Shown: positions 1-64,000 of the stretch, piece after piece | Position numbering within the stretch: the first letter of the stretch is position 1 | Layout: each line of letters starts with the position of its first letter | Assembly: GCA_026196275.1 (NCBI GenBank) | Contig: JAPHTQ010000061.1 | Location: forward strand, 1 to 64,000 | Origin: Gammaproteobacteria bacterium | Lineage (GTDB): Bacteria; Pseudomonadota; Gammaproteobacteria; Thiohalomonadales; Thiohalomonadaceae | Direction of reading: 5' to 3' | Length of the DNA: 64,000 nucleotides | The notes under the pieces: model-generated | What the model was told of the DNA's origin: nothing | Database searches by the model: none | Seen by the model: the letters and a program-made list of their open reading frames with translations, nothing else | Program-made: the position numbers and the translations under genes

Positions 1-543
1 ACCGGTATCGAGCTGCGCGTGCACCCCACCCTGATCCCCGAGGCCCAGCTGCTGGCCAGCGTCGATGGGGTGATGAACGCGGTGCTGGTGCAGGGTGATG
101 CAGTCGGCCCGACCCTCTACTATGGCGCCGGGGCGGGTGACGAGCCGACCGCCTCGGCGGTGGTGGCCGACCTGGTGGATGTGGTCCGCTCGCTGGCCTG
201 CGAGCCGCAGTCGCGGGTGCCCCACCTGGCCTTCCAGCCGGACCGGCTGGAGGAGTTCCACCTGCTGCCGATGGACGCGGTGGAGACCGCTTTCTACATG
301 CGCATGCAGGTGGTGGATCGTCCCGGCGTACTGGCCGAGCTGACCGCGATCCTCGCGGAGCTGGAGATTAGTATCGAGGCGGTGATTCAGCGCGAACCGC
401 CCGAGGGCGAGAGCCTGGTCAACATCATCTTCCTCACCCGCGTGGTCAAGGAGAAGCAGATGCAGCAGGCGCTGGATCGCTTCGAGACCCTCGGCAGCAT
501 CTTCGGTCAGGTGACCCGCATCCGCGTCGAAAGTCTGCGCTAA
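1..543 (+). CDS. hom: Homoserine dehydrogenase, C-terminal part (5' end outside window)
   Basis: The frame is open from the first base and ends with TAA, giving the last 180 residues of the protein. The enzyme reduces aspartate semialdehyde to homoserine with NAD(P)H in the threonine/methionine branch. What is visible is the end of the catalytic domain (the stretch around GVMNAVLVQGDAVGPTLYYG is typical) followed by a C-terminal ACT domain from about residue 97 of the visible part (MQVVDRPGVLAELTAI), the domain through which threonine inhibits the enzyme. Threonine synthase (thrC) lies 4.2 kb downstream on the same strand; in relatives the two genes are often adjacent, so here they appear to have been separated. 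No terminator is obvious after the stop codon. Confidence 0.93.
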   Translation, partial: TGIELRVHPTLIPEAQLLASVDGVMNAVLVQGDAVGPTLYYGAGAGDEPTASAVVADLVDVVRSLACEPQSRVPHLAFQPDRLEEFHLLPMDAVETAFYMRMQVVDRPGVLAELTAILAELEISIEAVIQREPPEGESLVNIIFLTRVVKEKQMQQALDRFETLGSIFGQVTRIRVESLR

Positions 544-582
544 ACAGGTGTTCCATATCCGTGATCAAGCAGGAGGCTTTCT

Positions 583-648
583 GTGTAGGTCGGGCGTTAG
601 CCCGACAAACAGAAATCGGTATGTGTCGGACTAAAGTTCGAGCTACAC
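583..648. repeat. Palindromic intergenic repeat (GTGTAG...CTACAC ends)
   Basis: A 66-nt element with matching ends GTGTAG (583-588) and CTACAC (643-648) and an internal perfect hairpin GTCGGG(cgttag)CCCGAC at 589-606. A second, imperfect half (tgtcggactaaagttcga) follows inside it. It lies in the gap between hom and the RpfE-like gene. This is the form of a REP/MITE-like extragenic element; no coding function is visible. Confidence 0.6.
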
Positions 649-682
649 CGTAGGTGTTCATTCTTTCGAAACATCTAATTAG

Positions 683-748
683 CCTGTGGGAGCGGCCGTC
701 CCGGCCGCGATTTCGCAACAGCGTTGTCGCGGCGGAGATCGCCGCACC
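683..748. repeat. REP-like hairpin repeat upstream of the RpfE-like gene
   Basis: The sequence CCTGTGGGAGCGGCCG begins a unit resembling Pseudomonas-type REP elements. It contains the perfect hairpin GCGGCCG(tcc)CGGCCGC at 692-708, followed by a second GC-rich imperfect stem to about 748. It could fold in the 5' leader of the downstream gene, or simply be an extragenic palindrome. Together with the 583-648 element it fills the 235-nt gap, in which no gene is seen. Confidence 0.5.
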
Positions 749-778
749 CTTCCAGCAGCCCGCAACGCCCTCGCAGTC

Positions 779-1759
779 ATGACGCCATCCAACCTGACCC
801 TGTTGCTTCCCGATCTTGAACGCCTCATCCACGGGGGAGGGGAGTGGCCGACCCTGCCAACCCTGCAGCGACTCCTCTCCAGGGGCGATCGTCAATCGCT
901 GAGTGACGATCACAACGCCACTCTCCTTGCCCTCTTTGACCTCCAGGCCGATGACACCGGACCGCTGGCGCCGTTGCGCGCTCTGGGCGATGGCCTGGAG
1001 GTCGCTGAGAGGTGGTGGCTCTGCGCCGATCCGGTGCACCTGGTGGCGGACCGCGACCAGCTCTACCTCTCCGCCCATGAGGCGCTGGCCGTCCGGCAGG
1101 GCGAGGCGGAGGCGCTGATAGCGGCGCTCAATCGCCTCTATGCCGATGAGGGCTGGCGTTTTATCGCCTCCGCCCCCGACAGGTGGTACCTGCAGTTGCC
1201 CGCCGCGCTGGCGATGCAGACCATCCCCACCTCAACGGCAATGGGTCGCCGGGTGGGGGAGGTGCTGCCCCGCGGGAAGGATGCAATGAACTGGCAGCGG
1301 GTGATGACCGAGATCCAGATGCTCTTCCACAGCGAGTCGGTCAACCTGCAGCGAGAGGCCGAGGGGCAGCTGGCCATAAACAGTCTCTGGTTCTGGGGCG
1401 GTGGGGCAGTGCCTGAGCCAAGCCCGGCAGTCCGCTGGCAGTGTATCGTCACGGACGACCCGCTTTTGCTGGGGCTGGCCAAGCTGCATGGCGTTGAGAC
1501 CCGGTCCCATGTCGCTGAGCTAAAGGATCTGCCCATAGTGCAGGGCGAGGTGCTCTGGCAGCCGACGGTCTCCTCACTCAAGGCGTTCGAGGCGCAGGTG
1601 CTGGTACCGCTTACCGCCCAAATCAAGTCGGGTAAGCTAAACAAGTTGGAACTGATCGTGCCCGAGCGGGGACGCTGGCTCCTGGGGCGCAAGACACTGC
1701 GCCGCTGGTGGCGGCGCAACCGTCCGCTCTCCTCATTGCTTGGTAACCCTGGAACATGA
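779..1759 (+). CDS. RpfE-type regulatory / phosphoglycerate mutase-like protein
   Basis: This 326-residue protein is of the RpfE type (COG4255 as I recall it), often auto-named cofactor-independent phosphoglycerate mutase. The name comes from Xanthomonas rpfE, which also lies beside recJ. Recognisable features are the N-terminal LTLLLPDLERL segment, the central WLCADPVHLVADRDQLYL block near residues 80-100, and DRWYLQLP near residue 140. The frame is open upstream to 686, but that stretch is REP-like DNA, so the ATG at 779 was chosen. The gene ends in an ATGA overlap with recJ, indicating translational coupling. The biochemical activity is not established, and no signal peptide or membrane segment is seen. 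Confidence 0.72.
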   Translation: MTPSNLTLLLPDLERLIHGGGEWPTLPTLQRLLSRGDRQSLSDDHNATLLALFDLQADDTGPLAPLRALGDGLEVAERWWLCADPVHLVADRDQLYLSAHEALAVRQGEAEALIAALNRLYADEGWRFIASAPDRWYLQLPAALAMQTIPTSTAMGRRVGEVLPRGKDAMNWQRVMTEIQMLFHSESVNLQREAEGQLAINSLWFWGGGAVPEPSPAVRWQCIVTDDPLLLGLAKLHGVETRSHVAELKDLPIVQGEVLWQPTVSSLKAFEAQVLVPLTAQIKSGKLNKLELIVPERGRWLLGRKTLRRWWRRNRPLSSLLGNPGT

Positions 1760-3501
1760 GTTACCAAAGCACGCATCAAATCATTCGCCGCGAACCGCCC
1801 CCGCTGCCGGAGCAGTTCCCCGAGGATATTCCACCGCTGTTGGCACAGGTCTACGCCAGCCGCGGTGTCACCTGCGCCGAGGAGCTCGACCACTCGCTGG
1901 GCCAGCTCATCCCCTACCATCAGCTCAAGGGGATCAAGCAGGCGGTGACGCTGCTGGTGCAGGCGCTGGAACAACGCTGGCGCATCCTCATCGTCGGCGA
2001 CTTCGACGCCGATGGCGCCACCAGCACCGCCGTGGCGGTCAAGGCACTACGTATGCTCGGCGCGGCGGAGGTGGACTTTCTGGTACCCAACCGTTTCGAG
2101 TACGGCTACGGCCTGACCCCGGAGATCGTCGCCGTGGCCGCCGAGCGCGAGCCGGACCTCATCGTCACCGTGGACAACGGGATCTCCAGCCTAGACGGTG
2201 TCGCCGCGGCACAGGCGGCGGGGATCAAGGTGCTGGTCACCGACCATCACCTGCCGGGCGAGGTACTGCCCTCTGCCGAGGCGATCGTCAATCCCAACCA
2301 GCCAGGTGATCTGTTCCCCTGCAAGAGTCTGGCGGGGGTTGGGGTGATCTTCTACACCCTGCTGGCACTGCGCAGCTACCTGCGTGAGCAGGACTGGTTC
2401 GAACGGTCGGGGATAAAGCTGCCCAACCTGGCCACCCTGCTCGATCTGGTGGCACTGGGCACTGTGGCCGATGTGGTGCCGCTGGATCACAACAACCGCA
2501 TCCTGGTGGCCCAGGGGCTGGCACGCATCCGCACTGGTTACGCCTCGCCCGGTATCCAGGCGCTGTGCGAGGCCTCGAAGCGGGATACCTCGCGTCTGGT
2601 CTCCAGTGACCTGGGCTTCGGCCTGGGCCCGCGGCTCAATGCCGCGGGGCGTATGGAGGATATGACCCTCGGCATCAACTGCCTGCTCAGTGAAAGCCTT
2701 GAGCAGGCGCGCCGCCTGGCGCTGCGGCTGGAGGAGCTCAACCACCAGCGCCGTGCGGTGGAGGGGGATATGCGGGATGAGGCCCTGGCGGAGGTGGAGC
2801 GGCTGCACCTGGATGAGCGCAGCGAACTCCCCTTCGGTTTCTGCCTCTACAACCCCGACTGGCACGAGGGGGTGATCGGCATTCTCGCCTCGCGCATCAA
2901 GGAGAAGCTGCACCGTCCCGTGATCGTCTTTACCGATGCGGCGGGGGGCGAGATCAAGGGTTCAGCCCGCTCGGTCAAGGGGGTGCATATTCGTGACGCG
3001 CTGGATTCGGTGGCTGCCGCCCACCCGGAGCTGCTGAAAAAGTTCGGCGGACATGCCATGGCCGCCGGCCTCACCATCCACGCCGATGCGCTGGAGCCGT
3101 TCAAACAGGCCTTCGATGCCGAGGTGCGTCGCCATCTGCACGAGGAGGATCTGCGCGGCACTCTCCTCAGCGACGGCGAACTCAGCGGCGCCGAGGCGAC
3201 CATGGCGCTGGCCGCGCGGTTGCGCAGCGAAATGCCGTGGGGGCAAGGTTTTGTCGAGCCGCTGTTCGACGGCTGGTTCGAGGTGGCCAGTTCACGCATC
3301 GTCGGCGAGCGCCACCTGAAGATGCAACTGCGCTGGCCCGACAGCGGCCAGCCGGTGGACGCCATCGCCTTCAATGTCGATGAGCCGCTGCTGACGATGC
3401 GGCCGCGGCAGGTACAGATCGCCTACCGCCTCGACATCAACGAATGGCGCGGCACCCAGAGCCTGCAACTGCTCATCGACACCATCGTCGCCGCGGAATA
3501 A
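1756..3501 (+). CDS. recJ: Single-stranded-DNA-specific exonuclease RecJ
   Basis: A 581-residue 5'-3' ssDNA exonuclease used in RecF-pathway recombination, mismatch repair and base-excision repair. DHH phosphoesterase motifs are clear: DFDADGATST (about residues 78-87, motif I), VTVDNGISS (motif II), VTDHHLPG (about 160-167, the DHH motif) and LVALGTVADVVPL (motif IV). The DHHA1 domain follows, with WHEGVIGILASRIKEK and the GGHAMAAGL motif near residue 433. The C-terminal OB-like domain ends with a conserved-looking LQLLIDTIV stretch. Length matches the family (E. coli 577). It is coupled to the RpfE-like gene by a 4-bp overlap. Confidence 0.97.
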   Translation: MSYQSTHQIIRREPPPLPEQFPEDIPPLLAQVYASRGVTCAEELDHSLGQLIPYHQLKGIKQAVTLLVQALEQRWRILIVGDFDADGATSTAVAVKALRMLGAAEVDFLVPNRFEYGYGLTPEIVAVAAEREPDLIVTVDNGISSLDGVAAAQAAGIKVLVTDHHLPGEVLPSAEAIVNPNQPGDLFPCKSLAGVGVIFYTLLALRSYLREQDWFERSGIKLPNLATLLDLVALGTVADVVPLDHNNRILVAQGLARIRTGYASPGIQALCEASKRDTSRLVSSDLGFGLGPRLNAAGRMEDMTLGINCLLSESLEQARRLALRLEELNHQRRAVEGDMRDEALAEVERLHLDERSELPFGFCLYNPDWHEGVIGILASRIKEKLHRPVIVFTDAAGGEIKGSARSVKGVHIRDALDSVAAAHPELLKKFGGHAMAAGLTIHADALEPFKQAFDAEVRRHLHEEDLRGTLLSDGELSGAEATMALAARLRSEMPWGQGFVEPLFDGWFEVASSRIVGERHLKMQLRWPDSGQPVDAIAFNVDEPLLTMRPRQVQIAYRLDINEWRGTQSLQLLIDTIVAAE

Positions 3502-3506
3502 TTCTA

Positions 3507-3534
3507 GCCACAGAGCACACAGAGAACACGGAGA
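3507..3534. repeat. Half copy of the CCACAGAG repeat family
   Basis: GCCACAGAG followed by CACACAGAGAACACGGAGA directly after the recJ stop. It matches the left arm of complete copies at 3669-3741 and 10871-10937. Here the matching right arm is absent, and a different palindromic element starts immediately afterwards at 3535. Confidence 0.6.
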
Positions 3535-3624
3535 CCGTCATGCCGGACTTGCTCCGGCATCCATGCGAGACTCTGGCGCGTGGGCTGTTTTGGCATGGAT
3601 TCCGGGTCAAGCCCGGAATGACGG
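3535..3624. repeat. Palindromic CCGTCAT...ATGACGG element
   Basis: A 90-nt element with inverted ends CCGTCAT (3535-3541) and ATGACGG (3618-3624), extended by CCGG-containing imperfect arms (tgccggacttgctccggcat on the left, attccgggtcaagcccggaat on the right) and CCATGC/GCATGG inner arms. This resembles a widespread proteobacterial extragenic palindrome. It seems inserted within or next to a CCACAGAG-family repeat. Confidence 0.65.
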
Positions 3625-3668
3625 TTTGTGTAGGGATAGGGATCCCCATGGGCGGCGTGAGATTATTT

Positions 3669-3741
3669 GCCACAGAGCTCACAGAGGACACTGAGTGTAA
3701 AAGCGCTGCCCACCCCCTGTGCTCCCTGTGAGCTCTGTGGC
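3669..3741. repeat. Complete CCACAGAG-family inverted repeat
   Basis: Perfect 16-bp arms: GCCACAGAGCTCACAG (3669-3684) and its reverse complement at 3726-3741, separated by 41 nt. The remaining gap to the toxin gene (3742-3922) holds one copy of a 29-nt direct repeat (3792-3820) and no recognisable gene. A frame is open upstream of the toxin from 3776, but it lacks family similarity. Confidence 0.75.
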
Positions 3742-3791
3742 AAGAACATCAGCGTATCCTTCGGGCAGGTAGCCAGTGGCTGATGCGCCTT

Positions 3792-3820
3792 CTGTGTCGG
3801 CACATCCTATGGTTCTGCGG
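3792..3820 (+). repeat. 29-nt direct repeat, upstream copy flanking higBA
   Basis: The 29-nt sequence starting CTGTGTCGGCACATCCTA recurs at 4622-4650 in the same orientation with a single mismatch (A at 3809, G at 4639). The two copies bracket the toxin-antitoxin pair, with 830 nt between equivalent bases. This could be a duplication that accompanied acquisition of the module, or two copies of a dispersed repeat that recombined. Confidence 0.7.
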
Positions 3821-3922
3821 GTTGGGTCGGAGTCCACGTCTCGATGTGGTTGCTGTTCTGGTCTTGGGATAGCGGTCTGCTTCACCTTGACGTGTTACGT
3901 AATGCGTACTAATCTCCAGAGT

Positions 3923-4204
3923 ATGATAAGGACGTTTCGAAGCAAGGAGACAGCTGCCCTGTTTCTGGGGAAGCGGGTGAAACGGATTCCGGCTGATATT
4001 CAGACAGTCGCCCGTAGAAAGCTTGCCCAACTTGAGCAGGTTGTCAATGTCGAGGAGTTGCGCATCCCGCCCGGTAATCGTCTGGAGTTGCTCAAGGGTG
4101 ATCGCTTGGGCTTCTGGAGCATACGTATTAATAATCAATGGCGTATTTGTTTCCGTTTCGAGGATGGGGATGCATGGGATGTCGAGATCGTGGACTACCA
4201 CTAA
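3923..4204 (+). CDS. higB: HigB-type toxin (RelE superfamily mRNA interferase)
   Basis: A 93-residue basic protein of the HigB/RelE fold, which as a family cleaves mRNA on the ribosome. Typical features are the N-terminal MIRTFRSKETAALF, a helix with VARRKLAQLEQV near residues 33-44, RIPPGNRLELLKGDRLGFWSIRI near 51-73, and the C-terminal INNQWRICFRF...DVEIVDYH core. The ATG at 3923 matches the usual N-terminus, although the frame is open to 3776. The antitoxin starts 9 nt downstream, in the toxin-first order characteristic of higBA. It sits between recJ and thrC, flanked by a direct repeat, which suggests a mobile or acquired module. Confidence 0.88.
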   Translation: MIRTFRSKETAALFLGKRVKRIPADIQTVARRKLAQLEQVVNVEELRIPPGNRLELLKGDRLGFWSIRINNQWRICFRFEDGDAWDVEIVDYH

Positions 4205-4213
4205 GGTGAGGGT

Positions 4214-4564
4214 ATGAGTATACGTCGTGAAGATTTGAATCAAATTGACTTCTCCGATGTCGTAGAGTCCGGCGCCGGACTGGCGCCCGTCCATCCGGGA
4301 GAGGTGCTTTTGCATGATTTCCTGGAGCCACTGGGGCTCTCCGCCAACGCACTTGCCAGGGCACTCGTTGTACCGCCGAACCGTATTACCGGCATTATCA
4401 ATGGACAGCGCTCTGTGAGCGCTGATAGCGCCCTGCGTTTGGCGCGTTATTTCGGTACGACGGCTGAATTCTGGATGGGACTGCAGAAGGACTACGAACT
4501 GCAAAAGGCGCGCAATGAAGAATTGGCGTTGATCGAAGAGCAAGTTTCGCCACGTGCGGCCTGA
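4214..4564 (+). CDS. higA: HigA-type antitoxin (XRE-family HTH)
   Basis: A 116-residue protein with the HigA signature: VHPGEVLLHDFLEPLGLSA (about residues 26-44), then a helix-turn-helix running through ALARALVVPPNRITGIING and SVSADSALRLARYFGT, and the usual FWMGLQKDYELQ tail. By family knowledge it binds HigB and represses the operon promoter. A GGTGAGGG ribosome-binding sequence precedes the ATG. Residues 1-25 form an N-terminal extension beyond the usual start near the VHPGE block. No internal ATG lies just before that block, so the upstream start is kept. Confidence 0.88.
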   Translation: MSIRREDLNQIDFSDVVESGAGLAPVHPGEVLLHDFLEPLGLSANALARALVVPPNRITGIINGQRSVSADSALRLARYFGTTAEFWMGLQKDYELQKARNEELALIEEQVSPRAA

Positions 4565-4570
4565 GGGAGC

Positions 4571-4597
4571 ATAGGATGCGCTGAGCCTGCGAAGCGC
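4571..4597. repeat. Fragment of a GGATGCG...CGAAGCGCA repeat
   Basis: ATAGGATGCGCTGAGCCTGCGAAGCGCAAC, lying just downstream of higA and before the second 29-nt repeat, resembles a common gammaproteobacterial extragenic repeat in which GATGCGCT pairs with a later AGCGCA(T/A)C. Only a short copy is present. It has no coding function. Confidence 0.4.
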
Positions 4598-4621
4598 AAC
4601 ATGCAGGGGCCGCTCCTCCTC

Positions 4622-4650
4622 CTGTGTCGGCACATCCTGTGGTTCTGCGG
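4622..4650 (+). repeat. 29-nt direct repeat, downstream copy flanking higBA
   Basis: Second copy of the repeat at 3792-3820 with one substitution at 4639. It lies 57 nt after the higA stop codon and 113 nt before the thrC start codon. Together the copies delimit a segment containing only higBA. Confidence 0.7.
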
Positions 4651-4763
4651 TTAACTGGTTATCTTTGACCATTGGGCCGGGTTTGCCCGCCCGGGCAGAT
4701 GCCGCCAGCCATTTCCGGTATAATGCCGCCCATCTCCAAACCCACACAGTATCAGGTAACAAC

Positions 4764-6233
4764 GTGAACTTTATCGAAACCCGTGGCAACGACGGCCAGC
4801 ACCCCCTGATGGTTAGCTTTTCCGAGGCTATCCTGAGCCCTATCGCCTCCTTCGGCGGACTCTACTCCCCCGAGGCCCTGCCCGTGCTGGGGGGCGATTT
4901 CTTCGCCGACCACATGGATGCCGACTACAAGAGCCTGGCCCGCGATATCCTGGCCGCCTTCGATGTGGATATCGAGCAGGCGGTGATCGACGAGGCGCTG
5001 GCGCTCTATGACCGCTTCGACGACCCGGCCAACCCGGTGCCGGTGGTCAAGGTGAGGGAAGACCTCTACGTCAGCGAGTTGTGGCACGGACCCACCCGCG
5101 CCTTCAAGGATATGGCGCTACAGCCCTTCGGCACCGTGCTCTCCTCCCTGGCGCAGCAGCGCGGCGAGGAGTATCTGATCCTGGCCGCCACCTCCGGCGA
5201 CACCGGCCCGGCGGCGCTGGAGACTTTCAAGAACCGCGCCAACGTACGCGTTGCCTGCATGTACCCCGACGGCGGCACCTCCGATGTGCAGCGCCTGCAG
5301 ATGGTCACCGAGGATGCCGCCAACCTGAAGGTGATCGGCATCAAGGGCGACTTTGATGATGCCCAGAGTGCCCTCAAGCGCTTGCTCGGCTCCGACACCT
5401 TCCGCCAGAAGCTGCGCGAGAAGCAGATCTATCTCTCCGCCGCCAACTCGGTGAACTTCGGCCGCATCATCTTCCAGACCATCTACCACGTCCACTCCTA
5501 CCTGGAACTGGTACGCCAGGGCGCGATCGCCCTTGGTGACAAGGTCTACCTCGACGTGCCTAGCGGCAACTTCGGCAACGCCCTCGGCGGTTACTACGCG
5601 ATGAAGATGGGTCTGCCGGTGGCGAAGATCCTGATCGCCTCCAACCGCAACAACGTCCTCACCCAGCTCATTAACACCGGCCGCTACGACCTGCGCAACC
5701 GGGACGTGGTCCCCACTACCTCACCGGCGATGGATATCCTCAAATCCTCCAACATCGAGCGGGTGCTGTTTGACCTGTTCGGCGCCGAGCGTACCAGAGC
5801 GTTGATGCAGCAGCTCGACGAGGAGAGGCACTATGAGTTGAGCGCCGATGAACTCGCCAGGCTGCAGGCGATCTTCGCCGCCGACTTCTGTGACGATGAG
5901 GAGGGCAAGCGCTATATCAAGCAGACCTTTGCCGACGGCTACCTGATGGACCCGCACACCGCCACCTGCCTCAAGGCCTACGAGAACTGCCGCAGCGAAC
6001 CGCTCAAGACCATCGTCTACTCCACCGCCGAATGGACCAAGTTCTCCCCGGTGATCGCCAATGCCCTCACCGGCGAAGAGGGGGCCAGCGACATCGATGC
6101 CCTCAAGTCGATCGCCGCGGCGGCCAAGATCGAGATCCCGGCGATCATCAGCGGGCTTTTCAGTAAGCCCATCGCGCAGAAGAGTGTGATCGACAAGAGG
6201 GATATCGAGCAGGCCATCCTCGACTTTCTGTGA
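4764..6233 (+). CDS. thrC: Threonine synthase
   Basis: A 489-residue PLP enzyme that converts O-phosphohomoserine to threonine. The PLP-binding lysine is K115 in GPTRAFKDMAL, followed by the ATSGDTGPAAL phosphate-binding loop and the long insertion typical of the larger (E. coli/yeast-type) class. The C-terminal VDKR/IEQAILDFL end is intact. The GTG at 4764 was chosen because the protein then begins NFIETRGNDG as in relatives; the frame is open further upstream to 4665 without family similarity. A weak AGGT lies 6 nt upstream. It is now 4.2 kb from hom, with recJ and higBA between. Confidence 0.95.
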   Translation: MNFIETRGNDGQHPLMVSFSEAILSPIASFGGLYSPEALPVLGGDFFADHMDADYKSLARDILAAFDVDIEQAVIDEALALYDRFDDPANPVPVVKVREDLYVSELWHGPTRAFKDMALQPFGTVLSSLAQQRGEEYLILAATSGDTGPAALETFKNRANVRVACMYPDGGTSDVQRLQMVTEDAANLKVIGIKGDFDDAQSALKRLLGSDTFRQKLREKQIYLSAANSVNFGRIIFQTIYHVHSYLELVRQGAIALGDKVYLDVPSGNFGNALGGYYAMKMGLPVAKILIASNRNNVLTQLINTGRYDLRNRDVVPTTSPAMDILKSSNIERVLFDLFGAERTRALMQQLDEERHYELSADELARLQAIFAADFCDDEEGKRYIKQTFADGYLMDPHTATCLKAYENCRSEPLKTIVYSTAEWTKFSPVIANALTGEEGASDIDALKSIAAAAKIEIPAIISGLFSKPIAQKSVIDKRDIEQAILDFL

Positions 6234-6337
6234 CCGGGTAGAGCGGCCAACGAAGCTAACCGCTTCAATGTGGAGTGTCTTTTTCGCTAGCGCCTGAACG
6301 CCGACTGATTGATCCGCCATCAGCGATAAGGGGGGAT

Positions 6338-6958
6338 ATGCAGCTCCCGTTTTCTACTGAAGAATTCTTCGGCGTATTCCGCCAGTACAATGAGGCGGTG
6401 TGGCCGGCTCAGGTGTTTCTCGTTGGCTTGGCGCTCGCCGCGGTTGTTTTGGTACTGAAGCCGCGCCGCTGGTCCGGCGTCGGCATCTCGGCGATCCTCG
6501 CCTTCTTGTGGGCGTGGCTTGCGGTGGCTTACCATTTCGCCTTCTTTACGCGGGTTAATCCACTGGCTTATCTGTTTGCCGGCGTTTCACTGGCGGGAGC
6601 AGTTGTGTTTTTTTGGCAGGGAGTCGTTCGGCGTCGACTTCAATTCGCCTGGGTTGGTGGTGGTCGCGCATTTACCGGCACTGCCCTCGTCCTGTTCGTG
6701 CTTACCCTTTATCCGATCTGGTCATGGTACGCGGGGCACGCCTATCCACACATGCCGACTTTTGGCCTCCCATGCCCCACCACGTTATTCACGATTGGCC
6801 TGCTGGCGTTCCTTGTGCCACCGTACCCGCGAACTCCTTTTATCGTTCCCGTTCTATGGGCTCTGGTAGGGGCGCAAGCAGCGTTTCTCCTCGGCGTTCA
6901 TCAGGATCTCGGACTCCTGGTCGCGGCGGCGGTAGGGGTGATACTGTTGATCCGTTGA
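6338..6958 (+). CDS. DUF6064-like membrane protein
   Basis: A 206-residue hydrophobic protein with about seven predicted membrane helices (for example around residues 24-44, 50-70, 75-95, 110-128, 145-165 and 170-205). The start MQLPFSTEEFFGVFRQYNEAVWP and a conserved-looking YNxAxWP motif fit the DUF6064 family, whose function is unknown. The ATG at 6338 follows an exceptionally strong purine-rich ribosome-binding site (AAGGGGGGAT), so it was preferred over the upstream in-frame codon at 6275. Its last 58 nt overlap tail-to-tail with the antiporter gene on the other strand. Confidence 0.75.
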   Translation: MQLPFSTEEFFGVFRQYNEAVWPAQVFLVGLALAAVVLVLKPRRWSGVGISAILAFLWAWLAVAYHFAFFTRVNPLAYLFAGVSLAGAVVFFWQGVVRRRLQFAWVGGGRAFTGTALVLFVLTLYPIWSWYAGHAYPHMPTFGLPCPTTLFTIGLLAFLVPPYPRTPFIVPVLWALVGAQAAFLLGVHQDLGLLVAAAVGVILLIR

Positions 6959-9438
6959 GCGCCGTTTAGCTCCTGCTGCCGGTCGCGATCGACCCGCTCC
7001 AGTTGCTCGGCGATGTGAGGGTGGTGTGCCATTAGCTGCTGCAGGTCGTCGCGTCGCAGCTCATAGAGCTGGCAGGGGGTGACCGTGCGAATGGTGGCAT
7101 TGCGCGATTCATGGTTCATCAGCGCCATTTCACCGAAAAAGTCGCCGGCCATCAGCGTGCCCAGGTCGCGGACCTCGCCATCCTCCTCACGGGATACCCT
7201 CACCACACCCCGGGCGATGAGGTAGAGCGAGTCGCCCAGCGCTCCCTGCTCGATGATGACTTCGCTGCTGTCGAGGGTGTGCTGCTGTAGTTTATCCTGA
7301 AGTTTACGCAGTTCCTCGCTGTCGAGTTCATGGAGCAGGGGCACCCGACGCAACAGTTTGGCCTCATCCACCTGCAGCTTCTCCACAGTTTGCCCCCTTA
7401 GCTGGTTGAGTTGGTGTTCAATTCTCAGCAACATCGCCTCGCTACGCCCGTGAGGCAACATCCCCCGCTTCTCCTGAACGCGTGTGGCATCGGCCTCGGC
7501 CAGCAGCAGCACTCTTTTCCCCAGACGCTCCTGCATGGAATTGACAAACTCGGGGAACTGAGCGCTTAGCTGGTCCAGTTGCTCACGGGCCATTTCATGC
7601 CACTTACGGTAGTGGCCGCGGACCTCGGACATGACCTTTACGGGGATCTCTTCAAGCCCCGCCAGCTCCTTGAGGTACGCCAGCACCCGGCCGCTTCCCT
7701 GGTAGTGGCCCCAGACCTCTTCGTAATTGCGGATCAATCTGCGCATGCGCAGCCACTCTGCATAGCGCGCCAGCGGCGGAATGCGGTCAAACAGGCGGTA
7801 GAGCCTGCGCTCAATGAGTCGGTGCAAGCGATGGGAGTGAATGTGTTCAAACACTCCGTGATAGCGAATGGCGTCGATCTGCAGGGTCAGCACCAAGCTC
7901 AGTTCACGAAATGCCCCCTCGGTGAGGTGCCCCTCGGCGTAAAGGCGGTCATAGAACAGTTTCTCTTCAGAGAGGGTACGCAGATAGAGCAGGGTGGTTT
8001 CGTTGTCACTGCTCATCTCTCGCTGGCGCAGTTGCTGCATGGTGTGCCGGGTCTGTTTCAGGGCATGTTCACACTGCAGGCTGAGACGGTGTGCAATCGG
8101 GGAGGAGAACAGACCGCCGGTGCGCAGTTGGGGAATGCGTTTCAGCGCGTGTTTGTTCGCCTCCAGGTCGAGCTCCAGGAGCGCCAGGCGGTCTACCAGG
8201 GTTGGGCGGTCGAGGTGCAGCCAGCGGAATAGCGGTTCGATCGTCAGTCCCTGTACCAGCAGGGTAAAGAGCACGGCGGTCGTGACCAGGGCGATGAAGG
8301 TCTCGGTGTAGGGCATCGGTGGCAGGCTGAGAACGATGGCAATGGCGATGGCGCCACGCAGACCACCCCAGAAGATCAGTGTCTTGTAGGCGAAACTGAT
8401 CGGTCGGACCCCCGGTAGTCGCCCCACGAGCGGCATCAGACCATAGATCAGCACGCCACGGGCGATAAGCATCGCCAGAATCACCCACGGCACCAGATCC
8501 ATCGCCTCCCACAGGGCCTCCAGTTCGACCCTGAGTCCGAGCATGAGGAAGATCAGTGCATTGGCGACGAAGGCCATCTGTGCCCAGAAGTGATCCAGTT
8601 GGAGGCGTACCGAGGGGGAGATCTTCACCCGGCCCCAGCCGCTTATCACCAGGCCGGCCCCCATGGTCGCCATGACGCCACTGACCCCCAGATACTCCTC
8701 GGCCAGCAGGAAGGAGAGATAGGCCAGCGCAGTGGTGAGCGGGATCTCGATAAACGGGTCGGATTCGACCAGGCCGAGGAACAGTGCGGCAATAACGCCC
8801 AGTACTGCACCGACCAACAGGCCACCGAAGAACAGGATAAAGAAGTCGAGGATACCGCTGCCAATCGTAGCGCCGGTTACGGTGCCGGCGGCAATGACGC
8901 CGATGAGAATGCGTGCCAGGACAATGGAGGCGGCGTCATTGAACAGGCTCTCGCCCTCCAGCATGAGGGTCAGACGTTCGGGGGCGCCCAGCTGGCGGAA
9001 GATGGAGACCACAGCAACCGGATCGGTGGCACTGAGGATGGCGCCGAGCAGCAGAGCACCGCTCAGGGGGAGCGGCGTGGCGAGCCAGACGATTAGCCCG
9101 ATAAGGCCGGTGGAGAGCAGCAGACCCGGGATCGCCAGGGTCAGGATGGGACTCAGGTTGTGCCGCAGCGAGTGGGGTTCGATATGCAGCGTCGACTCGA
9201 AGATCAGCACCGGCAGAAAGACATAGAGGATAAGGTCGGGGGAGATCTCCAGTCGGGAGAGTATCTGCAGCCCGTAGGCCGGCGTTTCGGAGAGTTGTGC
9301 CAGAGTGATGCCTGCCAACACCAGCACGACGGTAAAGGGCAGCCGCAGTTTTTTTGTGAGGGCGAGGATGGCGACCGCCAATAACAGCAGTGCGACGATA
9401 CCGCCGACCAGTTCCGCCACGTGCGAGCTGTGGTGCAT
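6901..9438 (-). CDS. CPA1-type Na+/H+ antiporter with C-terminal cyclic-nucleotide-binding domain
   Basis: An 845-residue protein in three parts. Residues 1 to about 400 form a CPA1/NhaP-type transporter with about 12-13 membrane helices and the conserved GAILSATDPVAVVSIF and GESLFNDAASIV motifs, where ATDP and ND are the ion-site elements of the family. A long helical cytoplasmic linker follows (about 400-690). A cNMP-binding domain occupies about 695-815 with the phosphate-binding cassette FGEMALMNHESRNATIR. The same layout occurs in plant SOS1 and animal sperm NHE. It probably expels Na+ in exchange for H+, gated by cAMP or c-di-nucleotides; ligand identity is inferred. The gene is divergent from carA. 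Its GC-rich 3' end overlaps the DUF6064 gene. Confidence 0.9.
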   Translation of the reverse strand: MHHSSHVAELVGGIVALLLLAVAILALTKKLRLPFTVVLVLAGITLAQLSETPAYGLQILSRLEISPDLILYVFLPVLIFESTLHIEPHSLRHNLSPILTLAIPGLLLSTGLIGLIVWLATPLPLSGALLLGAILSATDPVAVVSIFRQLGAPERLTLMLEGESLFNDAASIVLARILIGVIAAGTVTGATIGSGILDFFILFFGGLLVGAVLGVIAALFLGLVESDPFIEIPLTTALAYLSFLLAEEYLGVSGVMATMGAGLVISGWGRVKISPSVRLQLDHFWAQMAFVANALIFLMLGLRVELEALWEAMDLVPWVILAMLIARGVLIYGLMPLVGRLPGVRPISFAYKTLIFWGGLRGAIAIAIVLSLPPMPYTETFIALVTTAVLFTLLVQGLTIEPLFRWLHLDRPTLVDRLALLELDLEANKHALKRIPQLRTGGLFSSPIAHRLSLQCEHALKQTRHTMQQLRQREMSSDNETTLLYLRTLSEEKLFYDRLYAEGHLTEGAFRELSLVLTLQIDAIRYHGVFEHIHSHRLHRLIERRLYRLFDRIPPLARYAEWLRMRRLIRNYEEVWGHYQGSGRVLAYLKELAGLEEIPVKVMSEVRGHYRKWHEMAREQLDQLSAQFPEFVNSMQERLGKRVLLLAEADATRVQEKRGMLPHGRSEAMLLRIEHQLNQLRGQTVEKLQVDEAKLLRRVPLLHELDSEELRKLQDKLQQHTLDSSEVIIEQGALGDSLYLIARGVVRVSREEDGEVRDLGTLMAGDFFGEMALMNHESRNATIRTVTPCQLYELRRDDLQQLMAHHPHIAEQLERVDRDRQQELNGAQRINSITPTAAATRSPRS

Positions 9439-9616
9439 GCTTTTACCTGTCTAGCTGAGGATGTCAGCTAACATGGTAGCGCCGGAGCGTGTCCGCTGCA
9501 CCATTACCACGCCATCTGTCGGCCTTCGTCCGTAGACAGACAGGCTGCCATTCTATTACAATTGACCGGATTTTGGCGCGCGGCGCGCTCTGCGCTGATT
9601 CTTTCGGTTTTCCTTG

Positions 9617-9647
9617 AGCGGGAGGGGTCTTACCGACTCCTCCCGCT
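9617..9647 (+). promoter_or_regulatory. Long hairpin in the carA leader
   Basis: AGCGGGAGGGGTC (9617-9629) can pair with GACTCCTCCCGCT (9635-9647) over 13 bp, including one G-U pair, with a 5-nt loop. The stem ends 27 nt before the carA start. It is followed by TTTGCACAT rather than a real U-tract, so it may be an attenuator, an mRNA-stabilising stem or a leftover terminator. carAB is regulated by pyrimidines and arginine in other bacteria; whether this hairpin takes part is unknown. Confidence 0.5.
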
Positions 9648-9674
9648 TTGCACATCTGACACGTGGAGGTTACC

Positions 9675-10823
9675 TTGCGGCAACCGGCCCTGCTGGCCCT
9701 GGAAGATGGCACTCTCTTTTGGGGGGAGTCCATCGGTATTGAGGGGCGGACTGTTGGTGAGGTGGTGTTTAACACGGCCATCACCGGTTATCAGGAAATC
9801 CTTACCGATCCGTCCTATGCTCGACAGATCGTCACCCTGACCTATCCCCATATCGGCAATGTCGGCACCAACGAAGAGGACGAAGAGTCCTCCGAGGTCT
9901 TCGCCAGCGGCCTGGTGATTCGTGACCTGCCGCTTCTGGCGAGCAACTGGCGAAGCCAGATGCCGCTGGATGAGTACCTGCGCAAGAATGAGGTGGTGGG
10001 TATTGCCGATATCGATACCCGCAAGCTGACCCGCATCCTGCGCGAGAAGGGCGCTCAGAACGGCTGTATCGTCGCCGGTGAGAAGATCGATGCCGAGGCT
10101 GCTGTGGCTGCCGCCCGGGCCTTTCCAGGCCTGAAGGGGATGGACCTGGCCAAGGAGGTCTCCACCCACCAGCCCTACGAGTGGGCACAGGGGAGCTGGA
10201 GCCTGGAGGGCGGACTGCCCGGCCACCCGGACGGTCGGATTGAGGAGGTACTGCCGCACCACGTGGTGGCCTACGATTACGGGGTCAAACGCAACATCCT
10301 GCGCATGCTGGTGGACCGTGGTTGCCGGCTGACGGTAGTGCCCGCTCAAACCCCGGCCGATGAGGTGATGAAACTCAAGCCGGATGGCATTTTCCTAGCC
10401 AACGGCCCCGGTGATCCGGCGCCCTGCGACTACGCCATCGAGGCGATCAAGACGCTAATCGATACCGGTCTGCCGATCTTCGGTATCTGCCTGGGCCACC
10501 AGTTGCTGTCACTGGCCAGCGGCGCCAGTACGGTCAAGATGAAGTTCGGCCACCATGGTGGTAACCACCCGGTGCAGGATCTGGACAGCGGGGTGGTGAT
10601 GATCACTGCGCAGAACCACGGTTTTGCAGTGGACGAAGAGACCCTGCCGAAAAGCCTGCGGGCGACCCATCGCTCGCTGTTTGACGGCTCGCTGCAGGGG
10701 GTGCATCGTACCGACTGCCCGGCCTTCAGTTTCCAGGGCCACCCGGAGGCCAGCCCCGGCCCCCACGATGCGGCACCGCTGTTCGATCACTTCATCGAAC
10801 TGATCGAAGAGAGCAAGAAATAG
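9675..10823 (+). CDS. carA: Carbamoyl-phosphate synthase small (glutaminase) subunit
   Basis: Supplies ammonia from glutamine to CarB for carbamoyl phosphate, the precursor of pyrimidines and arginine. The N-terminal domain contains [17 protein letters not shown]. The class-I glutamine amidotransferase domain has the nucleophile C272 in GICLGHQLL and the catalytic HPEASPGP near the end. The frame is open from GTG 9663, but the TTG at 9675 is preceded by GGAGG at a 5-nt spacing, and the resulting length of 382 residues equals E. coli CarA. The GGAGG itself would lie inside the coding region if GTG were used. carB follows after a 153-nt gap filled by a palindromic repeat. Confidence 0.95.
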
Positions 10824-10870
10824 TTACTGCACGGAGCGATTGTTGCAACGTGGTGGATAGATGACCTTAA

Positions 10871-10937
10871 GCCACAGAGAACACAGAGAGCACGGAGCGT
10901 TTTTCTTTAACTCTGTGACCTCTGTGTTCTCTGTGGC
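10871..10937. repeat. CCACAGAG-family inverted repeat between carA and carB
   Basis: Perfect 18-bp arms, beginning GCCACAGAGAACACAGAG (10871-10888) and mirrored at 10920-10937, with a 31-nt spacer. Same family as 3669-3741. The transcript of carAB would form a strong stem here, which could separate expression of the two subunits. Confidence 0.8.
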
Positions 10938-10976
10938 TAAATTGAATTATTAGTTTCATTCCAGTCTGGGATACTC

Positions 10977-14194
<3,218 letters not shown>

Positions 14195-14195
<1 letters not shown>

Positions 14196-14671
14196 TGGAG
14201 AGGATACCGATGACGGCCAACGGGGCCGAGAAGTTGCGTGCAGAGCTTAACGACCTCAAGTCTGTTCAGCGTCCACGGGTGATCCAGGCGATCGCCGACG
14301 CGCGCGAGCACGGCGATCTGAAGGAGAATGCCGAATATCATGCTGCGCGGGAGCAGCAAAGTTTCATCGAGGGGCGTATCCAGGAGATCGAGAGCAAGCT
14401 CTCCAACGCCCAGATCATCGATCCGAAGAGCCTGAACGCCAATGGCAAGGTGCTGTTCAGCGCCACGGTCGATCTGCTCGATCTGGAGACCGACAAGGAG
14501 GTGACCTACCAAATCGTCGGTGAGGATGAGGCCGATATCAAGGAAGGCAAGATCTCCATTACCTCACCCATCGCCCGTGCCCTGATCGGCAAGGAGGTGG
14601 ACGATGTGGCCACCTTCCAGGCACCGGGCGGTGAGCGTGAGTACGAGATCATCGCGGTACGTTACGAATAG
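14195..14671 (+). CDS. greA: Transcription elongation factor GreA
   Basis: 158 residues, the normal GreA length. The N-terminal coiled coil (about residues 8-75) carries the acidic tip [18 protein letters not shown] that enters the RNA polymerase secondary channel and stimulates cleavage of backtracked RNA. The C-terminal FKBP-like domain contains [17 protein letters not shown] and the closing YEIIAVRYE. The start MERIPMT matches the family. It follows carB with a one-base TGATG overlap, the same carB-greA linkage seen in many gammaproteobacteria. Confidence 0.97.
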
Positions 14672-14687
14672 TCACCCCAGCGCCCTG

Positions 14688-15140
14688 ATGGACACCCCGC
14701 TGCACCGCGCTGTCGAGTACCCGCTGCTCACTCTCTGGGTGGGCGGGATGTGGGTGATCGGCTACCTGGCGGTGCCGATCCTCTTTGCCACACTGGATGA
14801 CCGCATGCTCGCGGGGATGCTGGCAGGCAAGATGTTCACGGCGATGAGCTATATCGGTCTGGGGGCAGGCGGGTTGTTGTTGTTGCTGGCGCTGCTAAAG
14901 AGGCCTCGTTCCCGCTGGAGGGTGCGGCTACTGTTGCTGATGTTGCTATTAGTTGCCGTCGGTGAGTTTGTGCTGCAGCCCATGATGGCCGAGCTGAAGG
15001 CGATGGGTCTGGTTGAGGGTAGTGACGCGGCAGCCCGTTTCGGCATACTGCACGGCGTCAGTTCGATTATGTACCTGTTCAACAGTCTCGGCGGAGTGGC
15101 TCTGCTGATCCTCTACGCGCGTATCAGGGCAGACGGATAA
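14688..15140 (+). CDS. DUF4149-family membrane protein
   Basis: A 150-residue inner-membrane protein with four probable helices (about residues 10-33, 48-66, 75-92 and 120-145). The WVGGMWVIGYLAVPILFATL start and the HGVSSIMYLFNSLGGVALL end match DUF4149/TMEM205-like proteins often found between greA and yhbY. Function is unknown. The ATG at 14688 was taken because the upstream open stretch (14604-14687) lies over the greA coding region. Its 3' end overlaps yhbY on the opposite strand by 17 nt. Confidence 0.82.
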   Translation: MDTPLHRAVEYPLLTLWVGGMWVIGYLAVPILFATLDDRMLAGMLAGKMFTAMSYIGLGAGGLLLLLALLKRPRSRWRVRLLLLMLLLVAVGEFVLQPMMAELKAMGLVEGSDAAARFGILHGVSSIMYLFNSLGGVALLILYARIRADG

Positions 15141-15414
15141 CCGGCTTTTTCGCTGCCCGGTAGAGGATGGCGATATGGCCGATGCGCTGTACCAGCTCGC
15201 AGCGTGCTGCCTCGCAGATAGTGGCGATCAGCGCATCACGCTCCTCACGGTCGGCGGCGTTGACCCGGACCTTGATCAGCTCGTGGTGCTCCAGGGTCGT
15301 CTCCAGCTCATTGGCCACCCCCTCGCTGAAACCGGCGTTGCCGAGGATGATCACCGGTTTGAGGCTGTGGGCCAGTTTGCGCAGATGGCGTTTTTGCGGT
15401 TCGGTAAGTGGCAT
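15124..15414 (-). CDS. yhbY: YhbY-type RNA-binding protein (CRM domain)
   Basis: A 96-residue single CRM-domain protein that binds pre-50S ribosomal particles in E. coli. It shows the family start MPLTEPQKRHLRKLAHSLKPV, the IILGNAGFSEGV loop (a GxxG-like RNA-binding loop) and the ELIKVRVNAADREERDAL and IGHIAILYRAAKK segments. The ATG at 15414 fits the usual N-terminus; an in-frame extension to 15447 has no similarity. It is transcribed divergently from rlmE across a repeat-containing gap, and converges with the DUF4149 gene. Confidence 0.93.
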   Translation of the reverse strand: MPLTEPQKRHLRKLAHSLKPVIILGNAGFSEGVANELETTLEHHELIKVRVNAADREERDALIATICEAARCELVQRIGHIAILYRAAKKPVIRLP

Positions 15415-15481
15415 AATGCTCGACCAGCAGGTGAAAACGGGAGGCAAACATAGCCCCCTGCAACGCTTCTTGCAAGGGAAT

Positions 15482-15643
15482 ATTCACCGCAAAGGCGCAA
15501 AGAGGCTAAGGAAAAGCCAAAATGGATCAAGGAGGATGCGGTGATGGCTCTCTGTCTGTGTCGGGATGATGGTGGTTGTGACTGTAAGCCGCTACAGTTT
15601 CATTTGAATGGTTTCTTTGCGCCTCTGCGCCTTTGCGGTGAAT
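15482..15643. repeat. CACCGCAAAGGCGCA-family inverted repeat upstream of rlmE
   Basis: A 162-nt element with perfect 18-bp ends, ATTCACCGCAAAGGCGCA at 15482-15499 and the mirror TGCGCCTTTGCGGTGAAT at 15626-15643. It fills most of the yhbY-rlmE intergenic region and ends 20 nt before the rlmE start. A related copy lies at 30951-31081. An open frame running through it from 15541 into rlmE is not considered part of the protein. Confidence 0.78.
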
Positions 15644-15663
15644 CAGGTTTTAAGGTTTTTGAC

Positions 15664-16284
15664 ATGGCACGTAGCAAAAGCAGCAGTCGTTGGCTCAAGG
15701 AGCACTTCGACGATGAGTATGTCACCCGCGCGCAGCAGGAGGGCTACCGTTCGCGTGCCAGTTACAAACTGCTGGAGATCGATGGTAAGGACAAGCTGCT
15801 CAAGCCGGGCATGGTGGTGGTAGACCTCGGGGCTGCCCCCGGTGGCTGGACCCAGATCGCTGCAGACAGGGTCGGTGACAAGGGAGTGGTGGTGGCGCTG
15901 GATATCCTGCCGATGGACCCGGTTCCCGGTGCCGAGGTGTTGCAGGGGGATTTCCGTGAGGATGAGGTGCTGCAGCGCCTGCTGGATACCCTTGGCGAAC
16001 ATCCGGTTGATCTTGTAATGAGTGACATGGCCCCCAACATCAGTGGTATGAAGACCGTAGATCAACCCCGAGCCATGTATCTGGTCGAGCTAACGCTGGA
16101 GTTGGCCAAAACCGTCCTCAAGCCGGGTGGCGATATGCTGGTCAAGTTGTTCCAGGGCGAGGGCTCCGATGAGTTTATCAAGGCGTGCCGGACACATTTC
16201 CGCAAGGTCATCATCCGCAAGCCCGCCGCCTCCAGGCCCCGTTCCCGCGAGGTCTATGTGCTGGCCCGGAACTATTTTGTGTAG
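15664..16284 (+). CDS. rlmE: 23S rRNA (uridine2552-2'-O)-methyltransferase RlmE
   Basis: A 206-residue Rossmann-fold methyltransferase (FtsJ/RrmJ) that 2'-O-methylates U2552 in the ribosomal A loop. Visible are the [13 protein letters not shown] region (first catalytic Lys), the SAM motif [14 protein letters not shown] near residues 56-69, [10 protein letters not shown] with the catalytic Asp, and LVKLFQGEG with the second catalytic Lys. The end [11 protein letters not shown] carries the conserved Glu. It lies directly upstream of ftsH, as in E. coli (ftsJ-ftsH). Confidence 0.97.
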
Positions 16285-16366
16285 TAACGTACCAACTATC
16301 CTGATGGGTGGCTAAGCCAATTTTCCGCCCGGATTACCAACAGTTAGCAGAAAGTCGAGGCATCCT

Positions 16367-18289
16367 TTGAACGACATAGCAAAGAATATCCTGCTCTGGG
16401 TGGTTATCGCCTTCATTCTGATGTCGGTGTTCACCAATTTCGGCCCTCAGCAAGGCACCCCCCAGCCGCTGGAGTACTCGCAGTTTATCTCCGATGTACG
16501 CCAGGGCAAGGTCAAGAGCGTGATCATCGAGGGGCAGGCGATCCGCGGCTGGACCCATGATAATGTTCAGTTCTCCACCTACGCGCCGGATGATCCGGGT
16601 CTGATGGCCGATCTGCTGAATAACGATGTTGCCGTCAATGCCAAGCCGCCGGAAAAGCAGGGAGTGCTGACTCAGATCTTTATCTCCTGGTTCCCGATGC
16701 TGCTGCTGATCGGTGTGTGGATCTTCTTCATGCGCCAGATGCAGGGCGGCGGCGGTGGCAAAGGAGCGATGTCCTTTGGTAAAAGCAAGGCTCGTCTGCT
16801 CGGAGAGGATCAGGTCAAGGTCACCTTTAGTGACGTGGCCGGGGTCGAGGAGGCCAAGGATGATGTGGCCGAGTTGGTCGAGTTCCTGCGCGATCCGGGT
16901 AAATTTCAGAAGCTTGGCGGCAAGATTCCGCGCGGTGTGCTGATGGTGGGTCCGCCGGGTACCGGTAAGACTCTGCTGGCCAAGGCGATTGCCGGAGAGG
17001 CCAAGGTGCCGTTCTTCACCATCTCGGGCTCCGATTTTGTCGAGATGTTTGTCGGTGTCGGTGCCTCCCGTGTCCGGGATATGTTCGAACAGGCCAAGAA
17101 GCAGGCACCATGCATCATCTTCATCGACGAGATCGACGCGGTCGGTCGTCACCGTGGCGCCGGCCTCGGCGGTGGTCACGATGAACGCGAGCAGACCCTC
17201 AACCAGCTGTTGGTAGAGATGGACGGTTTCGAGGGTAATGAGGGTGTTATCGTCATTGCGGCCACCAACCGTCCCGATGTGCTTGACCCGGCACTGTTGC
17301 GCCCCGGCCGTTTCGACCGTCAGGTGGTCGTGCCGTTGCCCGACCTGCGCGGCCGCGAGCAGATCCTCAAGGTGCACATGCGCAAGGTGCCTGCGGCGGA
17401 GGATGTCAATCCGTCGATCATCGCCCGTGGTACCCCGGGTTTTTCCGGTGCCGACCTGGCCAACCTGGTCAACGAGGCGGCGCTGTTCGCAGCCCGTGCC
17501 AACAAGGCCCTGGTCAACATGGAGGACTTCGAACGCGCCAAGGACAAGATCATGATGGGCGCCGAGCGCAAGTCGATGGTGATGAGCGAGGACGAGAAGA
17601 AGCTCACCGCCTACCATGAGGCGGGGCACGCGATTGTCGGTCTCTCCGTGCCGGACCACGATCCGGTGCATAAGGTGACTATCATCCCGCGTGGCCGTGC
17701 CCTGGGTGTCACCATGTTTCTGCCCGAGGAGGATCGCTACAGCTACTCCAAGCAGCGTCTGGAGAGCCAGATCTCCAGCCTGTTCGGTGGCCGTATCGCC
17801 GAGGAGCTGATCTTCGGCCCTGAGAGGGTGACCACCGGTGCCTCCAATGATATCCAGCGAGCCACCGAGATGGCGCGCAACATGGTGACCCGCTGGGGCC
17901 TCTCCGACAAGCTGGGGCCCCTGACCTACTCGGAGGATGAGGGTGAGGTCTTCCTCGGCCACTCGGTGACCCAGCACAAGAACGTCTCCGATGAGACCGC
18001 CCATATCATCGATGAGGAGATCCGCTCCTTTATTGACCGTAACTATGAGCGGGCGCGTCGTATTCTTGAGGAGAAGAGGGATATCCTGCATCTGATGGCC
18101 GATGCCCTGATAAAGTACGAAACCATCGATGCGCACCAGATCGATGACATTATGGGCGGCAAGGATCCGCGGCCGCCGAAGGACTGGAGCGACCAGACGC
18201 CGCCCCCGCCCTCCGATAGCGGTGCCGAAACCAGCAGTGACAAAGGCAAGGACAACGGGCCGGTGGGCGATCCGGCCGGGCAGCACTGA
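16367..18289 (+). CDS. ftsH: ATP-dependent zinc metalloprotease FtsH
   Basis: A 640-residue membrane AAA+ protease that degrades membrane proteins and short-lived regulators such as LpxC and sigma-32 in E. coli. Two N-terminal helices (about residues 5-24 and 103-123) flank a periplasmic domain. The AAA domain has Walker A GPPGTGKT at 195-202 and Walker B IIFIDEID, then the zinc site HEAGH at 417-421. The C-terminus is acidic, proline-rich and low in complexity. The start is TTG at 16367 with GTCGAGG 6 nt upstream, giving the usual [10 protein letters not shown] beginning. A strong terminator follows. Confidence 0.97.
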
Positions 18290-18294
18290 TCACA

Positions 18295-18319
18295 AAACCC
18301 CGCTTCGGCGGGGTTTTTT
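18295..18319 (+). terminator. Rho-independent terminator after ftsH
   Basis: AAAACCCCGC, loop TTCG, GCGGGGTTTTTT: a perfect GC-rich stem with a UUCG tetraloop and a run of T immediately after the ftsH stop. Confidence 0.92.
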
Positions 18320-18327
18320 GTTAGTTC

Positions 18328-18400
18328 CGAGTTTCAAGTTGGAAAGTTTAAAGCGTGTAGTCTGAAGCGGGGTTTCGAAGCCCGCAACTTGAAACCTCTG
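18328..18400. repeat. GTTTCAAGTT...AACTTGAAAC inverted repeat upstream of folP
   Basis: GAGTTTCAAGTT (from 18328) is mirrored by AACTTGAAAC (about 18386-18397), bracketing an AT/GC mixed interior. A related TTCAA-type repeat lies at the 3' end of folP (19243-19295), so folP is bounded by two copies of the same kind of element. Confidence 0.6.
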
Positions 18401-18414
18401 TTATAATCCCACCC

Positions 18415-19269
18415 ATGATTCTCGACTGCGCCGGAAAGTCCCTCGATCTCAGTCAGCCCCGGGTGATGGGGATCCTCAACGTTACCCCGGACTCTTTCTC
18501 CGATGGCGGTCGTTTCCTCGGTCGCGAGCAGGCCATTGAGCAGGCCCTGCGTATGGTCGAGGAGGGGGCGGCGATCGTCGATATCGGCGGGGAGTCGACT
18601 CGTCCCGGCTCGGCAGGTGTCTCCCTTGAAGAGGAGCTGTGTCGTGTGGTGCCGGTGGTCGAGGCGTTGGCGTCAGTGTTGCCAGTGCCGATTTCGGTTG
18701 ACACCAGCAAGCCCGAGGTGATGCAGGCGGCGGTAGAGGCCGGTGCCAGCATGATTAATGACGTCTACGCGCTGCGCCAGCAGGGGGCGCTGCAGATGGC
18801 CGCCTCGCTGGAGGTGCCGGTTTGTCTGATGCACATGCTGGGTGAGCCACGCACCATGCAGCAGGCACCACACTATGATGATGTCGTGACAGAGGTAGCG
18901 AAGTTTCTGCATCAGCAGGTACTTCGCTGCACCGCTGGCGGCATTGCCCGCGAGCGTCTGTTGCTGGATCCCGGTTTCGGCTTTGGCAAGTCGTTGCAGC
19001 ACAATCTCAGCCTGCTCAAGCAGCTGGACAGACTGCTTGGCGAGGGGCTTCCGCTGCTGGTGGGGATGTCTCGCAAGTCGATGATCGGCGCGGTGCTGGA
19101 TGTGCCGGTGGAGCAGCGCCTGCATGGCAGCGTCGCCGTTGCTGTCATGGCTGCGTGGCAGGGGGCAAAGGTGATCCGGGCGCATGATGTGAAGGCTACC
19201 GCTGAGGCGATGGAGATGGTGGCGGCAGTAATGGAAGGTGAAAGGTTCAAGGTCAAAGGTTCAACGTAA
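18415..19269 (+). CDS. folP: Dihydropteroate synthase
   Basis: A 284-residue TIM-barrel enzyme that condenses p-aminobenzoate with hydroxymethyl-dihydropterin pyrophosphate; target of sulfonamides. The motifs [73 protein letters not shown] and IRAHDVKAT are all intact. The last residues (ERFKVKGST) are encoded inside a TTCAA-type repeat, so the natural C-terminus has probably been replaced or extended by repeat sequence. It lies between ftsH and glmM, as in E. coli. Confidence 0.97.
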
Positions 19270-19295
19270 GGTCTTTATCTTTGAGCTTTGAACCT
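19243..19295. repeat. TTCAA-type repeat overlapping the folP 3' end
   Basis: AGGTTCAAGG and AAAGGTTCAA on the left are mirrored by CTTTGAACCT near 19286-19295. The folP stop codon lies within the left half. The right half precedes the glmM ribosome-binding site. Confidence 0.6.
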
Positions 19296-19313
19296 GTTTT
19301 ATTGGGGGAGTCA

Positions 19314-20696
19314 GTGACACGTAAATATTTCGGTACCGACGGCATTCGGGGCAGGGTGGGGGAGTTTCCCATTACCCCGGAGTTCGTGTTGAAGCTGGGC
19401 TGGGCGGTTGGTCGGGTACTGGCCCGTGGTGACGGCGGCAAGGTGGTGATCGGCAAGGATACCCGTATCTCCGGTTATATGTTTGAGTCCGCCCTGGAGG
19501 CGGGCCTCTCTGCCGCCGGCGTCGACATCCTATTGCTTGGCCCCATGCCCACGCCGGCCATTGCCTACCTGACCCGCACCTTGCATGCCGATGCCGGTAT
19601 CGTGATCAGCGCCTCGCACAATCCGTTCGAGGACAACGGTATCAAGTTTTTCTCCGGTGACGGCACCAAGCTGCCCGATGAGGTGGAGCTTGCCATCGAG
19701 GCGGAACTGGACAAGCCGATGGAGATGGCGCCAGCCGCTACCCTGGGCAAGGCGCGTCGGGTGGTCGATGCCGCCGGACGCTATATCGAATTTTGCAAAA
19801 GCGCCTTCCCCAACGCCCTCGACCTCAAAGGCCTGAAAATGGTGGTGGATTGCGCCAACGGGGCTACTTATCACGTGGCGCCCGATGTGTTCCGTGAGCT
19901 TGGCGCGAAGGTGGTCACTCTGGGGGATGAGCCGGACGGCCTCAATATCAATGTCAACTGCGGTTCGACCCACCCCCATGCATTGCAGGAGGCGGTACTG
20001 GTACAGGGGGCGGATCTCGGGATCGCCTTTGATGGTGATGGCGATCGCGTAGTGATGGTCGACCGTAATGGGGAACTGGTTGATGGTGATGAGTTGCTCT
20101 ACATCATTGCCGCGGCTCGCCACCGGCAGGAGGGAGTGCCCGGTGTGGTCGGCACACTGATGACCAATCTGGGGATGCAGCATGCACTGGAGAGGGTCGG
20201 TATCGACTTTGTCCGGGCCAATGTCGGTGACCGTTACGTGATGGAGATGCTGCGGCAGAACGGCTGGAGTCTGGGTGGTGAAGGTTCCGGTCATCTGATC
20301 TGCCTCAACTGCACCACCACCGGTGACGGTATTATCGCTGCACTACAGGTATTACGGGCGATGGTGGAGCTGGACAAGGCGCTGCACGAGCTCAAATCGG
20401 GCATGACCAAGTATCCGCAAACTCTGATCAACGTACGGCTCGCCAGAGGCAAGAATGTGATGGAGATGCCGGCGCTGGTCGAGGCGGTGGGCAAGGCCGA
20501 GACGCAGCTGGGCGAGCGGGGGCGCGTTCTGTTGCGCCCCTCCGGCACCGAACCCCTGATTCGGGTGATGGTCGAGGGGGAGGATGTCGCACAGGTCGCC
20601 AGGATTGCCGCCGAGCTGGCCGATGTGGTGCGGCAGCTTACCGGTGGGGAGGCTGAACAGGCCGGGCCGAGTACCAAAGAGGGTGTTCCGCATTGA
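19314..20696 (+). CDS. glmM: Phosphoglucosamine mutase
   Basis: A 460-residue enzyme interconverting glucosamine-6-P and glucosamine-1-P for peptidoglycan and LPS synthesis. The phosphoserine loop is [14 protein letters not shown] with S101 as the phosphorylated serine, followed by the metal loop [11 protein letters not shown], the sugar-binding GGEGSGHLI and the C-terminal [14 protein letters not shown] phosphate-binding loop. The GTG at 19314 was chosen because GGGGGAG lies 3 nt upstream and the product then starts [12 protein letters not shown]; the frame is open to 19281. The C-terminus (about the last 15 residues) extends beyond the E. coli protein. Confidence 0.97.
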
Positions 20697-20768
20697 TTTA
20701 TCGGCGCCATGGCGGTAAGCTTCGCGGCTAATTTCTTCTAACACGGATATAGAGACGGGGAAGCGACA

Positions 20769-21521
20769 ATGCGACAGAAGCTCGTTGCCGGTAACTGGAA
20801 AATGAACGGCTCCAAGGCCAGCATCAAGGCGTTGCTGGATGGTATCAAGCAGGGCATTGGTGATGTTCAGTCTGCCGAAGTTGCCGTCTGTCCCCCGTTT
20901 GTCTACCTCGGTGAGGTCGAGTCCCAGTTGCAGGGTACACCCATCGTCTGGGGTGCACAGAACCTCAGTACCGAGGAGAAAGGGGCCTTTACCGGTGAAA
21001 TAGCCGCATCCATGATCAACGACTTCGGCTGCAAATATGTGATCGTGGGTCACTCCGAGCGCCGCAGCCTGTACGGTGAAGATGATGCACTGGTGGCGAA
21101 GAAATACCGTGTTGCCCGCGCCGCCGGTCTCAGGCCGATCCTCTGCATCGGCGAGACCCTGGAAGAGCGCGAAAAAGAGGTGACCAATGAGGTGGTGGCA
21201 CGTCAGATCGCGGCGGTAATCGATCTCGAAGGTGTCGCTGCCCTGGCTGATGGGGTGATCGCCTACGAGCCGGTATGGGCTATCGGTACCGGCAAGACCG
21301 CCTCTCCTGAGCAGGCTCAGGAGGTTCACAAGTTTATCCGTGAGCAGATCGCCGCCAGTGATGCTGAGGTTGCCCGGAAGGTACAGATTCTCTACGGTGG
21401 CAGCATGAACGCCGGCAATGCCGTCGAATTGCTCGCCCAGGAAGACATCGATGGTGGTTTGATCGGTGGCGCGTCACTCAAGGCCGAAGACTTCCTGACT
21501 ATTTGCCGCGCCGCCGGTTAA
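20769..21521 (+). CDS. tpiA: Triosephosphate isomerase
   Basis: A 250-residue TIM barrel interconverting dihydroxyacetone phosphate and glyceraldehyde-3-phosphate. Catalytic residues are visible: Asn and Lys in GNWKMNG (N9, K11 region), His in VGHSERR and Glu in AYEPVWAIGTG; the phosphate loop is YGGSMNAGNA. The insertion of tpiA between glmM and secG is common in Chromatiales, Xanthomonadales and Pseudomonas. It is followed 22 nt later by secG. Confidence 0.98.
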   Translation: MRQKLVAGNWKMNGSKASIKALLDGIKQGIGDVQSAEVAVCPPFVYLGEVESQLQGTPIVWGAQNLSTEEKGAFTGEIAASMINDFGCKYVIVGHSERRSLYGEDDALVAKKYRVARAAGLRPILCIGETLEEREKEVTNEVVARQIAAVIDLEGVAALADGVIAYEPVWAIGTGKTASPEQAQEVHKFIREQIAASDAEVARKVQILYGGSMNAGNAVELLAQEDIDGGLIGGASLKAEDFLTICRAAG

Positions 21522-21543
21522 ACGCAGGTTTGGATAGAAATTA

Positions 21544-21903
21544 ATGGAAACAGTAATTCTGATCGTTCATGTTCTTGCTGCGGCTACACTGGTAGCGCTC
21601 ATCCTGCTGCAACAGGGCAAGGGTGCCGATATGGGTGCAGCATTCGGTAGCGGCGCCTCCTCGACTGTCTTTGGCAGTCAGGGATCTGCCTCTTTCCTGA
21701 CGCGCGGCACCGCGACGCTGGCCACGATCTTTTTCATCACCAGCCTCAGTCTGGCCTATTTCACCAATCAGGGTACTTCACGCAGCAGTGTGACAGAATC
21801 CGTGATGGAAAGGGTTGACGCCGAGGCGCCCGTTGAAGAAGATATGCCGTCCGTTCCGGCAGCCCCTGCGGCACCGGTAGACGATGTCCCTGCGACGAAT
21901 TAA
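21544..21903 (+). CDS. secG: Preprotein translocase subunit SecG
   Basis: A 119-residue inner-membrane subunit of SecYEG. It has two membrane helices (about residues 3-22 and 52-72) separated by the conserved loop [28 protein letters not shown]. The C-terminal tail is acidic and rich in Pro, Ala and Val ([18 protein letters not shown]), a common low-complexity SecG ending. The tRNA-Leu gene begins 11 nt after the stop codon, the same secG-leuU linkage as E. coli, so the two are probably co-transcribed. Confidence 0.95.
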
Positions 21904-21914
21904 AAACCCTATTT

Positions 21915-21999
21915 GCCGAAGTGGTGGAATTGGTAGACACGCTATCTTGAGGGGGTAGTGGGGAAACCCGTGCCGGTTCGAGTCCGGCCTTCGGCACCA
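21915..21999 (+). tRNA. leuU: tRNA-Leu (anticodon GAG)
   Basis: An 85-nt cloverleaf with acceptor GCCGAAG / CTTCGGC, discriminator A and encoded CCA. The D arm is GTGGAATTGGTAGACAC, and the anticodon arm CTATC-TTGAGGG-GGTAG has anticodon GAG. A long class-II variable arm (gggaaaccc) and a T arm GCCGG-TTCGAGT-CCGGC complete it. Strongly similar to E. coli leuU and in the same position after secG. Confidence 0.97.
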
Positions 22000-22008
22000 T
22001 ACATGAAT

Positions 22009-22043
22009 AAGCCCGTAGTCAGGTTTCTGCTATGGGCTTTTTT
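22009..22043 (+). terminator. Terminator after secG / tRNA-Leu
   Basis: AAGCCCGTAG pairs with CTATGGGCTT (one wobble) around a short loop and is followed by TTTTTA, ten bases after the tRNA CCA end. Confidence 0.85.
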
Positions 22044-22091
22044 ATTAGGCCTGATGCCGTGACAGGAGAAATAGTACCGGGGAAGACCAGT

Positions 22092-22154
22092 CCGGTTTTG
22101 TTAGATAAAAACCGGTTAAAGGGACGCTATTGTACGATATTTGATCAATATCGT
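22092..22154. promoter_or_regulatory. Two palindromes upstream of the nuo promoter
   Basis: CCGGTTTT (22092-22099) and AAAACCGG (22108-22115) form perfect 8-bp arms. ACGATATT (22134-22141) and AATATCGT (22147-22154) form a second perfect 8-bp pair around TGATC. They lie 50-110 nt upstream of the nuo -35 box and look like operators for dimeric regulators. The second contains TTGATCAA but lacks FNR spacing. The 312-nt gap 22000-22311 otherwise holds only the terminator and promoter. Confidence 0.45.
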
Positions 22155-22204
22155 CTTATAGGAATAACTTTCTGAATTATAAACATTATCAGGTCAGGGG
22201 GTTC

Positions 22205-22234
22205 TTGACACCGAATCTTGCCGAAGCCTAAACT
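22205..22234 (+). promoter_or_regulatory. Sigma-70 type promoter of the nuo operon
   Basis: A perfect TTGACA -35 box (22205-22210), an 18-nt spacer and TAAACT (22229-22234) as -10 box, 78 nt before the nuoA start. No other promoter as good is seen in this gap. Confidence 0.65.
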
Positions 22235-22311
22235 CGTCAGACTAAATAACAACGTCGATTCATGCATGCTGTTGGTAGACGGTGTGTGACTTTAGGGGTT
22301 GAGGTCGCTAC

Positions 22312-22668
22312 ATGCTAGAGAACTATTTACCCGTCCTGATCTTTATCGCTATCGGCATTGCCTTCGGCGGTTTTATGATCCTCATGGGATTTCTGCTGGG
22401 ACCGCGCAAGCCCGACAGTGAAAAGCTCTCCGCCTATGAGTGTGGTTTTGAAGCGTTTGAAGACGCACGCATGAAGTTCGATGTGCGTTACTATCTCGTT
22501 GCAATCCTCTTCATTATTTTCGATCTCGAGATCGCCTTCCTCTTCCCGTGGGCCATTGTGTTGCGGGATATCGGCATGTTTGGCTTCATGTCCATGGTGC
22601 TGTTCCTGGGCATTCTGGTGATCGGCTTTATCTATGAGTGGAAGAAAGGGGCGCTGCAATGGGAATAA
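22312..22668 (+). CDS. nuoA: NADH-quinone oxidoreductase subunit A
   Basis: A 118-residue membrane subunit of complex I with three helices (about residues 7-28, 62-83 and 88-110). The conserved loop [31 protein letters not shown] contains the typical YECG motif. It opens the 14-gene operon that runs from here to 37090. Its last 10 nt overlap nuoB. Confidence 0.97.
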
Positions 22669-23138
22669 TCGAAGGGCGTCTGGAGCAGGGCTTTGTTACC
22701 ACCTCGATGGATAGCCTGATCAACTGGGCGCGTACCGGTTCGATGTGGCCGATGACCTTTGGTCTGGCCTGCTGTGCGGTGGAGATGATGCACGCCGGTG
22801 CGGCACGTTACGATCTGGACCGCTTCGGCATCATGTTTCGTCCGAGTCCGCGCCAGTCGGATGTGATGATCGTTGCCGGCACCTTGTGCAACAAGATGGC
22901 CCCGGCGCTGCGCAAGGTTTACGATCAGATGCCCGAGCCGCGCTGGGTTATCTCTATGGGCTCTTGCGCCAATGGCGGTGGTTATTACCACTACTCCTAT
23001 TCGGTGGTTCGCGGCTGTGATCGCATCGTGCCGGTGGATATCTACGTTCCCGGCTGCCCGCCCACCGCCGAGGCACTGCTCTATGGCATTTTGCAGTTGC
23101 AGCAGAAAATCCGCCGAACCAATACCATTGCCCGTTAA
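22659..23138 (+). CDS. nuoB: NADH-quinone oxidoreductase subunit B
   Basis: A 159-residue peripheral subunit that carries the last iron-sulfur cluster (N2) before quinone. Cluster ligands are visible in LACCAVEMM (adjacent cysteines), [10 protein letters not shown] and [11 protein letters not shown]. The ATG at 22659 overlaps nuoA by 10 nt; an in-frame start at 22638 would lie wholly inside nuoA. The product begins [13 protein letters not shown] as usual for the short proteobacterial NuoB. Confidence 0.97.
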
Positions 23139-23156
23139 CCAGCAGAATGTATAAAC

Positions 23157-23771
23157 ATGTCTGATTACTATCAGCAGTTGGCATCGCTCGTAGAGGAGCG
23201 CTTCAGCACACGCATTACGGCAACCCATGTTGAGTTCGGTGAGCTGACCGTGGAGCTGCCACGTGAACACCTGCGCTCGGTCTGCACCGCGCTGCGTGAT
23301 GAAGCGTCATTCCACTTTGAGCAGCTCATCGATCTGTGTGGCGTCGATTACCTCGATTACGGTAACGGAGTCTGGAGTGGTCCACGTTTCGCCGTGGTCT
23401 ATCACCTGTTGTCGGTAAAGAACAATCACCGCATTCGTCTCAGAACCTTTGTTGGCGATGAGATGCCACGGGTCGATTCGGTACTCGGGATCTGGAACAG
23501 CGCCGACTGGTATGAGCGCGAGGCTTTTGATCTTTTTGGTATCGTCTTTGAAGGCCATCCGGATCTGCGGCGTATTCTTACCGATTACGGGTTTATCGGC
23601 CATCCGTTCCGCAAGGATTTTCCACTCAGTGGCAATGTCGAGATGCGTTACGACCCGGAGCAGGGGCGTGTTATCTATCAGCCGGTCTCTATCGAGCCGC
23701 GCATGCTGGTGCCGAGAGTCATCCGTGATGATAACCGCTACCAGGAACCGGCGCCGGAAGGGGAGAGCTAA
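23157..23771 (+). CDS. nuoC: NADH-quinone oxidoreductase subunit C
   Basis: A 204-residue peripheral-arm subunit. The 30-kDa subunit signature ERESFDLFG is seen as [27 protein letters not shown] near residues 120-145, followed by [12 protein letters not shown]. It is a separate gene from nuoD, unlike the fused NuoCD of E. coli. Its stop codon is one base before the TTG start of nuoD. Confidence 0.97.
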
Positions 23772-23772
23772 G

Positions 23773-25029
23773 TTGTCCGAGATCCGTAATTTTACCCTCA
23801 ACTTCGGTCCGCAGCATCCGGCGGCACATGGTGTGTTGCGTCTGGTGCTGGAGATGGACGGCGAGGTCATTGTGCGCGCCGATCCCCATATCGGCCTGCT
23901 GCACCGGGCCACGGAGAAGCTGGCCGAGAGCAAGCACTATGTGCAGAGCCTGCCCTATATGGACCGGCTCGATTATGTCTCGATGATGTGCAATGAGCAC
24001 GCCTTCGTACTGGCCACCGAGAAGATGCTCGGTCTCGAAGTGCCGATCCGTGCCCAGTACATCCGGGTGATGTTCGATGAGATCACCCGCATCCTCAACC
24101 ACCTGTTGTGGATCGGCGCCCATGCCCTCGATGTGGGGGCGATGACCATGTTCATCTACGCCTTCCGTGAGCGCGAGGATCTGATGGACTGCTATGAGGC
24201 GGTGTCGGGGGCCCGGCTGCATGCGGCCTACTATCGCCCGGGTGGCGTCTATCGTGACCTGCCGGATAAGATGCCGCAGTTCCGTGGCGACTCCAAGTGG
24301 CACAGCGCCGATGAGATGAAGGCACTCAACGAAAACCGCGAAGGATCGCTGCTCGACTTCATTGAAGACTTTACCAATCGTTTCCCCGGCTACGTGGATG
24401 AATACGAAACTCTGCTTACCGACAACCGGATCTGGAAACAGCGCCTGGTCGATGTCGGGGTGATGTCGGCTGAGCGTGCCCTGCAGATGGGGCTGACCGG
24501 TCCGATGTTGCGTGGTTCGGGGGTAGAGTGGGACCTGCGTAAGAAACAGCCCTACGCGGTCTATGACAAGCTCGATTTCGATATTCCGGTGGGCACCAAC
24601 GGTGACAGCTATGACCGCTATCTGGTACGCATCGAGGAGTTCCGCCAGTCCAACCGCATTATCAGGCAGTGCATTAACTGGTTGCGCAACAATCCCGGTC
24701 CGGTGATGAGTGCCGATCACAAGGTCACAGCGCCGTCGCGCACCGAGATGAAAGAGGAGATGGAGGCGCTTATCCACCACTTCAAACTGGTCAGCGAGGG
24801 CTTTTCCATGCCCGAGGGTGAGGCCTACGCCGCGGTGGAGCATCCCAAGGGCGAATTTGGTATCTACTTTGTCTCCGATGGGGCGAACAAGCCCTATCGC
24901 ATGAAGATCCGGGCGCCGGGTTTTGCCCACCTGGCGGCGATGGACGAGATGGTGCGGGGCCACATGTTGGCCGATGTGGTGACCGTGATCGGAACCCAGG
25001 ACATTGTATTCGGGGAGGTTGACCGCTGA
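23773..25029 (+). CDS. nuoD: NADH-quinone oxidoreductase subunit D
   Basis: A 418-residue subunit that forms the quinone site with NuoB. Conserved blocks: [22 protein letters not shown] (its His lines the quinone pocket), HRGTEKL-type [25 protein letters not shown] and the C-terminal [18 protein letters not shown]. The TTG at 23773 was chosen because it gives the normal N-terminus and GAAGGGGAGA precedes it; the frame extends upstream into nuoC without meaning. It overlaps nuoE by one base (TGATG). Confidence 0.97.
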
Positions 25030-25523
25030 TGTCAGAGGAGAAGATTACATTGCTGAGTGACGCCTCCCGCGCCGAAATCGATCGCTGGGTGGCGAAATAT
25101 CCGACCGAGAAGAAGCAGTCGGCGGTGATGGCCGCGCTGCGCATTGCCCAGGAGCAGAACGGTGGCTGGCTGAGCAACGAGCTTATCGAGGCCGTCGCCC
25201 ACTACCTGGAGATGGCGCCGATCGCCGCCTACGAGGTGGCCAGCTTCTACTCGATGTATGAGCTCTCCCCGGTCGGGCGGCACAAGATCAATATCTGCAC
25301 CAATATCTCCTGCATGCTGCGCGGTTCGGACGAGGTGGTGTCCCATCTGGAGCAGCGGCTCGGCATCAAGCTGGGCGAGACCACCGAGGATGGCCGCTTC
25401 ACCCTCAAGGAGGTCGAGTGCCTGGGCGCCTGTGTCAATGCGCCGATGTTCTCTATCGATAAAACGTACTATGAAAACCTGACACCCGAGACGATCGACA
25501 AGATCCTCGAGAACCTGGAGTGA
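25029..25523 (+). CDS. nuoE: NADH-quinone oxidoreductase subunit E
   Basis: A 164-residue thioredoxin-fold subunit of the NADH dehydrogenase module. The [2Fe-2S] (N1a) ligands are in CTNISCML and CLGACVNAPMF. The N-terminal helical segment YPTEKKQSAVMAALRIAQEQNGGWLS is typical. The start overlaps the nuoD stop codon. A 76-nt gap separates it from nuoF; nothing is recognised in that gap apart from the nuoF ribosome-binding region. Confidence 0.96.
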   Translation: MSEEKITLLSDASRAEIDRWVAKYPTEKKQSAVMAALRIAQEQNGGWLSNELIEAVAHYLEMAPIAAYEVASFYSMYELSPVGRHKINICTNISCMLRGSDEVVSHLEQRLGIKLGETTEDGRFTLKEVECLGACVNAPMFSIDKTYYENLTPETIDKILENLE

Positions 25524-25599
25524 AACGGGTGAGGGGAATGGTGAATATGCGCTGTTTTACGTTACATCTCATTGAAGGAGACTGCGGGGTGAGTGACCG

Positions 25600-26871
25600 G
25601 TGAGCAATCAAGTCTGTTTCCGTACCCTGCAGGTGGACAACTCCTGGACTCTGGATGCCTACCGTGAAAATGGCGGCTACCAGGTGCTGGAGAAGATCCT
25701 CAAGGAGAAGATCACTCCGGATGAGATTATCGCCGAGCTGAAAACCTCGGCCCTGCGTGGGCGTGGTGGTGCCGGCTTCCCCACCGGCCTGAAGTGGAGT
25801 TTCATGCCGCGTAACGTGGAGGGGCAGAAATACATCGTCTGCAACTCCGATGAGGGTGAACCCGGTACCTGCAAGGATCGCGATATCCTGCGCTACAACC
25901 CGCACCAGCTGATCGAGGGGATGGCCATCGCTGGCTACACCATCGGCGCTTCGCTGGGCTACAACTATATCCGTGGCGAGTTCTGGGAGCCCTACGAGCG
26001 GTTCGAGGCGGCGCTGGAAGAGGCGCGTGCGGCGGGTTGGCTGGGTGAGAATATCCTCGGTTCCGGTTTCGACTTCAACATCCATAGCCACCTCGGTGCC
26101 GGCGCCTATATCTGTGGTGAGGAGACCGCGTTGCTTGAGTCGATCGAGGGCAAGAAGGGGCAGCCGCGCTTCAAGCCGCCATTCCCGGCCAACTACGGTC
26201 TTTATGGCTGTCCGACGACGATCAATAACACCGAATCGCTCTCCTCGGTACCGGTGATCCTGAAAAACGGCGGCCAGTGGTTTCTCGATCTGGGCAAGCC
26301 GAACAATGGTGGCGACAAGATCTTCTCTGTCTCCGGTCATGTGAACAAGCCGGGAAACTATGAAGTCCCGATGGGGATGCCCTTTGCCGAGTTGCTGGAG
26401 CTGGCTGGCGGCGTGCGTGACGGTCACCGGCTCAAGGCGGTGATCCCCGGCGGCAGTTCGACACCGGTGCTGCCGGGCGAGATCGCCATGGGGATGAACA
26501 TGGATTACGACTCCATCGCCAAGGCCGGCTCCATGCTCGGTGCCGGCTCGGTTATCGTGATGGATGAGACCACCTGTATGGTCAAGGTACTGGCGCGTCT
26601 GTCGCACTTCTACTTCGAGGAGTCGTGTGGCCAGTGTACCCCCTGTCGCGAGGGAACCGGCTGGCTCGCCCGTGTGCTGCATCGTATCGAGCACGGTCAG
26701 GGTCGTCAGGAGGATCTGGACAAACTGGTCGATGTGGCCGGACGCATCGAGGGGAACACCATCTGTGCGCTGGGCGATGCGGCGGCGATGCCGGTGAAGA
26801 GCTTCCTCAGGCACTTCCGCGACGAGTTCCAGTACCACATCGACCACAAAAAATGCCTGGTTGGTGGTTAA
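25600..26871 (+). CDS. nuoF: NADH-quinone oxidoreductase subunit F
   Basis: A 423-residue subunit that binds NADH, FMN and the [4Fe-4S] cluster N3. Visible are the NADH/FMN glycine-rich loops [17 protein letters not shown] and [34 protein letters not shown], and the cluster motif [12 protein letters not shown] with the distant fourth cysteine in [13 protein letters not shown]. The start is GTG at 25600 in the context CGGTGAGC. The stop is followed 44 nt later by nuoG. Confidence 0.97.
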
Positions 26872-26915
26872 TCCGCCGGCCAATGACAGCAAGCTGAACT
26901 GAAACGAGACTGGCG

Positions 26916-29282
26916 ATGGTAAACATCGAGATCAACGGAAAGGTGATAGAGACCCGTGACGGGGTGACGCTAATTGAAGCGGCTGATAGCGCCGGCATCA
27001 CGATCCCGCGTTTTTGCTATCACAGCAAACTGTCCATTGCAGCCAGTTGCCGTATGTGTCTGGTTGAGGTGGAGAAGGCGCCCAAACCATTGCCGGCCTG
27101 TGCCACACCGGTGAGCGAGGGGATGAAGGTCCATACCCGCTCGCCCAAGGCGATCGCCGCGCAGCGCAGCGTGATGGAATTTCTGCTGATCAACCATCCG
27201 CTTGACTGCCCGATCTGTGATCAGGGCGGGGAGTGTGATCTGCAGGAGATGGCCATGGGCTATGGCAGCGGCATCTCCCGTTACACCGAAGGCAAACGGG
27301 TGGTGCACAACCCTGACCTTGGCGCATTGATCGCCACCGACATGACCCGCTGTATTCACTGTACCCGTTGTGTCCGTTTTGGTCAGGAAGTGGCCGGCAT
27401 GATGGAGCTGGGTGCGCCGGGGCGCGGCGAGCACATGCATATCGGCACCTATATGGAAGGCACTGTCGACTCCGAACTTTCCGGTAACGTCATCGACCTC
27501 TGTCCGGTCGGCGCGCTGACCTCCAAACCCTATCGCTATACGGCCAGGCCGTGGGAGCTGCGCAGCTACCACAGTATCTCCCCGCACGACTGTGTCGGCA
27601 GTAATATCCGCGTCGATGTTCGCAATGGCAAGGCAATGCGTGTCGTGCCGCGCGAAAATGAGACAGTGAACGAGACCTGGATCGCCGATCGCGACCGCTA
27701 CAGCTACACCGCCAATGATCACCCCGAACGTCTGACCCAACCGATGATCAGGGAAGAGGGAGAGTGGATCGCCAGTGACTGGGATACCGCCCTGACCCGT
27801 GCCGCCGAGGGGTTGAAGGCGATCGCCGAACGGGACGGGGCGGAGCAGCTCGGCGCCCTCGCCTCCTACAGTGCCACCACCGAGGAGTTTTATCTGCTGC
27901 AGAAGCTGATGCGCGGCATCGGCAGCGGCAACATCGATCACCGCCTGCGTCAGGTGGATTTTCGTGACCAGGCCGAGCAGCCCGCCTACCCGGCACTGGG
28001 ACAGGCGATCCAGGATCTCGAGTTGCTGGACGCGGTCCTGCTGATCGGTTCAAACATCCGCAAGGACCAGCCGCTGCTGGCGCAACGGCTGCGCAAGGCA
28101 TCGCGCAACAACGGCGCACAGATCATGGCCATCAACGCGGTGGATTATGACTTTACCTTCCCGCTGGCGCAGAAGTGCATCACTACTGATCTGGGTGCAG
28201 AGCTGAGCGGGGTTCTGAAGGCGCTGCTGACACTGACCGGGGACAGTGCACCGGACTCTCTGCAGCCGTTGCTCACCGGGGTGGAGCCGAGCGAGGCGCA
28301 GCAAAACATTGCCGAAACCCTCAAGGCGGCGCCCCAGGCCACGGTGTTGCTGGGCAATACGGCGGCGTCCTATCCGGCCCGTGCCGAGCTGCAGGCGCTG
28401 GCGAATCTCATTGCCGAGCTGGCCGGAGCGCGTGTCGGTCTCCTCGCCGAGGGGGGTAACAGTGCCGGTGCCTGGCTTGCCGGCTGTCTTCCGCACCGCG
28501 AGGCAGGGGGCCGGGCCGCGACAGTCAGTGGCATGGACTGGCGCGCCATGGTCAAGGCGGGACTCAAGGGTTACCTGTCGCTGGGCATTGAACCGGAACT
28601 CGATTGCATCGAGTCGGCGGCAGTAACCAAGGCCATGGAGCAGGCGGAGTTTGTGGTGGCGCTGACGGCCTATACCGGTGAAGGGTTGATGGCGCAGGCC
28701 GATGTGCTGCTGCCGATTGGCACCTTCCTGGAAACGGCAGGCTCCTTTATCAACACCGAGGGTCACTGGCAGAGCTTCGGTGGTGTGGCTCGTGCGGCGG
28801 GCGAGTCACGCCCTGCGTGGAAGGTGCTGCGGGTACTGGGTAACCTGTTGGATCTCAATGGTTTTGCATACACCTCGGCAGAGACGATCCGCACTGAGAT
28901 GGAGGGGCTGTTCGGTGATGTGCCAATCGGAAATCGCAGTGAATGGACAATGAGCGAACCGACCAAACTGCATCAGGGATTGCTGCGTATCGCCGATGTG
29001 CCGATCTATGCGGTCGATCCCATGGTGCGCCGGGCAATGCCGCTGCAGGCCACGGCGGATGCACTCCTGGCTGTTCGGCTCTCTGCCAACAGCAGGACGC
29101 TGGAAAAATACGGCCTTGCCGACGGTGATCAGGCAACGGTGTCCCAGGATGGTGGCGAGGCAACCTTCATCGTCGCTGTTGATGAGCGATTGCCGGACAA
29201 TGCCGTCTATCTCCCGGCAGGCATTAGTGAGACACGAGGTTTGGGCGGCTCTTTCAGCCCGATACAACTGGCCAAGGCCTGA
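26916..29282 (+). CDS. nuoG: NADH-quinone oxidoreductase subunit G
   Basis: A 788-residue subunit with a chain of Fe-S clusters. The N-terminal ferredoxin-like domain has CYHSKLSIAASCRMCLVEVEK (N1b). The next region has HPLDCPICDQGGECDLQ (N5, with the His ligand type) and RCIHCTRCVRFGQEV with a later CPVGALTS (N4). The remaining two-thirds is a degenerate molybdopterin-oxidoreductase-like domain. It is shorter than E. coli NuoG (about 908), and no N7 cysteine set was identified. The molybdopterin-like part is the least conserved stretch of the operon. Confidence 0.96.
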   Translation: MVNIEINGKVIETRDGVTLIEAADSAGITIPRFCYHSKLSIAASCRMCLVEVEKAPKPLPACATPVSEGMKVHTRSPKAIAAQRSVMEFLLINHPLDCPICDQGGECDLQEMAMGYGSGISRYTEGKRVVHNPDLGALIATDMTRCIHCTRCVRFGQEVAGMMELGAPGRGEHMHIGTYMEGTVDSELSGNVIDLCPVGALTSKPYRYTARPWELRSYHSISPHDCVGSNIRVDVRNGKAMRVVPRENETVNETWIADRDRYSYTANDHPERLTQPMIREEGEWIASDWDTALTRAAEGLKAIAERDGAEQLGALASYSATTEEFYLLQKLMRGIGSGNIDHRLRQVDFRDQAEQPAYPALGQAIQDLELLDAVLLIGSNIRKDQPLLAQRLRKASRNNGAQIMAINAVDYDFTFPLAQKCITTDLGAELSGVLKALLTLTGDSAPDSLQPLLTGVEPSEAQQNIAETLKAAPQATVLLGNTAASYPARAELQALANLIAELAGARVGLLAEGGNSAGAWLAGCLPHREAGGRAATVSGMDWRAMVKAGLKGYLSLGIEPELDCIESAAVTKAMEQAEFVVALTAYTGEGLMAQADVLLPIGTFLETAGSFINTEGHWQSFGGVARAAGESRPAWKVLRVLGNLLDLNGFAYTSAETIRTEMEGLFGDVPIGNRSEWTMSEPTKLHQGLLRIADVPIYAVDPMVRRAMPLQATADALLAVRLSANSRTLEKYGLADGDQATVSQDGGEATFIVAVDERLPDNAVYLPAGISETRGLGGSFSPIQLAKA

Positions 29283-29316
29283 TAACAGAAATAGAGACGA
29301 GGCAGTGTGAGCTGAC

Positions 29317-30435
29317 ATGCTTGTTGAACTGATTCAATCCTTCTTTGCCGGGCTGGGCTGGCCCTGGGGGCTTCCCGAGTGGATGCAGGTCGGCTTGGTG
29401 ATCCTGGCCAAGATCGTTGTCATCCTGGTGCCCTTGATGGTCTGCGTTGCCTACCTGACCTACGCCGAGCGCAAGGTGATCGGTTTTATGCAGGTACGGA
29501 TCGGTCCCAACCGTGTCGGCTTCTTCGGCAAACAGATGTGGGGACTGGGTCAGCCGATCGCCGATGCGGTAAAGCTGATGTTCAAGGAGATCATCCTCCC
29601 CGCCGGTGCCGACAAGCTGCTGTTCCTCATCGCACCGGTGATCGCCATGGCGCCGGCGCTGGCCGCCTGGGCGGTGATCCCCTTCGGCAGCGAGATGGTG
29701 TTGGCCGATGTCGATGCCAGTCTGCTCTATGTACTGGCGATCACCTCCATCGGCGTCTACGGCATTATTATTGCCGGCTGGGCCTCCAACTCCAAGTATC
29801 CGTTTATTAGCGCGATGCGTTCGGCGGCGCAGATCGTCTCCTACGAGATCGCCATGGGCTTTGCCCTGGTCGGTGTGCTGATGGCGGCCGGTAGCATCAA
29901 CCTCGGTGATATCGTCGCGGCACAGCAGGGTGGTTTCTGGCAGTGGTTCTGGCTGCCGCTGTTGCCGCTGTTTGTGATCTACTTTATCTCCGGGGTGGCG
30001 GAGACCAACCGCGCCCCGTTCGATGTGGCGGAGGGGGAGTCGGAGATCGTCGCCGGTTTCCATGTCGAGTATTCGGGCATGCCCTTTGCGGTGTTCTTCC
30101 TGGCCGAATATGCCAACATGATCCTCATCTCCGTGTTGGCCAGCCTGCTGTTCCTCGGTGGCTGGCTCTCTCCTCTGGAGGGGCTGCTACCGGAGAGCGT
30201 TTTCGAGATCACGCTGCTCGGTTCCCTGCTGGGGCCGGGGCTGCACTGGCTGGTGGTCAAGACACTGATCTTCCTCTTCTTCTACCTGTGGTTCCGCGCC
30301 ACCTTCCCGCGCTATCGCTATGACCAGATCATGCGCCTGGGGTGGAAGGTGTTTATACCGCTGACCATTGTCTGGATTCTGGTGGTGGGCGTGATGATTA
30401 TTACCGGCACACCACCCTGGTTTGACGTGGCATAA
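29317..30435 (+). CDS. nuoH: NADH-quinone oxidoreductase subunit H
   Basis: A 372-residue membrane subunit with about eight to nine helices, linking the peripheral arm to the membrane arm and forming the quinone entry. Signature blocks: [34 protein letters not shown]-type [39 protein letters not shown], and [18 protein letters not shown]. It is somewhat longer than E. coli NuoH (325). The start ATG at 29317 follows a GACGAGG-type ribosome-binding site. Confidence 0.97.
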
Positions 30436-30455
30436 CGGCGAGAAGTGACACGCTT

Positions 30456-30944
30456 ATGAGTTCCATGATGCAACTGTTGAAAAGCCTGACCCTGAAAGAG
30501 CTCCGCTCAGGGCTGGGTGTGACCGGACGTTACTTCTTTCGCAAGAAGATCACGGTGCAGTATCCGGAGGAGCGGGCGCCGCAGTCGCCACGTTTCCGCG
30601 GTCTGCACGCCCAGCGCCGTTACCCCAACGGCGAGGAGCGCTGTATCGCCTGCAAGCTGTGCGAGGTGGTCTGTCCGGCGCTGGCGATCACCATCGAGTC
30701 GGAGCAGCGCGAGGACGGCTCGCGCCGCACCACCCGCTATGACATCGACCTGACCAAGTGCATCTTCTGCGGCTTCTGCGAGGAGGCCTGCCCGGTCGAT
30801 GCCATCGTCGAGACCCGAGTCTATGAATATCACGGTGAACAGCGGGGTGACCTGCTGATGACCAAGGAGAAACTGCTGGCTGTCGGTGACACACACGAGG
30901 CGCAGATCGCCGCCGACCGCGCCGAAGATGCCAAGTATCGATAA
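30456..30944 (+). CDS. nuoI: NADH-quinone oxidoreductase subunit I
   Basis: A 162-residue subunit carrying two [4Fe-4S] clusters (N6a, N6b) in a bacterial-ferredoxin-like fold: [13 protein letters not shown] and [15 protein letters not shown], each with the distal Cys-Pro that serves the other cluster. The N-terminal [18 protein letters not shown] segment is an amphipathic membrane-contact region. The 168-nt gap to nuoJ is occupied by an inverted repeat. Confidence 0.97.
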
Positions 30945-30950
30945 GTAATG

Positions 30951-31081
30951 ATTCACCGCAAAGGCGCAAAGGTCGCAAAGGTTTATGCTGTTGCAGGGTC
31001 GACGAGAATAGGGACTTGCGTGGTTTCATACGGCGTCCCCCATGAATCTTTTTCTTTGCGTACTTTGCGTCTTTGCGGTGA
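30951..31081. repeat. CACCGCAAAGGCGCAAAG-family repeat between nuoI and nuoJ
   Basis: TCACCGCAAAGGCGCAAAG (from 30953) is mirrored, with one mismatch, by CTTTGCGTCTTTGCGGTGA at 31063-31081. The ends match the element upstream of rlmE (15482-15643). It interrupts an otherwise compact operon and would form a strong stem in the nuo transcript. Confidence 0.75.
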
Positions 31082-31112
31082 TATGAACTTTTAAAAAACG
31101 GAATACAACCGT

Positions 31113-31718
31113 ATGAGTTTTGAGCAGATTATTTTCTATATTTTCTCCGCCATCCTGGTGGCTGCGGCCGTTGGCGTGATCACGGTGCGCAACCCGGTGC
31201 ATGCAGCGCTGTTTCTGGTGATGTGTTTTATCACCACCTCGGCGCTGTGGCTGTTGCTGGAGGCGGAGTTCCTCGCCATCACCCTGGTGCTGGTCTATGT
31301 CGGCGCGGTGATGGTGCTGTTCCTGTTCGTGGTGATGATGCTGGATATCAATATCGCCAAAATGCGTGAAGGTTTTACCGGTTACTTGCCGCTGGGCGCA
31401 CTGGTGGCCGGGGGAACCATCGCGGTGATGTGGTATGTCGCCAATAACGACTATTTCAATCTGACCAACATGCCGCCACCGGAGCGTCTGGCAGCGGACG
31501 CCAGTAATACCCGGATGCTCGGTGAGCAGCTCTATACCACTTATGTCTATCCTTTTGAGATCGCTGCGGTGATCCTGCTGCTGGCCATTGTCGCCGCCAT
31601 AACCCTTACTCTGCGCCACCGCACCGGCACCCGCTATCAGAAAATCGATCAGCAGGTGCGGGTCAAGCGTGATGAGCGGGTGCGGATGGTGAAGATGGAG
31701 AGCGAGGAGCGCAAGTAA
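31113..31718 (+). CDS. nuoJ: NADH-quinone oxidoreductase subunit J
   Basis: A 201-residue membrane subunit with five helices. Conserved stretch NPVHAALFLVMCFITTSALWLLLEAEFLAITLVLVYVGAVMVLFLFVVMML includes the pi-bulge helix region of the family. The C-terminus after about residue 170 is basic and charged (RHRTGTRYQKIDQQ). It is followed 40 nt later by nuoK. Confidence 0.96.
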   Translation: MSFEQIIFYIFSAILVAAAVGVITVRNPVHAALFLVMCFITTSALWLLLEAEFLAITLVLVYVGAVMVLFLFVVMMLDINIAKMREGFTGYLPLGALVAGGTIAVMWYVANNDYFNLTNMPPPERLAADASNTRMLGEQLYTTYVYPFEIAAVILLLAIVAAITLTLRHRTGTRYQKIDQQVRVKRDERVRMVKMESEERK

Positions 31719-31758
31719 TGTCGATGCCAAGAACAACAAGCATGAATGAGGTCCAGGC

Positions 31759-32064
31759 ATGATCGCACTGTCCGATTACCTGACGGTAGGCGCAATCCTC
31801 TTTGGCCTGAGCATGGCCGGCGTCTTTATCAACCGCAAGAACGTGATCATCCTGCTGATGTGCATCGAGCTGATGCTGCTGGCGGTGAATATCAACTTTA
31901 TCGCTTTCTCGTACTTCCTTGGCGACAGCGCAGGGCAGGTGTTCGTCTTCTTTATCCTCACCGTCGCTGCAGCCGAAGCAGCCATCGGTCTGGCGATCCT
32001 GGTGGTGCTGTTCCGCAACCGCCGCACCATCAATGTTGCCGAACTGGACTCGCTGAAGGGGTAG
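31759..32064 (+). CDS. nuoK: NADH-quinone oxidoreductase subunit K
   Basis: A 101-residue membrane subunit with three helices and the normal length for the family. It keeps the two membrane glutamates used in proton pumping, in [14 protein letters not shown] and [15 protein letters not shown]. It ends four bases before nuoL. Confidence 0.97.
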
Positions 32065-32068
32065 GGCC

Positions 32069-34069
32069 GTGCTTGAGAATATGCAAACCATTACACTGCT
32101 GATCGTCCTCGCACCGTTACTCGGCGCGCTGATCGCCGGCCTGTTCGGCGGCACCATCGGTCGTGGTGGCGCCCACACTGTCACCACTGTTGGGGTAGCC
32201 ATTGCCTTTGTCCTTTCGGCGTTGGTATTCAAGCAGATCGCCATCGATGGGGCCGAAAGCTTTAACCACAGCGTCTACATCTGGTTGGTCTCGGAGGGGA
32301 TCCGGTTCGAGGTCGGTTTTCTGGTTGATGAGCTGACCGCGATGATGATGGTGGTGGTCACCTTCGTATCCTTGATGGTGCATATCTACACCATCGGCTA
32401 CATGGCCCATGATGAGGAAAACTGGCCCGAGGGCAGTGGCGCCGGCATCAACAGCTATCAGCGCTTCTTCAGCTATATCTCGCTGTTTACCTTCTCCATG
32501 CTGATGCTGGTGATGGCCAACAACTTCATGCAGCTGTTTTTCGGCTGGGAGGCGGTGGGTCTGGTCTCCTACCTGTTGATCGGCTTCTGGTCGGTGCGCG
32601 AGACGGCGGTCTTCGCCAACTTAAAGGCGTTCCTGGTCAATCGCGTCGGCGACTTCGGTTTCCTGCTGGGGATCGCGGCGGTGCTGATGCACTTCAACAC
32701 CCTGGATTATGCCTCGGTGTTCAATGCGGTGGAGCTACAGAAGGATGTCACCATCTCTATCTGGCCCGGCAGCGAGTGGAACATCATGACGGTGATCGCT
32801 ATCCTGCTGTTCATCGGCGCGATGGGCAAGTCGGCCCAGGTACCGCTGCACGTCTGGCTGCCCGACTCGATGGAGGGCCCGACCCCGATCTCCGCGCTGA
32901 TCCACGCGGCGACCATGGTGACCGCCGGTATCTTCATGGTGGCGCGCATGTCGCCGATCTACGAGCTCTCCGAGGTGGCCCTGGCCGTAGTGCTGACTAT
33001 CGGTGCCATCACAGCACTGTTTATGGGCTTTCTCGGCCTGGTGCAGCACGACATCAAACGGGTGGTTGCCTATTCAACCCTCTCCCAACTCGGTTACATG
33101 ACAGTGGCCCTGGGGGCCTCGGCCTACGCCGCCGGGGTGTTCCACCTGATGACCCACGCCTTTTTCAAGGCGCTGCTGTTCCTCGCTGCCGGCTCGGTGA
33201 TCATTGCCATGCACCACAAGCAGGACATGCGGGAGATGGGTGGCCTGCGCAAGTACATGCCGATCACCTGGCTCACTTCGCTCATCGGCTCGCTGGCACT
33301 GATTGGCGCGCCCGGCTTTTCAGGCTTCTTCTCCAAGGACTCGATCATCGAGGCGGTGCACCACTCGACCATTCCGGGCAGCGGCTTTGCCTACTTTGCG
33401 GTACTGGCCGGGGTGTTCATCACCGCGCTCTACAGCTTCCGCATGTACTTCCTGGTGTTCCACGGCAAGGAGCGTATGGATGAGCACACCCGCTCGCACT
33501 TGCATGAAACGCCGTGGGTGGTCACGGTGCCGCTGATCCTGCTGGCTATCCCCTCGATCTTCATCGGTGGTCCCTATGTCGGCTCGATGGTCTTCGGTGA
33601 CTTCTTCAGCGAGGCGATCACGGTGGCGCCAGCGCACGACGTACTGTCGCAGGTAGGCTTCACCAGCGCCATGGGGATGATCGGCCACGGTTTCCTCACC
33701 GCACCGTTCTGGCTGGCTGCCAGCGGGGTGTTCGTTGCCTGGTTCCTCTATATGAGGCGGACCGACCTGCCGGCGAAGATCGTCGCGTTGCCGGTGGTGA
33801 AGCAGATCCACTGGGTCCTGGTGAACAAGTACGGTTTCGATGACTTCAACCAGGCGGTCTTTGGCGGCGGAAGCCGCAATCTCGGCACCGGTCTGTGGAA
33901 GGTGGGGGATGTGGCGCTGATCGACGGGCTGCTGGTCAACGGTTCGGCCCGCCTGGTGGGCATGGTCTCTGCCGTGGCGCGCCATCTGCAGTCCGGTTAT
34001 CTCTATCACTATGCCTTCGCCATGATCCTCGGCCTGCTGGCGCTGTTCGGCCTGTTTGTGGTCGGTTGA
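32069..34069 (+). CDS. nuoL: NADH-quinone oxidoreductase subunit L
   Basis: A 666-residue antiporter-like proton-pumping subunit, with about 15-16 helices and the long lateral amphipathic helix near the C-terminus. Typical blocks: FFGWEAVGLVSYLLIGFW, LHVWLPDSMEGPTPISALIHAATMVTAGIFM, DIKRVVAYSTLSQLGYM and MTHAFFKALLFLAAGS. The start is GTG at 32069; an internal ATG at 32081 is a possible alternative. It is followed 30 nt later by nuoM. Confidence 0.97.
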   Translation: MLENMQTITLLIVLAPLLGALIAGLFGGTIGRGGAHTVTTVGVAIAFVLSALVFKQIAIDGAESFNHSVYIWLVSEGIRFEVGFLVDELTAMMMVVVTFVSLMVHIYTIGYMAHDEENWPEGSGAGINSYQRFFSYISLFTFSMLMLVMANNFMQLFFGWEAVGLVSYLLIGFWSVRETAVFANLKAFLVNRVGDFGFLLGIAAVLMHFNTLDYASVFNAVELQKDVTISIWPGSEWNIMTVIAILLFIGAMGKSAQVPLHVWLPDSMEGPTPISALIHAATMVTAGIFMVARMSPIYELSEVALAVVLTIGAITALFMGFLGLVQHDIKRVVAYSTLSQLGYMTVALGASAYAAGVFHLMTHAFFKALLFLAAGSVIIAMHHKQDMREMGGLRKYMPITWLTSLIGSLALIGAPGFSGFFSKDSIIEAVHHSTIPGSGFAYFAVLAGVFITALYSFRMYFLVFHGKERMDEHTRSHLHETPWVVTVPLILLAIPSIFIGGPYVGSMVFGDFFSEAITVAPAHDVLSQVGFTSAMGMIGHGFLTAPFWLAASGVFVAWFLYMRRTDLPAKIVALPVVKQIHWVLVNKYGFDDFNQAVFGGGSRNLGTGLWKVGDVALIDGLLVNGSARLVGMVSAVARHLQSGYLYHYAFAMILGLLALFGLFVVG

Positions 34070-34099
34070 TAAAAAGAAATCTGAATAAGGGTAGGGTGC

Positions 34100-35635
34100 A
34101 TGTTTGCTGATTTGCCACTGCTGAGTCTGGTTATCTGGACACCCATTATCGGCGGTCTGCTGGTGATGTTGACGGGAAGCGGTCGTTCCGGCCTGGAGGC
34201 CAAGGTACTGGCTCTGCTGGTCTCCCTGCTGACCTTTGTCTTGTCGATCCCGCTCTACACCGGTTTCGATACCGCCACCTACCAGATGCAGTTCACCGAG
34301 TTCGTACCCTGGATCGAGGCGTTCAGCATCAACTACTCCCTCGGGGTGGATGGCATCTCCATGCCCCTGATCCTGCTCACCACCTTCATGACCGTGTTGG
34401 TGGTGATCGCCGGCTGGGAGGTGATCAAGAACCGACCGGCGCAGTACATGGCTGCCTTCCTCATCATGGAGGGGTTGATGATCGGTGTCTTCGCCGCGCT
34501 GGATGCGATGCTGTTCTACGTCTTCTGGGAGGCGATGTTGATCCCGATGTTCATCGTCATCGGGATCTGGGGGGGTGACCGGCGGGTCTATGCGACCCTC
34601 AAGTTCTTTCTCTACACCTTCCTCGGCTCGGTGTTCATGCTGATCGCGCTGCTGTGGCTCTACTTCCACACCGACAGCTTCGCTATCCTCGACTTCCATG
34701 CGGTGAGCATCCCGGCCACGGCGCAGATCTGGATCTTCCTCGCCTTTCTTATCGCCTTCGCGGTGAAGGTGCCGATGTGGCCGGTACACACCTGGTTGCC
34801 CGATGCGCACGTGCAGGCACCCACCGGTGGCTCGGTGATCCTGGCAGCGATTATGCTCAAACTCGGGGCCTACGGTTTCCTGCGTTTTTCCCTGCCCATC
34901 GTGCCCGATGCCAGTCACACCCTCGACTGGCTGATGATCGGGTTGTCGCTCATCGCCGTGGTCTATATCGGTTTTGTCGCGCTGGTACAGCAGGATATGA
35001 AGAAGCTTATTGCCTACTCCTCCATTTCGCATATGGGCTTTGTCACGCTCGGCTTCTTCATCGCCTGGCGCATAGCCGAGGCCAACGAGGGCAGCTTCAC
35101 CGGTGCCACCATGGGTATCGAGGGCGGTGTGGTGCAGATGATCGCCCACGGTTTTGTCTCCGGCGCGATGTTCCTCTGCGTGGGTGTGATGTATGACCGT
35201 CTCCACTCGCGTGAGATCAACGACTACGGTGGAGTGGTACACCGTATGCCCAAGTTTGCCGGCTTTATGGTGCTGTTCGCCATGGCCAATGCGGGTCTGC
35301 CGGGTACCGCCGGTTTTGTTGGCGAATTCATGGTGATCCTCAGCGCCTTCAAGGCCAATTTCTGGATCGCCTTTGTCGCCGCCACCACCCTGATCCTGGG
35401 GGCGGCCTACACCCTGTGGATGGTCAAGCGGGTGATCTACGGGGAGGTGCGCAACAAAAAGGTCGCCGCGCTGCAGGATATCAATGGGCGTGAATTCCTG
35501 TTTCTCGCCATCCTTGCGGTGATGGTGCTGGGTGTCGGCCTGTGGCCTGCGCCGCTGCTTGAGGTGATGGACGCAACGGTCCAGCACCTGGTCGCCCATA
35601 TCGGTGTATCCAAACTGCCGGCCACTGCCCTGTAA
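34100..35635 (+). CDS. nuoM: NADH-quinone oxidoreductase subunit M
   Basis: A 511-residue antiporter-like subunit with about 14 helices (E. coli 509). It has INYSLGVDGISMPLILLT, FFEAMLIPM-type FWEAMLIPMFIVIGIWGG with the key membrane glutamate, KVPMWPVHTWLPDAHVQAPTGGSVILA with the pumping lysine, and KKLIAYSSISHMGFV. It is spaced 15 nt from nuoN. Confidence 0.97.
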   Translation: MFADLPLLSLVIWTPIIGGLLVMLTGSGRSGLEAKVLALLVSLLTFVLSIPLYTGFDTATYQMQFTEFVPWIEAFSINYSLGVDGISMPLILLTTFMTVLVVIAGWEVIKNRPAQYMAAFLIMEGLMIGVFAALDAMLFYVFWEAMLIPMFIVIGIWGGDRRVYATLKFFLYTFLGSVFMLIALLWLYFHTDSFAILDFHAVSIPATAQIWIFLAFLIAFAVKVPMWPVHTWLPDAHVQAPTGGSVILAAIMLKLGAYGFLRFSLPIVPDASHTLDWLMIGLSLIAVVYIGFVALVQQDMKKLIAYSSISHMGFVTLGFFIAWRIAEANEGSFTGATMGIEGGVVQMIAHGFVSGAMFLCVGVMYDRLHSREINDYGGVVHRMPKFAGFMVLFAMANAGLPGTAGFVGEFMVILSAFKANFWIAFVAATTLILGAAYTLWMVKRVIYGEVRNKKVAALQDINGREFLFLAILAVMVLGVGLWPAPLLEVMDATVQHLVAHIGVSKLPATAL

Positions 35636-35650
35636 CGGAGTCTCGCAAGA

Positions 35651-37090
35651 ATGAATTTCGACATGCCCAACTTTCTGCCTGCGATGCCCGAGATGTTCGT
35701 GCTCGGCATGACCTCGCTGATCCTGATCATCGACCTGTTTCTCAACGAACGAACCCGCGTGGTCTCCTACCTGCTGGCCCAGGCTACCCTGGTGGGGGCT
35801 TTCATCCTCAGTCTGTCGCTCTACAGCGGCAATGCGGAGCTGAGCTTCAGCGACACCTTTGTGCTGGATCCGATGGCCGGTGTGCTGAAGATGGCGGTCT
35901 ATGCCACGGTGTTCATGGTATTCCTCTACTCGCACAGTTACCTGCGTGAGCGGGGACTGTTCCGCGGTGAATTCTTCGTGCTGGCCCTGTTCGGGGTACT
36001 GGGCATGATGGTGCTGATCTCGGCCCACAGCTTCCTCACGATCTATCTCGGACTGGAGCTGATGTCCCTGGCCCTCTATGCCATGGTGGCGATGCAGCGG
36101 GACAGCCGCACCGCCTCCGAGGCGGCGATGAAATACTTCATTCTCGGCGCCATGGCCTCGGCGATGCTGCTCTATGGCATGTCGATGCTCTACGGGGTAA
36201 CCGGTACCCTGGAGTTGACTGAGTTGAGCCGGGCGGTGCAGCAGACGCAAGGTGACCGGTTGCTGCTGGTGTTCGGTCTGGTGTTCTTGTTGGTCGGGGT
36301 TGCCTTCAAGCTCGGTGCGGTACCGTTTCACATGTGGGTGCCGGATGTCTATCACGGTGCCCCTACCGCTGTGACCCTGTTTATTAGCACTGCGCCCAAG
36401 TTGGCGGGCTTTGCCATGCTGATGCGGTTGATGGTGGATGGTCTCCCCGGTCTGCAGCCGCAGTGGCACGATATCCTGGTGTTGTTGGCGGTGCTCTCCA
36501 TTGGTGTGGGTAACGTGGTGGCCATCGCCCAGACCAACATCAAGCGCATGCTGGCCTACTCGGGGATCTCCCATGCCGGTTTCCTGCTGCTGGGTGTGCT
36601 CTCCGGTACGCCCGAGGGCTACGCCGCGGGCATGTTCTATGCCATCGTCTACACCATCATGGGCCTGGGCGGCTTTGGCATGGTGATCCTGATGAGCCGT
36701 GCCGGCTTTGAGGCCGAGCAGTTGGAGGACTACAAGGGGCTTAACCAGCGCAGTCCGTGGTTTGCCCTGATGATGCTGTTTATCATGTTCTCCATGGCCG
36801 GGGTGCCGCCGTTTATCGGTTTTTGGGCCAAGCTTGCTGTGTTGCAGGCGGTGGTCAGCGCCAACCTGATGTGGCTGGCCGCCGTGGCGGTGATCTTTTC
36901 GGTCATCGGTGCCTTCTTCTACTTGCGGGTGATCAAGCTTATGTACTTTGATCAGGCTCGGGAACAGGGCAGCCTCAAGCCGGGCGCTGACCTGGCGGTG
37001 GTACTCAGTGCCAATGCCATTGGCATACTGGCGCTGGGGGCATTCCCCGGTGCATTGATGGCGCTGTGTCTGCAGGCGATGGGAGCCTGA
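35651..37090 (+). CDS. nuoN: NADH-quinone oxidoreductase subunit N
   Basis: A 479-residue antiporter-like subunit with about 14 helices. It contains FLTIYLGLELMSLALYAMVA, FKLGAVPFHMWVPDVYHGAPTAVTLFIST and NIKRMLAYSGISHAGFLLLG, all normal for the family. It is the last nuo gene. A perfect 12-bp hairpin follows at 37130-37158, then the DUF2818 gene. Confidence 0.97.
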   Translation: MNFDMPNFLPAMPEMFVLGMTSLILIIDLFLNERTRVVSYLLAQATLVGAFILSLSLYSGNAELSFSDTFVLDPMAGVLKMAVYATVFMVFLYSHSYLRERGLFRGEFFVLALFGVLGMMVLISAHSFLTIYLGLELMSLALYAMVAMQRDSRTASEAAMKYFILGAMASAMLLYGMSMLYGVTGTLELTELSRAVQQTQGDRLLLVFGLVFLLVGVAFKLGAVPFHMWVPDVYHGAPTAVTLFISTAPKLAGFAMLMRLMVDGLPGLQPQWHDILVLLAVLSIGVGNVVAIAQTNIKRMLAYSGISHAGFLLLGVLSGTPEGYAAGMFYAIVYTIMGLGGFGMVILMSRAGFEAEQLEDYKGLNQRSPWFALMMLFIMFSMAGVPPFIGFWAKLAVLQAVVSANLMWLAAVAVIFSVIGAFFYLRVIKLMYFDQAREQGSLKPGADLAVVLSANAIGILALGAFPGALMALCLQAMGA

Positions 37091-37129
37091 GCCGGTCGCA
37101 TTGCCAGCATGATGGATTTATGGTTTGAT

Positions 37130-37158
37130 GCAACGCCCCGGCTATACCGGGGCGTTGC
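37130..37158 (+). terminator. Perfect 12-bp hairpin after nuoN (partial terminator or processing stem)
   Basis: GCAACGCCCCGG (37130-37141), loop CTATA, CCGGGGCGTTGC (37147-37158). There is no T-run after it (TGTGTTGAT), so it is not a standard terminator. It could stabilise the 3' end of the nuo messenger or attenuate expression of the DUF2818 gene. Confidence 0.55.
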
Positions 37159-37181
37159 TGTGTTGATCTGGAGTATTTGAT

Positions 37182-37499
37182 ATGAGCGCCGTTCAGACCG
37201 GCTGGCTGATCATTGCCATTGCCATTATTGCCGCTAACCTGCCTTGGCTCAGTGAGCGCATCTTGCTGATCGCCCGCCCTGCGGACGGGCACAAGCGCGC
37301 CTGGTGGCGCTGGCTGGAGTGGCTGTTACTCTATTTCCTCACCGGGGCGATTACCCTGGGAATGGAGAAGAAGCTAAATGGTGAGCTCTACCCCCAGGAC
37401 TGGGAGTTCTATGCGGTGACGCTGAGTCTGTTCCTGGTGTTTGCGCTGCCGGGCTTTATTTATCGCTACGATCTGCGCCATCACCTGGCGCGCCGCTGA
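37182..37499 (+). CDS. DUF2818 membrane protein linked to complex I
   Basis: A 105-residue protein with three likely helices (about residues 6-28, 42-60 and 78-98) and charged loops such as RPADGHKRAWWRWLEW and GELYPQDWEFY. It matches the DUF2818 family, which in beta- and gammaproteobacteria is typically found right after nuoN; its role is unknown, and an assembly or accessory function for complex I is only inferred from position. Confidence 0.82.
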   Translation: MSAVQTGWLIIAIAIIAANLPWLSERILLIARPADGHKRAWWRWLEWLLLYFLTGAITLGMEKKLNGELYPQDWEFYAVTLSLFLVFALPGFIYRYDLRHHLARR

Positions 37500-37569
37500 T
37501 TTTTTACCACTTTATCGCCATGCGCACTTGCACGATCAGCGTGGCTTAGGTACTATACGCGCCATCGAT

Positions 37570-37646
<77 letters not shown>

Positions 37647-37660
37647 AATTGATATGCAAG

Positions 37661-37684
37661 AAGCCCCGTATACGGGGCTTTTTG
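37661..37684 (+). terminator. Terminator after initiator tRNA
   Basis: AAGCCCCGTA/TACGGGGCTT is a perfect 20-nt palindrome followed by TTTTT, fifteen bases after the tRNA end. Confidence 0.9.
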
Positions 37685-37701
37685 TTAAGTGGAATCCGGC
37701 C

Positions 37702-37745
37702 GTTACGGGTGACTGGCGGCATTAAAAGCACTATAATCCCGTAAC
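37702..37745 (+). promoter_or_regulatory. rimP-nusA operon promoter within an inverted repeat
   Basis: A perfect TATAAT -10 box at 37732-37737 with GTGACT (37709-37714) as -35 at 17-nt spacing. The promoter core is bracketed by perfect 8-bp inverted repeats GTTACGGG (37702-37709) and CCCGTAAC (37738-37745), a layout that could form an operator. Confidence 0.6.
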
Positions 37746-37762
37746 AGTTTGGATTTAACAGG

Positions 37763-37784
37763 ATGGGCCTTGGGCCCATTTTTT
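37763..37784 (+). promoter_or_regulatory. rimP leader attenuator hairpin
   Basis: ATGGGCC, loop TTG, GGCCCAT, then TTTTTT-like T-run (37779-37784), lying between the promoter and the rimP start. It matches the short terminator-like hairpin described as the rimP leader in proteobacteria, thought to attenuate the rimP-nusA-infB operon; NusA, encoded downstream, could act on it. Confidence 0.75.
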
Positions 37785-37799
37785 GTTTCCGGGGAAAAT

Positions 37800-38255
37800 A
37801 TGGGTCAGGCAAACGCACAGCTGCAGGCGATTATCGAGCCCGCTGTCACCGCCCTCGGTTTCGAGCTGGTCGGTATTGAATACCAGCCGCAGGGCAGACA
37901 CTCGGTGCTGCGTATCTACATCGACCACGAGGATGGGATTGATGTGGAGGATTGCGCCGAGGTTAGCCGTCAGGTGAGTGCCGTGCTGGATGTCGAGGAC
38001 CCCATCAGGGGTGAGTATTCCCTTGAAGTCTCCTCTCCGGGCATCGACCGGCCGTTGTTTACGGCGGAGCACTACGAGCGCTATAGCGGCGCTCTGGCAG
38101 AGATTCGTTTGCGCAGCCCTCTGGAGGGGCGGCGCAAGTTCAAGGGACGAATGCACGGCATCAAGGACGATGCAGTCGTAATTGAAGTGGACGGGGTGGA
38201 ATACACGTTACCGCTGGATAATATTGAGAAGGCGAACCTGATCCACGAATGGTAG
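37800..38255 (+). CDS. rimP: Ribosome maturation factor RimP
   Basis: A 151-residue protein (E. coli 150) needed for 30S subunit maturation. Its two-domain layout shows LGFELVGIEYQPQGRHSVLRIYID and DVEDCAEVSRQVSAVLDVEDPI, then YSLEVSSPGIDRPLFTAEHYERY, the family signature. The ATG at 37800 gives the standard length; an upstream in-frame start at 37749 would cross the attenuator hairpin. Confidence 0.97.
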   Translation: MGQANAQLQAIIEPAVTALGFELVGIEYQPQGRHSVLRIYIDHEDGIDVEDCAEVSRQVSAVLDVEDPIRGEYSLEVSSPGIDRPLFTAEHYERYSGALAEIRLRSPLEGRRKFKGRMHGIKDDAVVIEVDGVEYTLPLDNIEKANLIHEW

Positions 38256-38332
38256 TAACCGGAATACGGTTGCATATTGGTTCGAGTTCCTCTCGTGGGA
38301 ACAATAGCTGAAGGGCAGTTAGAGGCTGTGTT

Positions 38333-39835
38333 ATGAACAAAGAGATCCTGCTGGTTGTAGACGCAGTTTCAAATGAGAAGGGCGTTGCCAAAGAGATTAT
38401 CTTTGAGGCGATGGAGATCGCCCTGGCAACCGCTACCAAGAAAAAGCATGGTGGCGATGTTGACATTCGCGTCAAAATTGACCGTGAAACGGGTGATTAC
38501 GATACCTTCCGTCGCTGGGAGGTGATCGATGACAGCGAAACGCAGCAGCTGGAACATCCCGAGCACGAAATCACCCTCAGCGCCGCACGTATCGACAGCC
38601 CGGAAATCGAGCCGGGTGAGTTCGTCGAAGATCAGATTGAGTCGGTCGGCTTCGGCCGCATCGCCGCACAGACCGCCAAGCAGGTCATCGTGCAAAAGGT
38701 GCGTGAAGCCGAGCGTGCCCAGGTGGTGGAAGCTTACCAGGACCGTGTCGGCGAGCTCATCAGTGGCGTGGTCAAGCGTATTGACCGTGGCAACGTTATC
38801 CTTGACCTGGGCAGCAACATCGAAGCTCTGATCCCGCGTGACCAGGTGATCCCACGTGAGCCGATCCGTCCCGGTGACCGGGTCCGCGGTTATCTCTATG
38901 ATGTCCGCTCCGAGCCCCGTGGTCCGCAGCTGTTTGTCAGCCGTACCCGTCCCGAGTTCCTGATCGAGCTGTTTACCCTGGAAGTGCCGGAGATCGGTGA
39001 GGGGCTTATTGACATCATGGGTGCTGCCCGTGACCCGGGAATGCGCGCCAAGATTGCTGTGCGCTCCAACGACCCGCGCATTGACCCCGTCGGTGCCTGT
39101 GTCGGTATGCGTGGCTCGCGGGTGCAGTCGGTGACCAATGAGATGAACGGTGAGCGCGTTGATATCGTTCTGTGGAATGATAATGTTGCGCAGTTCGTGA
39201 TCAACGCCATGGCCCCTGCCGAGGTACTCTCTATCGTGGTCGATGAGGACTCCGGCAGCATGGATATCGCTGTGGATGAGGAGCAGCTCTCCCAGGCCAT
39301 CGGCCGCGGCGGCCAGAATGTGCGCCTTGCCAGTGAGCTGACCGGCTGGGAGCTGAACGTGATGAGCGAATCCCAGGCCGAGGAGAAGAACGAGGCGGAG
39401 CTCGGTAGCCTGGTCGGCATGTTCAAGGAGAAGTTGAACGTGGACGAGGAGGTTGCGGCCATTCTTGTTCAGGAGGGATTCTCCAGCATTGAGGAGGTGG
39501 CCTATGTGCCGGTTGCCGAGATGCTGGAAATTGACGAATTTGATGAAACCATCGTGGATGCATTGCGTGCCCGAGCCAAGGATATCCTTGTCACCGAGGA
39601 GATCAGCAACGAGGAGCACGGTGGTGCAGAGCCGGAACAGGATCTTCTGGCGGTGGAGGGCATGGACCAGAAACTGGCCGATGCCCTGGCCAGCCGCGGG
39701 GTGACGACCATGGAAGACCTTGCCGAGCAGGCGGTCGACGATCTGATGGAGATCGATGGTATGGATGAAGAGCGTGCGGGTAAGTTGATTATGACTGCAC
39801 GGGCACCCTGGTTTGCAGAAGATCAGGAAGATTGA
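38333..39835 (+). CDS. nusA: Transcription termination/antitermination protein NusA
   Basis: A 500-residue RNA polymerase-binding factor. In order: N-terminal polymerase-binding domain (1 to about 135), S1 domain (about 135-200, [25 protein letters not shown]), two KH domains (about 200-345; [29 protein letters not shown] and the [20 protein letters not shown] region) and two C-terminal acidic repeats (about 365-495) of the E. coli type that bind alpha-CTD. The presence of both C-terminal repeats is typical of gammaproteobacteria. Confidence 0.97.
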
Positions 39836-39855
39836 AGGTCAGGAGAATAGTGTAA

Positions 39856-42393
39856 ATGTCTGAGGTTACCGTCACACAATTTGCTGAGACGATCGGGGTT
39901 CCGGTCGAGCGCCTGCTGACGCAGTTGCAGGATGCCGGCATCGGAGCTAAGGCAGCTGACGAGGTTATCGGCGACGATGACAAGGTCAAGTTGCTGGAGC
40001 ACCTGCGTCAAAAGCACGGTACCGAGAAACAGGAGACCGAAGCTGACGCAGGCCCCAAAAAAATCACCCTCAAGCGGCGTACCACCAGTGAACTGAAGGT
40101 GGGTGGCTCCAGCGCCAGCAAGGGAAAAACCGTCACCGTCGAGGTGCGCAAGAAGCGAACCTACGTCAAGCGCAGCCTGGTCGAGGCCGAAGAGGACAAG
40201 CGCATCGACAGCGAAGTGGCCGAGCGTCTCGAGCAGCAATTGGCGGTTGAGGCCGAACAACGTGCCGAGGACGAGGCGCAGCGCAAGGTCGAAGAGGCCG
40301 AGGCAGAGCGCAAGGCCCGGGATGAGGCCAGGCAGAAGGCCGAGGAAGAGGCAAAACTCGAGGCCGAGGCCAGGCGCGCGGCCGAAGAGGCTGCCAGTCA
40401 GCCCGTTCCTCCGTCGGAGGCCAAGCCTTCCAAGGCCGAGCCGCGCAAGAAACATGTTGAAACCGAACCTTCCGAGAAGAAAGGCAAGGCGAAGAAAGGA
40501 CGCAAGGGACGCCATGATGAGGGCGAGGCTGAACTGCACATCGCCGCAGGCAAGGGCCGTCGCAAGAAAAAGGGCGGCAAGGCCCGACCGGTCGTCAGTG
40601 CCGGTGGGAAACATGGTTTTGAAAAACCCACCGCGCCTATCGTTCATGAGGTCTCCATCCCCGAGACCCTCACTGTCGGTGAGCTGGCGCAGAAGATGTC
40701 GATCAAGGCTGCCGAGGTCATCAAGGCGATGATGAAGATGGGCAACATGGTCACCATCAACCAGGTACTGGATCAGGAAACGGCCGCCATACTGGTTGAG
40801 GAGATGGGGCACAAGCCCATCCTGCTCAAAGAGAATGCCCTGGAAGAAGAGGTGATCAAGGGGGCCGATACCGGCGGTGAGGAGATCACCCGAGCGCCGG
40901 TGGTGACCATTATGGGTCACGTCGACCACGGCAAGACCTCGTTGCTTGACTATATCCGCCGCACCCGCGTCGCTTCCGGTGAGGCCGGTGGCATCACCCA
41001 GCACATCGGTGCCTATCATGTCGAGACCGATCGGGGGATGATCACCTTCCTCGATACCCCCGGCCACGCCGCGTTTACCGCGATGCGTGCCCGTGGTGCC
41101 GAGCTGACCGACCTGGTGGTGCTGGTGGTTGCGGCCGACGATGGTGTCATGCCGCAGACCAAAGAGGCGATCCAGCATGCACGGGCGGCCGGCGTACCGC
41201 TGATCATCGCGGTCAACAAGATCGACAAGGAAGAGGCCGATCCCGACCGGGTCAAGAACGAACTGGCGCAGGCGGATGTCATCCCCGAGGAGTGGGGCGG
41301 CGATACCATGTTCGTCCATGTTTCAGCCAAAGAGGGGACCGGGGTGGATGATCTGCTGGAATCCATTCTGCTGCAGTCAGAGGTGCTGGAGCTGAAGGCC
41401 GTTGCTGACGGTCCGGCCAGCGGTATCGTTATCGAGTCGCGTGTGGACAAGGGGCGCGGTACGGTAGCCACCATCCTGGTACAGAAGGGTACCCTGCATA
41501 AAGGGGATATCGTCCTCGCCGGCCACGAGTACGGTCGTGTCCGTGCCATGCTGGATGAGGCCGGCAAGCCGGTTAGCGAGGCGGGCCCCTCCATTCCGGT
41601 GGAGATCCTCGGTCTTTCCGGATGTCCCTCGGCAGGCGAAACCGCCGTGGTGAGTACGGATGAGCGCAAGGCCCGTGAGGTGGCGCTGTTCCGTCAGGGC
41701 AAGTTCCGTGATGTGAAGTTCGCACGCCAGCAACAGGCCAAGCTGGATGATATGTTCAACCAGATGGAAGAGGGCGAGGTGAGCAACCTGAATATCCTGC
41801 TAAAGGCGGATGTTCAGGGCTCGCTTGAGGCGATCTCCGATGCCCTGACCAAGCTCTCCACCGACGAGGTGCGGGTCAAGCTGGTTGGTACCGGCGTGGG
41901 CGGTATCAACGAATCTGATGCCCACCTGGCGGTGGCCTCCAATGCGATCGTGATCGGCTTTAATGTCCGTGCCGATGCCGGTGCCAAGCGGGTTATCGAA
42001 GAGCAGGGTATTGACCTGCACTACTACAGCGTCATCTACGAACTCATCGATGAGGTCAAGAGCGCGATGACCGGTATGCTGGCGCCGGCGTTCAAGGAGG
42101 AGATCATCGGTCTGGCCGAGGTGCGCGATGTGTTCCGTTCGCCCAAGCTCGGCGCGATCGCCGGTTGCATGGTGGTCGATGGCACGGTCAAGCGTAACAA
42201 CCCGATCCGGGTACTGCGCGACAACGTGGTGATCTACGAGGGCGAGCTCGAATCTCTGCGCCGTTACAAGGACGATGTGTCCGAGGTCAAATCCGGCACC
42301 GAGTGCGGCATCGGCGTGAAGAACTACAATGACGTCAAGGTCGGTGACCAGATCGAGGTCTACGAACGTGTTGAGGTCAAGCGTACCCTGTGA
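39856..42393 (+). CDS. infB: Translation initiation factor IF-2
   Basis: An 845-residue GTPase that places fMet-tRNA on the 30S subunit. It begins with an IF2 N-terminal subdomain ([24 protein letters not shown]), then a highly charged Glu/Lys/Ala-rich linker (about residues 95-250) and a second N-terminal subdomain ([31 protein letters not shown]). The G domain starts near residue 350 with [16 protein letters not shown] and NKID. The C-terminal domains end in the usual [10 protein letters not shown]. Internal starts giving shorter isoforms, as in E. coli, are possible. Confidence 0.97.
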
Positions 42394-42426
42394 TTGACGC
42401 TATAAGGGTTAGGGCGTAAGCAAGAC

Positions 42427-42798
42427 GTGGCAAGAGAATTCAGTCGTAGTCGCCGTGTTGGCGAGCAGATCCAGCGTGAGCTGGCCGAGCTGGTGCAACG
42501 CGAACTCAACGATCCGCGGCTGGGGATGGTGACCATCTCCGCTGTGGATGTCTCCCGGGATCTCGCCGTGGCGAAGGTCTATTTTACGGTACTGGACAGC
42601 GAGCACGATGTTGAGCAGACCCGCAAGGGGCTGACCCATGCGGCCGGTTTCCTGCGTCGTGAGCTGGGCCATCGAATGAAGCTGCGCATGGTACCGGAGC
42701 TGCGTTTTTTCTATGACAGCTCCGTCGAGCACGGTTCCCGCCTTACTGCCCTGATTGATCAGGCCATCTCCAAAGACAGCGGCAAGAACGAGGACTGA
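42427..42798 (+). CDS. rbfA: Ribosome-binding factor A
   Basis: A 123-residue KH-like protein that helps 16S rRNA 5'-end maturation. It begins REFSRSRRVGEQIQRELAELVQRELNDPRLGMVTISAVDVSRDL, the canonical block, and keeps the helix-kink-helix AAGFLRRELGHRMKLRMVPELRFFYD. The start is GTG at 42427. It is followed after 4 nt by the TTG start of truB. Confidence 0.97.
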   Translation: MAREFSRSRRVGEQIQRELAELVQRELNDPRLGMVTISAVDVSRDLAVAKVYFTVLDSEHDVEQTRKGLTHAAGFLRRELGHRMKLRMVPELRFFYDSSVEHGSRLTALIDQAISKDSGKNED

Positions 42799-42802
42799 GG
42801 TA

Positions 42803-43726
42803 TTGGCACGTCGTCATAAAGCCCGGGGACGTAAGGTCAACGGCATTCTGCTATTGGATAAACCGGTCGGGATCACCTCCAATGCCGCACTGCAAGAGGT
42901 CAAGCGGCTGCTCTACGCCGCCAAGGCCGGGCATACCGGCAATCTCGATCCACTGGCCAGCGGGATGTTGCCTATCTGTCTGGGCGAGGCGACCAAGCTC
43001 TCCGCCTACCTGCTCGATGCCGACAAGGTCTATCTGGGCACCTGCAAGCTGGGTGTGCGCACTACCACTGCTGATGCCGAGGGCGAGATCGTCGAGGAGC
43101 GTCCGGTGCCTGCCCTGAGTGAGAGCCAGGTCGATGCGCTACTGGAGCAGTTCCGCGGCGATATTGAGCAGATCCCGCCGATGCACTCGGCGATCAAACA
43201 AAACGGCCAGCCGCTCTACAAGCTGGCACGCCAAGGTATTGAGGTCGAGCGCAAGCCGCGCCAGGTGACTATTCACGAGTTGAGGATAATGCGCCTGGAG
43301 GGGAACGAGATCGAACTCTACATCCACTGCTCCAAGGGCACCTATATTCGTACCCTGGTCGAGGATCTGGGCGAGGCGCTCGGTTGTGGCGCCCACCTCA
43401 GCCAGTTGCGTCGTACCCGGGTCGGCCCCTTCCAGGAGGAGGGAATGGTGACACTGGATACATTGCGTGAAGCGGCGCAGGAGGGTGCGGAGAACCTGGA
43501 CTGTTACCTGTTGCCGATGGATCACGCCCTGGGGGACTACCCAGAGGTAAAACTCTCCGAGAGCAGCCTGTTCTATGTTCAACAGGGACAGGCCGTTCAG
43601 GTAGCACAGGCCCCCACTGAAGGGTGGGTGCGTCTGTTTGACAGCGCCGGCGGGTTCGTCGGCGTTGGGGCTGTGCTTGATGACGGCCGAATCGCCCCTA
43701 AACGTCTGATAAGTCAGAACGGGTAG
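42803..43726 (+). CDS. truB: tRNA pseudouridine(55) synthase TruB
   Basis: A 307-residue enzyme making pseudouridine-55 in the T loop of tRNAs. The catalytic aspartate is D49 in GHTGNLDPLASGMLPICLGEATK. Other blocks: NGILLLDKPVGITSN, IPPMHSAIKQNGQPLYKLARQG and CSKGTYIRTLVEDLGEALG. The C-terminal PUA-like domain is present. The TTG at 42803 was chosen: the frame is open to 42755, but that part overlaps rbfA, and the product then begins ARRHKARGRKVNG as in relatives. Confidence 0.96.
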   Translation: MARRHKARGRKVNGILLLDKPVGITSNAALQEVKRLLYAAKAGHTGNLDPLASGMLPICLGEATKLSAYLLDADKVYLGTCKLGVRTTTADAEGEIVEERPVPALSESQVDALLEQFRGDIEQIPPMHSAIKQNGQPLYKLARQGIEVERKPRQVTIHELRIMRLEGNEIELYIHCSKGTYIRTLVEDLGEALGCGAHLSQLRRTRVGPFQEEGMVTLDTLREAAQEGAENLDCYLLPMDHALGDYPEVKLSESSLFYVQQGQAVQVAQAPTEGWVRLFDSAGGFVGVGAVLDDGRIAPKRLISQNG

Positions 43727-43748
43727 GGGTATAAAGGGCGTTTTTACC

Positions 43749-43777
43749 TTGTTCCGAAAGGGGAACAGCGGTTAAAA
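43749..43777 (+). promoter_or_regulatory. Candidate rpsO promoter overlapping a small hairpin
   Basis: TTGTTC (43749-43754), 17-nt spacer, TAAAAT (43772-43777), 43 nt before rpsO. The spacer holds a perfect TGTTCC/GGAACA stem (43750-43755 and 43762-43767). An rpsO-proximal promoter is known in E. coli; this one is a sequence match only. Confidence 0.45.
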
Positions 43778-43819
43778 TTCGCGTTTAGTTATTGACCTAG
43801 TAATTAGGAGTCGTACCAG

Positions 43820-44089
43820 ATGTCTCTCACCAACGAGCAAAAAGCCAATCTCATCAAGGAATTTGGCAAAAGCGAAACCGATACCGGTTCCCCGGAAGTG
43901 CAGATTGCGCTGCTGTCCGCCAACATTGATGGATTATCCGGCCACTTCAAGGAGCATATCCACGATCACCATTCCCGTCGTGGTCTGCTGCGTATGGTAA
44001 GCCAGCGTCGCAAGCTGCTGGACTACCTGAAAAAGAAAGATATTGAGCGCTATCGTTCCATTATCTCTCGCCTCGGTCTGCGCAAGTAA
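43820..44089 (+). CDS. rpsO: 30S ribosomal protein S15
   Basis: An 89-residue protein (same length as E. coli) that binds 16S rRNA early in assembly and bridges to 23S rRNA. It contains [25 protein letters not shown], the invariant [21 protein letters not shown] block and the [13 protein letters not shown] end. A TTAGGAG ribosome-binding site precedes it. Confidence 0.98.
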
Positions 44090-44153
44090 GATCGGGAAGC
44101 TGTTCAGTTCACCAAGGCGGCATGGGGAAGAGGGAGGTTTTGCAACGGTAAAC

Positions 44154-44211
44154 GAGTGGGGAAGGCGGCAGGACTCAGGCATCTGGTAAATCCACTGCCC
44201 TTCCCTGGCTC
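44154..44211 (+). promoter_or_regulatory. Long stem-loop in the pnp leader
   Basis: The purine-rich arm GAGTGGGGAAGGCGGCAG (44154-44171) can pair imperfectly with CTGCCCTTCCCTGGCTC (44195-44211). It occupies the rpsO-pnp gap (44090-44282), in which no gene is seen. In E. coli the pnp leader forms a comparable stem cut by RNase III and used for PNPase autoregulation; the same role is inferred here. Confidence 0.5.
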
Positions 44212-44282
44212 TGAAACCATTCATTTCCTTCTTATCTCCGCGCCGTCGCGGTCAATTCGATACAACCAAAAAGGAATCAACT

Positions 44283-46376
44283 GTGACGCCTGTCAAGAAA
44301 GAGTTCCAGTATGGGGAGCACACGGTAACCCTGGAGACCGGTGAGATCGCCCGCCAGGCCAGCGGTGCCGTTATGGCCAGCATGGGGGATACCACTGTCC
44401 TGGTCACGGTAGTCGCTGCCAAAGAAGCGCAACAGGGCAGAGACTTTTTCCCGCTGACCGTTGACTATCAGGAGAAGACCTATGCCGCGGGCAAGATCCC
44501 CGGTGGTTTCTTCCGTCGCGAGGGCCGACCCAGCGAAAATGAAACCCTCACTTCCCGTCTTATCGACCGCCCCATTCGCCCGCTCTTTCCCAACGGCTTC
44601 CTTAACGAAGTACAGGTTATCTGTACCGTCGTCTCCCTGGATGCAGAGATCAATCCAGATGTCGTTGCCATGATCGGCACCTCTGCGGCCCTGGCCGTTT
44701 CGGGTGTACCGTTCAACGGTCCGCTCGGTGTGGCCCGTGTCGGTTACAGTGACGGTAACTACATCCTCAATCCGAGCCGCAGCCAACTGGAGAGCTCCAA
44801 GCTCGACCTGATGGTGGCCGGTACCGAGAACGCGGTATTGATGGTTGAGTCCGAGGCCGACTGTCTGAGTGAAGAGGTGATGCTCGGCTCGGTGATGTTC
44901 GGTCATGAGCAGATGCAGACCGTGATCAATGCGATCAAGGAGCTGGCTGCCGAGGTCGGTGCCGAGCCCTGGGAGTGGCAGGCGCCGGTTCAGGACGAGA
45001 GCGCTGCCGGTGCTGTTGCCGCCGAGGCCGAGAGCACGATCACCGAGGCCTACCAGATCACCGAAAAGATGGCGCGCTATTCACGCCTGAGCGAGATCCG
45101 CAGCGAGGTCATTGCCAAACTGTGTGGCGAAGAGGCTGCCAATCCGCTGGATGAGGGCAAGGTCCGCGAGGCCTTCGGCAAGCTGGAGAAGCGCATCGTG
45201 CGTGGGCGCATCATCTCCGGTGAACCGCGTATCGACGGTCGTGACACCCGCACCGTGCGTCCCATTACCATTCGTACCGGTGTGCTGCCGCGCACCCACG
45301 GCTCTGCGTTGTTCACCCGCGGTGAAACCCAGGCGCTGGTTGTTACTACTCTGGGCACCGCCCGCGATGCGCAGATCATCGATGCCCTGGAGGGCGAGCG
45401 CAAAGAACAGTTCATGTTGCACTACAACTTCCCGCCCTACTCTGTGGGTGAGACCGGGCGCGTAGGCAGTCCCAAGCGTCGCGAGATCGGCCACGGTCGC
45501 CTGGCCAAGCGCGGTGTCGCTGCGGTGATACCGAGTGTGGATGAGTTCCCTTACACCGTGCGCGTGGTCTCCGAGATCACCGAGTCCAACGGCTCCAGCT
45601 CGATGGCCAGCGTCTGCGGCAGTGCCCTCTCCATGATGGATGCCGGTGTGCCGATCAAGTCACCGGTGGCCGGTGTGGCGATGGGCCTGATCAAGGAGTC
45701 GGACAAATTTGCCGTACTGACCGATATCCTCGGCGATGAGGATCACCTGGGTGACATGGACTTCAAGGTCGCCGGTACCAATGATGGCGTCACCGCTCTG
45801 CAGATGGATATCAAGATCGAGGGGATCACCCGCGAGATCATGGAAATTGCCCTGGATCAGGCCAAGGAAGGGCGACTTCACATCCTCGGCGAGATGAGCA
45901 AGGTGATCGACAAGCCGCGTGAGACGATGTCCGACTATGCGCCGCGTTACCTCACCATGAAGATTAACCCCGACAAGATCCGTGATGTGATCGGCAAGGG
46001 CGGTGCTACCATCCGTTCCATCACCGAGGAGACCGGCGCCAGCATCGATCTGAGCGATGATGGTACGGTCAAGATCGCCTCTGTTGACAATGCTGCCGGT
46101 CAGGAAGCGCTGCGCCGTATCGAGCAGCTTACCGCCGATGTTGAGGTGGGCAAGATCTACGAGGGCCGCGTCAACAAGCTGATGGACTTCGGCGCCTTCG
46201 TCAACGTCCTGCCCGGCAAGGATGGCCTGGTACACATCTCCCAGATCTCGGAAGAGCGGGTCGAGAAGGTCAGCGATAAGCTCAACGAGGGTGATATCGT
46301 CAAGGTGAAGGTTCTGGAGATCGACAAACAGGGTCGGATCCGATTGAGCATGAAAGCGGTCGCTGCCGGCGAGTAA
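44283..46376 (+). CDS. pnp: Polyribonucleotide nucleotidyltransferase (PNPase)
   Basis: A 697-residue phosphorolytic 3'-5' exoribonuclease of the RNA degradosome. It has two RNase PH-like domains (about 5-210 and 310-540) separated by a helical linker. Catalytic blocks include [29 protein letters not shown] and [27 protein letters not shown] domain follows ([26 protein letters not shown]), then an S1 domain ([32 protein letters not shown]). The start is GTG at 44283. A terminator follows. Confidence 0.98.
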
Positions 46377-46403
46377 TTCGTTAGCAAGCCGTATTACTCG
46401 AAC

Positions 46404-46426
46404 AAGGGGCCGAAAGGCCCCTTTTT
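46404..46426 (+). terminator. Terminator after pnp
   Basis: AAGGGGCC, loop GAAA, GGCCCCTT, followed by TTT: a strong Rho-independent terminator 28 nt after the pnp stop. Confidence 0.92.
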
Positions 46427-46594
46427 CACTTATCGCCACCCCGTCACGTGTATTGATTTTACCGTTTGACCCGATGGTGATGCTTTCGGTTAAGATGATC
46501 CTGTCATCGGGTTTCCGTCTCAGGGAACAGCAGAATAAGAAGGGGCAAACCCATCAAAAAACTATTACGATCTATTCAGCAGTTCTCGCCGGAC

Positions 46595-47089
46595 GTGCGT
46601 CTGATCATGGCCCTGCTCGGATTCATCTGTGCCCTCTACCTGAGCCTGCAGACCTCCTGGTTTGCCTGGCTGTTTACCTTTGTCGCACTGTGGCTGACCT
46701 GGGATGCGTTGCGTAACGGCACGGTCTGGCACGGTTTTGATGCGTTTCGTGCCGGTAACATCAGTGCAGTGCGTAATGCGATGGAGCAGACACGTTGGCC
46801 CAACATGCTCAGTCCGCGAAGTCTGGCCTACTACCACTGGCTGAAGGGGGTGGTGGACATGGCCGACAGTCGCTTCGCTGCGGCCAAGGTACACCTGCTG
46901 GTGGCGGCCAGCGGCAGTCTGCATACCGAGAATGACCGCAGCCTGGTGCACTGCCTGCTCGGCGAGATAGCGTTGCAGGAGCAGGAGTCGGAGGTGGCCC
47001 GTGAGCACCTGCGCCATGCCCGTGCGCTGCAGCACCGTCCCCACGTCGATCGCATTATCGCCAGTCTCAGCGCCCGCCTGAATAGCTGA
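46595..47089 (+). CDS. Small membrane-anchored TPR-like protein
   Basis: A 164-residue protein not assigned to a named family. The first 45 residues form two hydrophobic helices (LIMALLGFICALYLSLQ and WFAWLFTFVALWLTW). The rest is helical with a repeat-like pattern (AKVHLLVAASG...LVHCLLGEIALQEQESEVAREHLRHARALQ), reminiscent of TPR repeats. The start is uncertain: GTG at 46595 is the first conventional codon, but the frame stays open upstream, and an AGGGG at 46541-46545 lies 7 nt before a possible ATC-initiated IKKLLRSIQQFSPD. It follows the pnp terminator and is therefore a separate unit. Confidence 0.65.
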   Translation: MRLIMALLGFICALYLSLQTSWFAWLFTFVALWLTWDALRNGTVWHGFDAFRAGNISAVRNAMEQTRWPNMLSPRSLAYYHWLKGVVDMADSRFAAAKVHLLVAASGSLHTENDRSLVHCLLGEIALQEQESEVAREHLRHARALQHRPHVDRIIASLSARLNS

Positions 47090-47131
47090 TCCCTGCTTGC
47101 CGTTGGCCCGTTTGTGCTCTATACCCAGCGG

Positions 47132-47470
47132 ATGGAGCAAACAATCTTCAGCGGTGATCTGACTCTCAGTATCGATGCCGGCCAACTCGTCCTGTGCGGC
47201 GAGCTGGATCGCGCCAACGGTGCTGCGCTGCTGCAGTGGCTGCAGGATGCGCCGCCGCTCGGCGTGCTGGCGCTGGGCGAACTGGAGATCGCCGACGGCG
47301 TGGCCTGCACCCATGCCCTTAACGCCGTGCGCCTGATGCGTGATCGGGTGGAGCGTCTGCAACTGGAGCAGGCACCGCAGGCGCTGGCACACAACCTCTA
47401 TCGCACCGGGATGCTGCTCGACGGCACTATCGAGCTGGTGGCAATGCGCGAGGACGAGGCCTACGGTTGA
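47132..47470 (+). CDS. STAS-domain-like protein
   Basis: A 112-residue protein whose pattern (IFSGDLTLSIDAGQLVLCGELDRANGAALLQWL...VLALGELEIADGVACTHALNAVRLMRDR) resembles small STAS/anti-sigma-antagonist domains such as MlaB, where a strand-loop-helix carries the phospho-switch residue. No clear conserved Ser/Thr switch is seen. The ATG at 47132 was preferred to a GTG at 47114; neither has a good ribosome-binding site. Convergent with the DUF389 gene, the two stops being only five bases apart. Function unknown. Confidence 0.5.
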   Translation: MEQTIFSGDLTLSIDAGQLVLCGELDRANGAALLQWLQDAPPLGVLALGELEIADGVACTHALNAVRLMRDRVERLQLEQAPQALAHNLYRTGMLLDGTIELVAMREDEAYG

Positions 47471-47475
47471 GCGGC

Positions 47476-48459
47476 TCAGACGCCGTGGCGGATGTAGATC
47501 ACGGCGGCAAGGATGGCGAGACTCACCAGCCACAGCACAATGTAGGCGCTCATCGACTGGCGCGCCTTTTGTTGCTCCAGCCAGGTGCGCGGCTTGACCG
47601 ATTTGTAGAGAAACACCAGCTTGGCCGAGAGGTTGACGCAGACGATGTTGGTCGCCAGCAGCAGTGCCGCCCCGCCGGCCAGATCGGGGCGGCCGCTGCC
47701 GAGCATCAGGCCGATGGCGGTGGTGGGTGGCAGCAGGGCGACCGCCACCATCACCCCTACCAGCACGCTGGAGACGCGGGTGGTCAGCGACAGCACCGCC
47801 GCTGCCCCCGAGGCCAGCGCCAGGGCGATGCCGTCGAGGCCGATATCGGTGCGCGACAGCAGCTCCTCGCTGAGCTGCTGCATCGGCCGGAGCAGGCCGA
47901 TCAGCAGCGCCACGGCGAAGGCGACGAGGATGCCGGTGAGGTTGGTCCGGAGGGCCTGCCACATCAGTGCGGTATCGCCCAGGGCGGTGCCCAGTGCCAA
48001 GGCCATGTTGGGGCCGAGCAGCGGGGCGATCACCATCGCGCCGATCACCACCGCCACATTGTTCTCCAGCAGGCCGATGGCGGCGACGATGGTGGAGAGA
48101 GCCACCAGCAGCAGGTAGTTGCCGTCCAGCCGCGCCCCCTGGGAGACGTCGTTGTAAAGCTCCTCGCGCGAGGCGGTGACGCTGCTCTTCTCCTTCTCCT
48201 CGCTGGGCTTCTCCTCGATACGCGGCAGGGTGGCATCGACCGGGAAGACCACGATGCGTGCATCCTTGCTGGCGTGCAGCCGCGCCTCCAGGGCATCGAG
48301 CAGCTCGGGGTAGCGGTTGGCGGCGATCAGGATGCGTACCGCCTGACGCTCCTGCTCGTCGGCATGACCGGTCCAGATATCCAGAGCATCGTGTTCCCGG
48401 GCCAGACGTATCACCGCGTCACGATGACCCACGTTGGCGATCACTTCGAGCATGCGCAT
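47476..48459 (-). CDS. DUF389 (TIGR00341-type) membrane protein
   Basis: A 327-residue protein with a soluble N-terminal part (MRMLEVIANVGHRDAVIRLAREHDALDIW, about residues 1-120) and about six helices in the rest, including GLLENNVAVVIGAMVIAPLLGPNMALALG and VALLPPTTAIGLMLGSG, the hallmarks of DUF389. Function is unknown. The start at 48459 (M R M) was chosen for the LEVI beginning; a 19-residue upstream extension is low-complexity. It is divergent from the thioredoxin-like gene across 177 nt in which no other gene is seen. Confidence 0.85.
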   Translation of the reverse strand: MRMLEVIANVGHRDAVIRLAREHDALDIWTGHADEQERQAVRILIAANRYPELLDALEARLHASKDARIVVFPVDATLPRIEEKPSEEKEKSSVTASREELYNDVSQGARLDGNYLLLVALSTIVAAIGLLENNVAVVIGAMVIAPLLGPNMALALGTALGDTALMWQALRTNLTGILVAFAVALLIGLLRPMQQLSEELLSRTDIGLDGIALALASGAAAVLSLTTRVSSVLVGVMVAVALLPPTTAIGLMLGSGRPDLAGGAALLLATNIVCVNLSAKLVFLYKSVKPRTWLEQQKARQSMSAYIVLWLVSLAILAAVIYIRHGV

Positions 48460-48636
48460 AGGGTGTTCCGTTTTGGAGGTTGGTCGATAACAAAGGATAG
48501 CACGAAAAGCGTGCATAACCCCATGATTTAGAGTGTATTTTGTCGCTGACTACACTTTCCTTCGCCGCTTTGGGAGAATAAATGACCACGCACCATGCAA
48601 CACCGAGATACAACAGAAGGATAACGGAGGACAACC

Positions 48637-49215
48637 ATGGCACGTACCCCATCCACCATGCTCGAGCTGGGCACCCCGGCCCCCGATTTCAGCCTGCCCG
48701 AACCGGCCACCGGCAAGACTATCTCCTTGCGCGATTCCGCCGGCAGCCCGTTGGTGGTGGTCTTTATCTGCAACCACTGTCCCTACGTGCTGCACATTGC
48801 CGCCAAACTGGCCGAGGTGGCCAAAGAGTTTCAGCAGCGCGGCGTGGAGTTTGTCGCCATCAACAGCAACGATGTGGCCAACTATCTCGACGACAGCCCG
48901 GAGAAGATGCCCGCTTTCAGTGAGAAGTTCGGTCTCACCTTTCCCTACCTGTTCGATGAAACTCAGGTCGTTGCCAGCGCCTACCGCGCCGCCTGTACCC
49001 CCGATTTTTACCTGTTCGATGCCGATCACCGGCTGGTCTACCGCGGCCAGTTCGATGATGCCCGCCCGCGCAGCGACACGCCGGTGACCGGCGCCGACCT
49101 TGGCGAGGCAATTAATGCCCTGCTGGCAAACAGGCCACCGCTTGATGGACAGAAACCGAGTCTCGGCTGCAATATCAAGTGGAGGCCGGGTAACGAGCCG
49201 GACTATTTCGGCTGA
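48637..49215 (+). CDS. Thioredoxin-fold / AhpC-TSA family protein
   Basis: A 192-residue cytoplasmic protein without signal peptide. It has the peroxiredoxin-like start APDFSLPEPATGKTISL and the redox motif C45-N-H-C48 in VVVFICNHCPYVLHIAAKL, then the cis-proline-type segment ACTPDFYLFDADHRLVYRGQFDD. It belongs to the redoxin group often annotated thioredoxin family protein; substrate unknown. A GGAGG ribosome-binding site precedes the ATG. A cysteine near the C-terminus (SLGCNIKW) is conserved in this subgroup as I recall it. Confidence 0.88.
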   Translation: MARTPSTMLELGTPAPDFSLPEPATGKTISLRDSAGSPLVVVFICNHCPYVLHIAAKLAEVAKEFQQRGVEFVAINSNDVANYLDDSPEKMPAFSEKFGLTFPYLFDETQVVASAYRAACTPDFYLFDADHRLVYRGQFDDARPRSDTPVTGADLGEAINALLANRPPLDGQKPSLGCNIKWRPGNEPDYFG

Positions 49216-49606
49216 AGGCGCAGTAGTGAGTGGGCCTTGCACATCGCCTGATGAGGTTGGTGGACTGTACCAGTTGTACCCGCGAGCTTCCTGACGATGC
49301 CGGGCTGACGTGGCCTCGACAGTCGCTGCGGGGGCTGGCGCATGATCGCCACCTGCGCGCCTGCATCCGTGCGGCGATCCGTCCACGGCCAGCCTTCTTT
49401 CCTGCCCGATCCAACTATCCACAACGTCTGCACACCCCATACCACCTCTTTCCTGTAGAGATCCGTAGCGGCGCCCGAACCAGTCTTCCTGAACGGATTG
49501 CATTTTTCTATTTGCCCGGCCTGGCTGAGTGCTGATTTGCATAATTCTCTTCCAGCTCTCGCTGCACAAATCCCTATCCACCTGTTTATATTGAAATTTT
49601 AATGAT
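49216..49606. other. Gene-free region upstream of the sulfur/selenium cluster
   Basis: About 390 nt without a recognisable gene. Short frames on both strands (for example 49230-49535 plus, 49203-49445 minus) have no family similarity and poor ribosome-binding sites. The last 90 nt are AT-rich compared with the surroundings. A weak GATTTG (49534-49539) / CAAATC (49568-49573) inverted repeat lies 35-70 nt upstream of the sigma-54 site and could be activator-binding DNA. Confidence 0.5.
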
Positions 49607-49622
49607 GGCATGATGTGTGCTT
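49607..49622 (+). promoter_or_regulatory. Sigma-54 (-24/-12) promoter for the TusA-YeeE block
   Basis: TGGCATGATGTGTGCT matches the sigma-54 consensus TGGCACG-N4-TTGCW at 10 of 12 defined positions, with GG and GC separated by exactly 10 nt. It lies 33 nt before the first start codon. It closely resembles the site at 55604-55619. Confidence 0.7.
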
Positions 49623-49654
49623 TATGGGATATAGAGGCGCTTTGAGGATCGAAT

Positions 49655-50008
49655 ATGTTCCTGAGACATATTTTTGGCAATAAAGACACCACCCCGACCA
49701 GGAAACGCCAGCGCGTTTGCACCGAGGTGACTGAGCAACGGGAGCTGCCAGGCTTTGGCACGGTAGCAGTACGCTGTCGGGTCTCCTGTGTCGGTGAGGG
49801 ATGTCCCAAGCCACAGCTGATGACCCTCAAGGCACTGGATGAGAATCAGGACGGAGATATTATCGAGGTGGTCACTGACAACCTCTCCGCCGTCGAGACC
49901 ATCCCCTCGATGATGGATATCTACGGTGGACAGCACATGGCCACTGTGCGCGAAGAAGATTGCTGGCGAATCTATGTGCGCAGGGAAAACGAGAACCGGA
50001 CCAGGTAA
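49655..50008 (+). CDS. TusA-like sulfur-carrier protein with N-terminal extension
   Basis: A 117-residue protein. The C-terminal 70 residues match the TusA fold, with the active-site C50-P-K-P motif in GCPKPQLMTLKAL and the strands GDIIEVVTDNLSAVETIPSMM and CWRIYVRRE. TusA proteins carry persulfide (or selenium) sulfur on this cysteine. Unusually, 49 residues precede the motif, with three extra cysteines (C22, C41, C45) that could form a second redox or metal site. It is the first gene after a sigma-54 site and 28 nt upstream of the YeeE transporter. A ribosome-binding site GAGGAT is weak but present. Confidence 0.75.
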   Translation: MFLRHIFGNKDTTPTRKRQRVCTEVTEQRELPGFGTVAVRCRVSCVGEGCPKPQLMTLKALDENQDGDIIEVVTDNLSAVETIPSMMDIYGGQHMATVREEDCWRIYVRRENENRTR

Positions 50009-50036
50009 CGCTAACTGTATTGAGGATAAGAAAAAG

Positions 50037-51491
50037 ATGAGTTCGAATGCTACGCACTCCACTGCCGCCGCCCCGCAGCGCTCATTGCTGGCGCACCGAG
50101 GCGGCTACACAGCGATCGGCATCAGCACACTGGTGGCGCTGTTTTCAGTCATCATGCTGATGATGGACACGCGCTGGGTTTATCTGCTGGTCTATGTCTG
50201 GTTCGGTGTGGCTTATGGCGTCTTTCTGCAATATGGCCGTTTCTGCATGGCCTCGGCGGTGCGTGATCTGTTTGCGGTGAAAGTGCCGCGTATGGCGGTG
50301 GGGGTGATGATTGCCACGGCGCTCTTCTCACTCACGGCGGGGATCGTCACCGTCTCCGGCTACAGCACTTTCCATCCCCACCCGCTGGGCTGGCACATCA
50401 TTATCGGTGGCCTGATCTTCGGTTTCGGCATGGTCTTTACCGGTGGCTGCGCCTCCGGTTCGCTCTACAAGAGCGGTGAGGGCAACGTCGGCTCGATGCT
50501 GGTGCTGGTCAGTATCTCCTTCTCCCAGGCACTGTTTGCCGACCTCGGCAGCTGGTCCAACAAGCTTGCCCCGGCAAGCTGGGCGGCGTCGGCCGCGGAG
50601 AAGGGGATGCCGGAAGAGCTGTCGGTGACCGACGGCTGGTTCGACCAGTTTATGGCCGGTTACATCTGGGATCTCTCTGGCGGCACCGTCGGCCAGTGGA
50701 TGGAGAGCGGTAATGTCTGGATTGATGTCTTCATCGGCAATGCCCTGCTGGGGGCCATTCTGCCGACCATCGTGCTCCTCTGCATTCTCTATATGGCTAC
50801 CTACCGCAAGGGCTATGTCCGCCGCAACAAGCTGGAGAGCCCCTCCATGGGTGATGAGCTGCGCGGTTTCTGGGCCATGATGACCTCTTCCAAGAACACC
50901 GCGCTGGCCGGCCTGGGGCTGGGCGTCTTTGCCGGCCTGCAGATGTGGGTCACCGGCGCGCTGCGCGAGCACTATCAAATCTTCAACTTCGGTGAGCTGC
51001 TGAGCAAGATGGGGCATACCGACGGTCTTTCCATACAGCAAACCGTATTCGATCCCGGCTATTGGTACATCACCACCCAGGAGGCACAGCTGGGTGGCTG
51101 GATCATGGACAAGATGGGCCGTGATGTGATGGATAACGTCTTTTTCGGACTGAATAATGGCATCCCCAATCCCTTTATCAATGCCCCCTTGCTGATGTCA
51201 GTCGGCATTATTCTCGGTGCTGCCGTACTGGCGCTCACCCGTCGTGAGTTCAAGTGGAAAATGCCCAGCCTGGAGACCGCCATTTTCGCTCTGGTCGGTG
51301 GTGCGTTGATGGGGATCGGCGCCCGTCTCGGTATGGGTTGCAACGTCGGTGCCTTCTTCGCCGCGGTGACCAACGGCGACCTGACCGGCTGGATCTTCCT
51401 CGCCGGCATGACCCTGGGCGGGCTGCTCGGTGTTAAGGCCTTTAATCTGTGGCTGGAGAGAAAAAGCATCGGTGACGAATTCGATATCTGA
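50037..51491 (+). CDS. YeeE/YedE-family (TsuA-like) sulfur-compound transporter
   Basis: A 484-residue inner-membrane protein with about ten helices. Family members import thiosulfate (TsuA), and YedE members are linked to selenium metabolism. The three family cysteine motifs are present: GRFCMASA (C70), GMVFTGGCASGSLYKSGEG (C138) and ARLGMGCNVGAFF (C435), which relay the substrate by S-S-H contacts in the known thiosulfate channel. A long central loop (about residues 180-290) is an insertion. The ATG at 50037 was chosen because the upstream open stretch overlaps the TusA-like gene. A TusA gene follows 55 nt downstream. Confidence 0.9.
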   Translation: MSSNATHSTAAAPQRSLLAHRGGYTAIGISTLVALFSVIMLMMDTRWVYLLVYVWFGVAYGVFLQYGRFCMASAVRDLFAVKVPRMAVGVMIATALFSLTAGIVTVSGYSTFHPHPLGWHIIIGGLIFGFGMVFTGGCASGSLYKSGEGNVGSMLVLVSISFSQALFADLGSWSNKLAPASWAASAAEKGMPEELSVTDGWFDQFMAGYIWDLSGGTVGQWMESGNVWIDVFIGNALLGAILPTIVLLCILYMATYRKGYVRRNKLESPSMGDELRGFWAMMTSSKNTALAGLGLGVFAGLQMWVTGALREHYQIFNFGELLSKMGHTDGLSIQQTVFDPGYWYITTQEAQLGGWIMDKMGRDVMDNVFFGLNNGIPNPFINAPLLMSVGIILGAAVLALTRREFKWKMPSLETAIFALVGGALMGIGARLGMGCNVGAFFAAVTNGDLTGWIFLAGMTLGGLLGVKAFNLWLERKSIGDEFDI

Positions 51492-51546
51492 CCGGGTACG
51501 ACAGACTATTCAACCTAATCTAACAATACATTCTCAGGAGTAAACG

Positions 51547-51798
51547 ATGGCGATCAAGTTCGACAAAATTGGTGACGGCGAGTACGAGCTGGATGTAAAG
51601 GGCTACACCTGCCCACACCCGCAGATGTACACCAAGAAGGCGCTGCAGAAATTGAGCGGTGGTGATGTGTTGAACCTTATCTTCGACAACCCCTCATCCG
51701 GCGAGTCCATCATGGCTATGGTCGAGGGCGAGGGTAACGAGATCATCGAGAAGCAGGACGGTGACGGCTCATTCATCTGGAAGATTCGCAAGGGGTAA
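51547..51798 (+). CDS. TusA-family sulfurtransferase
   Basis: An 83-residue protein with the active-site C22-P-H-P motif in GYTCPHPQMYTKKALQKLSGGDVLNLIFDNPSSGESI, followed by the usual strands to the C-terminus. It is the compact TusA form found beside YeeE/YedE (TsuB/YedF-like), probably accepting sulfur or selenium delivered by the transporter. A CAGGAG ribosome-binding site precedes it, and the DsrE-like gene starts two bases after its stop. Confidence 0.9.
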   Translation: MAIKFDKIGDGEYELDVKGYTCPHPQMYTKKALQKLSGGDVLNLIFDNPSSGESIMAMVEGEGNEIIEKQDGDGSFIWKIRKG

Positions 51799-51800
51799 GC

Positions 51801-52109
51801 ATGAGGTTCGGAATTGTGGTGACAGATGAAAACCAGGCGGCCCATGTCTCCGGCCTGCTCAAGGAGGCGTTGTCACGCGACTGGAGCGTGCGCTGCTTTC
51901 TTACCGAGAACGGTGTAAATATGCTCAAAGACGATGCCTTTATCGATATGGCCAGAAACCCGTCCGTGCATCTTTCGGTGTGCGAAATGTCGGTGGAGCG
52001 TTACTGCCACGACATGCCGCTGTCCGAGATGGAGGATGCGGTGATCATCGGTGGCCAGTACCAGGACGCCGAGTTGGTCCGCAATAGTGACCGTGTACTG
52101 GTTTTTTAA
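51801..52109 (+). CDS. DsrE-like protein
   Basis: A 102-residue protein of the DsrE/TusD fold: FGIVVTDENQAAHVSGLLKEAL, then WSVRCFLTENGVNMLKDDAFIDMARNPSVHLSVCEMSVERY, typical of the family. Three cysteines (C32, C61, C69) are candidates for the persulfide site. It directly follows TusA (two-base gap), and two further small genes follow it, so the block has the order tusA-dsrE-like-(F)-(H), a condensed version of the dsrEFH/tusBCD sulfur relay. Cytoplasmic. Confidence 0.75.
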   Translation: MRFGIVVTDENQAAHVSGLLKEALSRDWSVRCFLTENGVNMLKDDAFIDMARNPSVHLSVCEMSVERYCHDMPLSEMEDAVIIGGQYQDAELVRNSDRVLVF

Positions 52110-52121
52110 GAGGTTAGGAAC

Positions 52122-52382
52122 GTGAGTGACGAGACAAAGAGTGTACTGATGGTGGCCCGCAATAAAAAAGTTGAGGCTCTGCGTATGGCTACTGGCCTGA
52201 CGTTGCTCGATGATGTGATTCGGGTGGCGGTAATGGGCGATCTCGATCGGACCGATCCGGATGTGGAGCTGCAGCTGGAGTCACTCGATTTTGCCGATGT
52301 ACCAGTGGTTGATGTGGACCCGGACAGGGCGGCCGAGTTTGCCGAGATGATAGTTAATTCAGATGTGGTGTATGTGGTATGA
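52122..52382 (+). CDS. Short DsrF/TusC-like protein without cysteine
   Basis: An 86-residue protein starting with GTG. The pattern KSVLMVARNKKVEALRMATGLTLLDDVIRVAVMGDL resembles the first half of DsrE/F-fold proteins, which contain a Rossmann-like strand-helix-strand. It has no cysteine at all, so it cannot itself carry a persulfide; a structural or partner role is likely if the family guess is right. It overlaps the next gene by ATGA. Confidence 0.55.
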   Translation: MSDETKSVLMVARNKKVEALRMATGLTLLDDVIRVAVMGDLDRTDPDVELQLESLDFADVPVVDVDPDRAAEFAEMIVNSDVVYVV

Positions 52383-52573
52383 GTGAGAAAAGAGTGCATC
52401 TCTATGTGGTCGGTGCGGGTGATGCGGAGTTGCAGTCGCTGATCGAAAAAGGGTTGTCGGAGCTGGACCGCGCTGTTGCGACAACCCCGGTCGGAGCAGA
52501 TTGCGCTGCCCTGCTTGATACGCTGTCCGAGGATGAAATACCCGTGGTGATCAAACCGTATAACGCCGTGTAA
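52379..52573 (+). CDS. 64-residue DsrH/TusB-like protein
   Basis: Starts with ATG overlapping the previous stop (ATGA), so it is translationally coupled. It has the pattern HLYVVGAGDAELQSLIEKGLSELDRAVATTPVGADCAALLDTL and one cysteine (C42). Its position as the third of three small genes after TusA and the single central cysteine suggest a DsrH/TusB-type partner, though it is shorter than those (about 95 residues). The assignment rests on context more than sequence. Confidence 0.5.
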   Translation: MSEKRVHLYVVGAGDAELQSLIEKGLSELDRAVATTPVGADCAALLDTLSEDEIPVVIKPYNAV

Positions 52574-52621
52574 TCCCGTTCAAAAAGGCGGGCGGCAGGG
52601 CGCAGTTGAACGATGTTGGAG

Positions 52622-52637
52622 TGGCTGTGCAGGTGCT
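52622..52637 (+). promoter_or_regulatory. Weak sigma-54-like site before the rhodanese lipoprotein
   Basis: TGGCTGTGCAGGTGCT has GG and GC separated by 10 nt and matches 8 of 12 defined sigma-54 positions; it shares the GTGCT end with the two better sites. It lies 60 nt before the start of the 52697 gene. Confidence 0.3.
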
Positions 52638-52696
52638 GTTGGGGTGGGTGGTGAGTAATACGCCTCAGCAACAAAATAAAACGTAGGAGGAGAGTT

Positions 52697-54151
52697 ATGA
52701 AAATAGCAAACGAAAAGAGCAGGTCCAGAGGCTATCTGGTCGGTCTGCTGGGGGCGACAGCGCTGGTGCTGGCCGGCTGTAACGGATCTGAAGACAGTAG
52801 TGTCGGTGTGGCTGACGATACCGTGACGTTGCCGACGATGAACAGCCCGGCGACCATCGCCACGGAGTCTGCCGCTGATTACAATGACAACATCCATGGC
52901 CTGGTCACCGGCGACACACTTGCAAACTGGATTACTGATTGGGATGCCAACAAACCTGCCGGTATCGACGGCAAGCTGGTGATTCTGCAGACCAGTACGG
53001 GTGAGGCCGGTTCTGAGTATATCGCCCCTAATGGTGTCGATGTGTTTACCTATGAGACGAGCGAGTTCGTTGAAACTCGTTCTAACGGGGTGATTGAAAC
53101 AAGATCCATGGTCCCAAGCGGCCAAACGATGGATAACTTCCTGTCTAAGTACAATATCGATCCTGGCAAGGATATGATCGTTTGCGCCCAGGGTAGTGCT
53201 GGTGGTTATAGTGCTATGAAAGCTGGCCGCTGTTGGTATATGTTCCGCTACTGGGGGGTGCCGGCAGGCCGACTCGCCATGCTCAATGGCGGCAATGAGT
53301 GGAATGACACTAACACAGCGCTGGCGTTTACCACTACTGCTTCCACGCCGCCGATGACGGGTTATGCCTCAGTCAAGGATCTGCCGCAGATCAACTTTGC
53401 CCTGCAGGCGACTCTGGAGGATATGCTCGATGCGGTACCTGACAGCGACACCAATGTGACGGATGACGGGGTGTTCATCTGGGATGCCCGCGGCAACAAT
53501 CTTCCCGCCAGTTTGCCTGGTAGTAGCAGTGACGAGTACAGTCCTGACGGAGATAGCGATTTCCGCAATGGAGGCGCTACACAAGGCCATCCCAACGGTG
53601 CCTTGCTGCTTTCCTATAGCAATCTGCTCGATAGCTCTGAGGGGTACACCTTCAAGTCGAAGGCTGATCTTGCCGCTTATCTGGATGGTGAAACCGTTGA
53701 TGGTGCCTACTTCGTCGATGGCACGCTGCAGGGCATAGGTGTTGGCAATGCTTACCAGAGTGGTGACACAATCTATACCTACTGTGAAACCACTTACCGT
53801 GCCATGGTTACCGGTTTTGCCACCGCGGCGATTCTCGGTAAGCCGACACGGTTCTATGATGGTGCTATGGTTGAATGGCACTCCATGGCCAATGCCTATG
53901 ACAAAAATGGTGATCAGCTTCTACCGGCCGATTCGCCCTGGCGTACCGACAAAAACAGCGTCAGTATGTACCGCGTGGCCGGTGATTCAGCCAATGTAGA
54001 TCCGCGCACTATCGTTGATGCGGATGCAAATACGGCCCACCAGATCATCATTGATGATCTTGCCTATAAAGGCATCATAGTAGAAACCGATAGTGATGAT
54101 GGTGGTAGCAGTGGCGGCGGCGGAGAAATCCCTAATCCTTGTGGTGGCTGA
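52697..54151 (+). CDS. Tandem-rhodanese lipoprotein (ExtH-like)
   Basis: A 484-residue lipoprotein: signal peptide with lipobox L25-A-G-C28 (GATALVLAGC), then two rhodanese-like domains (about 70-210 and 215-440). Each domain has a cysteine at the catalytic position: C163 in IVCAQGSAGGYSA and C363 in YTYCETTYRAM. In most tandem rhodaneses only the second domain is active, so this is notable. The C-terminus is Asp/Gly/Ser-rich with a terminal cysteine (PNPCGG). In Geobacter, a rhodanese-like lipoprotein (ExtH) belongs to the selenite/tellurite-linked extHIJKL locus with porin and cytochromes, the same neighbours as here. A GGAGGAG ribosome-binding site precedes the ATG, and a terminator follows. 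Confidence 0.8.
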   Translation: MKIANEKSRSRGYLVGLLGATALVLAGCNGSEDSSVGVADDTVTLPTMNSPATIATESAADYNDNIHGLVTGDTLANWITDWDANKPAGIDGKLVILQTSTGEAGSEYIAPNGVDVFTYETSEFVETRSNGVIETRSMVPSGQTMDNFLSKYNIDPGKDMIVCAQGSAGGYSAMKAGRCWYMFRYWGVPAGRLAMLNGGNEWNDTNTALAFTTTASTPPMTGYASVKDLPQINFALQATLEDMLDAVPDSDTNVTDDGVFIWDARGNNLPASLPGSSSDEYSPDGDSDFRNGGATQGHPNGALLLSYSNLLDSSEGYTFKSKADLAAYLDGETVDGAYFVDGTLQGIGVGNAYQSGDTIYTYCETTYRAMVTGFATAAILGKPTRFYDGAMVEWHSMANAYDKNGDQLLPADSPWRTDKNSVSMYRVAGDSANVDPRTIVDADANTAHQIIIDDLAYKGIIVETDSDDGGSSGGGGEIPNPCGG

Positions 54152-54179
54152 TTTTCGCTGGTAAATCCACTCACAGACA

Positions 54180-54204
54180 GGGCAGCCTTAGGGCTGCCCT
54201 TTTT
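54180..54204 (+). terminator. Terminator after the rhodanese lipoprotein gene
   Basis: GGGCAGCC, loop TTAG, GGCTGCCC, followed by a T-run (CTTTTTCT), 28 nt after the stop codon. It separates the rhodanese gene from the cytochrome gene that follows. Confidence 0.9.
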
Positions 54205-54226
54205 CTGGATATAATAGTCAGTGTTT

Positions 54227-54265
54227 CTGCCTAACGATGCTGTTTAAATATGTGTGGTTAGGCAG
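54227..54265. promoter_or_regulatory. Perfect 9-bp inverted repeat upstream of the pentahaem cytochrome gene
   Basis: CTGCCTAAC (54227-54235) and GTTAGGCAG (54257-54265) with a 21-nt AT-rich spacer, 35 nt before the cytochrome start. It has no T-run, so it is more likely an operator than a terminator. TATAAT lies at 54209-54215 just upstream, in the ATATAATAG context, and could be a -10 box. Confidence 0.45.
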
Positions 54266-54299
54266 TGGCATTGCAGGTAATTGATTGGAGCGGAACAAC

Positions 54300-55517
54300 G
54301 TGAGATTAAAAGTGGCTGCTATTTTGATTTTTCTGGTCATGGGATTGGCGCTCTTATACTCCTGTTCCGTACCGGAAACCGAAACTGTGGATGATTTCCT
54401 CTCGGGGTACTGGGTGTACCCGATGCAACCCCAGGGTACCCCACCAGAAAATTACACCCATCTGGAGGCCTCACTGGCTCCTGACTCCTGCGCCCAGTGC
54501 CATACCGAGCAGCACAAGCAGTGGCGTGAGAGTCTGCACAGCCACACCATGGGGCCGGGGATCCGCTGGCAGCTGCAGCTGATGAAACCCGAACCCTCCC
54601 GCGCCTGCCTCAAGTGCCATGCGCCGCTGACCGAGCAGTTTGCCCTGTTGGCCCAGGAGCAGGGATGGACGCAAGCCAGAGCCGCCCCCCCCGATTATCT
54701 TCCGGGCGATCTCCATCGCAAGGGACTCGCCTGCGCCGCCTGCCATGTTCGGCAACACCAGCGATTCGGCCCGTCTGCCGGCCCCAATGCCCTGGAGGGG
54801 ACGGCCCATGGCGGCTTCGTTGCTCACGAGGCGTTCAGCGACAGTCGCTTCTGTGCCAATTGTCACCAGTTTGCGGAGGACGGCCCACGCCTTAACGACA
54901 AATTGCGCGAGGATACCTATAACCAGTGGCAGCAGAGCCGTTATGCCGCCGAGGGGAAGGGATGCCAGTCCTGCCATATGCCGGACCGCCGCCATGAATG
55001 GAAGGGGATCCACGACCCGGCGATGACCCGTTCGGCATTCACCGTCACTCTGAGCCGTTCGACGGCGGACGATGGTCGTCTTCTTGCCAGTGCAGAGGTG
55101 GCCAATAGCGGCGCCGGTCACCACCTTCCCACTTATATGGTGCCGGAGTTGCTATTGCGGCTGGAGCATGTAGCGCCCTCGGGCAGGGTCAGCGAGCTGG
55201 CACGTCACATACTTGCCTGGCGTCCCAACCTGGCGCTGACCGAGGAGCGGTTCGACCAGCGGCTTCCCGCAGGGGAGAGTGTGCACCTGACGGGGGAACT
55301 GGAGGCCAGTAGTGAGCCGGATGGTTCACTGCGCCTGCGAGTGAGTGTAGCACCCAAGTATCAGTATCTTGTCACCTTCGTCGACTACTTGGAGAGAAAC
55401 CGCCACAGGCTGGAACCCAAGACGCTAGGCCTGTTGGAGCTGGCTATCCAGGAGGCACGCAGTGCCGAGTACGAGTTTATTGCGGCGGAAGAGATGCTGG
55501 AAACCATTGCAAATTGA
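54300..55517 (+). CDS. Pentahaem c-type cytochrome, probable lipoprotein (ExtK/ExtL-type neighbour)
   Basis: A 405-residue protein with a signal peptide ending LLYSC (C22), consistent with a lipoprotein. Five CxxCH haem sites are visible: CAQCH (64-68), CLKCH (103-107), CAACH (145-149), CANCH (185-189) and CQSCH (222-226). The haem-free C-terminal part (about 240-400) is beta-rich (SAFTVTLSRSTADDGRLLASAEVANSGAGHHLPTYMVPELLLRLEHV). The overall pattern is like cytochrome c554-type proteins used in extracellular or periplasmic electron transfer. The GTG at 54300 follows GGAG; the open frame begins at 54285. It probably shuttles electrons between the inner membrane or periplasm and the porin complex. 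Confidence 0.85.
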   Translation: MRLKVAAILIFLVMGLALLYSCSVPETETVDDFLSGYWVYPMQPQGTPPENYTHLEASLAPDSCAQCHTEQHKQWRESLHSHTMGPGIRWQLQLMKPEPSRACLKCHAPLTEQFALLAQEQGWTQARAAPPDYLPGDLHRKGLACAACHVRQHQRFGPSAGPNALEGTAHGGFVAHEAFSDSRFCANCHQFAEDGPRLNDKLREDTYNQWQQSRYAAEGKGCQSCHMPDRRHEWKGIHDPAMTRSAFTVTLSRSTADDGRLLASAEVANSGAGHHLPTYMVPELLLRLEHVAPSGRVSELARHILAWRPNLALTEERFDQRLPAGESVHLTGELEASSEPDGSLRLRVSVAPKYQYLVTFVDYLERNRHRLEPKTLGLLELAIQEARSAEYEFIAAEEMLETIAN

Positions 55518-55603
55518 AGTCTGACAACAGCGCTGCCGGGCCATGCAACCCGATATATTGTTGGGTCATGATTAAGTTGCTGAATTTAAATGAGTTATAT
55601 TTT

Positions 55604-55619
55604 TGGCACGGGATGTGCT
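55604..55619 (+). promoter_or_regulatory. Sigma-54 (-24/-12) promoter for the small-protein/cytochrome/porin block
   Basis: TGGCACGGGATGTGCT matches TGGCACG-N4-TTGCW at 11 of 12 defined positions with the correct 10-nt GG-GC spacing, 46 nt before the start of the 80-residue secreted protein. The gap 55518-55664 contains no gene; a GATATATTG-centred imperfect inverted repeat (AACCC/GGGT) about 50 nt upstream might serve as an activator site. Confidence 0.8.
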
Positions 55620-55664
55620 TTGGTGTTTGTAGTCATAAACAGATATTCCTGAGGCGGAGGCAGC

Positions 55665-55907
55665 ATGCGAAATCTTGTCGTCATAGCGCTACTCCTTGGG
55701 GGAGTGGCACTCACTACGGCTCAGGCGGAGGGCGCCGGTGCAAAGCGCTTGAAGTTCAAGCAGGGACCGGTCTGTATGTGTAGCAAGGGCTTGAGTGAAA
55801 AAGATATTCGTGAAGCGGAGAAGGCCCGCGAACAGTTGTCCGGTCAAGGCGGTTTGAACAAGTTAAGGCAAAATGAAGAGCAGCCAAAAGGCAGAGAGGA
55901 GGAGTGA
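55665..55907 (+). CDS. Small secreted Cys-x-Cys protein (ExtJ-like position)
   Basis: An 80-residue protein with a cleavable signal peptide (cleavage after A19-Q-A21). The mature part has a C37-M-C39 motif in QGPVCMCSKGLSEKD followed by a charged, probably helical stretch (EADKAREQLSGQGGLNKLRQNEEQPKGREEE). The mature protein is only about 59 residues. The family is not recognised with certainty; small proteins occupy a similar position in Geobacter ext loci (ExtJ). It is the first gene after the best sigma-54 site, and its stop overlaps the next gene. Confidence 0.7.
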   Translation: MRNLVVIALLLGGVALTTAQAEGAGAKRLKFKQGPVCMCSKGLSEKDIREAEKAREQLSGQGGLNKLRQNEEQPKGREEE

Positions 55908-56398
55908 TGAGTAAAACTGATAAGAAAGGCCGGGTGAAAAGGCGTTCACATCGTGGCGTCTGGCTGTCACTGCTGGTGGTGCCGGTGGTGATGGCCGGCT
56001 GGGTGGTCTACGCCAGTTACGTGATCACCAACGGTATCCCCGGTGGTGAGGATGGCAGCTGGAGTTCCGAGGTGTTGGCCGATATTCACGAGGGGATCAT
56101 TACGACCTCCCCCGTACCTCTGGCCAATGCCTGCGGTCTGGGGGCATCGTCCTGCTTTAAGTGTCACAACGGTAAACGGGCAGAGGAGCCCGGTCCGCAG
56201 AAATGGCACGCCGAGCATGAGAAGGTTAACCACTCCTGTGCCGGTTGCCATAACGGTAATGAGCGTTTGATGGTCAAGGGGATGGCGCACAAGGATTTGA
56301 TCGGCGATCCGCGCATGAAGCCGCAGGAGACCTGCATGAGTTGCCACAAGGATGATGATCCGAAGGCGCTGCTTGATCAATACACAAGTATCGAATAA
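55907..56398 (+). CDS. Membrane-anchored trihaem c-type cytochrome
   Basis: A 163-residue protein with a basic N-terminus and one uncleaved membrane helix (about 17-40, VWLSLLVVPVVMAGWVVYAS), then a periplasmic part with three CxxCH haem sites: CFKCH (83-87), CAGCH (111-115) and CMSCH (143-147). The GTG at 55904 and ATG at 55907 are both possible; the ATG follows GAGGAG at a good spacing. It overlaps the previous stop (TGATG). It could bridge the quinone pool or another cytochrome to the periplasmic and outer-membrane components encoded around it. Confidence 0.85.
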   Translation: MSKTDKKGRVKRRSHRGVWLSLLVVPVVMAGWVVYASYVITNGIPGGEDGSWSSEVLADIHEGIITTSPVPLANACGLGASSCFKCHNGKRAEEPGPQKWHAEHEKVNHSCAGCHNGNERLMVKGMAHKDLIGDPRMKPQETCMSCHKDDDPKALLDQYTSIE

Positions 56399-56414
56399 GG
56401 GGGGAGTAACAACG

Positions 56415-57572
56415 ATGAAAAAGAATCCAACTTTACGCTATACCGGCCTGAGCGCGCTTGCGCTGGCCATCTCCAGCATGGGTGCCCATGCCGGTCCCTC
56501 CTTTCAGGTGGGTGACCAGGGCTACATGGAGCTGAGCTACGCGGTGCAGATCTGGGCGCAAAACCGGGGTTACACTTCGAGTACTGATAATGGGGATATG
56601 ACTGATACCTTCCTGCGTCGCAACCGTATTACCCTGAATGGCCAGTATAACGACTATATCGGTTTCTATGCCCAGCTTGAGGCCGGCAACGACAGCAAGG
56701 GGGGCGAAGACGACCGCTCCGTCTACTACCGCGATGCCTATCTGACCCTGGACTACCGCGATGAGCTGCGGTTTATTCTCGGGCGCTACAAGAATACCTT
56801 CAGTCGTGAGAATCTGGAGGCCTGTCTGGAGCCACTCACTCTGGACCGTAGCACAATGTCCTATACCCCGTTTGGCGGCAGTCGCGACACCGGCGCGACG
56901 GTCTGGGGCAACCTGGCCGACGCCATGTTCCAGTATCGTCTATCAGTGAGTGACGGCCGTGAAGCTGACGAGGTGGTCAAAGACTCGCCGCGCATCACCG
57001 GCAGGGTGCATGTCAGCCTGTTCGAGCCGGAGTATTCCTACGGCTACCGCGGTACCTATCTCGGCACCCAGAAGGTACTGACCATCGGTGCGGCGTTCGA
57101 TAGCCAGAGTGATGTTGCCTACGATAACTACGGCGCGCGTGATGGTACCAGGGATTATGATGCAACTACCTACGATATCTTCTACGAGCAGCCATTCTCC
57201 TTTGGCACCCTTACCGCCTCGGCAGCAGCATTTGATTACAGTGTCGATGGTTACCCTGTTGACCCCGATCCTGCACTCACACCGTGGGTTGAGCGTGAAG
57301 GGAATTATGTGAAAGTGGGTTACCTCTTTCCCAAACCTGTCGGCATGGGACGCTTGCAGCTCTTTGCTCGTGGCGACGATGTTGAATATGGTGAAGGAAC
57401 CGGCCTTTCAGATACCAGCATGACTTCGTTTGGTGCTAACTACTACATCAACGGCCAGTCGCTCAAAGTCACTCTTGAGCACGCCAGCATGGAGTTCGAT
57501 GAACAGCATCCGACTAATCCGGCACTGCAGGATTATGATCAGACAACGCTGGGTCTACAGGTGATCTTCTGA
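56415..57572 (+). CDS. Outer-membrane porin (ExtI-like)
   Basis: A 385-residue protein with a signal peptide cleaved after A24-H-A26. The mature protein is an extended beta-barrel pattern with alternating hydrophobic/polar strands and aromatic girdles (YMELSYAVQIWAQNRGY, NYVKVGYLFPKP), ending in the C-terminal phenylalanine (GLQVIF) required for BAM insertion. It resembles phosphate-selective/O-P family porins and the ExtI porin of Geobacter ext loci. In Geobacter sulfurreducens, ExtI is needed for selenite and tellurite reduction. The upstream open stretch from 56352 lies inside the cytochrome gene, so the ATG at 56415 was used. Confidence 0.82.
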   Translation: MKKNPTLRYTGLSALALAISSMGAHAGPSFQVGDQGYMELSYAVQIWAQNRGYTSSTDNGDMTDTFLRRNRITLNGQYNDYIGFYAQLEAGNDSKGGEDDRSVYYRDAYLTLDYRDELRFILGRYKNTFSRENLEACLEPLTLDRSTMSYTPFGGSRDTGATVWGNLADAMFQYRLSVSDGREADEVVKDSPRITGRVHVSLFEPEYSYGYRGTYLGTQKVLTIGAAFDSQSDVAYDNYGARDGTRDYDATTYDIFYEQPFSFGTLTASAAAFDYSVDGYPVDPDPALTPWVEREGNYVKVGYLFPKPVGMGRLQLFARGDDVEYGEGTGLSDTSMTSFGANYYINGQSLKVTLEHASMEFDEQHPTNPALQDYDQTTLGLQVIF

Positions 57573-57662
57573 TCATAGGTCAGGGGTTTTATGTTATAAC
57601 TAAAAACACATGCCGGAGGGACCCGGCACTGGATGAGGAACAGTTTTATAACCTAGTGGTAA

Positions 57663-59093
57663 ATGATTCGAATGCAATCTTTCTGTGACTCTCTGTTGAG
57701 AGCATTCCTCCTTATGGCCGTTTGCGTCCCTGTCGCAACGGTCATCTTTTTTGTGCTATCGGAAACGCATGTGCCAACTGGCGTGATTCTCCTGCAACTG
57801 TTCAGCGCGCTGACCCTGCTGGGTATGGCCGCCTTTTATTTTATGCAGCGACGAACGCTGGGACGTCTGCACGAGGCCATTCTCGATGCCCAGGAGGGTA
57901 CCTTGTCCAATGTCGCTAGCAGCAGTGGCTGTGACAAAAGGGTGAATAGCATCGTGGATGACTACAACACGATGATGAATAATCTCAGTGCCATGTTCTC
58001 GACCGTGGAAGAGTGCCAGAACCGTGTGGTCAATGAGCGCAACAAGATGGATGCGCTGCTCGGAAGCATGCCTGGTGCGCTGATATCCGTTGATGACTAT
58101 CTGAATATTACGAATATCAATCCGTTGGCAGCGGAGCTGTTCGATTGCGATGCTGACTGGTTGCTCGGCAAGATGTTTTTCGATGTTGTCGAACTTGAGC
58201 CCAACGACCGTGACGCACTGCGCGATGCCTTCCTCTATAAGCAGGAAGTCAAGAACTTTGTGATTCACACCCATATCAATGAGTCGCTTCACTATATCTC
58301 CATCAATATCGCCTTCTACTCGAAGCACGAGGCAGATCTCGATGCGGTTATTACCCTTCAGGATATTACTGATTATCAGCGTCTTCTTGACTCGGTGTAC
58401 AACCGTGAAAAGCTGGTCGCCATGGGGCAAATGGCGGCGGGTATAGCTCATGAGCTCAATACCCCGCTGGGAAACATTCTCGGCTACTCACAGCTGCTGT
58501 GTGAACCGTCAGTGGCGGATGAGAAGAAGACGCGTTATTCAGGCTTTGTTGCTGATGAGGCGCGACGCTGTTCACGCATTGTCAATGACCTGCTCAACTA
58601 TGCACGCCGCGATAGCTGTAGCGATGAGTTGTGTGATGTTAATGCGCTTGTGCGTGATATGATCGATACCTTCCTTACCTGTCGTCTTAAGCGTCAGGAT
58701 GTTGAGATACATCTTGAACTGCAGCCCGATTTGCCGACCGTGGATATACCCTGTGGCGAACTTGATATCGTGCTGTCCAACCTGTTGCTCAATGCACTGC
58801 ATGAGCTTGAAGGGAAAAGTGATGGTGTCGTTCGCATAACCTCCCGTCACGTCGGTAAGAAGAGCCTGGAAATAGCCATTGAAGATAACGGCGGTGGCAT
58901 CCCGGCTGAGTCAAGGAGAAAGATATTTGAACCCTTTTACACTACCAAGGAGACGGGCGAGGGAACGGGGCTGGGGTTGTCGATCAGTCAGGCGATGATG
59001 AGCAGAAGAGGCGGGGCGCTGAGTCTGGACGCAAAGTATACCGAAGGGGCACGCTTTGTGATCTTTTTGCGGGGAGTGGTAGAAAATGAGTAG
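57663..59093 (+). CDS. PAS-domain sensor histidine kinase
   Basis: A 476-residue kinase. Two membrane helices (about 10-31 and 37-60) leave little periplasmic sequence, so the signal is probably sensed in the membrane or the cytoplasm. A HAMP-like linker is followed by a PAS domain (about 128-235) and the HisKA box with H263 in GIAHELNTPLGNILGYSQLL. The ATP-binding domain has N box SNLLLNALHE, G1 IEDNGGG, F box EPFYTTK and G2 GTGLGLS. It overlaps the response regulator by 8 nt. The gap 57573-57662 shows a TGCCGG/CCGGCA hairpin only. Confidence 0.93.
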   Translation: MIRMQSFCDSLLRAFLLMAVCVPVATVIFFVLSETHVPTGVILLQLFSALTLLGMAAFYFMQRRTLGRLHEAILDAQEGTLSNVASSSGCDKRVNSIVDDYNTMMNNLSAMFSTVEECQNRVVNERNKMDALLGSMPGALISVDDYLNITNINPLAAELFDCDADWLLGKMFFDVVELEPNDRDALRDAFLYKQEVKNFVIHTHINESLHYISINIAFYSKHEADLDAVITLQDITDYQRLLDSVYNREKLVAMGQMAAGIAHELNTPLGNILGYSQLLCEPSVADEKKTRYSGFVADEARRCSRIVNDLLNYARRDSCSDELCDVNALVRDMIDTFLTCRLKRQDVEIHLELQPDLPTVDIPCGELDIVLSNLLLNALHELEGKSDGVVRITSRHVGKKSLEIAIEDNGGGIPAESRRKIFEPFYTTKETGEGTGLGLSISQAMMSRRGGALSLDAKYTEGARFVIFLRGVVENE

Positions 59094-60486
59094 TAGTGGG
59101 ACAGGGGATGCATCGGCTGAACCTGACAATAACATGAAGATTATCATTGCCGAAGATGATGAGCGGATGCAGGAACTGGTCGCAACGATCATCGATGAGC
59201 TGGATGCGGACGTCATCTCATCGGAAAGTTCGCAGCATGCACTGGATCTGATCGAGTCGATGGCCAACGTTGCGGTCGTTATTACCGATCTGAAGATGCC
59301 TTTTGTCGATGGGGTCGATGTGCTGCGCTTTGCCCGCAAGGTCAACCCGCGAACACAGGTGGTGATGATTACCGGTCATGGCACCGTGGAGTCGGCGGTC
59401 GAGGCCCTGAAGCTGGGCGCCTTCGATTATATCAGAAAGCCCTTTGACAACGCCGAGCTTTATCATACGGTCAGTCGTGCTTTGGAGCACTATCGTCTGG
59501 CGATGGAGAATGACCAGCTCCGTGCTTCTGGCGAGGAGGGACAAAACCATCAACTGCTGTTTGGAAAAACGGCCGCCATGTCACAGGTGGAAGCCCTTAC
59601 CGAGGCCGCCGCTGCCTACGATTGCAATGTGCTTGTTGCCGGCGAGAGCGGTTCGGGCAAGGAGTTGATCGCGCGTCGCATTCATACCCTGAGCAGTCGC
59701 AGCAAGGAGGCATTTGTTGCGATCAACTGTGCGGCGATCCCGGAGAACATCATCGAGAGCGAGCTCTTTGGTTATGTAAAGGGCGCCTTTACCGGTGCAG
59801 ACCGTAACAAGGAGGGACTGTTTTCGCGTGCCAACGGCGGCACGCTCTTTCTTGACGAGATCAACAACGCCTCGCTCTCCCTGCAGGCCAAGTTACTGCG
59901 GGTGCTACAGGATCGGAGTTTTTACGCCCTTGGCGATACCGAGCCTAAGAGCGTCGATGTGCGCGTTATAGCAGCGTCAAACAGAAGTCTGCAGAAGATG
60001 ATTGAAACGGGCGAGTTTCGCCAGGATCTTTTCTACAGGCTGAAGGTTATCGATATTGATTTGCCACCTCTACGAGAACGGCGTCAGGATATTCCGCTTT
60101 TGGCCAATTTCTTTCTCAGCCGCCACGCGCTCAAGCTGGGCAAGAACGTAACGGGTATGTCGACCAGAGTCCTGGGTGCACTTATGCGCCATGACTGGCC
60201 GGGTAATATTCGTGAGTTGGAGAATGTGGTTTTGCGAATGGCGATTATGACCTCAGGGAAAAAAATTGATGAGGATGTGTTGCCATCCGAATTTGCTACT
60301 GAGGAGGGTGCCAGCACCACTGCACTTGACTTTATTTCACCACAAAGCCTTGAGGAGGTTGAAGCGTACTTCATCAGGAAAACCCTGCGTGAGCAGGGCG
60401 GGGATCGGGCTCTGACGGCAGAGATCCTGGGTATCGATAAATCCACGCTCTGGCGCAAGATGAAGCGCTATCAAATTTCAGAATGA
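59086..60486 (+). CDS. Sigma-54-dependent response regulator (NtrC family)
   Basis: A 466-residue regulator. Receiver domain with acidic pocket AEDDE and phospho-acceptor D68 (TDLKMPF), conserved T and K (RKPFD). The AAA+ domain has Walker A G186-ESGSGKE193, the sigma-54-contacting GAFTGA at 233-238, Walker B GGTLFLDEIN and RLKVIDIDLPPLRER. A C-terminal Fis-type HTH follows (DRALTAEILGIDKSTLWRKMKRYQ). All residues needed for sigma-54 activation are intact, so it should activate -24/-12 promoters such as those at 49607 and 55604. The start overlaps the kinase gene; M17 (59134) is a possible alternative. Confidence 0.95.
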   Translation: MSSSGTGDASAEPDNNMKIIIAEDDERMQELVATIIDELDADVISSESSQHALDLIESMANVAVVITDLKMPFVDGVDVLRFARKVNPRTQVVMITGHGTVESAVEALKLGAFDYIRKPFDNAELYHTVSRALEHYRLAMENDQLRASGEEGQNHQLLFGKTAAMSQVEALTEAAAAYDCNVLVAGESGSGKELIARRIHTLSSRSKEAFVAINCAAIPENIIESELFGYVKGAFTGADRNKEGLFSRANGGTLFLDEINNASLSLQAKLLRVLQDRSFYALGDTEPKSVDVRVIAASNRSLQKMIETGEFRQDLFYRLKVIDIDLPPLRERRQDIPLLANFFLSRHALKLGKNVTGMSTRVLGALMRHDWPGNIRELENVVLRMAIMTSGKKIDEDVLPSEFATEEGASTTALDFISPQSLEEVEAYFIRKTLREQGGDRALTAEILGIDKSTLWRKMKRYQISE

Positions 60487-61205
60487 AATATCGACTTGCA
60501 CTTTTGTTACTGTTATCACCACTGTCTGCTAACGCCATGGACGGGAACGCCATGCAGCAGAAAATCGAACAGCTTGAGCGCAGGATCGAGGCGCTCGAAA
60601 AGCATACTCTCGGCCAGAGTGTTCAGCCTGAAAAAACCACTGTTGCTGCTGCTCCCGTACAGGAGAAGGGCTATGCCAGGGTGAATTACTGGCTGGGCCG
60701 TGATGCGGCCTTTGGCGATAACGCTACGGCGCCGCTTGCTCAGGGAAAGATGAGACTTGACTCGGAGATTCTGCTGCGTCCCCAGCTCTATGTTTCGGAT
60801 AAGAACACTGGCGGCGTCTTTTCCGAATACCATGACAGCTCTCTCTATCCGGTAGCTTCGCTGCAGATTGAGGGCGTGCTTGACATGCCTCAGGCCGGTG
60901 ATTACACCCTCACCATCAAGGCGACGCCGCCACGGGAAGTGGGCGGATCGGGCAACGTCAAGATGGCGGTGAGGCTCTATCTTGACGGAGAGCTGATCTA
61001 CACTCGGCCCTACTCGAGCAGTCTGTCGCCAAGCACCGAGACGATCCCCCTTGCCGCAGGTGAGACCACTCTGCGTCTTGAGGTGGTGGCCCTGTCACCG
61101 GGGTTCGGGCCGAGCCCGACCAGGGCCAGATTGTTTGTCGGTCTGCATGGCAGCGATGCGGTTAGCCCTGAGCCGCTGAGTCGTTATCTGCTCCCGCCCT
61201 CATGA
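60483..61205 (+). CDS. Secreted protein with short coiled coil and PA14-like C-terminal domain
   Basis: A 240-residue protein with a signal peptide (MKYRLALLLLLSPLSANA), a coiled coil at about 20-45 (MQQKIEQLERRIEALEKH), a low-complexity linker, then a beta-rich domain (about 80-220: SLQIEGVLDMPQAGDYTLTIKATPPREV...GNVKMAVRLYLDGELIY) resembling PA14-type or carbohydrate-binding folds. No family was recognised. The start overlaps the regulator stop (ATGA), so it is coupled to the two-component system and may be a ligand-binding partner of the sensor or an unrelated passenger. Confidence 0.6.
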   Translation: MKYRLALLLLLSPLSANAMDGNAMQQKIEQLERRIEALEKHTLGQSVQPEKTTVAAAPVQEKGYARVNYWLGRDAAFGDNATAPLAQGKMRLDSEILLRPQLYVSDKNTGGVFSEYHDSSLYPVASLQIEGVLDMPQAGDYTLTIKATPPREVGGSGNVKMAVRLYLDGELIYTRPYSSSLSPSTETIPLAAGETTLRLEVVALSPGFGPSPTRARLFVGLHGSDAVSPEPLSRYLLPPS

Positions 61206-61284
61206 GCTTGTGCCGGGCTGGCGTGATGGGTATCTTGTATAGGTGGTGTTTTTGCCCGATGCAATGCTGTAAGGAGTCGATAAG

Positions 61285-62133
61285 ATGGTAGGGGGGTATT
61301 TGCAGGCCATTTCGGTATCCCGTATCGCCGTGCTGCTGAATCTGCTCCTTGTCGTATTGCTGGCCTACACCCTGGCCGGGGTGACCTGGCAGGTGATCGC
61401 CGGAAGGAGTGAGAGTTACGTGGCTACGGTGGCGCCGCCGGCGCATACGCCGGAGACAACTTCCCGCCCCCTGTCACTGGAGCTGCTGGCCGAACACCAC
61501 TTGCTGGGACGGGCGGGAGTGGCCCCCGTGGCGGAGCGGAGCGAGGTGCTGGATGCGCCCGAGACGCGCCTCAACCTTGAACTCAAGGGGGTCTTCGCGG
61601 TTGACCGCCCCGATGCGGCGATGGCGATCATCGCCAGCGGCGATCGGGATGAGCAGAGTTACCGGGTTGGACAGAATGTCGCTGGCGCGGCGACGGTTCA
61701 CCAGATCCTTCCCGATCGTGTGATCCTCAAGCGCGGTGAGCGTTTTGAGGCGCTGATGTTGCCCAAGGATCAAATCCCGGAGCAGGGTAGTTCGTCCCGC
61801 AGCGGTGGCGGTAGCGCCGCTGTGCACACACTACCGGGCTTGCAGGCACGGATTCTGCAGAATCCTCAGGAGGCGATAGGCATGATCGACGCCCGTCCGG
61901 TGATGGAAAGCGGTCAGTTGAAGGGGTATCGTCTGGGCCCGGGAAAGGAGCGTGAGCTGTTTGCCCAAGCGGGGCTGAGCGTCGGCGATGTCGTGACCCG
62001 GATCAATGGTATTCCCCTGTCAGATACAGCCCGGATGGGAGAGTTGATGCAGCAGTTTGGCCGCAGTCCCCGGGTGGATTTGACGGTGGAACGTGGCGGC
62101 CGGCCAGTGACCTTGTCGCTGGATCTCAAATGA
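61285..62133 (+). CDS. gspC: Type II secretion system protein GspC
   Basis: A 282-residue inner-membrane component that connects the secretin to the inner-membrane platform. One N-terminal helix (about 14-36, AVLLNLLLVVLLAYTLAGVTW), the homology-region domain (LNLELKGVFAVDRPDAAMAIIA...DRVILKRGERFEALML, about 90-155) and a C-terminal PDZ domain (about 195-280, GYRLGPGKERELFAQAGLSVGDVVTRINGIPLSD). It is 48 nt upstream of gspD. The 78-nt gap from the previous gene holds no recognised element. Confidence 0.92.
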   Translation: MVGGYLQAISVSRIAVLLNLLLVVLLAYTLAGVTWQVIAGRSESYVATVAPPAHTPETTSRPLSLELLAEHHLLGRAGVAPVAERSEVLDAPETRLNLELKGVFAVDRPDAAMAIIASGDRDEQSYRVGQNVAGAATVHQILPDRVILKRGERFEALMLPKDQIPEQGSSSRSGGGSAAVHTLPGLQARILQNPQEAIGMIDARPVMESGQLKGYRLGPGKERELFAQAGLSVGDVVTRINGIPLSDTARMGELMQQFGRSPRVDLTVERGGRPVTLSLDLK

Positions 62134-62181
62134 GCTTTTGGCCACAATGACAAAGCAGAAAATAACAGGATTTGATGAATA

Positions 62182-64000
62182 ATGGATGGAGTGAAACGGA
62201 ATCGGCGTGGTCTTGTCTCTGTGGTAACGGGCATGTGCATGTTGCTTTTGAGCGCCACCTGGCAAGCGGCACAGGCCGAGTCGATGACCCTCAATCTGCG
62301 TGATGCGGACATTGCCTCGGTGATCGGCACTATCTCCGAGATGACGGGCAGGAATTTTATCGTCGATCCCCGGGTCAAGGGGCGGGTGACGGTTGTCTCC
62401 AACCGGGCCATGGACGAGGAGGAGCTCTACCAGATCTTTCTCTCCATCCTCAACGTCCACGGCTTTGCCGCGATTCCCGCCGGTGATGCGATCAAGATCG
62501 TACCCGCGGTTAACGCCAAACAGGATGCCCAGCCGCTGCTGGGAGGAGAGGGCGACGAGAGCGTTACCCGCCTGATCCAGGTAAGTAATATCGAGGCGGC
62601 ACAGCTGGTACCCGTGCTGCGCCCCCTGTTACCGCAGGAATCGCACCTAGCGGCCTACACCCCAACCAATGTGTTGATCGTCTCCAGCTCCGCGGCCAAT
62701 GTGGACAAGGTGGCGCAGATGGTCCGCGAGATCGACCAGGCCAAGGATGCCGACATCGAACTGATTGTCCTGAAACATGCCTCAGCCACTGAACTGGAGC
62801 GTATCCTCAGCGCACTGCAGCAGGCGCAGGGAGGCAAGCGTGCGGATGGCTCCACCACCATCCAGATCACCTCCGATGAGCGCACCAATAGCCTGATCCT
62901 CAGCGGCGAGAAGGCGGCACGGCAGAATATCAAACGGGTGATCCGTCAGCTCGATGTGCCGACCGACTCCGGCGGCAATACCCGGGTGCTCTACCTGCAC
63001 TACGCCAAGGCGACCGATATTGCCAATGTGCTCAGCAGCGTGGGGCAGAGCCTGGCCAAGGAGGCCGCGGGTGGCGCCCAGGGGGCTCGCAGCACCGCCG
63101 AGAGCAGTTTCAACATCCAGGCCGATGAGAGCAGTAATTCGCTGGTGATCAATGCCCCGCCGGAGCTGATGCGGGATCTGGAGGCGGTAGTGCGCAAGCT
63201 CGATGTGCGCCGTGCCCAGGTGATGGTCAAGGCGGTTATCGCCGAGGTCTCCACCGACTCCAGCCGGGAACTCGGCATTATGTGGGGATATGACGGTTCG
63301 GGACAGGATGAGCCGGTGGGCCTGATCGACTTCAACAATACCGCCAGCGGTATCGCAGCGGCGCTGGATGGTGGCAGCGCCCCGCCGTCGCTCAATGGCA
63401 TGACGCTGGGCATTGGCGAAACCCTCAGCAGCGGGGCACGCTTTGGTGCGCTGATCCGTGCCCTGGGCGGGGATGCCAATAATAACATTCTCTCCACGCC
63501 GACCCTGGTTACGCTGGATAACGAGGAGGCGGAGATCACCGTGGGCCAGAACGTGCCGTTTGTCACCGGCAGCTACACCTCGACCGGTGGCGGCTCCACG
63601 CCCACTGATCCTTTTCAGACCATCCAGCGCGAAGATGTCGGCTTGACGCTGAAGATCAAGCCACAGATCAACGAGGGCAACGCAGTGCGTATGGAGGTGA
63701 TGCAGGAGGTCTCCAGTATCAGCGGCAGCTCTGTCGGCGCCTCGGATATCATCACCGACAAGCGCGCCCTCAAGACGACCGTGATGGTCGATGACGGCCA
63801 AGTGTTGGTACTCGGTGGTCTGCTCGATGACCAGCTTACCGAGTCGGAGCAGAAGGTGCCGCTGCTGGGCGATATTCCCGTGCTTGGCTGGCTGTTCCGT
63901 TACCAGTCGACGAAAACGGTTAAACGCGATCTGATGATATTCCTTCACCCCCGCATCCTGCGTGATGGGAACCATAGCACCCGTCTTTCCAATGACAAGT
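62182..64000 (+). CDS. gspD: Type II secretion system secretin GspD, 3' end beyond the window
   Basis: Open to the window edge, 606 codons visible. A signal peptide (about residues 1-32) is followed by the N0 domain (MTLNLRDADIASVIGTISEMTGRNFIVDPRVKGRVTVVS), N1-N3 repeats with the NVLIVSSSAANVDKVAQMVREID type, and the secretin core from about residue 340 (RAQVMVKAVIAEVSTDSSRELGIMWG). The gate-region VTLDNEEAEITVGQNVPFVTGSYT, the LTLKIKPQINEGN strand and the VLVLGGLLDDQLTESEQKVPLLGDIPVLGWLFR signature are seen. It forms the outer-membrane channel for folded exoproteins. Confidence 0.95.
   Translation, partial: MDGVKRNRRGLVSVVTGMCMLLLSATWQAAQAESMTLNLRDADIASVIGTISEMTGRNFIVDPRVKGRVTVVSNRAMDEEELYQIFLSILNVHGFAAIPAGDAIKIVPAVNAKQDAQPLLGGEGDESVTRLIQVSNIEAAQLVPVLRPLLPQESHLAAYTPTNVLIVSSSAANVDKVAQMVREIDQAKDADIELIVLKHASATELERILSALQQAQGGKRADGSTTIQITSDERTNSLILSGEKAARQNIKRVIRQLDVPTDSGGNTRVLYLHYAKATDIANVLSSVGQSLAKEAAGGAQGARSTAESSFNIQADESSNSLVINAPPELMRDLEAVVRKLDVRRAQVMVKAVIAEVSTDSSRELGIMWGYDGSGQDEPVGLIDFNNTASGIAAALDGGSAPPSLNGMTLGIGETLSSGARFGALIRALGGDANNNILSTPTLVTLDNEEAEITVGQNVPFVTGSYTSTGGGSTPTDPFQTIQREDVGLTLKIKPQINEGNAVRMEVMQEVSSISGSSVGASDIITDKRALKTTVMVDDGQVLVLGGLLDDQLTESEQKVPLLGDIPVLGWLFRYQSTKTVKRDLMIFLHPRILRDGNHSTRLSNDK

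Follow-up and report, generated by a model that had tools for sequence, protein, structure and literature searches.

Organization of the gene cluster

The 64,000-nt stretch of DNA that we analysed, here called the window, carries a cluster of sulfur-carrier and cytochrome-porin genes arranged in two blocks, with all features described below on the plus strand. Block 1 is led by a gene for a 117-aa TusA-domain protein with an extra N-terminal part (49655–50008; Pfam TusA, 2.3e-13), followed by genes for a YedE-like sulfur transport membrane protein of 484 aa (50037–51491; Pfam Sulf_transp, 2.3e-48), an 83-aa TusA sulfur carrier with a CPxP motif (51547–51798; Pfam TusA, 5.2e-18) and a 102-aa protein with an invariant Cys61 (51801–52109), whose predicted DsrE/F fold resembles that of 3mc3 (DsrE/DsrF-like; E 1.5e-5, probability 1.00). 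The next product, an 86-aa small alpha/beta protein with no conserved Cys (52122–52382), has a confident model, which gave no match at E ≤ 0.001 in a fold search against the PDB; its assignment as DsrE-like, which the fold search did not support, was rejected. A PDB sequence search with two small proteins likewise returned no matches. A 64-aa conserved protein (52379–52573), with orthologs in loci L047–L049 only, and an ExtH-like rhodanese-type lipoprotein of 484 aa (52697–54151) complete the block, and an intrinsic terminator-like hairpin at 54179–54200, a 9-pair stem followed by a T run, splits it from what follows after the extH-like gene. Beyond this hairpin lies the gene of a five-heme cytochrome c lipoprotein that is weakly ExtKL-like (54303–55517). 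The scores of these last two proteins, 127.7 bits for NCBIfam ExtH (cut-off 200) and 43.6 bits for ExtKL (cut-off 250), both fall short of the curated thresholds.

Block 2 opens with an 80-aa exported protein with a CMC motif (55665–55907), and continues with a three-heme membrane-anchored cytochrome c (55907–56398; Pfam Cytochrome_C7, 1.1e-5; three CXXCH motifs) and an outer-membrane porin (56415–57572; Pfam Porin_O_P, 1.8e-9). Downstream are a sensor histidine kinase with PAS, HisKA and HATPase domains (57663–59093) and an NtrC-family response regulator (59086–60486), the latter composed of a receiver domain (Pfam, 83.7 bits), an AAA+ domain containing GAFTGA (230 bits) and a Fis-type HTH (46.8 bits). 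Against each of the NCBIfam families listed, the regulator scores under the curated cut-off.

Predicted promoters P1 and P2 and their paired upstream elements

A predicted sigma-54 -24/-12 promoter precedes each block: P1 (TGGCATGATGTGTGCT; 49606–49621), which has a best-class matrix score, and P2 (TGGCACGGGATGTGCT; 55604–55619). Both contain the consensus elements of this class (TGGC-like -24, TGC-like -12, GG-N10-GC), and their transcription starts are predicted at ~49632 and ~55630. A sequence-only reading had already singled out these two sites, placing the first at 49607, which is off by one. Its remaining description holds on the sequence: P1 and P2 agree at 12/16 bases, keep the GG-N10-GC spacing, are each directly followed by TT and lie 30–50 nt before the block-leading genes (P1 ends 33 nt before the ATG at 49655, P2 45 nt before that at 55665), with the GAFTGA regulator gene some 3.5 kb further on (its start at 59086 is 3.47 kb past P2). 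P1 and P2 rank first and second among the ~128,000 positions of the window scored with a generic sigma-54 matrix of approximate weights. The 2.54-Mb genome was searched by sequence patterns, the matrix scan being limited to the window. The strict pattern TGGCAYGNNNTGTGCTTT has two matches in the genome, P1 and P2, and none for the reversed control, while the looser pattern TGGCAYRNNNNNTGCW has 19 matches compared with 8 for its control. The genome encodes a single RpoN (one Sigma54_DBD match, 232 bits).

The mutual likeness of P1 and P2 was rejected as evidence of co-regulation because P1/P2 pairs taken across genomes are nearly as alike (mean 10.8/16) as those within one genome (11.3/16); the likeness reflects no more than the shared consensus. 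On the sequence evidence, the real link between P1 and P2 is instead a feature absent from the earlier reading, the ATTGCA pairs that both have upstream. With distances counted from the T of TGG, predicted activator site a of P1 (ATTGCATTTTTC; 49497–49508) has TTGCA at -108, a position kept within ±2 in 30/37 non-redundant P1 promoters, and site b (ATTTGCATAATTC; 49535–49547) has TTGCA at -69, conserved in 32/37. At P2, predicted site a (ATTGCAAATTGAA; 55506–55518) has TTGCA at -97 and site b (ATGCAAC; 55543–55549) has TGCAA, an inverted core, at -60, each found in 36/38 non-redundant P2 promoters. Both elements occur at fixed distances in 28/37 P1 and 36/38 P2 promoters, where the background chance per upstream element is ~1.6%. 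All 19 promoters first examined contain the ATTGCA core, a count that reaches at most 10 in shuffles, and of the three places in the genome that fit the composite site-site-promoter pattern, two are P1 and P2. Site a of P2 overlaps the stop region of the cytochrome gene (IAN-stop) and is kept also where the frame or stop of that gene differs. The P1 pair is shifted by ~22 bp in three Burkholderiales-type loci, and site a is degenerate in four Burkholderiaceae loci. A third candidate in the window, ahead of the extH-like gene (TGGCTGTGCAGGTGCT; 52622), was rejected, as it scores 5.4 and has no ATTGCA pair; a third sigma-54 site does stand in this position in some genera.

Conservation was assessed in 44 related beta-/gammaproteobacterial clusters in which the NtrC-type regulator gene is retained. 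A P1 site scoring at least 13 was found in 39/44 of these loci compared with 2/190 control regions, and P2 scores of at least 11 in 39/42 regulator-bearing related loci, figures whose chance values overstate independence since the loci share ancestry. Exceptions include a Thiohalomonas pair (L053/L054), in which P2 is missing, and four Thiohalobacter/Thiogranum-type loci, in which P1 is weak. Variants in Cellvibrio, Solimonas and Hydrocarboniphaga, which are without the kinase and regulator, have neither the first gene nor a strong site, and in two loci with rearranged, divergent blocks a site still stands ahead of each block. The elements, their spacing, their conservation and their co-occurrence with the regulator are seen in the sequences themselves.

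A linked two-component system as the predicted activator

Sigma-54 promoters need an ATP-driven activator. In a 20-genome sample of the family, an ortholog of the linked regulator is present in 9/9 cluster-bearing genomes and 0/11 others, the next-best paralogs having ≤45% identity; orthologs of the YedE-like protein occur in 8/19 other family genomes. The partner kinase has six conserved cysteines (118, 303, 319, 324, 340 and 364), which are near-invariant (38–40 of 39–40 orthologs) and match 0/6 in other kinases, and which suggest a sulfur or redox signal.

The sequence-only reading had proposed one two-component system for the sulfur-carrier and cytochrome-porin blocks. The conserved paired sites, the single rpoN, the regulator's domains and its co-occurrence with the cluster bear this out, and the proposal is strongly supported because P1 is kept, the paired elements recur and the regulator ortholog tracks the cluster. 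Very probably, then, one sensor system turns on both halves of the cluster. The full model, in which P1 and P2 are sigma-54 promoters opened together by the linked kinase-regulator pair, we regard as highly likely; within it, the signal, the phosphorylation of the regulator and its binding to DNA, the start of transcription and the feedback are inferred, as follows. RpoN-RNA polymerase would wait on the -24/-12 elements of both promoters. The kinase would phosphorylate the adjoining response regulator, which would bind the ATTGCA pair, ~37–40 bp apart and 60–110 bp upstream of each promoter, form an ATPase oligomer and open P1 and P2 together. P1 would drive the TusA-YedE-TusA-DsrE-ExtH-like block, and P2 the genes of the small exported protein, the three-heme cytochrome, the porin, the kinase and the regulator, with P2-driven expression of the last two providing positive feedback. 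The signal is probably reduced sulfur or a redox cue, sensed via the six cysteines. Because the five-heme cytochrome gene is placed between the terminator and P2, its promoter is not explained by this model.

The sites could be real sigma-54 promoters with shared elements whose main activator is another protein, the linked pair controlling something else. A strong sigma-54-activation domain does occur in nine of the encoded proteins, and binding of the linked regulator is itself a prediction, but the strict co-occurrence of its ortholog with the cluster, the retention of its gene there even where blocks are rearranged and the near absence of the composite pattern elsewhere in the genome make this explanation improbable. 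Less probable still is that a separate repressor or architectural factor binds the ATTGCA pairs and that sigma-54 activation proceeds via other, unseen sites: beyond their TTGCAA core the elements show weak overall dyad symmetry, and site b of P2 is inverted relative to that of P1, yet the pairs, at 60–110 nt ahead of the -24 element and with their members ~37–40 bp apart, lie where activator sites are usually found, and their conservation tracks the regulator. That P1 and P2 are chance matches is in effect refuted by the comparative data, for although the GG-N10-GC core is common by itself, shuffled windows yield 0.45 equal-score matches per 64 kb and one such site alone could be luck, two sites each just before a gene block are unlikely, and they recur at matching positions ahead of the same genes in dozens of loci whose surrounding sequence diverges.

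Control by the linked kinase-regulator pair would tie the cytoplasmic sulfur carriers and the outer-membrane cytochrome-porin set into one regulated unit. The predicted activator, its DNA sites and the cysteine-rich sensor offer a way to ask which sulfur compound induces the module, and the site-pair motif could be used to find the regulon in other genomes.

Comparison with known systems

The closest regulatory parallel is TspS/TspR of Acidithiobacillus caldus, a sigma-54-dependent two-component system that switches on sox-II via an upstream activator sequence (PMC6335251). The present cluster would be another case of sigma-54 two-component control of sulfur genes. However, the reported TspR site is TGTCCCAAATGGGACA, whereas the present cluster has the ATTGCA(A) pair, and TspR targets sox rather than a YedE/TusA/DsrE and cytochrome-porin cluster. 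The TspR-type dyad TGTCC-N6-GGACA was not found upstream of P1 or P2, and the best matches to the TspR UAS (TGTCCC-N4-GGGACA) have 7/10 (P1) and 6/10 (P2) core letters.

The block behind P1 matches the YTD cluster (yedE, tusA, dsrE and conserved hypotheticals), which has been proposed as a sulfur-disproportionation marker (PMC12998232, PMC9751629) and is a leading candidate for one, the mechanism of the microbial process being open (PMC12998232). The YedE-like, TusA and DsrE-fold proteins are encoded together in one block, and YedE is ~52–55% identical to Nitrospirota homologs; small conserved proteins are encoded as well, at most putative counterparts of the YTD conserved hypotheticals CHP1–3. 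The present cluster differs in its leading extra TusA-domain gene, ExtH-like rhodanese, cytochromes, porin and kinase-regulator pair, and it occurs in beta-/gammaproteobacteria, where a role in disproportionation would be putative. The papers searched describe no regulator of the YTD block and none links sigma-54 to the present cluster. In Nitrospirota, the YTD genes also lie behind sigma-54 promoters, but the element there is another one, similar to that of TspR. We advance tentatively, with somewhat less than even confidence, that the beta-/gammaproteobacterial YTD-type module and its outer-membrane cytochrome-porin partner have as their master switch a sigma-54 two-component system of their own, whose six-cysteine kinase senses sulfane sulfur or redox state, and that in Nitrospirota this module came independently under the control of a different, TspR-like sigma-54 activator. 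If so, control by sigma-54 would characterize this unexplained sulfur pathway in general.

The extHIJKLMNOPQS cluster of Geobacter sulfurreducens, involved in selenite/tellurite reduction and reported as Fur-regulated (PMC5877670), shares with ours an ExtH-like rhodanese lipoprotein, a porin of the phosphate-selective type and multiheme cytochromes, but has further cytochromes, a cytochrome b and Rieske proteins. Finally, the linked regulator has the receiver, GAFTGA-containing AAA+ domain and Fis-type HTH of NtrC/ZraR/AtoC-type regulators, yet it forms a distinct orthologous group tied to the cluster, with which its gene remains despite block rearrangement.

Two putative sigma-54 promoters and the blocks they precede

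The two putative promoters, P1 (TGGCATGATGTGTGCT, 49606-49621) and P2 (TGGCACGGGATGTGCT, 55604-55619), both match the sigma-54 matrix and, as the sequence-only reading had noted, have 12 of 16 bases in common, GG-N10-GC spacing and TT as the next bases; its start for P1, 49607, was off by one. That reading had also placed the sites 30-50 nt ahead of the first genes, and the gaps are indeed 33 nt (P1 to the ATG at 49655) and 45 nt (P2 to the ATG at 55665). When positions of the window were scored with a generic sigma-54 matrix of approximate weights, P1 and P2 ranked as the top two among about 128,000, and shuffled windows contained a mean of 0.45 matches at their level of score. The strict pattern TGGCAYGNNNTGTGCTTT occurs only at P1 and P2 across the 2.54-Mb genome, in which the reversed control of the pattern has no match. 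The genome harbors one copy of rpoN, and nine of its proteins match the sigma-54-activation domain strongly.

The block after P1 begins with a TusA-domain protein, followed by a YedE-like transporter, TusA, a 102-aa protein predicted to fold like DsrE/DsrF structures (3mc3, E 1.5e-5), an 86-aa alpha/beta protein with no confirmed relative, a 64-aa protein and an ExtH-like rhodanese lipoprotein, 3′ of whose gene lies a terminator hairpin (54179-54200). YedE/TusA/DsrE-fold blocks (49655-52382 here; L085-L146 among the loci of other genomes) are common among beta- and gammaproteobacteria. The gene for a five-heme cytochrome (about 54303-55517) stands isolated between the terminator and P2, and the 54179-55517 region contains no sigma-54 site that would serve it. 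P2 precedes genes for an 80-aa exported protein, a three-heme cytochrome, a Porin_O_P porin, a histidine kinase (57663-59093, forward strand) and an NtrC-family response regulator (59086-60486, forward strand) composed of a receiver, a GAFTGA AAA+ domain and a Fis-type HTH.

Paired upstream elements and their conservation

Comparison with the orthologous clusters of eight other genomes of the family revealed P1 at the same position in all eight and P2 in six, while one genus contains a third sigma-54 site, P3, ahead of the extH-like gene. The hexamer ATTGCA is present in 19/19 aligned upstream regions, and in shuffles no hexamer was ever found in more than 10 of the 19. The elements are paired (outer, site a; inner, site b) at near-fixed positions, counted from the T of TGG: −108/−69 at P1, −97/−60 at P2 and −120/−83 at P3. 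Judged from these alignments, the ATTGCA pairs are what links P1 and P2. P3 is missing from the window; among other genomes, a third site with its own ATTGCA pair before the extH-like gene was observed in several genera (L050-L052, L097, L101, L103, L107).

A wider scan, with one genome per species, gave 80 loci, mostly from beta- and gammaproteobacteria, including Thiohalomonas, Thiohalobacter, Thiogranum, Thiobacillus, Burkholderiaceae, Gallionella and unnamed MAGs. Where a regulator ortholog was present, P1 scored at least 13 in 39 of 44 loci and at least 11 in 40, and P2 at least 11 in 39 of 42; among 190 regions that served as controls, taken from upstream of yedE, porin and five-heme cytochrome genes, 2 scored at least 13. 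After promoters more than 80% alike were dropped, site a was found in 30, site b in 32 and both in 28 of 37 P1 promoters, and both together in 36 of 38 P2 promoters, against a background of 1.6% per 12-nt window for one ATTGCA-type site. Because related loci are not independent draws, binomial figures for this conservation mean only "far from chance." Matrix rank, the unique genome pattern and conservation in relatives confirm the two sigma-54 sites ahead of the gene blocks.

P2 site a (55506-55518) and the stop of the five-heme cytochrome gene overlap. At 26 of 36 loci the site has the sequence ATT GCA AAT (or AAG, AAA) plus the stop, which dictates a protein tail of Ile-Ala-Asn (or Lys). At the remaining 10 the gene ends at a different place or in a different frame and the site is still kept, indicating that the DNA, not the protein tail, is conserved.

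The regulator and its kinase

Orthologs of the regulator (56-76% identity) are present in exactly the 9 of 20 family genomes that harbor the cluster, and the next-best full-length matches in these 20 are at most 45% identical. In Cellvibrio, Solimonas and Hydrocarboniphaga there are variants of the cluster from which the kinase and regulator genes, the first TusA-domain gene and the dsrE-like genes are all missing, and these variants contain no strong sigma-54 site. In these and similar loci (L130, L131, L136, L140, L141, L143, L145), all of them devoid of dsrE-like, kinase and regulator genes and of strong sigma-54 sites, the extH-like, cytochrome, porin, yedE and tusA genes are reordered. 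Rearrangement has turned the blocks into divergent operons at L146 and L162, and each block is still preceded by a sigma-54 site with ATTGCA elements. A composite pattern, made up of two sites and a promoter, matches the genome of the window at three places, two of which are P1 and P2, and thus the regulon does not seem to extend beyond this cluster. The earlier proposal that one two-component system drives both blocks is well supported and extended by the shared paired sites and the regulator co-occurrence, from which we infer that the regulator binds the ATTGCA sites.

The kinase contains cysteines at positions 118, 303, 319, 324, 340 and 364, each kept in 38-40 of 39-40 orthologs. None of the six is found in six other kinases, position 118 being comparable in one of these. 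As a lead, the kinase is a candidate sensor of sulfane sulfur, redox state or a metal.

Nitrospirota promoters and known systems

A close YedE homolog is encoded in 50 of 296 Nitrospirota genomes, and in 12 of the 30 loci read, yedE starts with a strong sigma-54 site, scoring 14.3-19.7 (L165, L166, L169-L174, L177, L180, L181, L189). Each of the 12 also has an upstream TGTCC-N6-GGACA dyad in which 9 or all 10 core letters match (perfect in 8). Whereas Pseudomonadota have ATTGCA pairs, this dyad resembles the site reported for TspR, which suggests that different phyla may have recruited two different sigma-54 activators to one and the same module.

In Acidithiobacillus caldus, TspS/TspR exerts sigma-54 two-component control of sulfur oxidation through the UAS TGTCCCAAATGGGACA (PMC6335251). 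The present system probably shares this way of working, but its site and targets differ. The block after P1 resembles the yedE, tusA, dsrE (YTD) cluster, proposed to mark sulfur disproportionation (PMC12998232, PMC9751629), whose DsrE and CHP parts were reported from three other phyla only, in a study in which Pseudomonadota genomes were not analysed (PMC12998232). The downstream part is similar to the Geobacter ext cluster (PMC5877670), with ExtH and ExtKL scores below the family cut-offs. We found no description of sigma-54 control of a YTD or ext cluster in the open-licence literature. The kind of system is already known, and the present one is a new, well-defined member of it.
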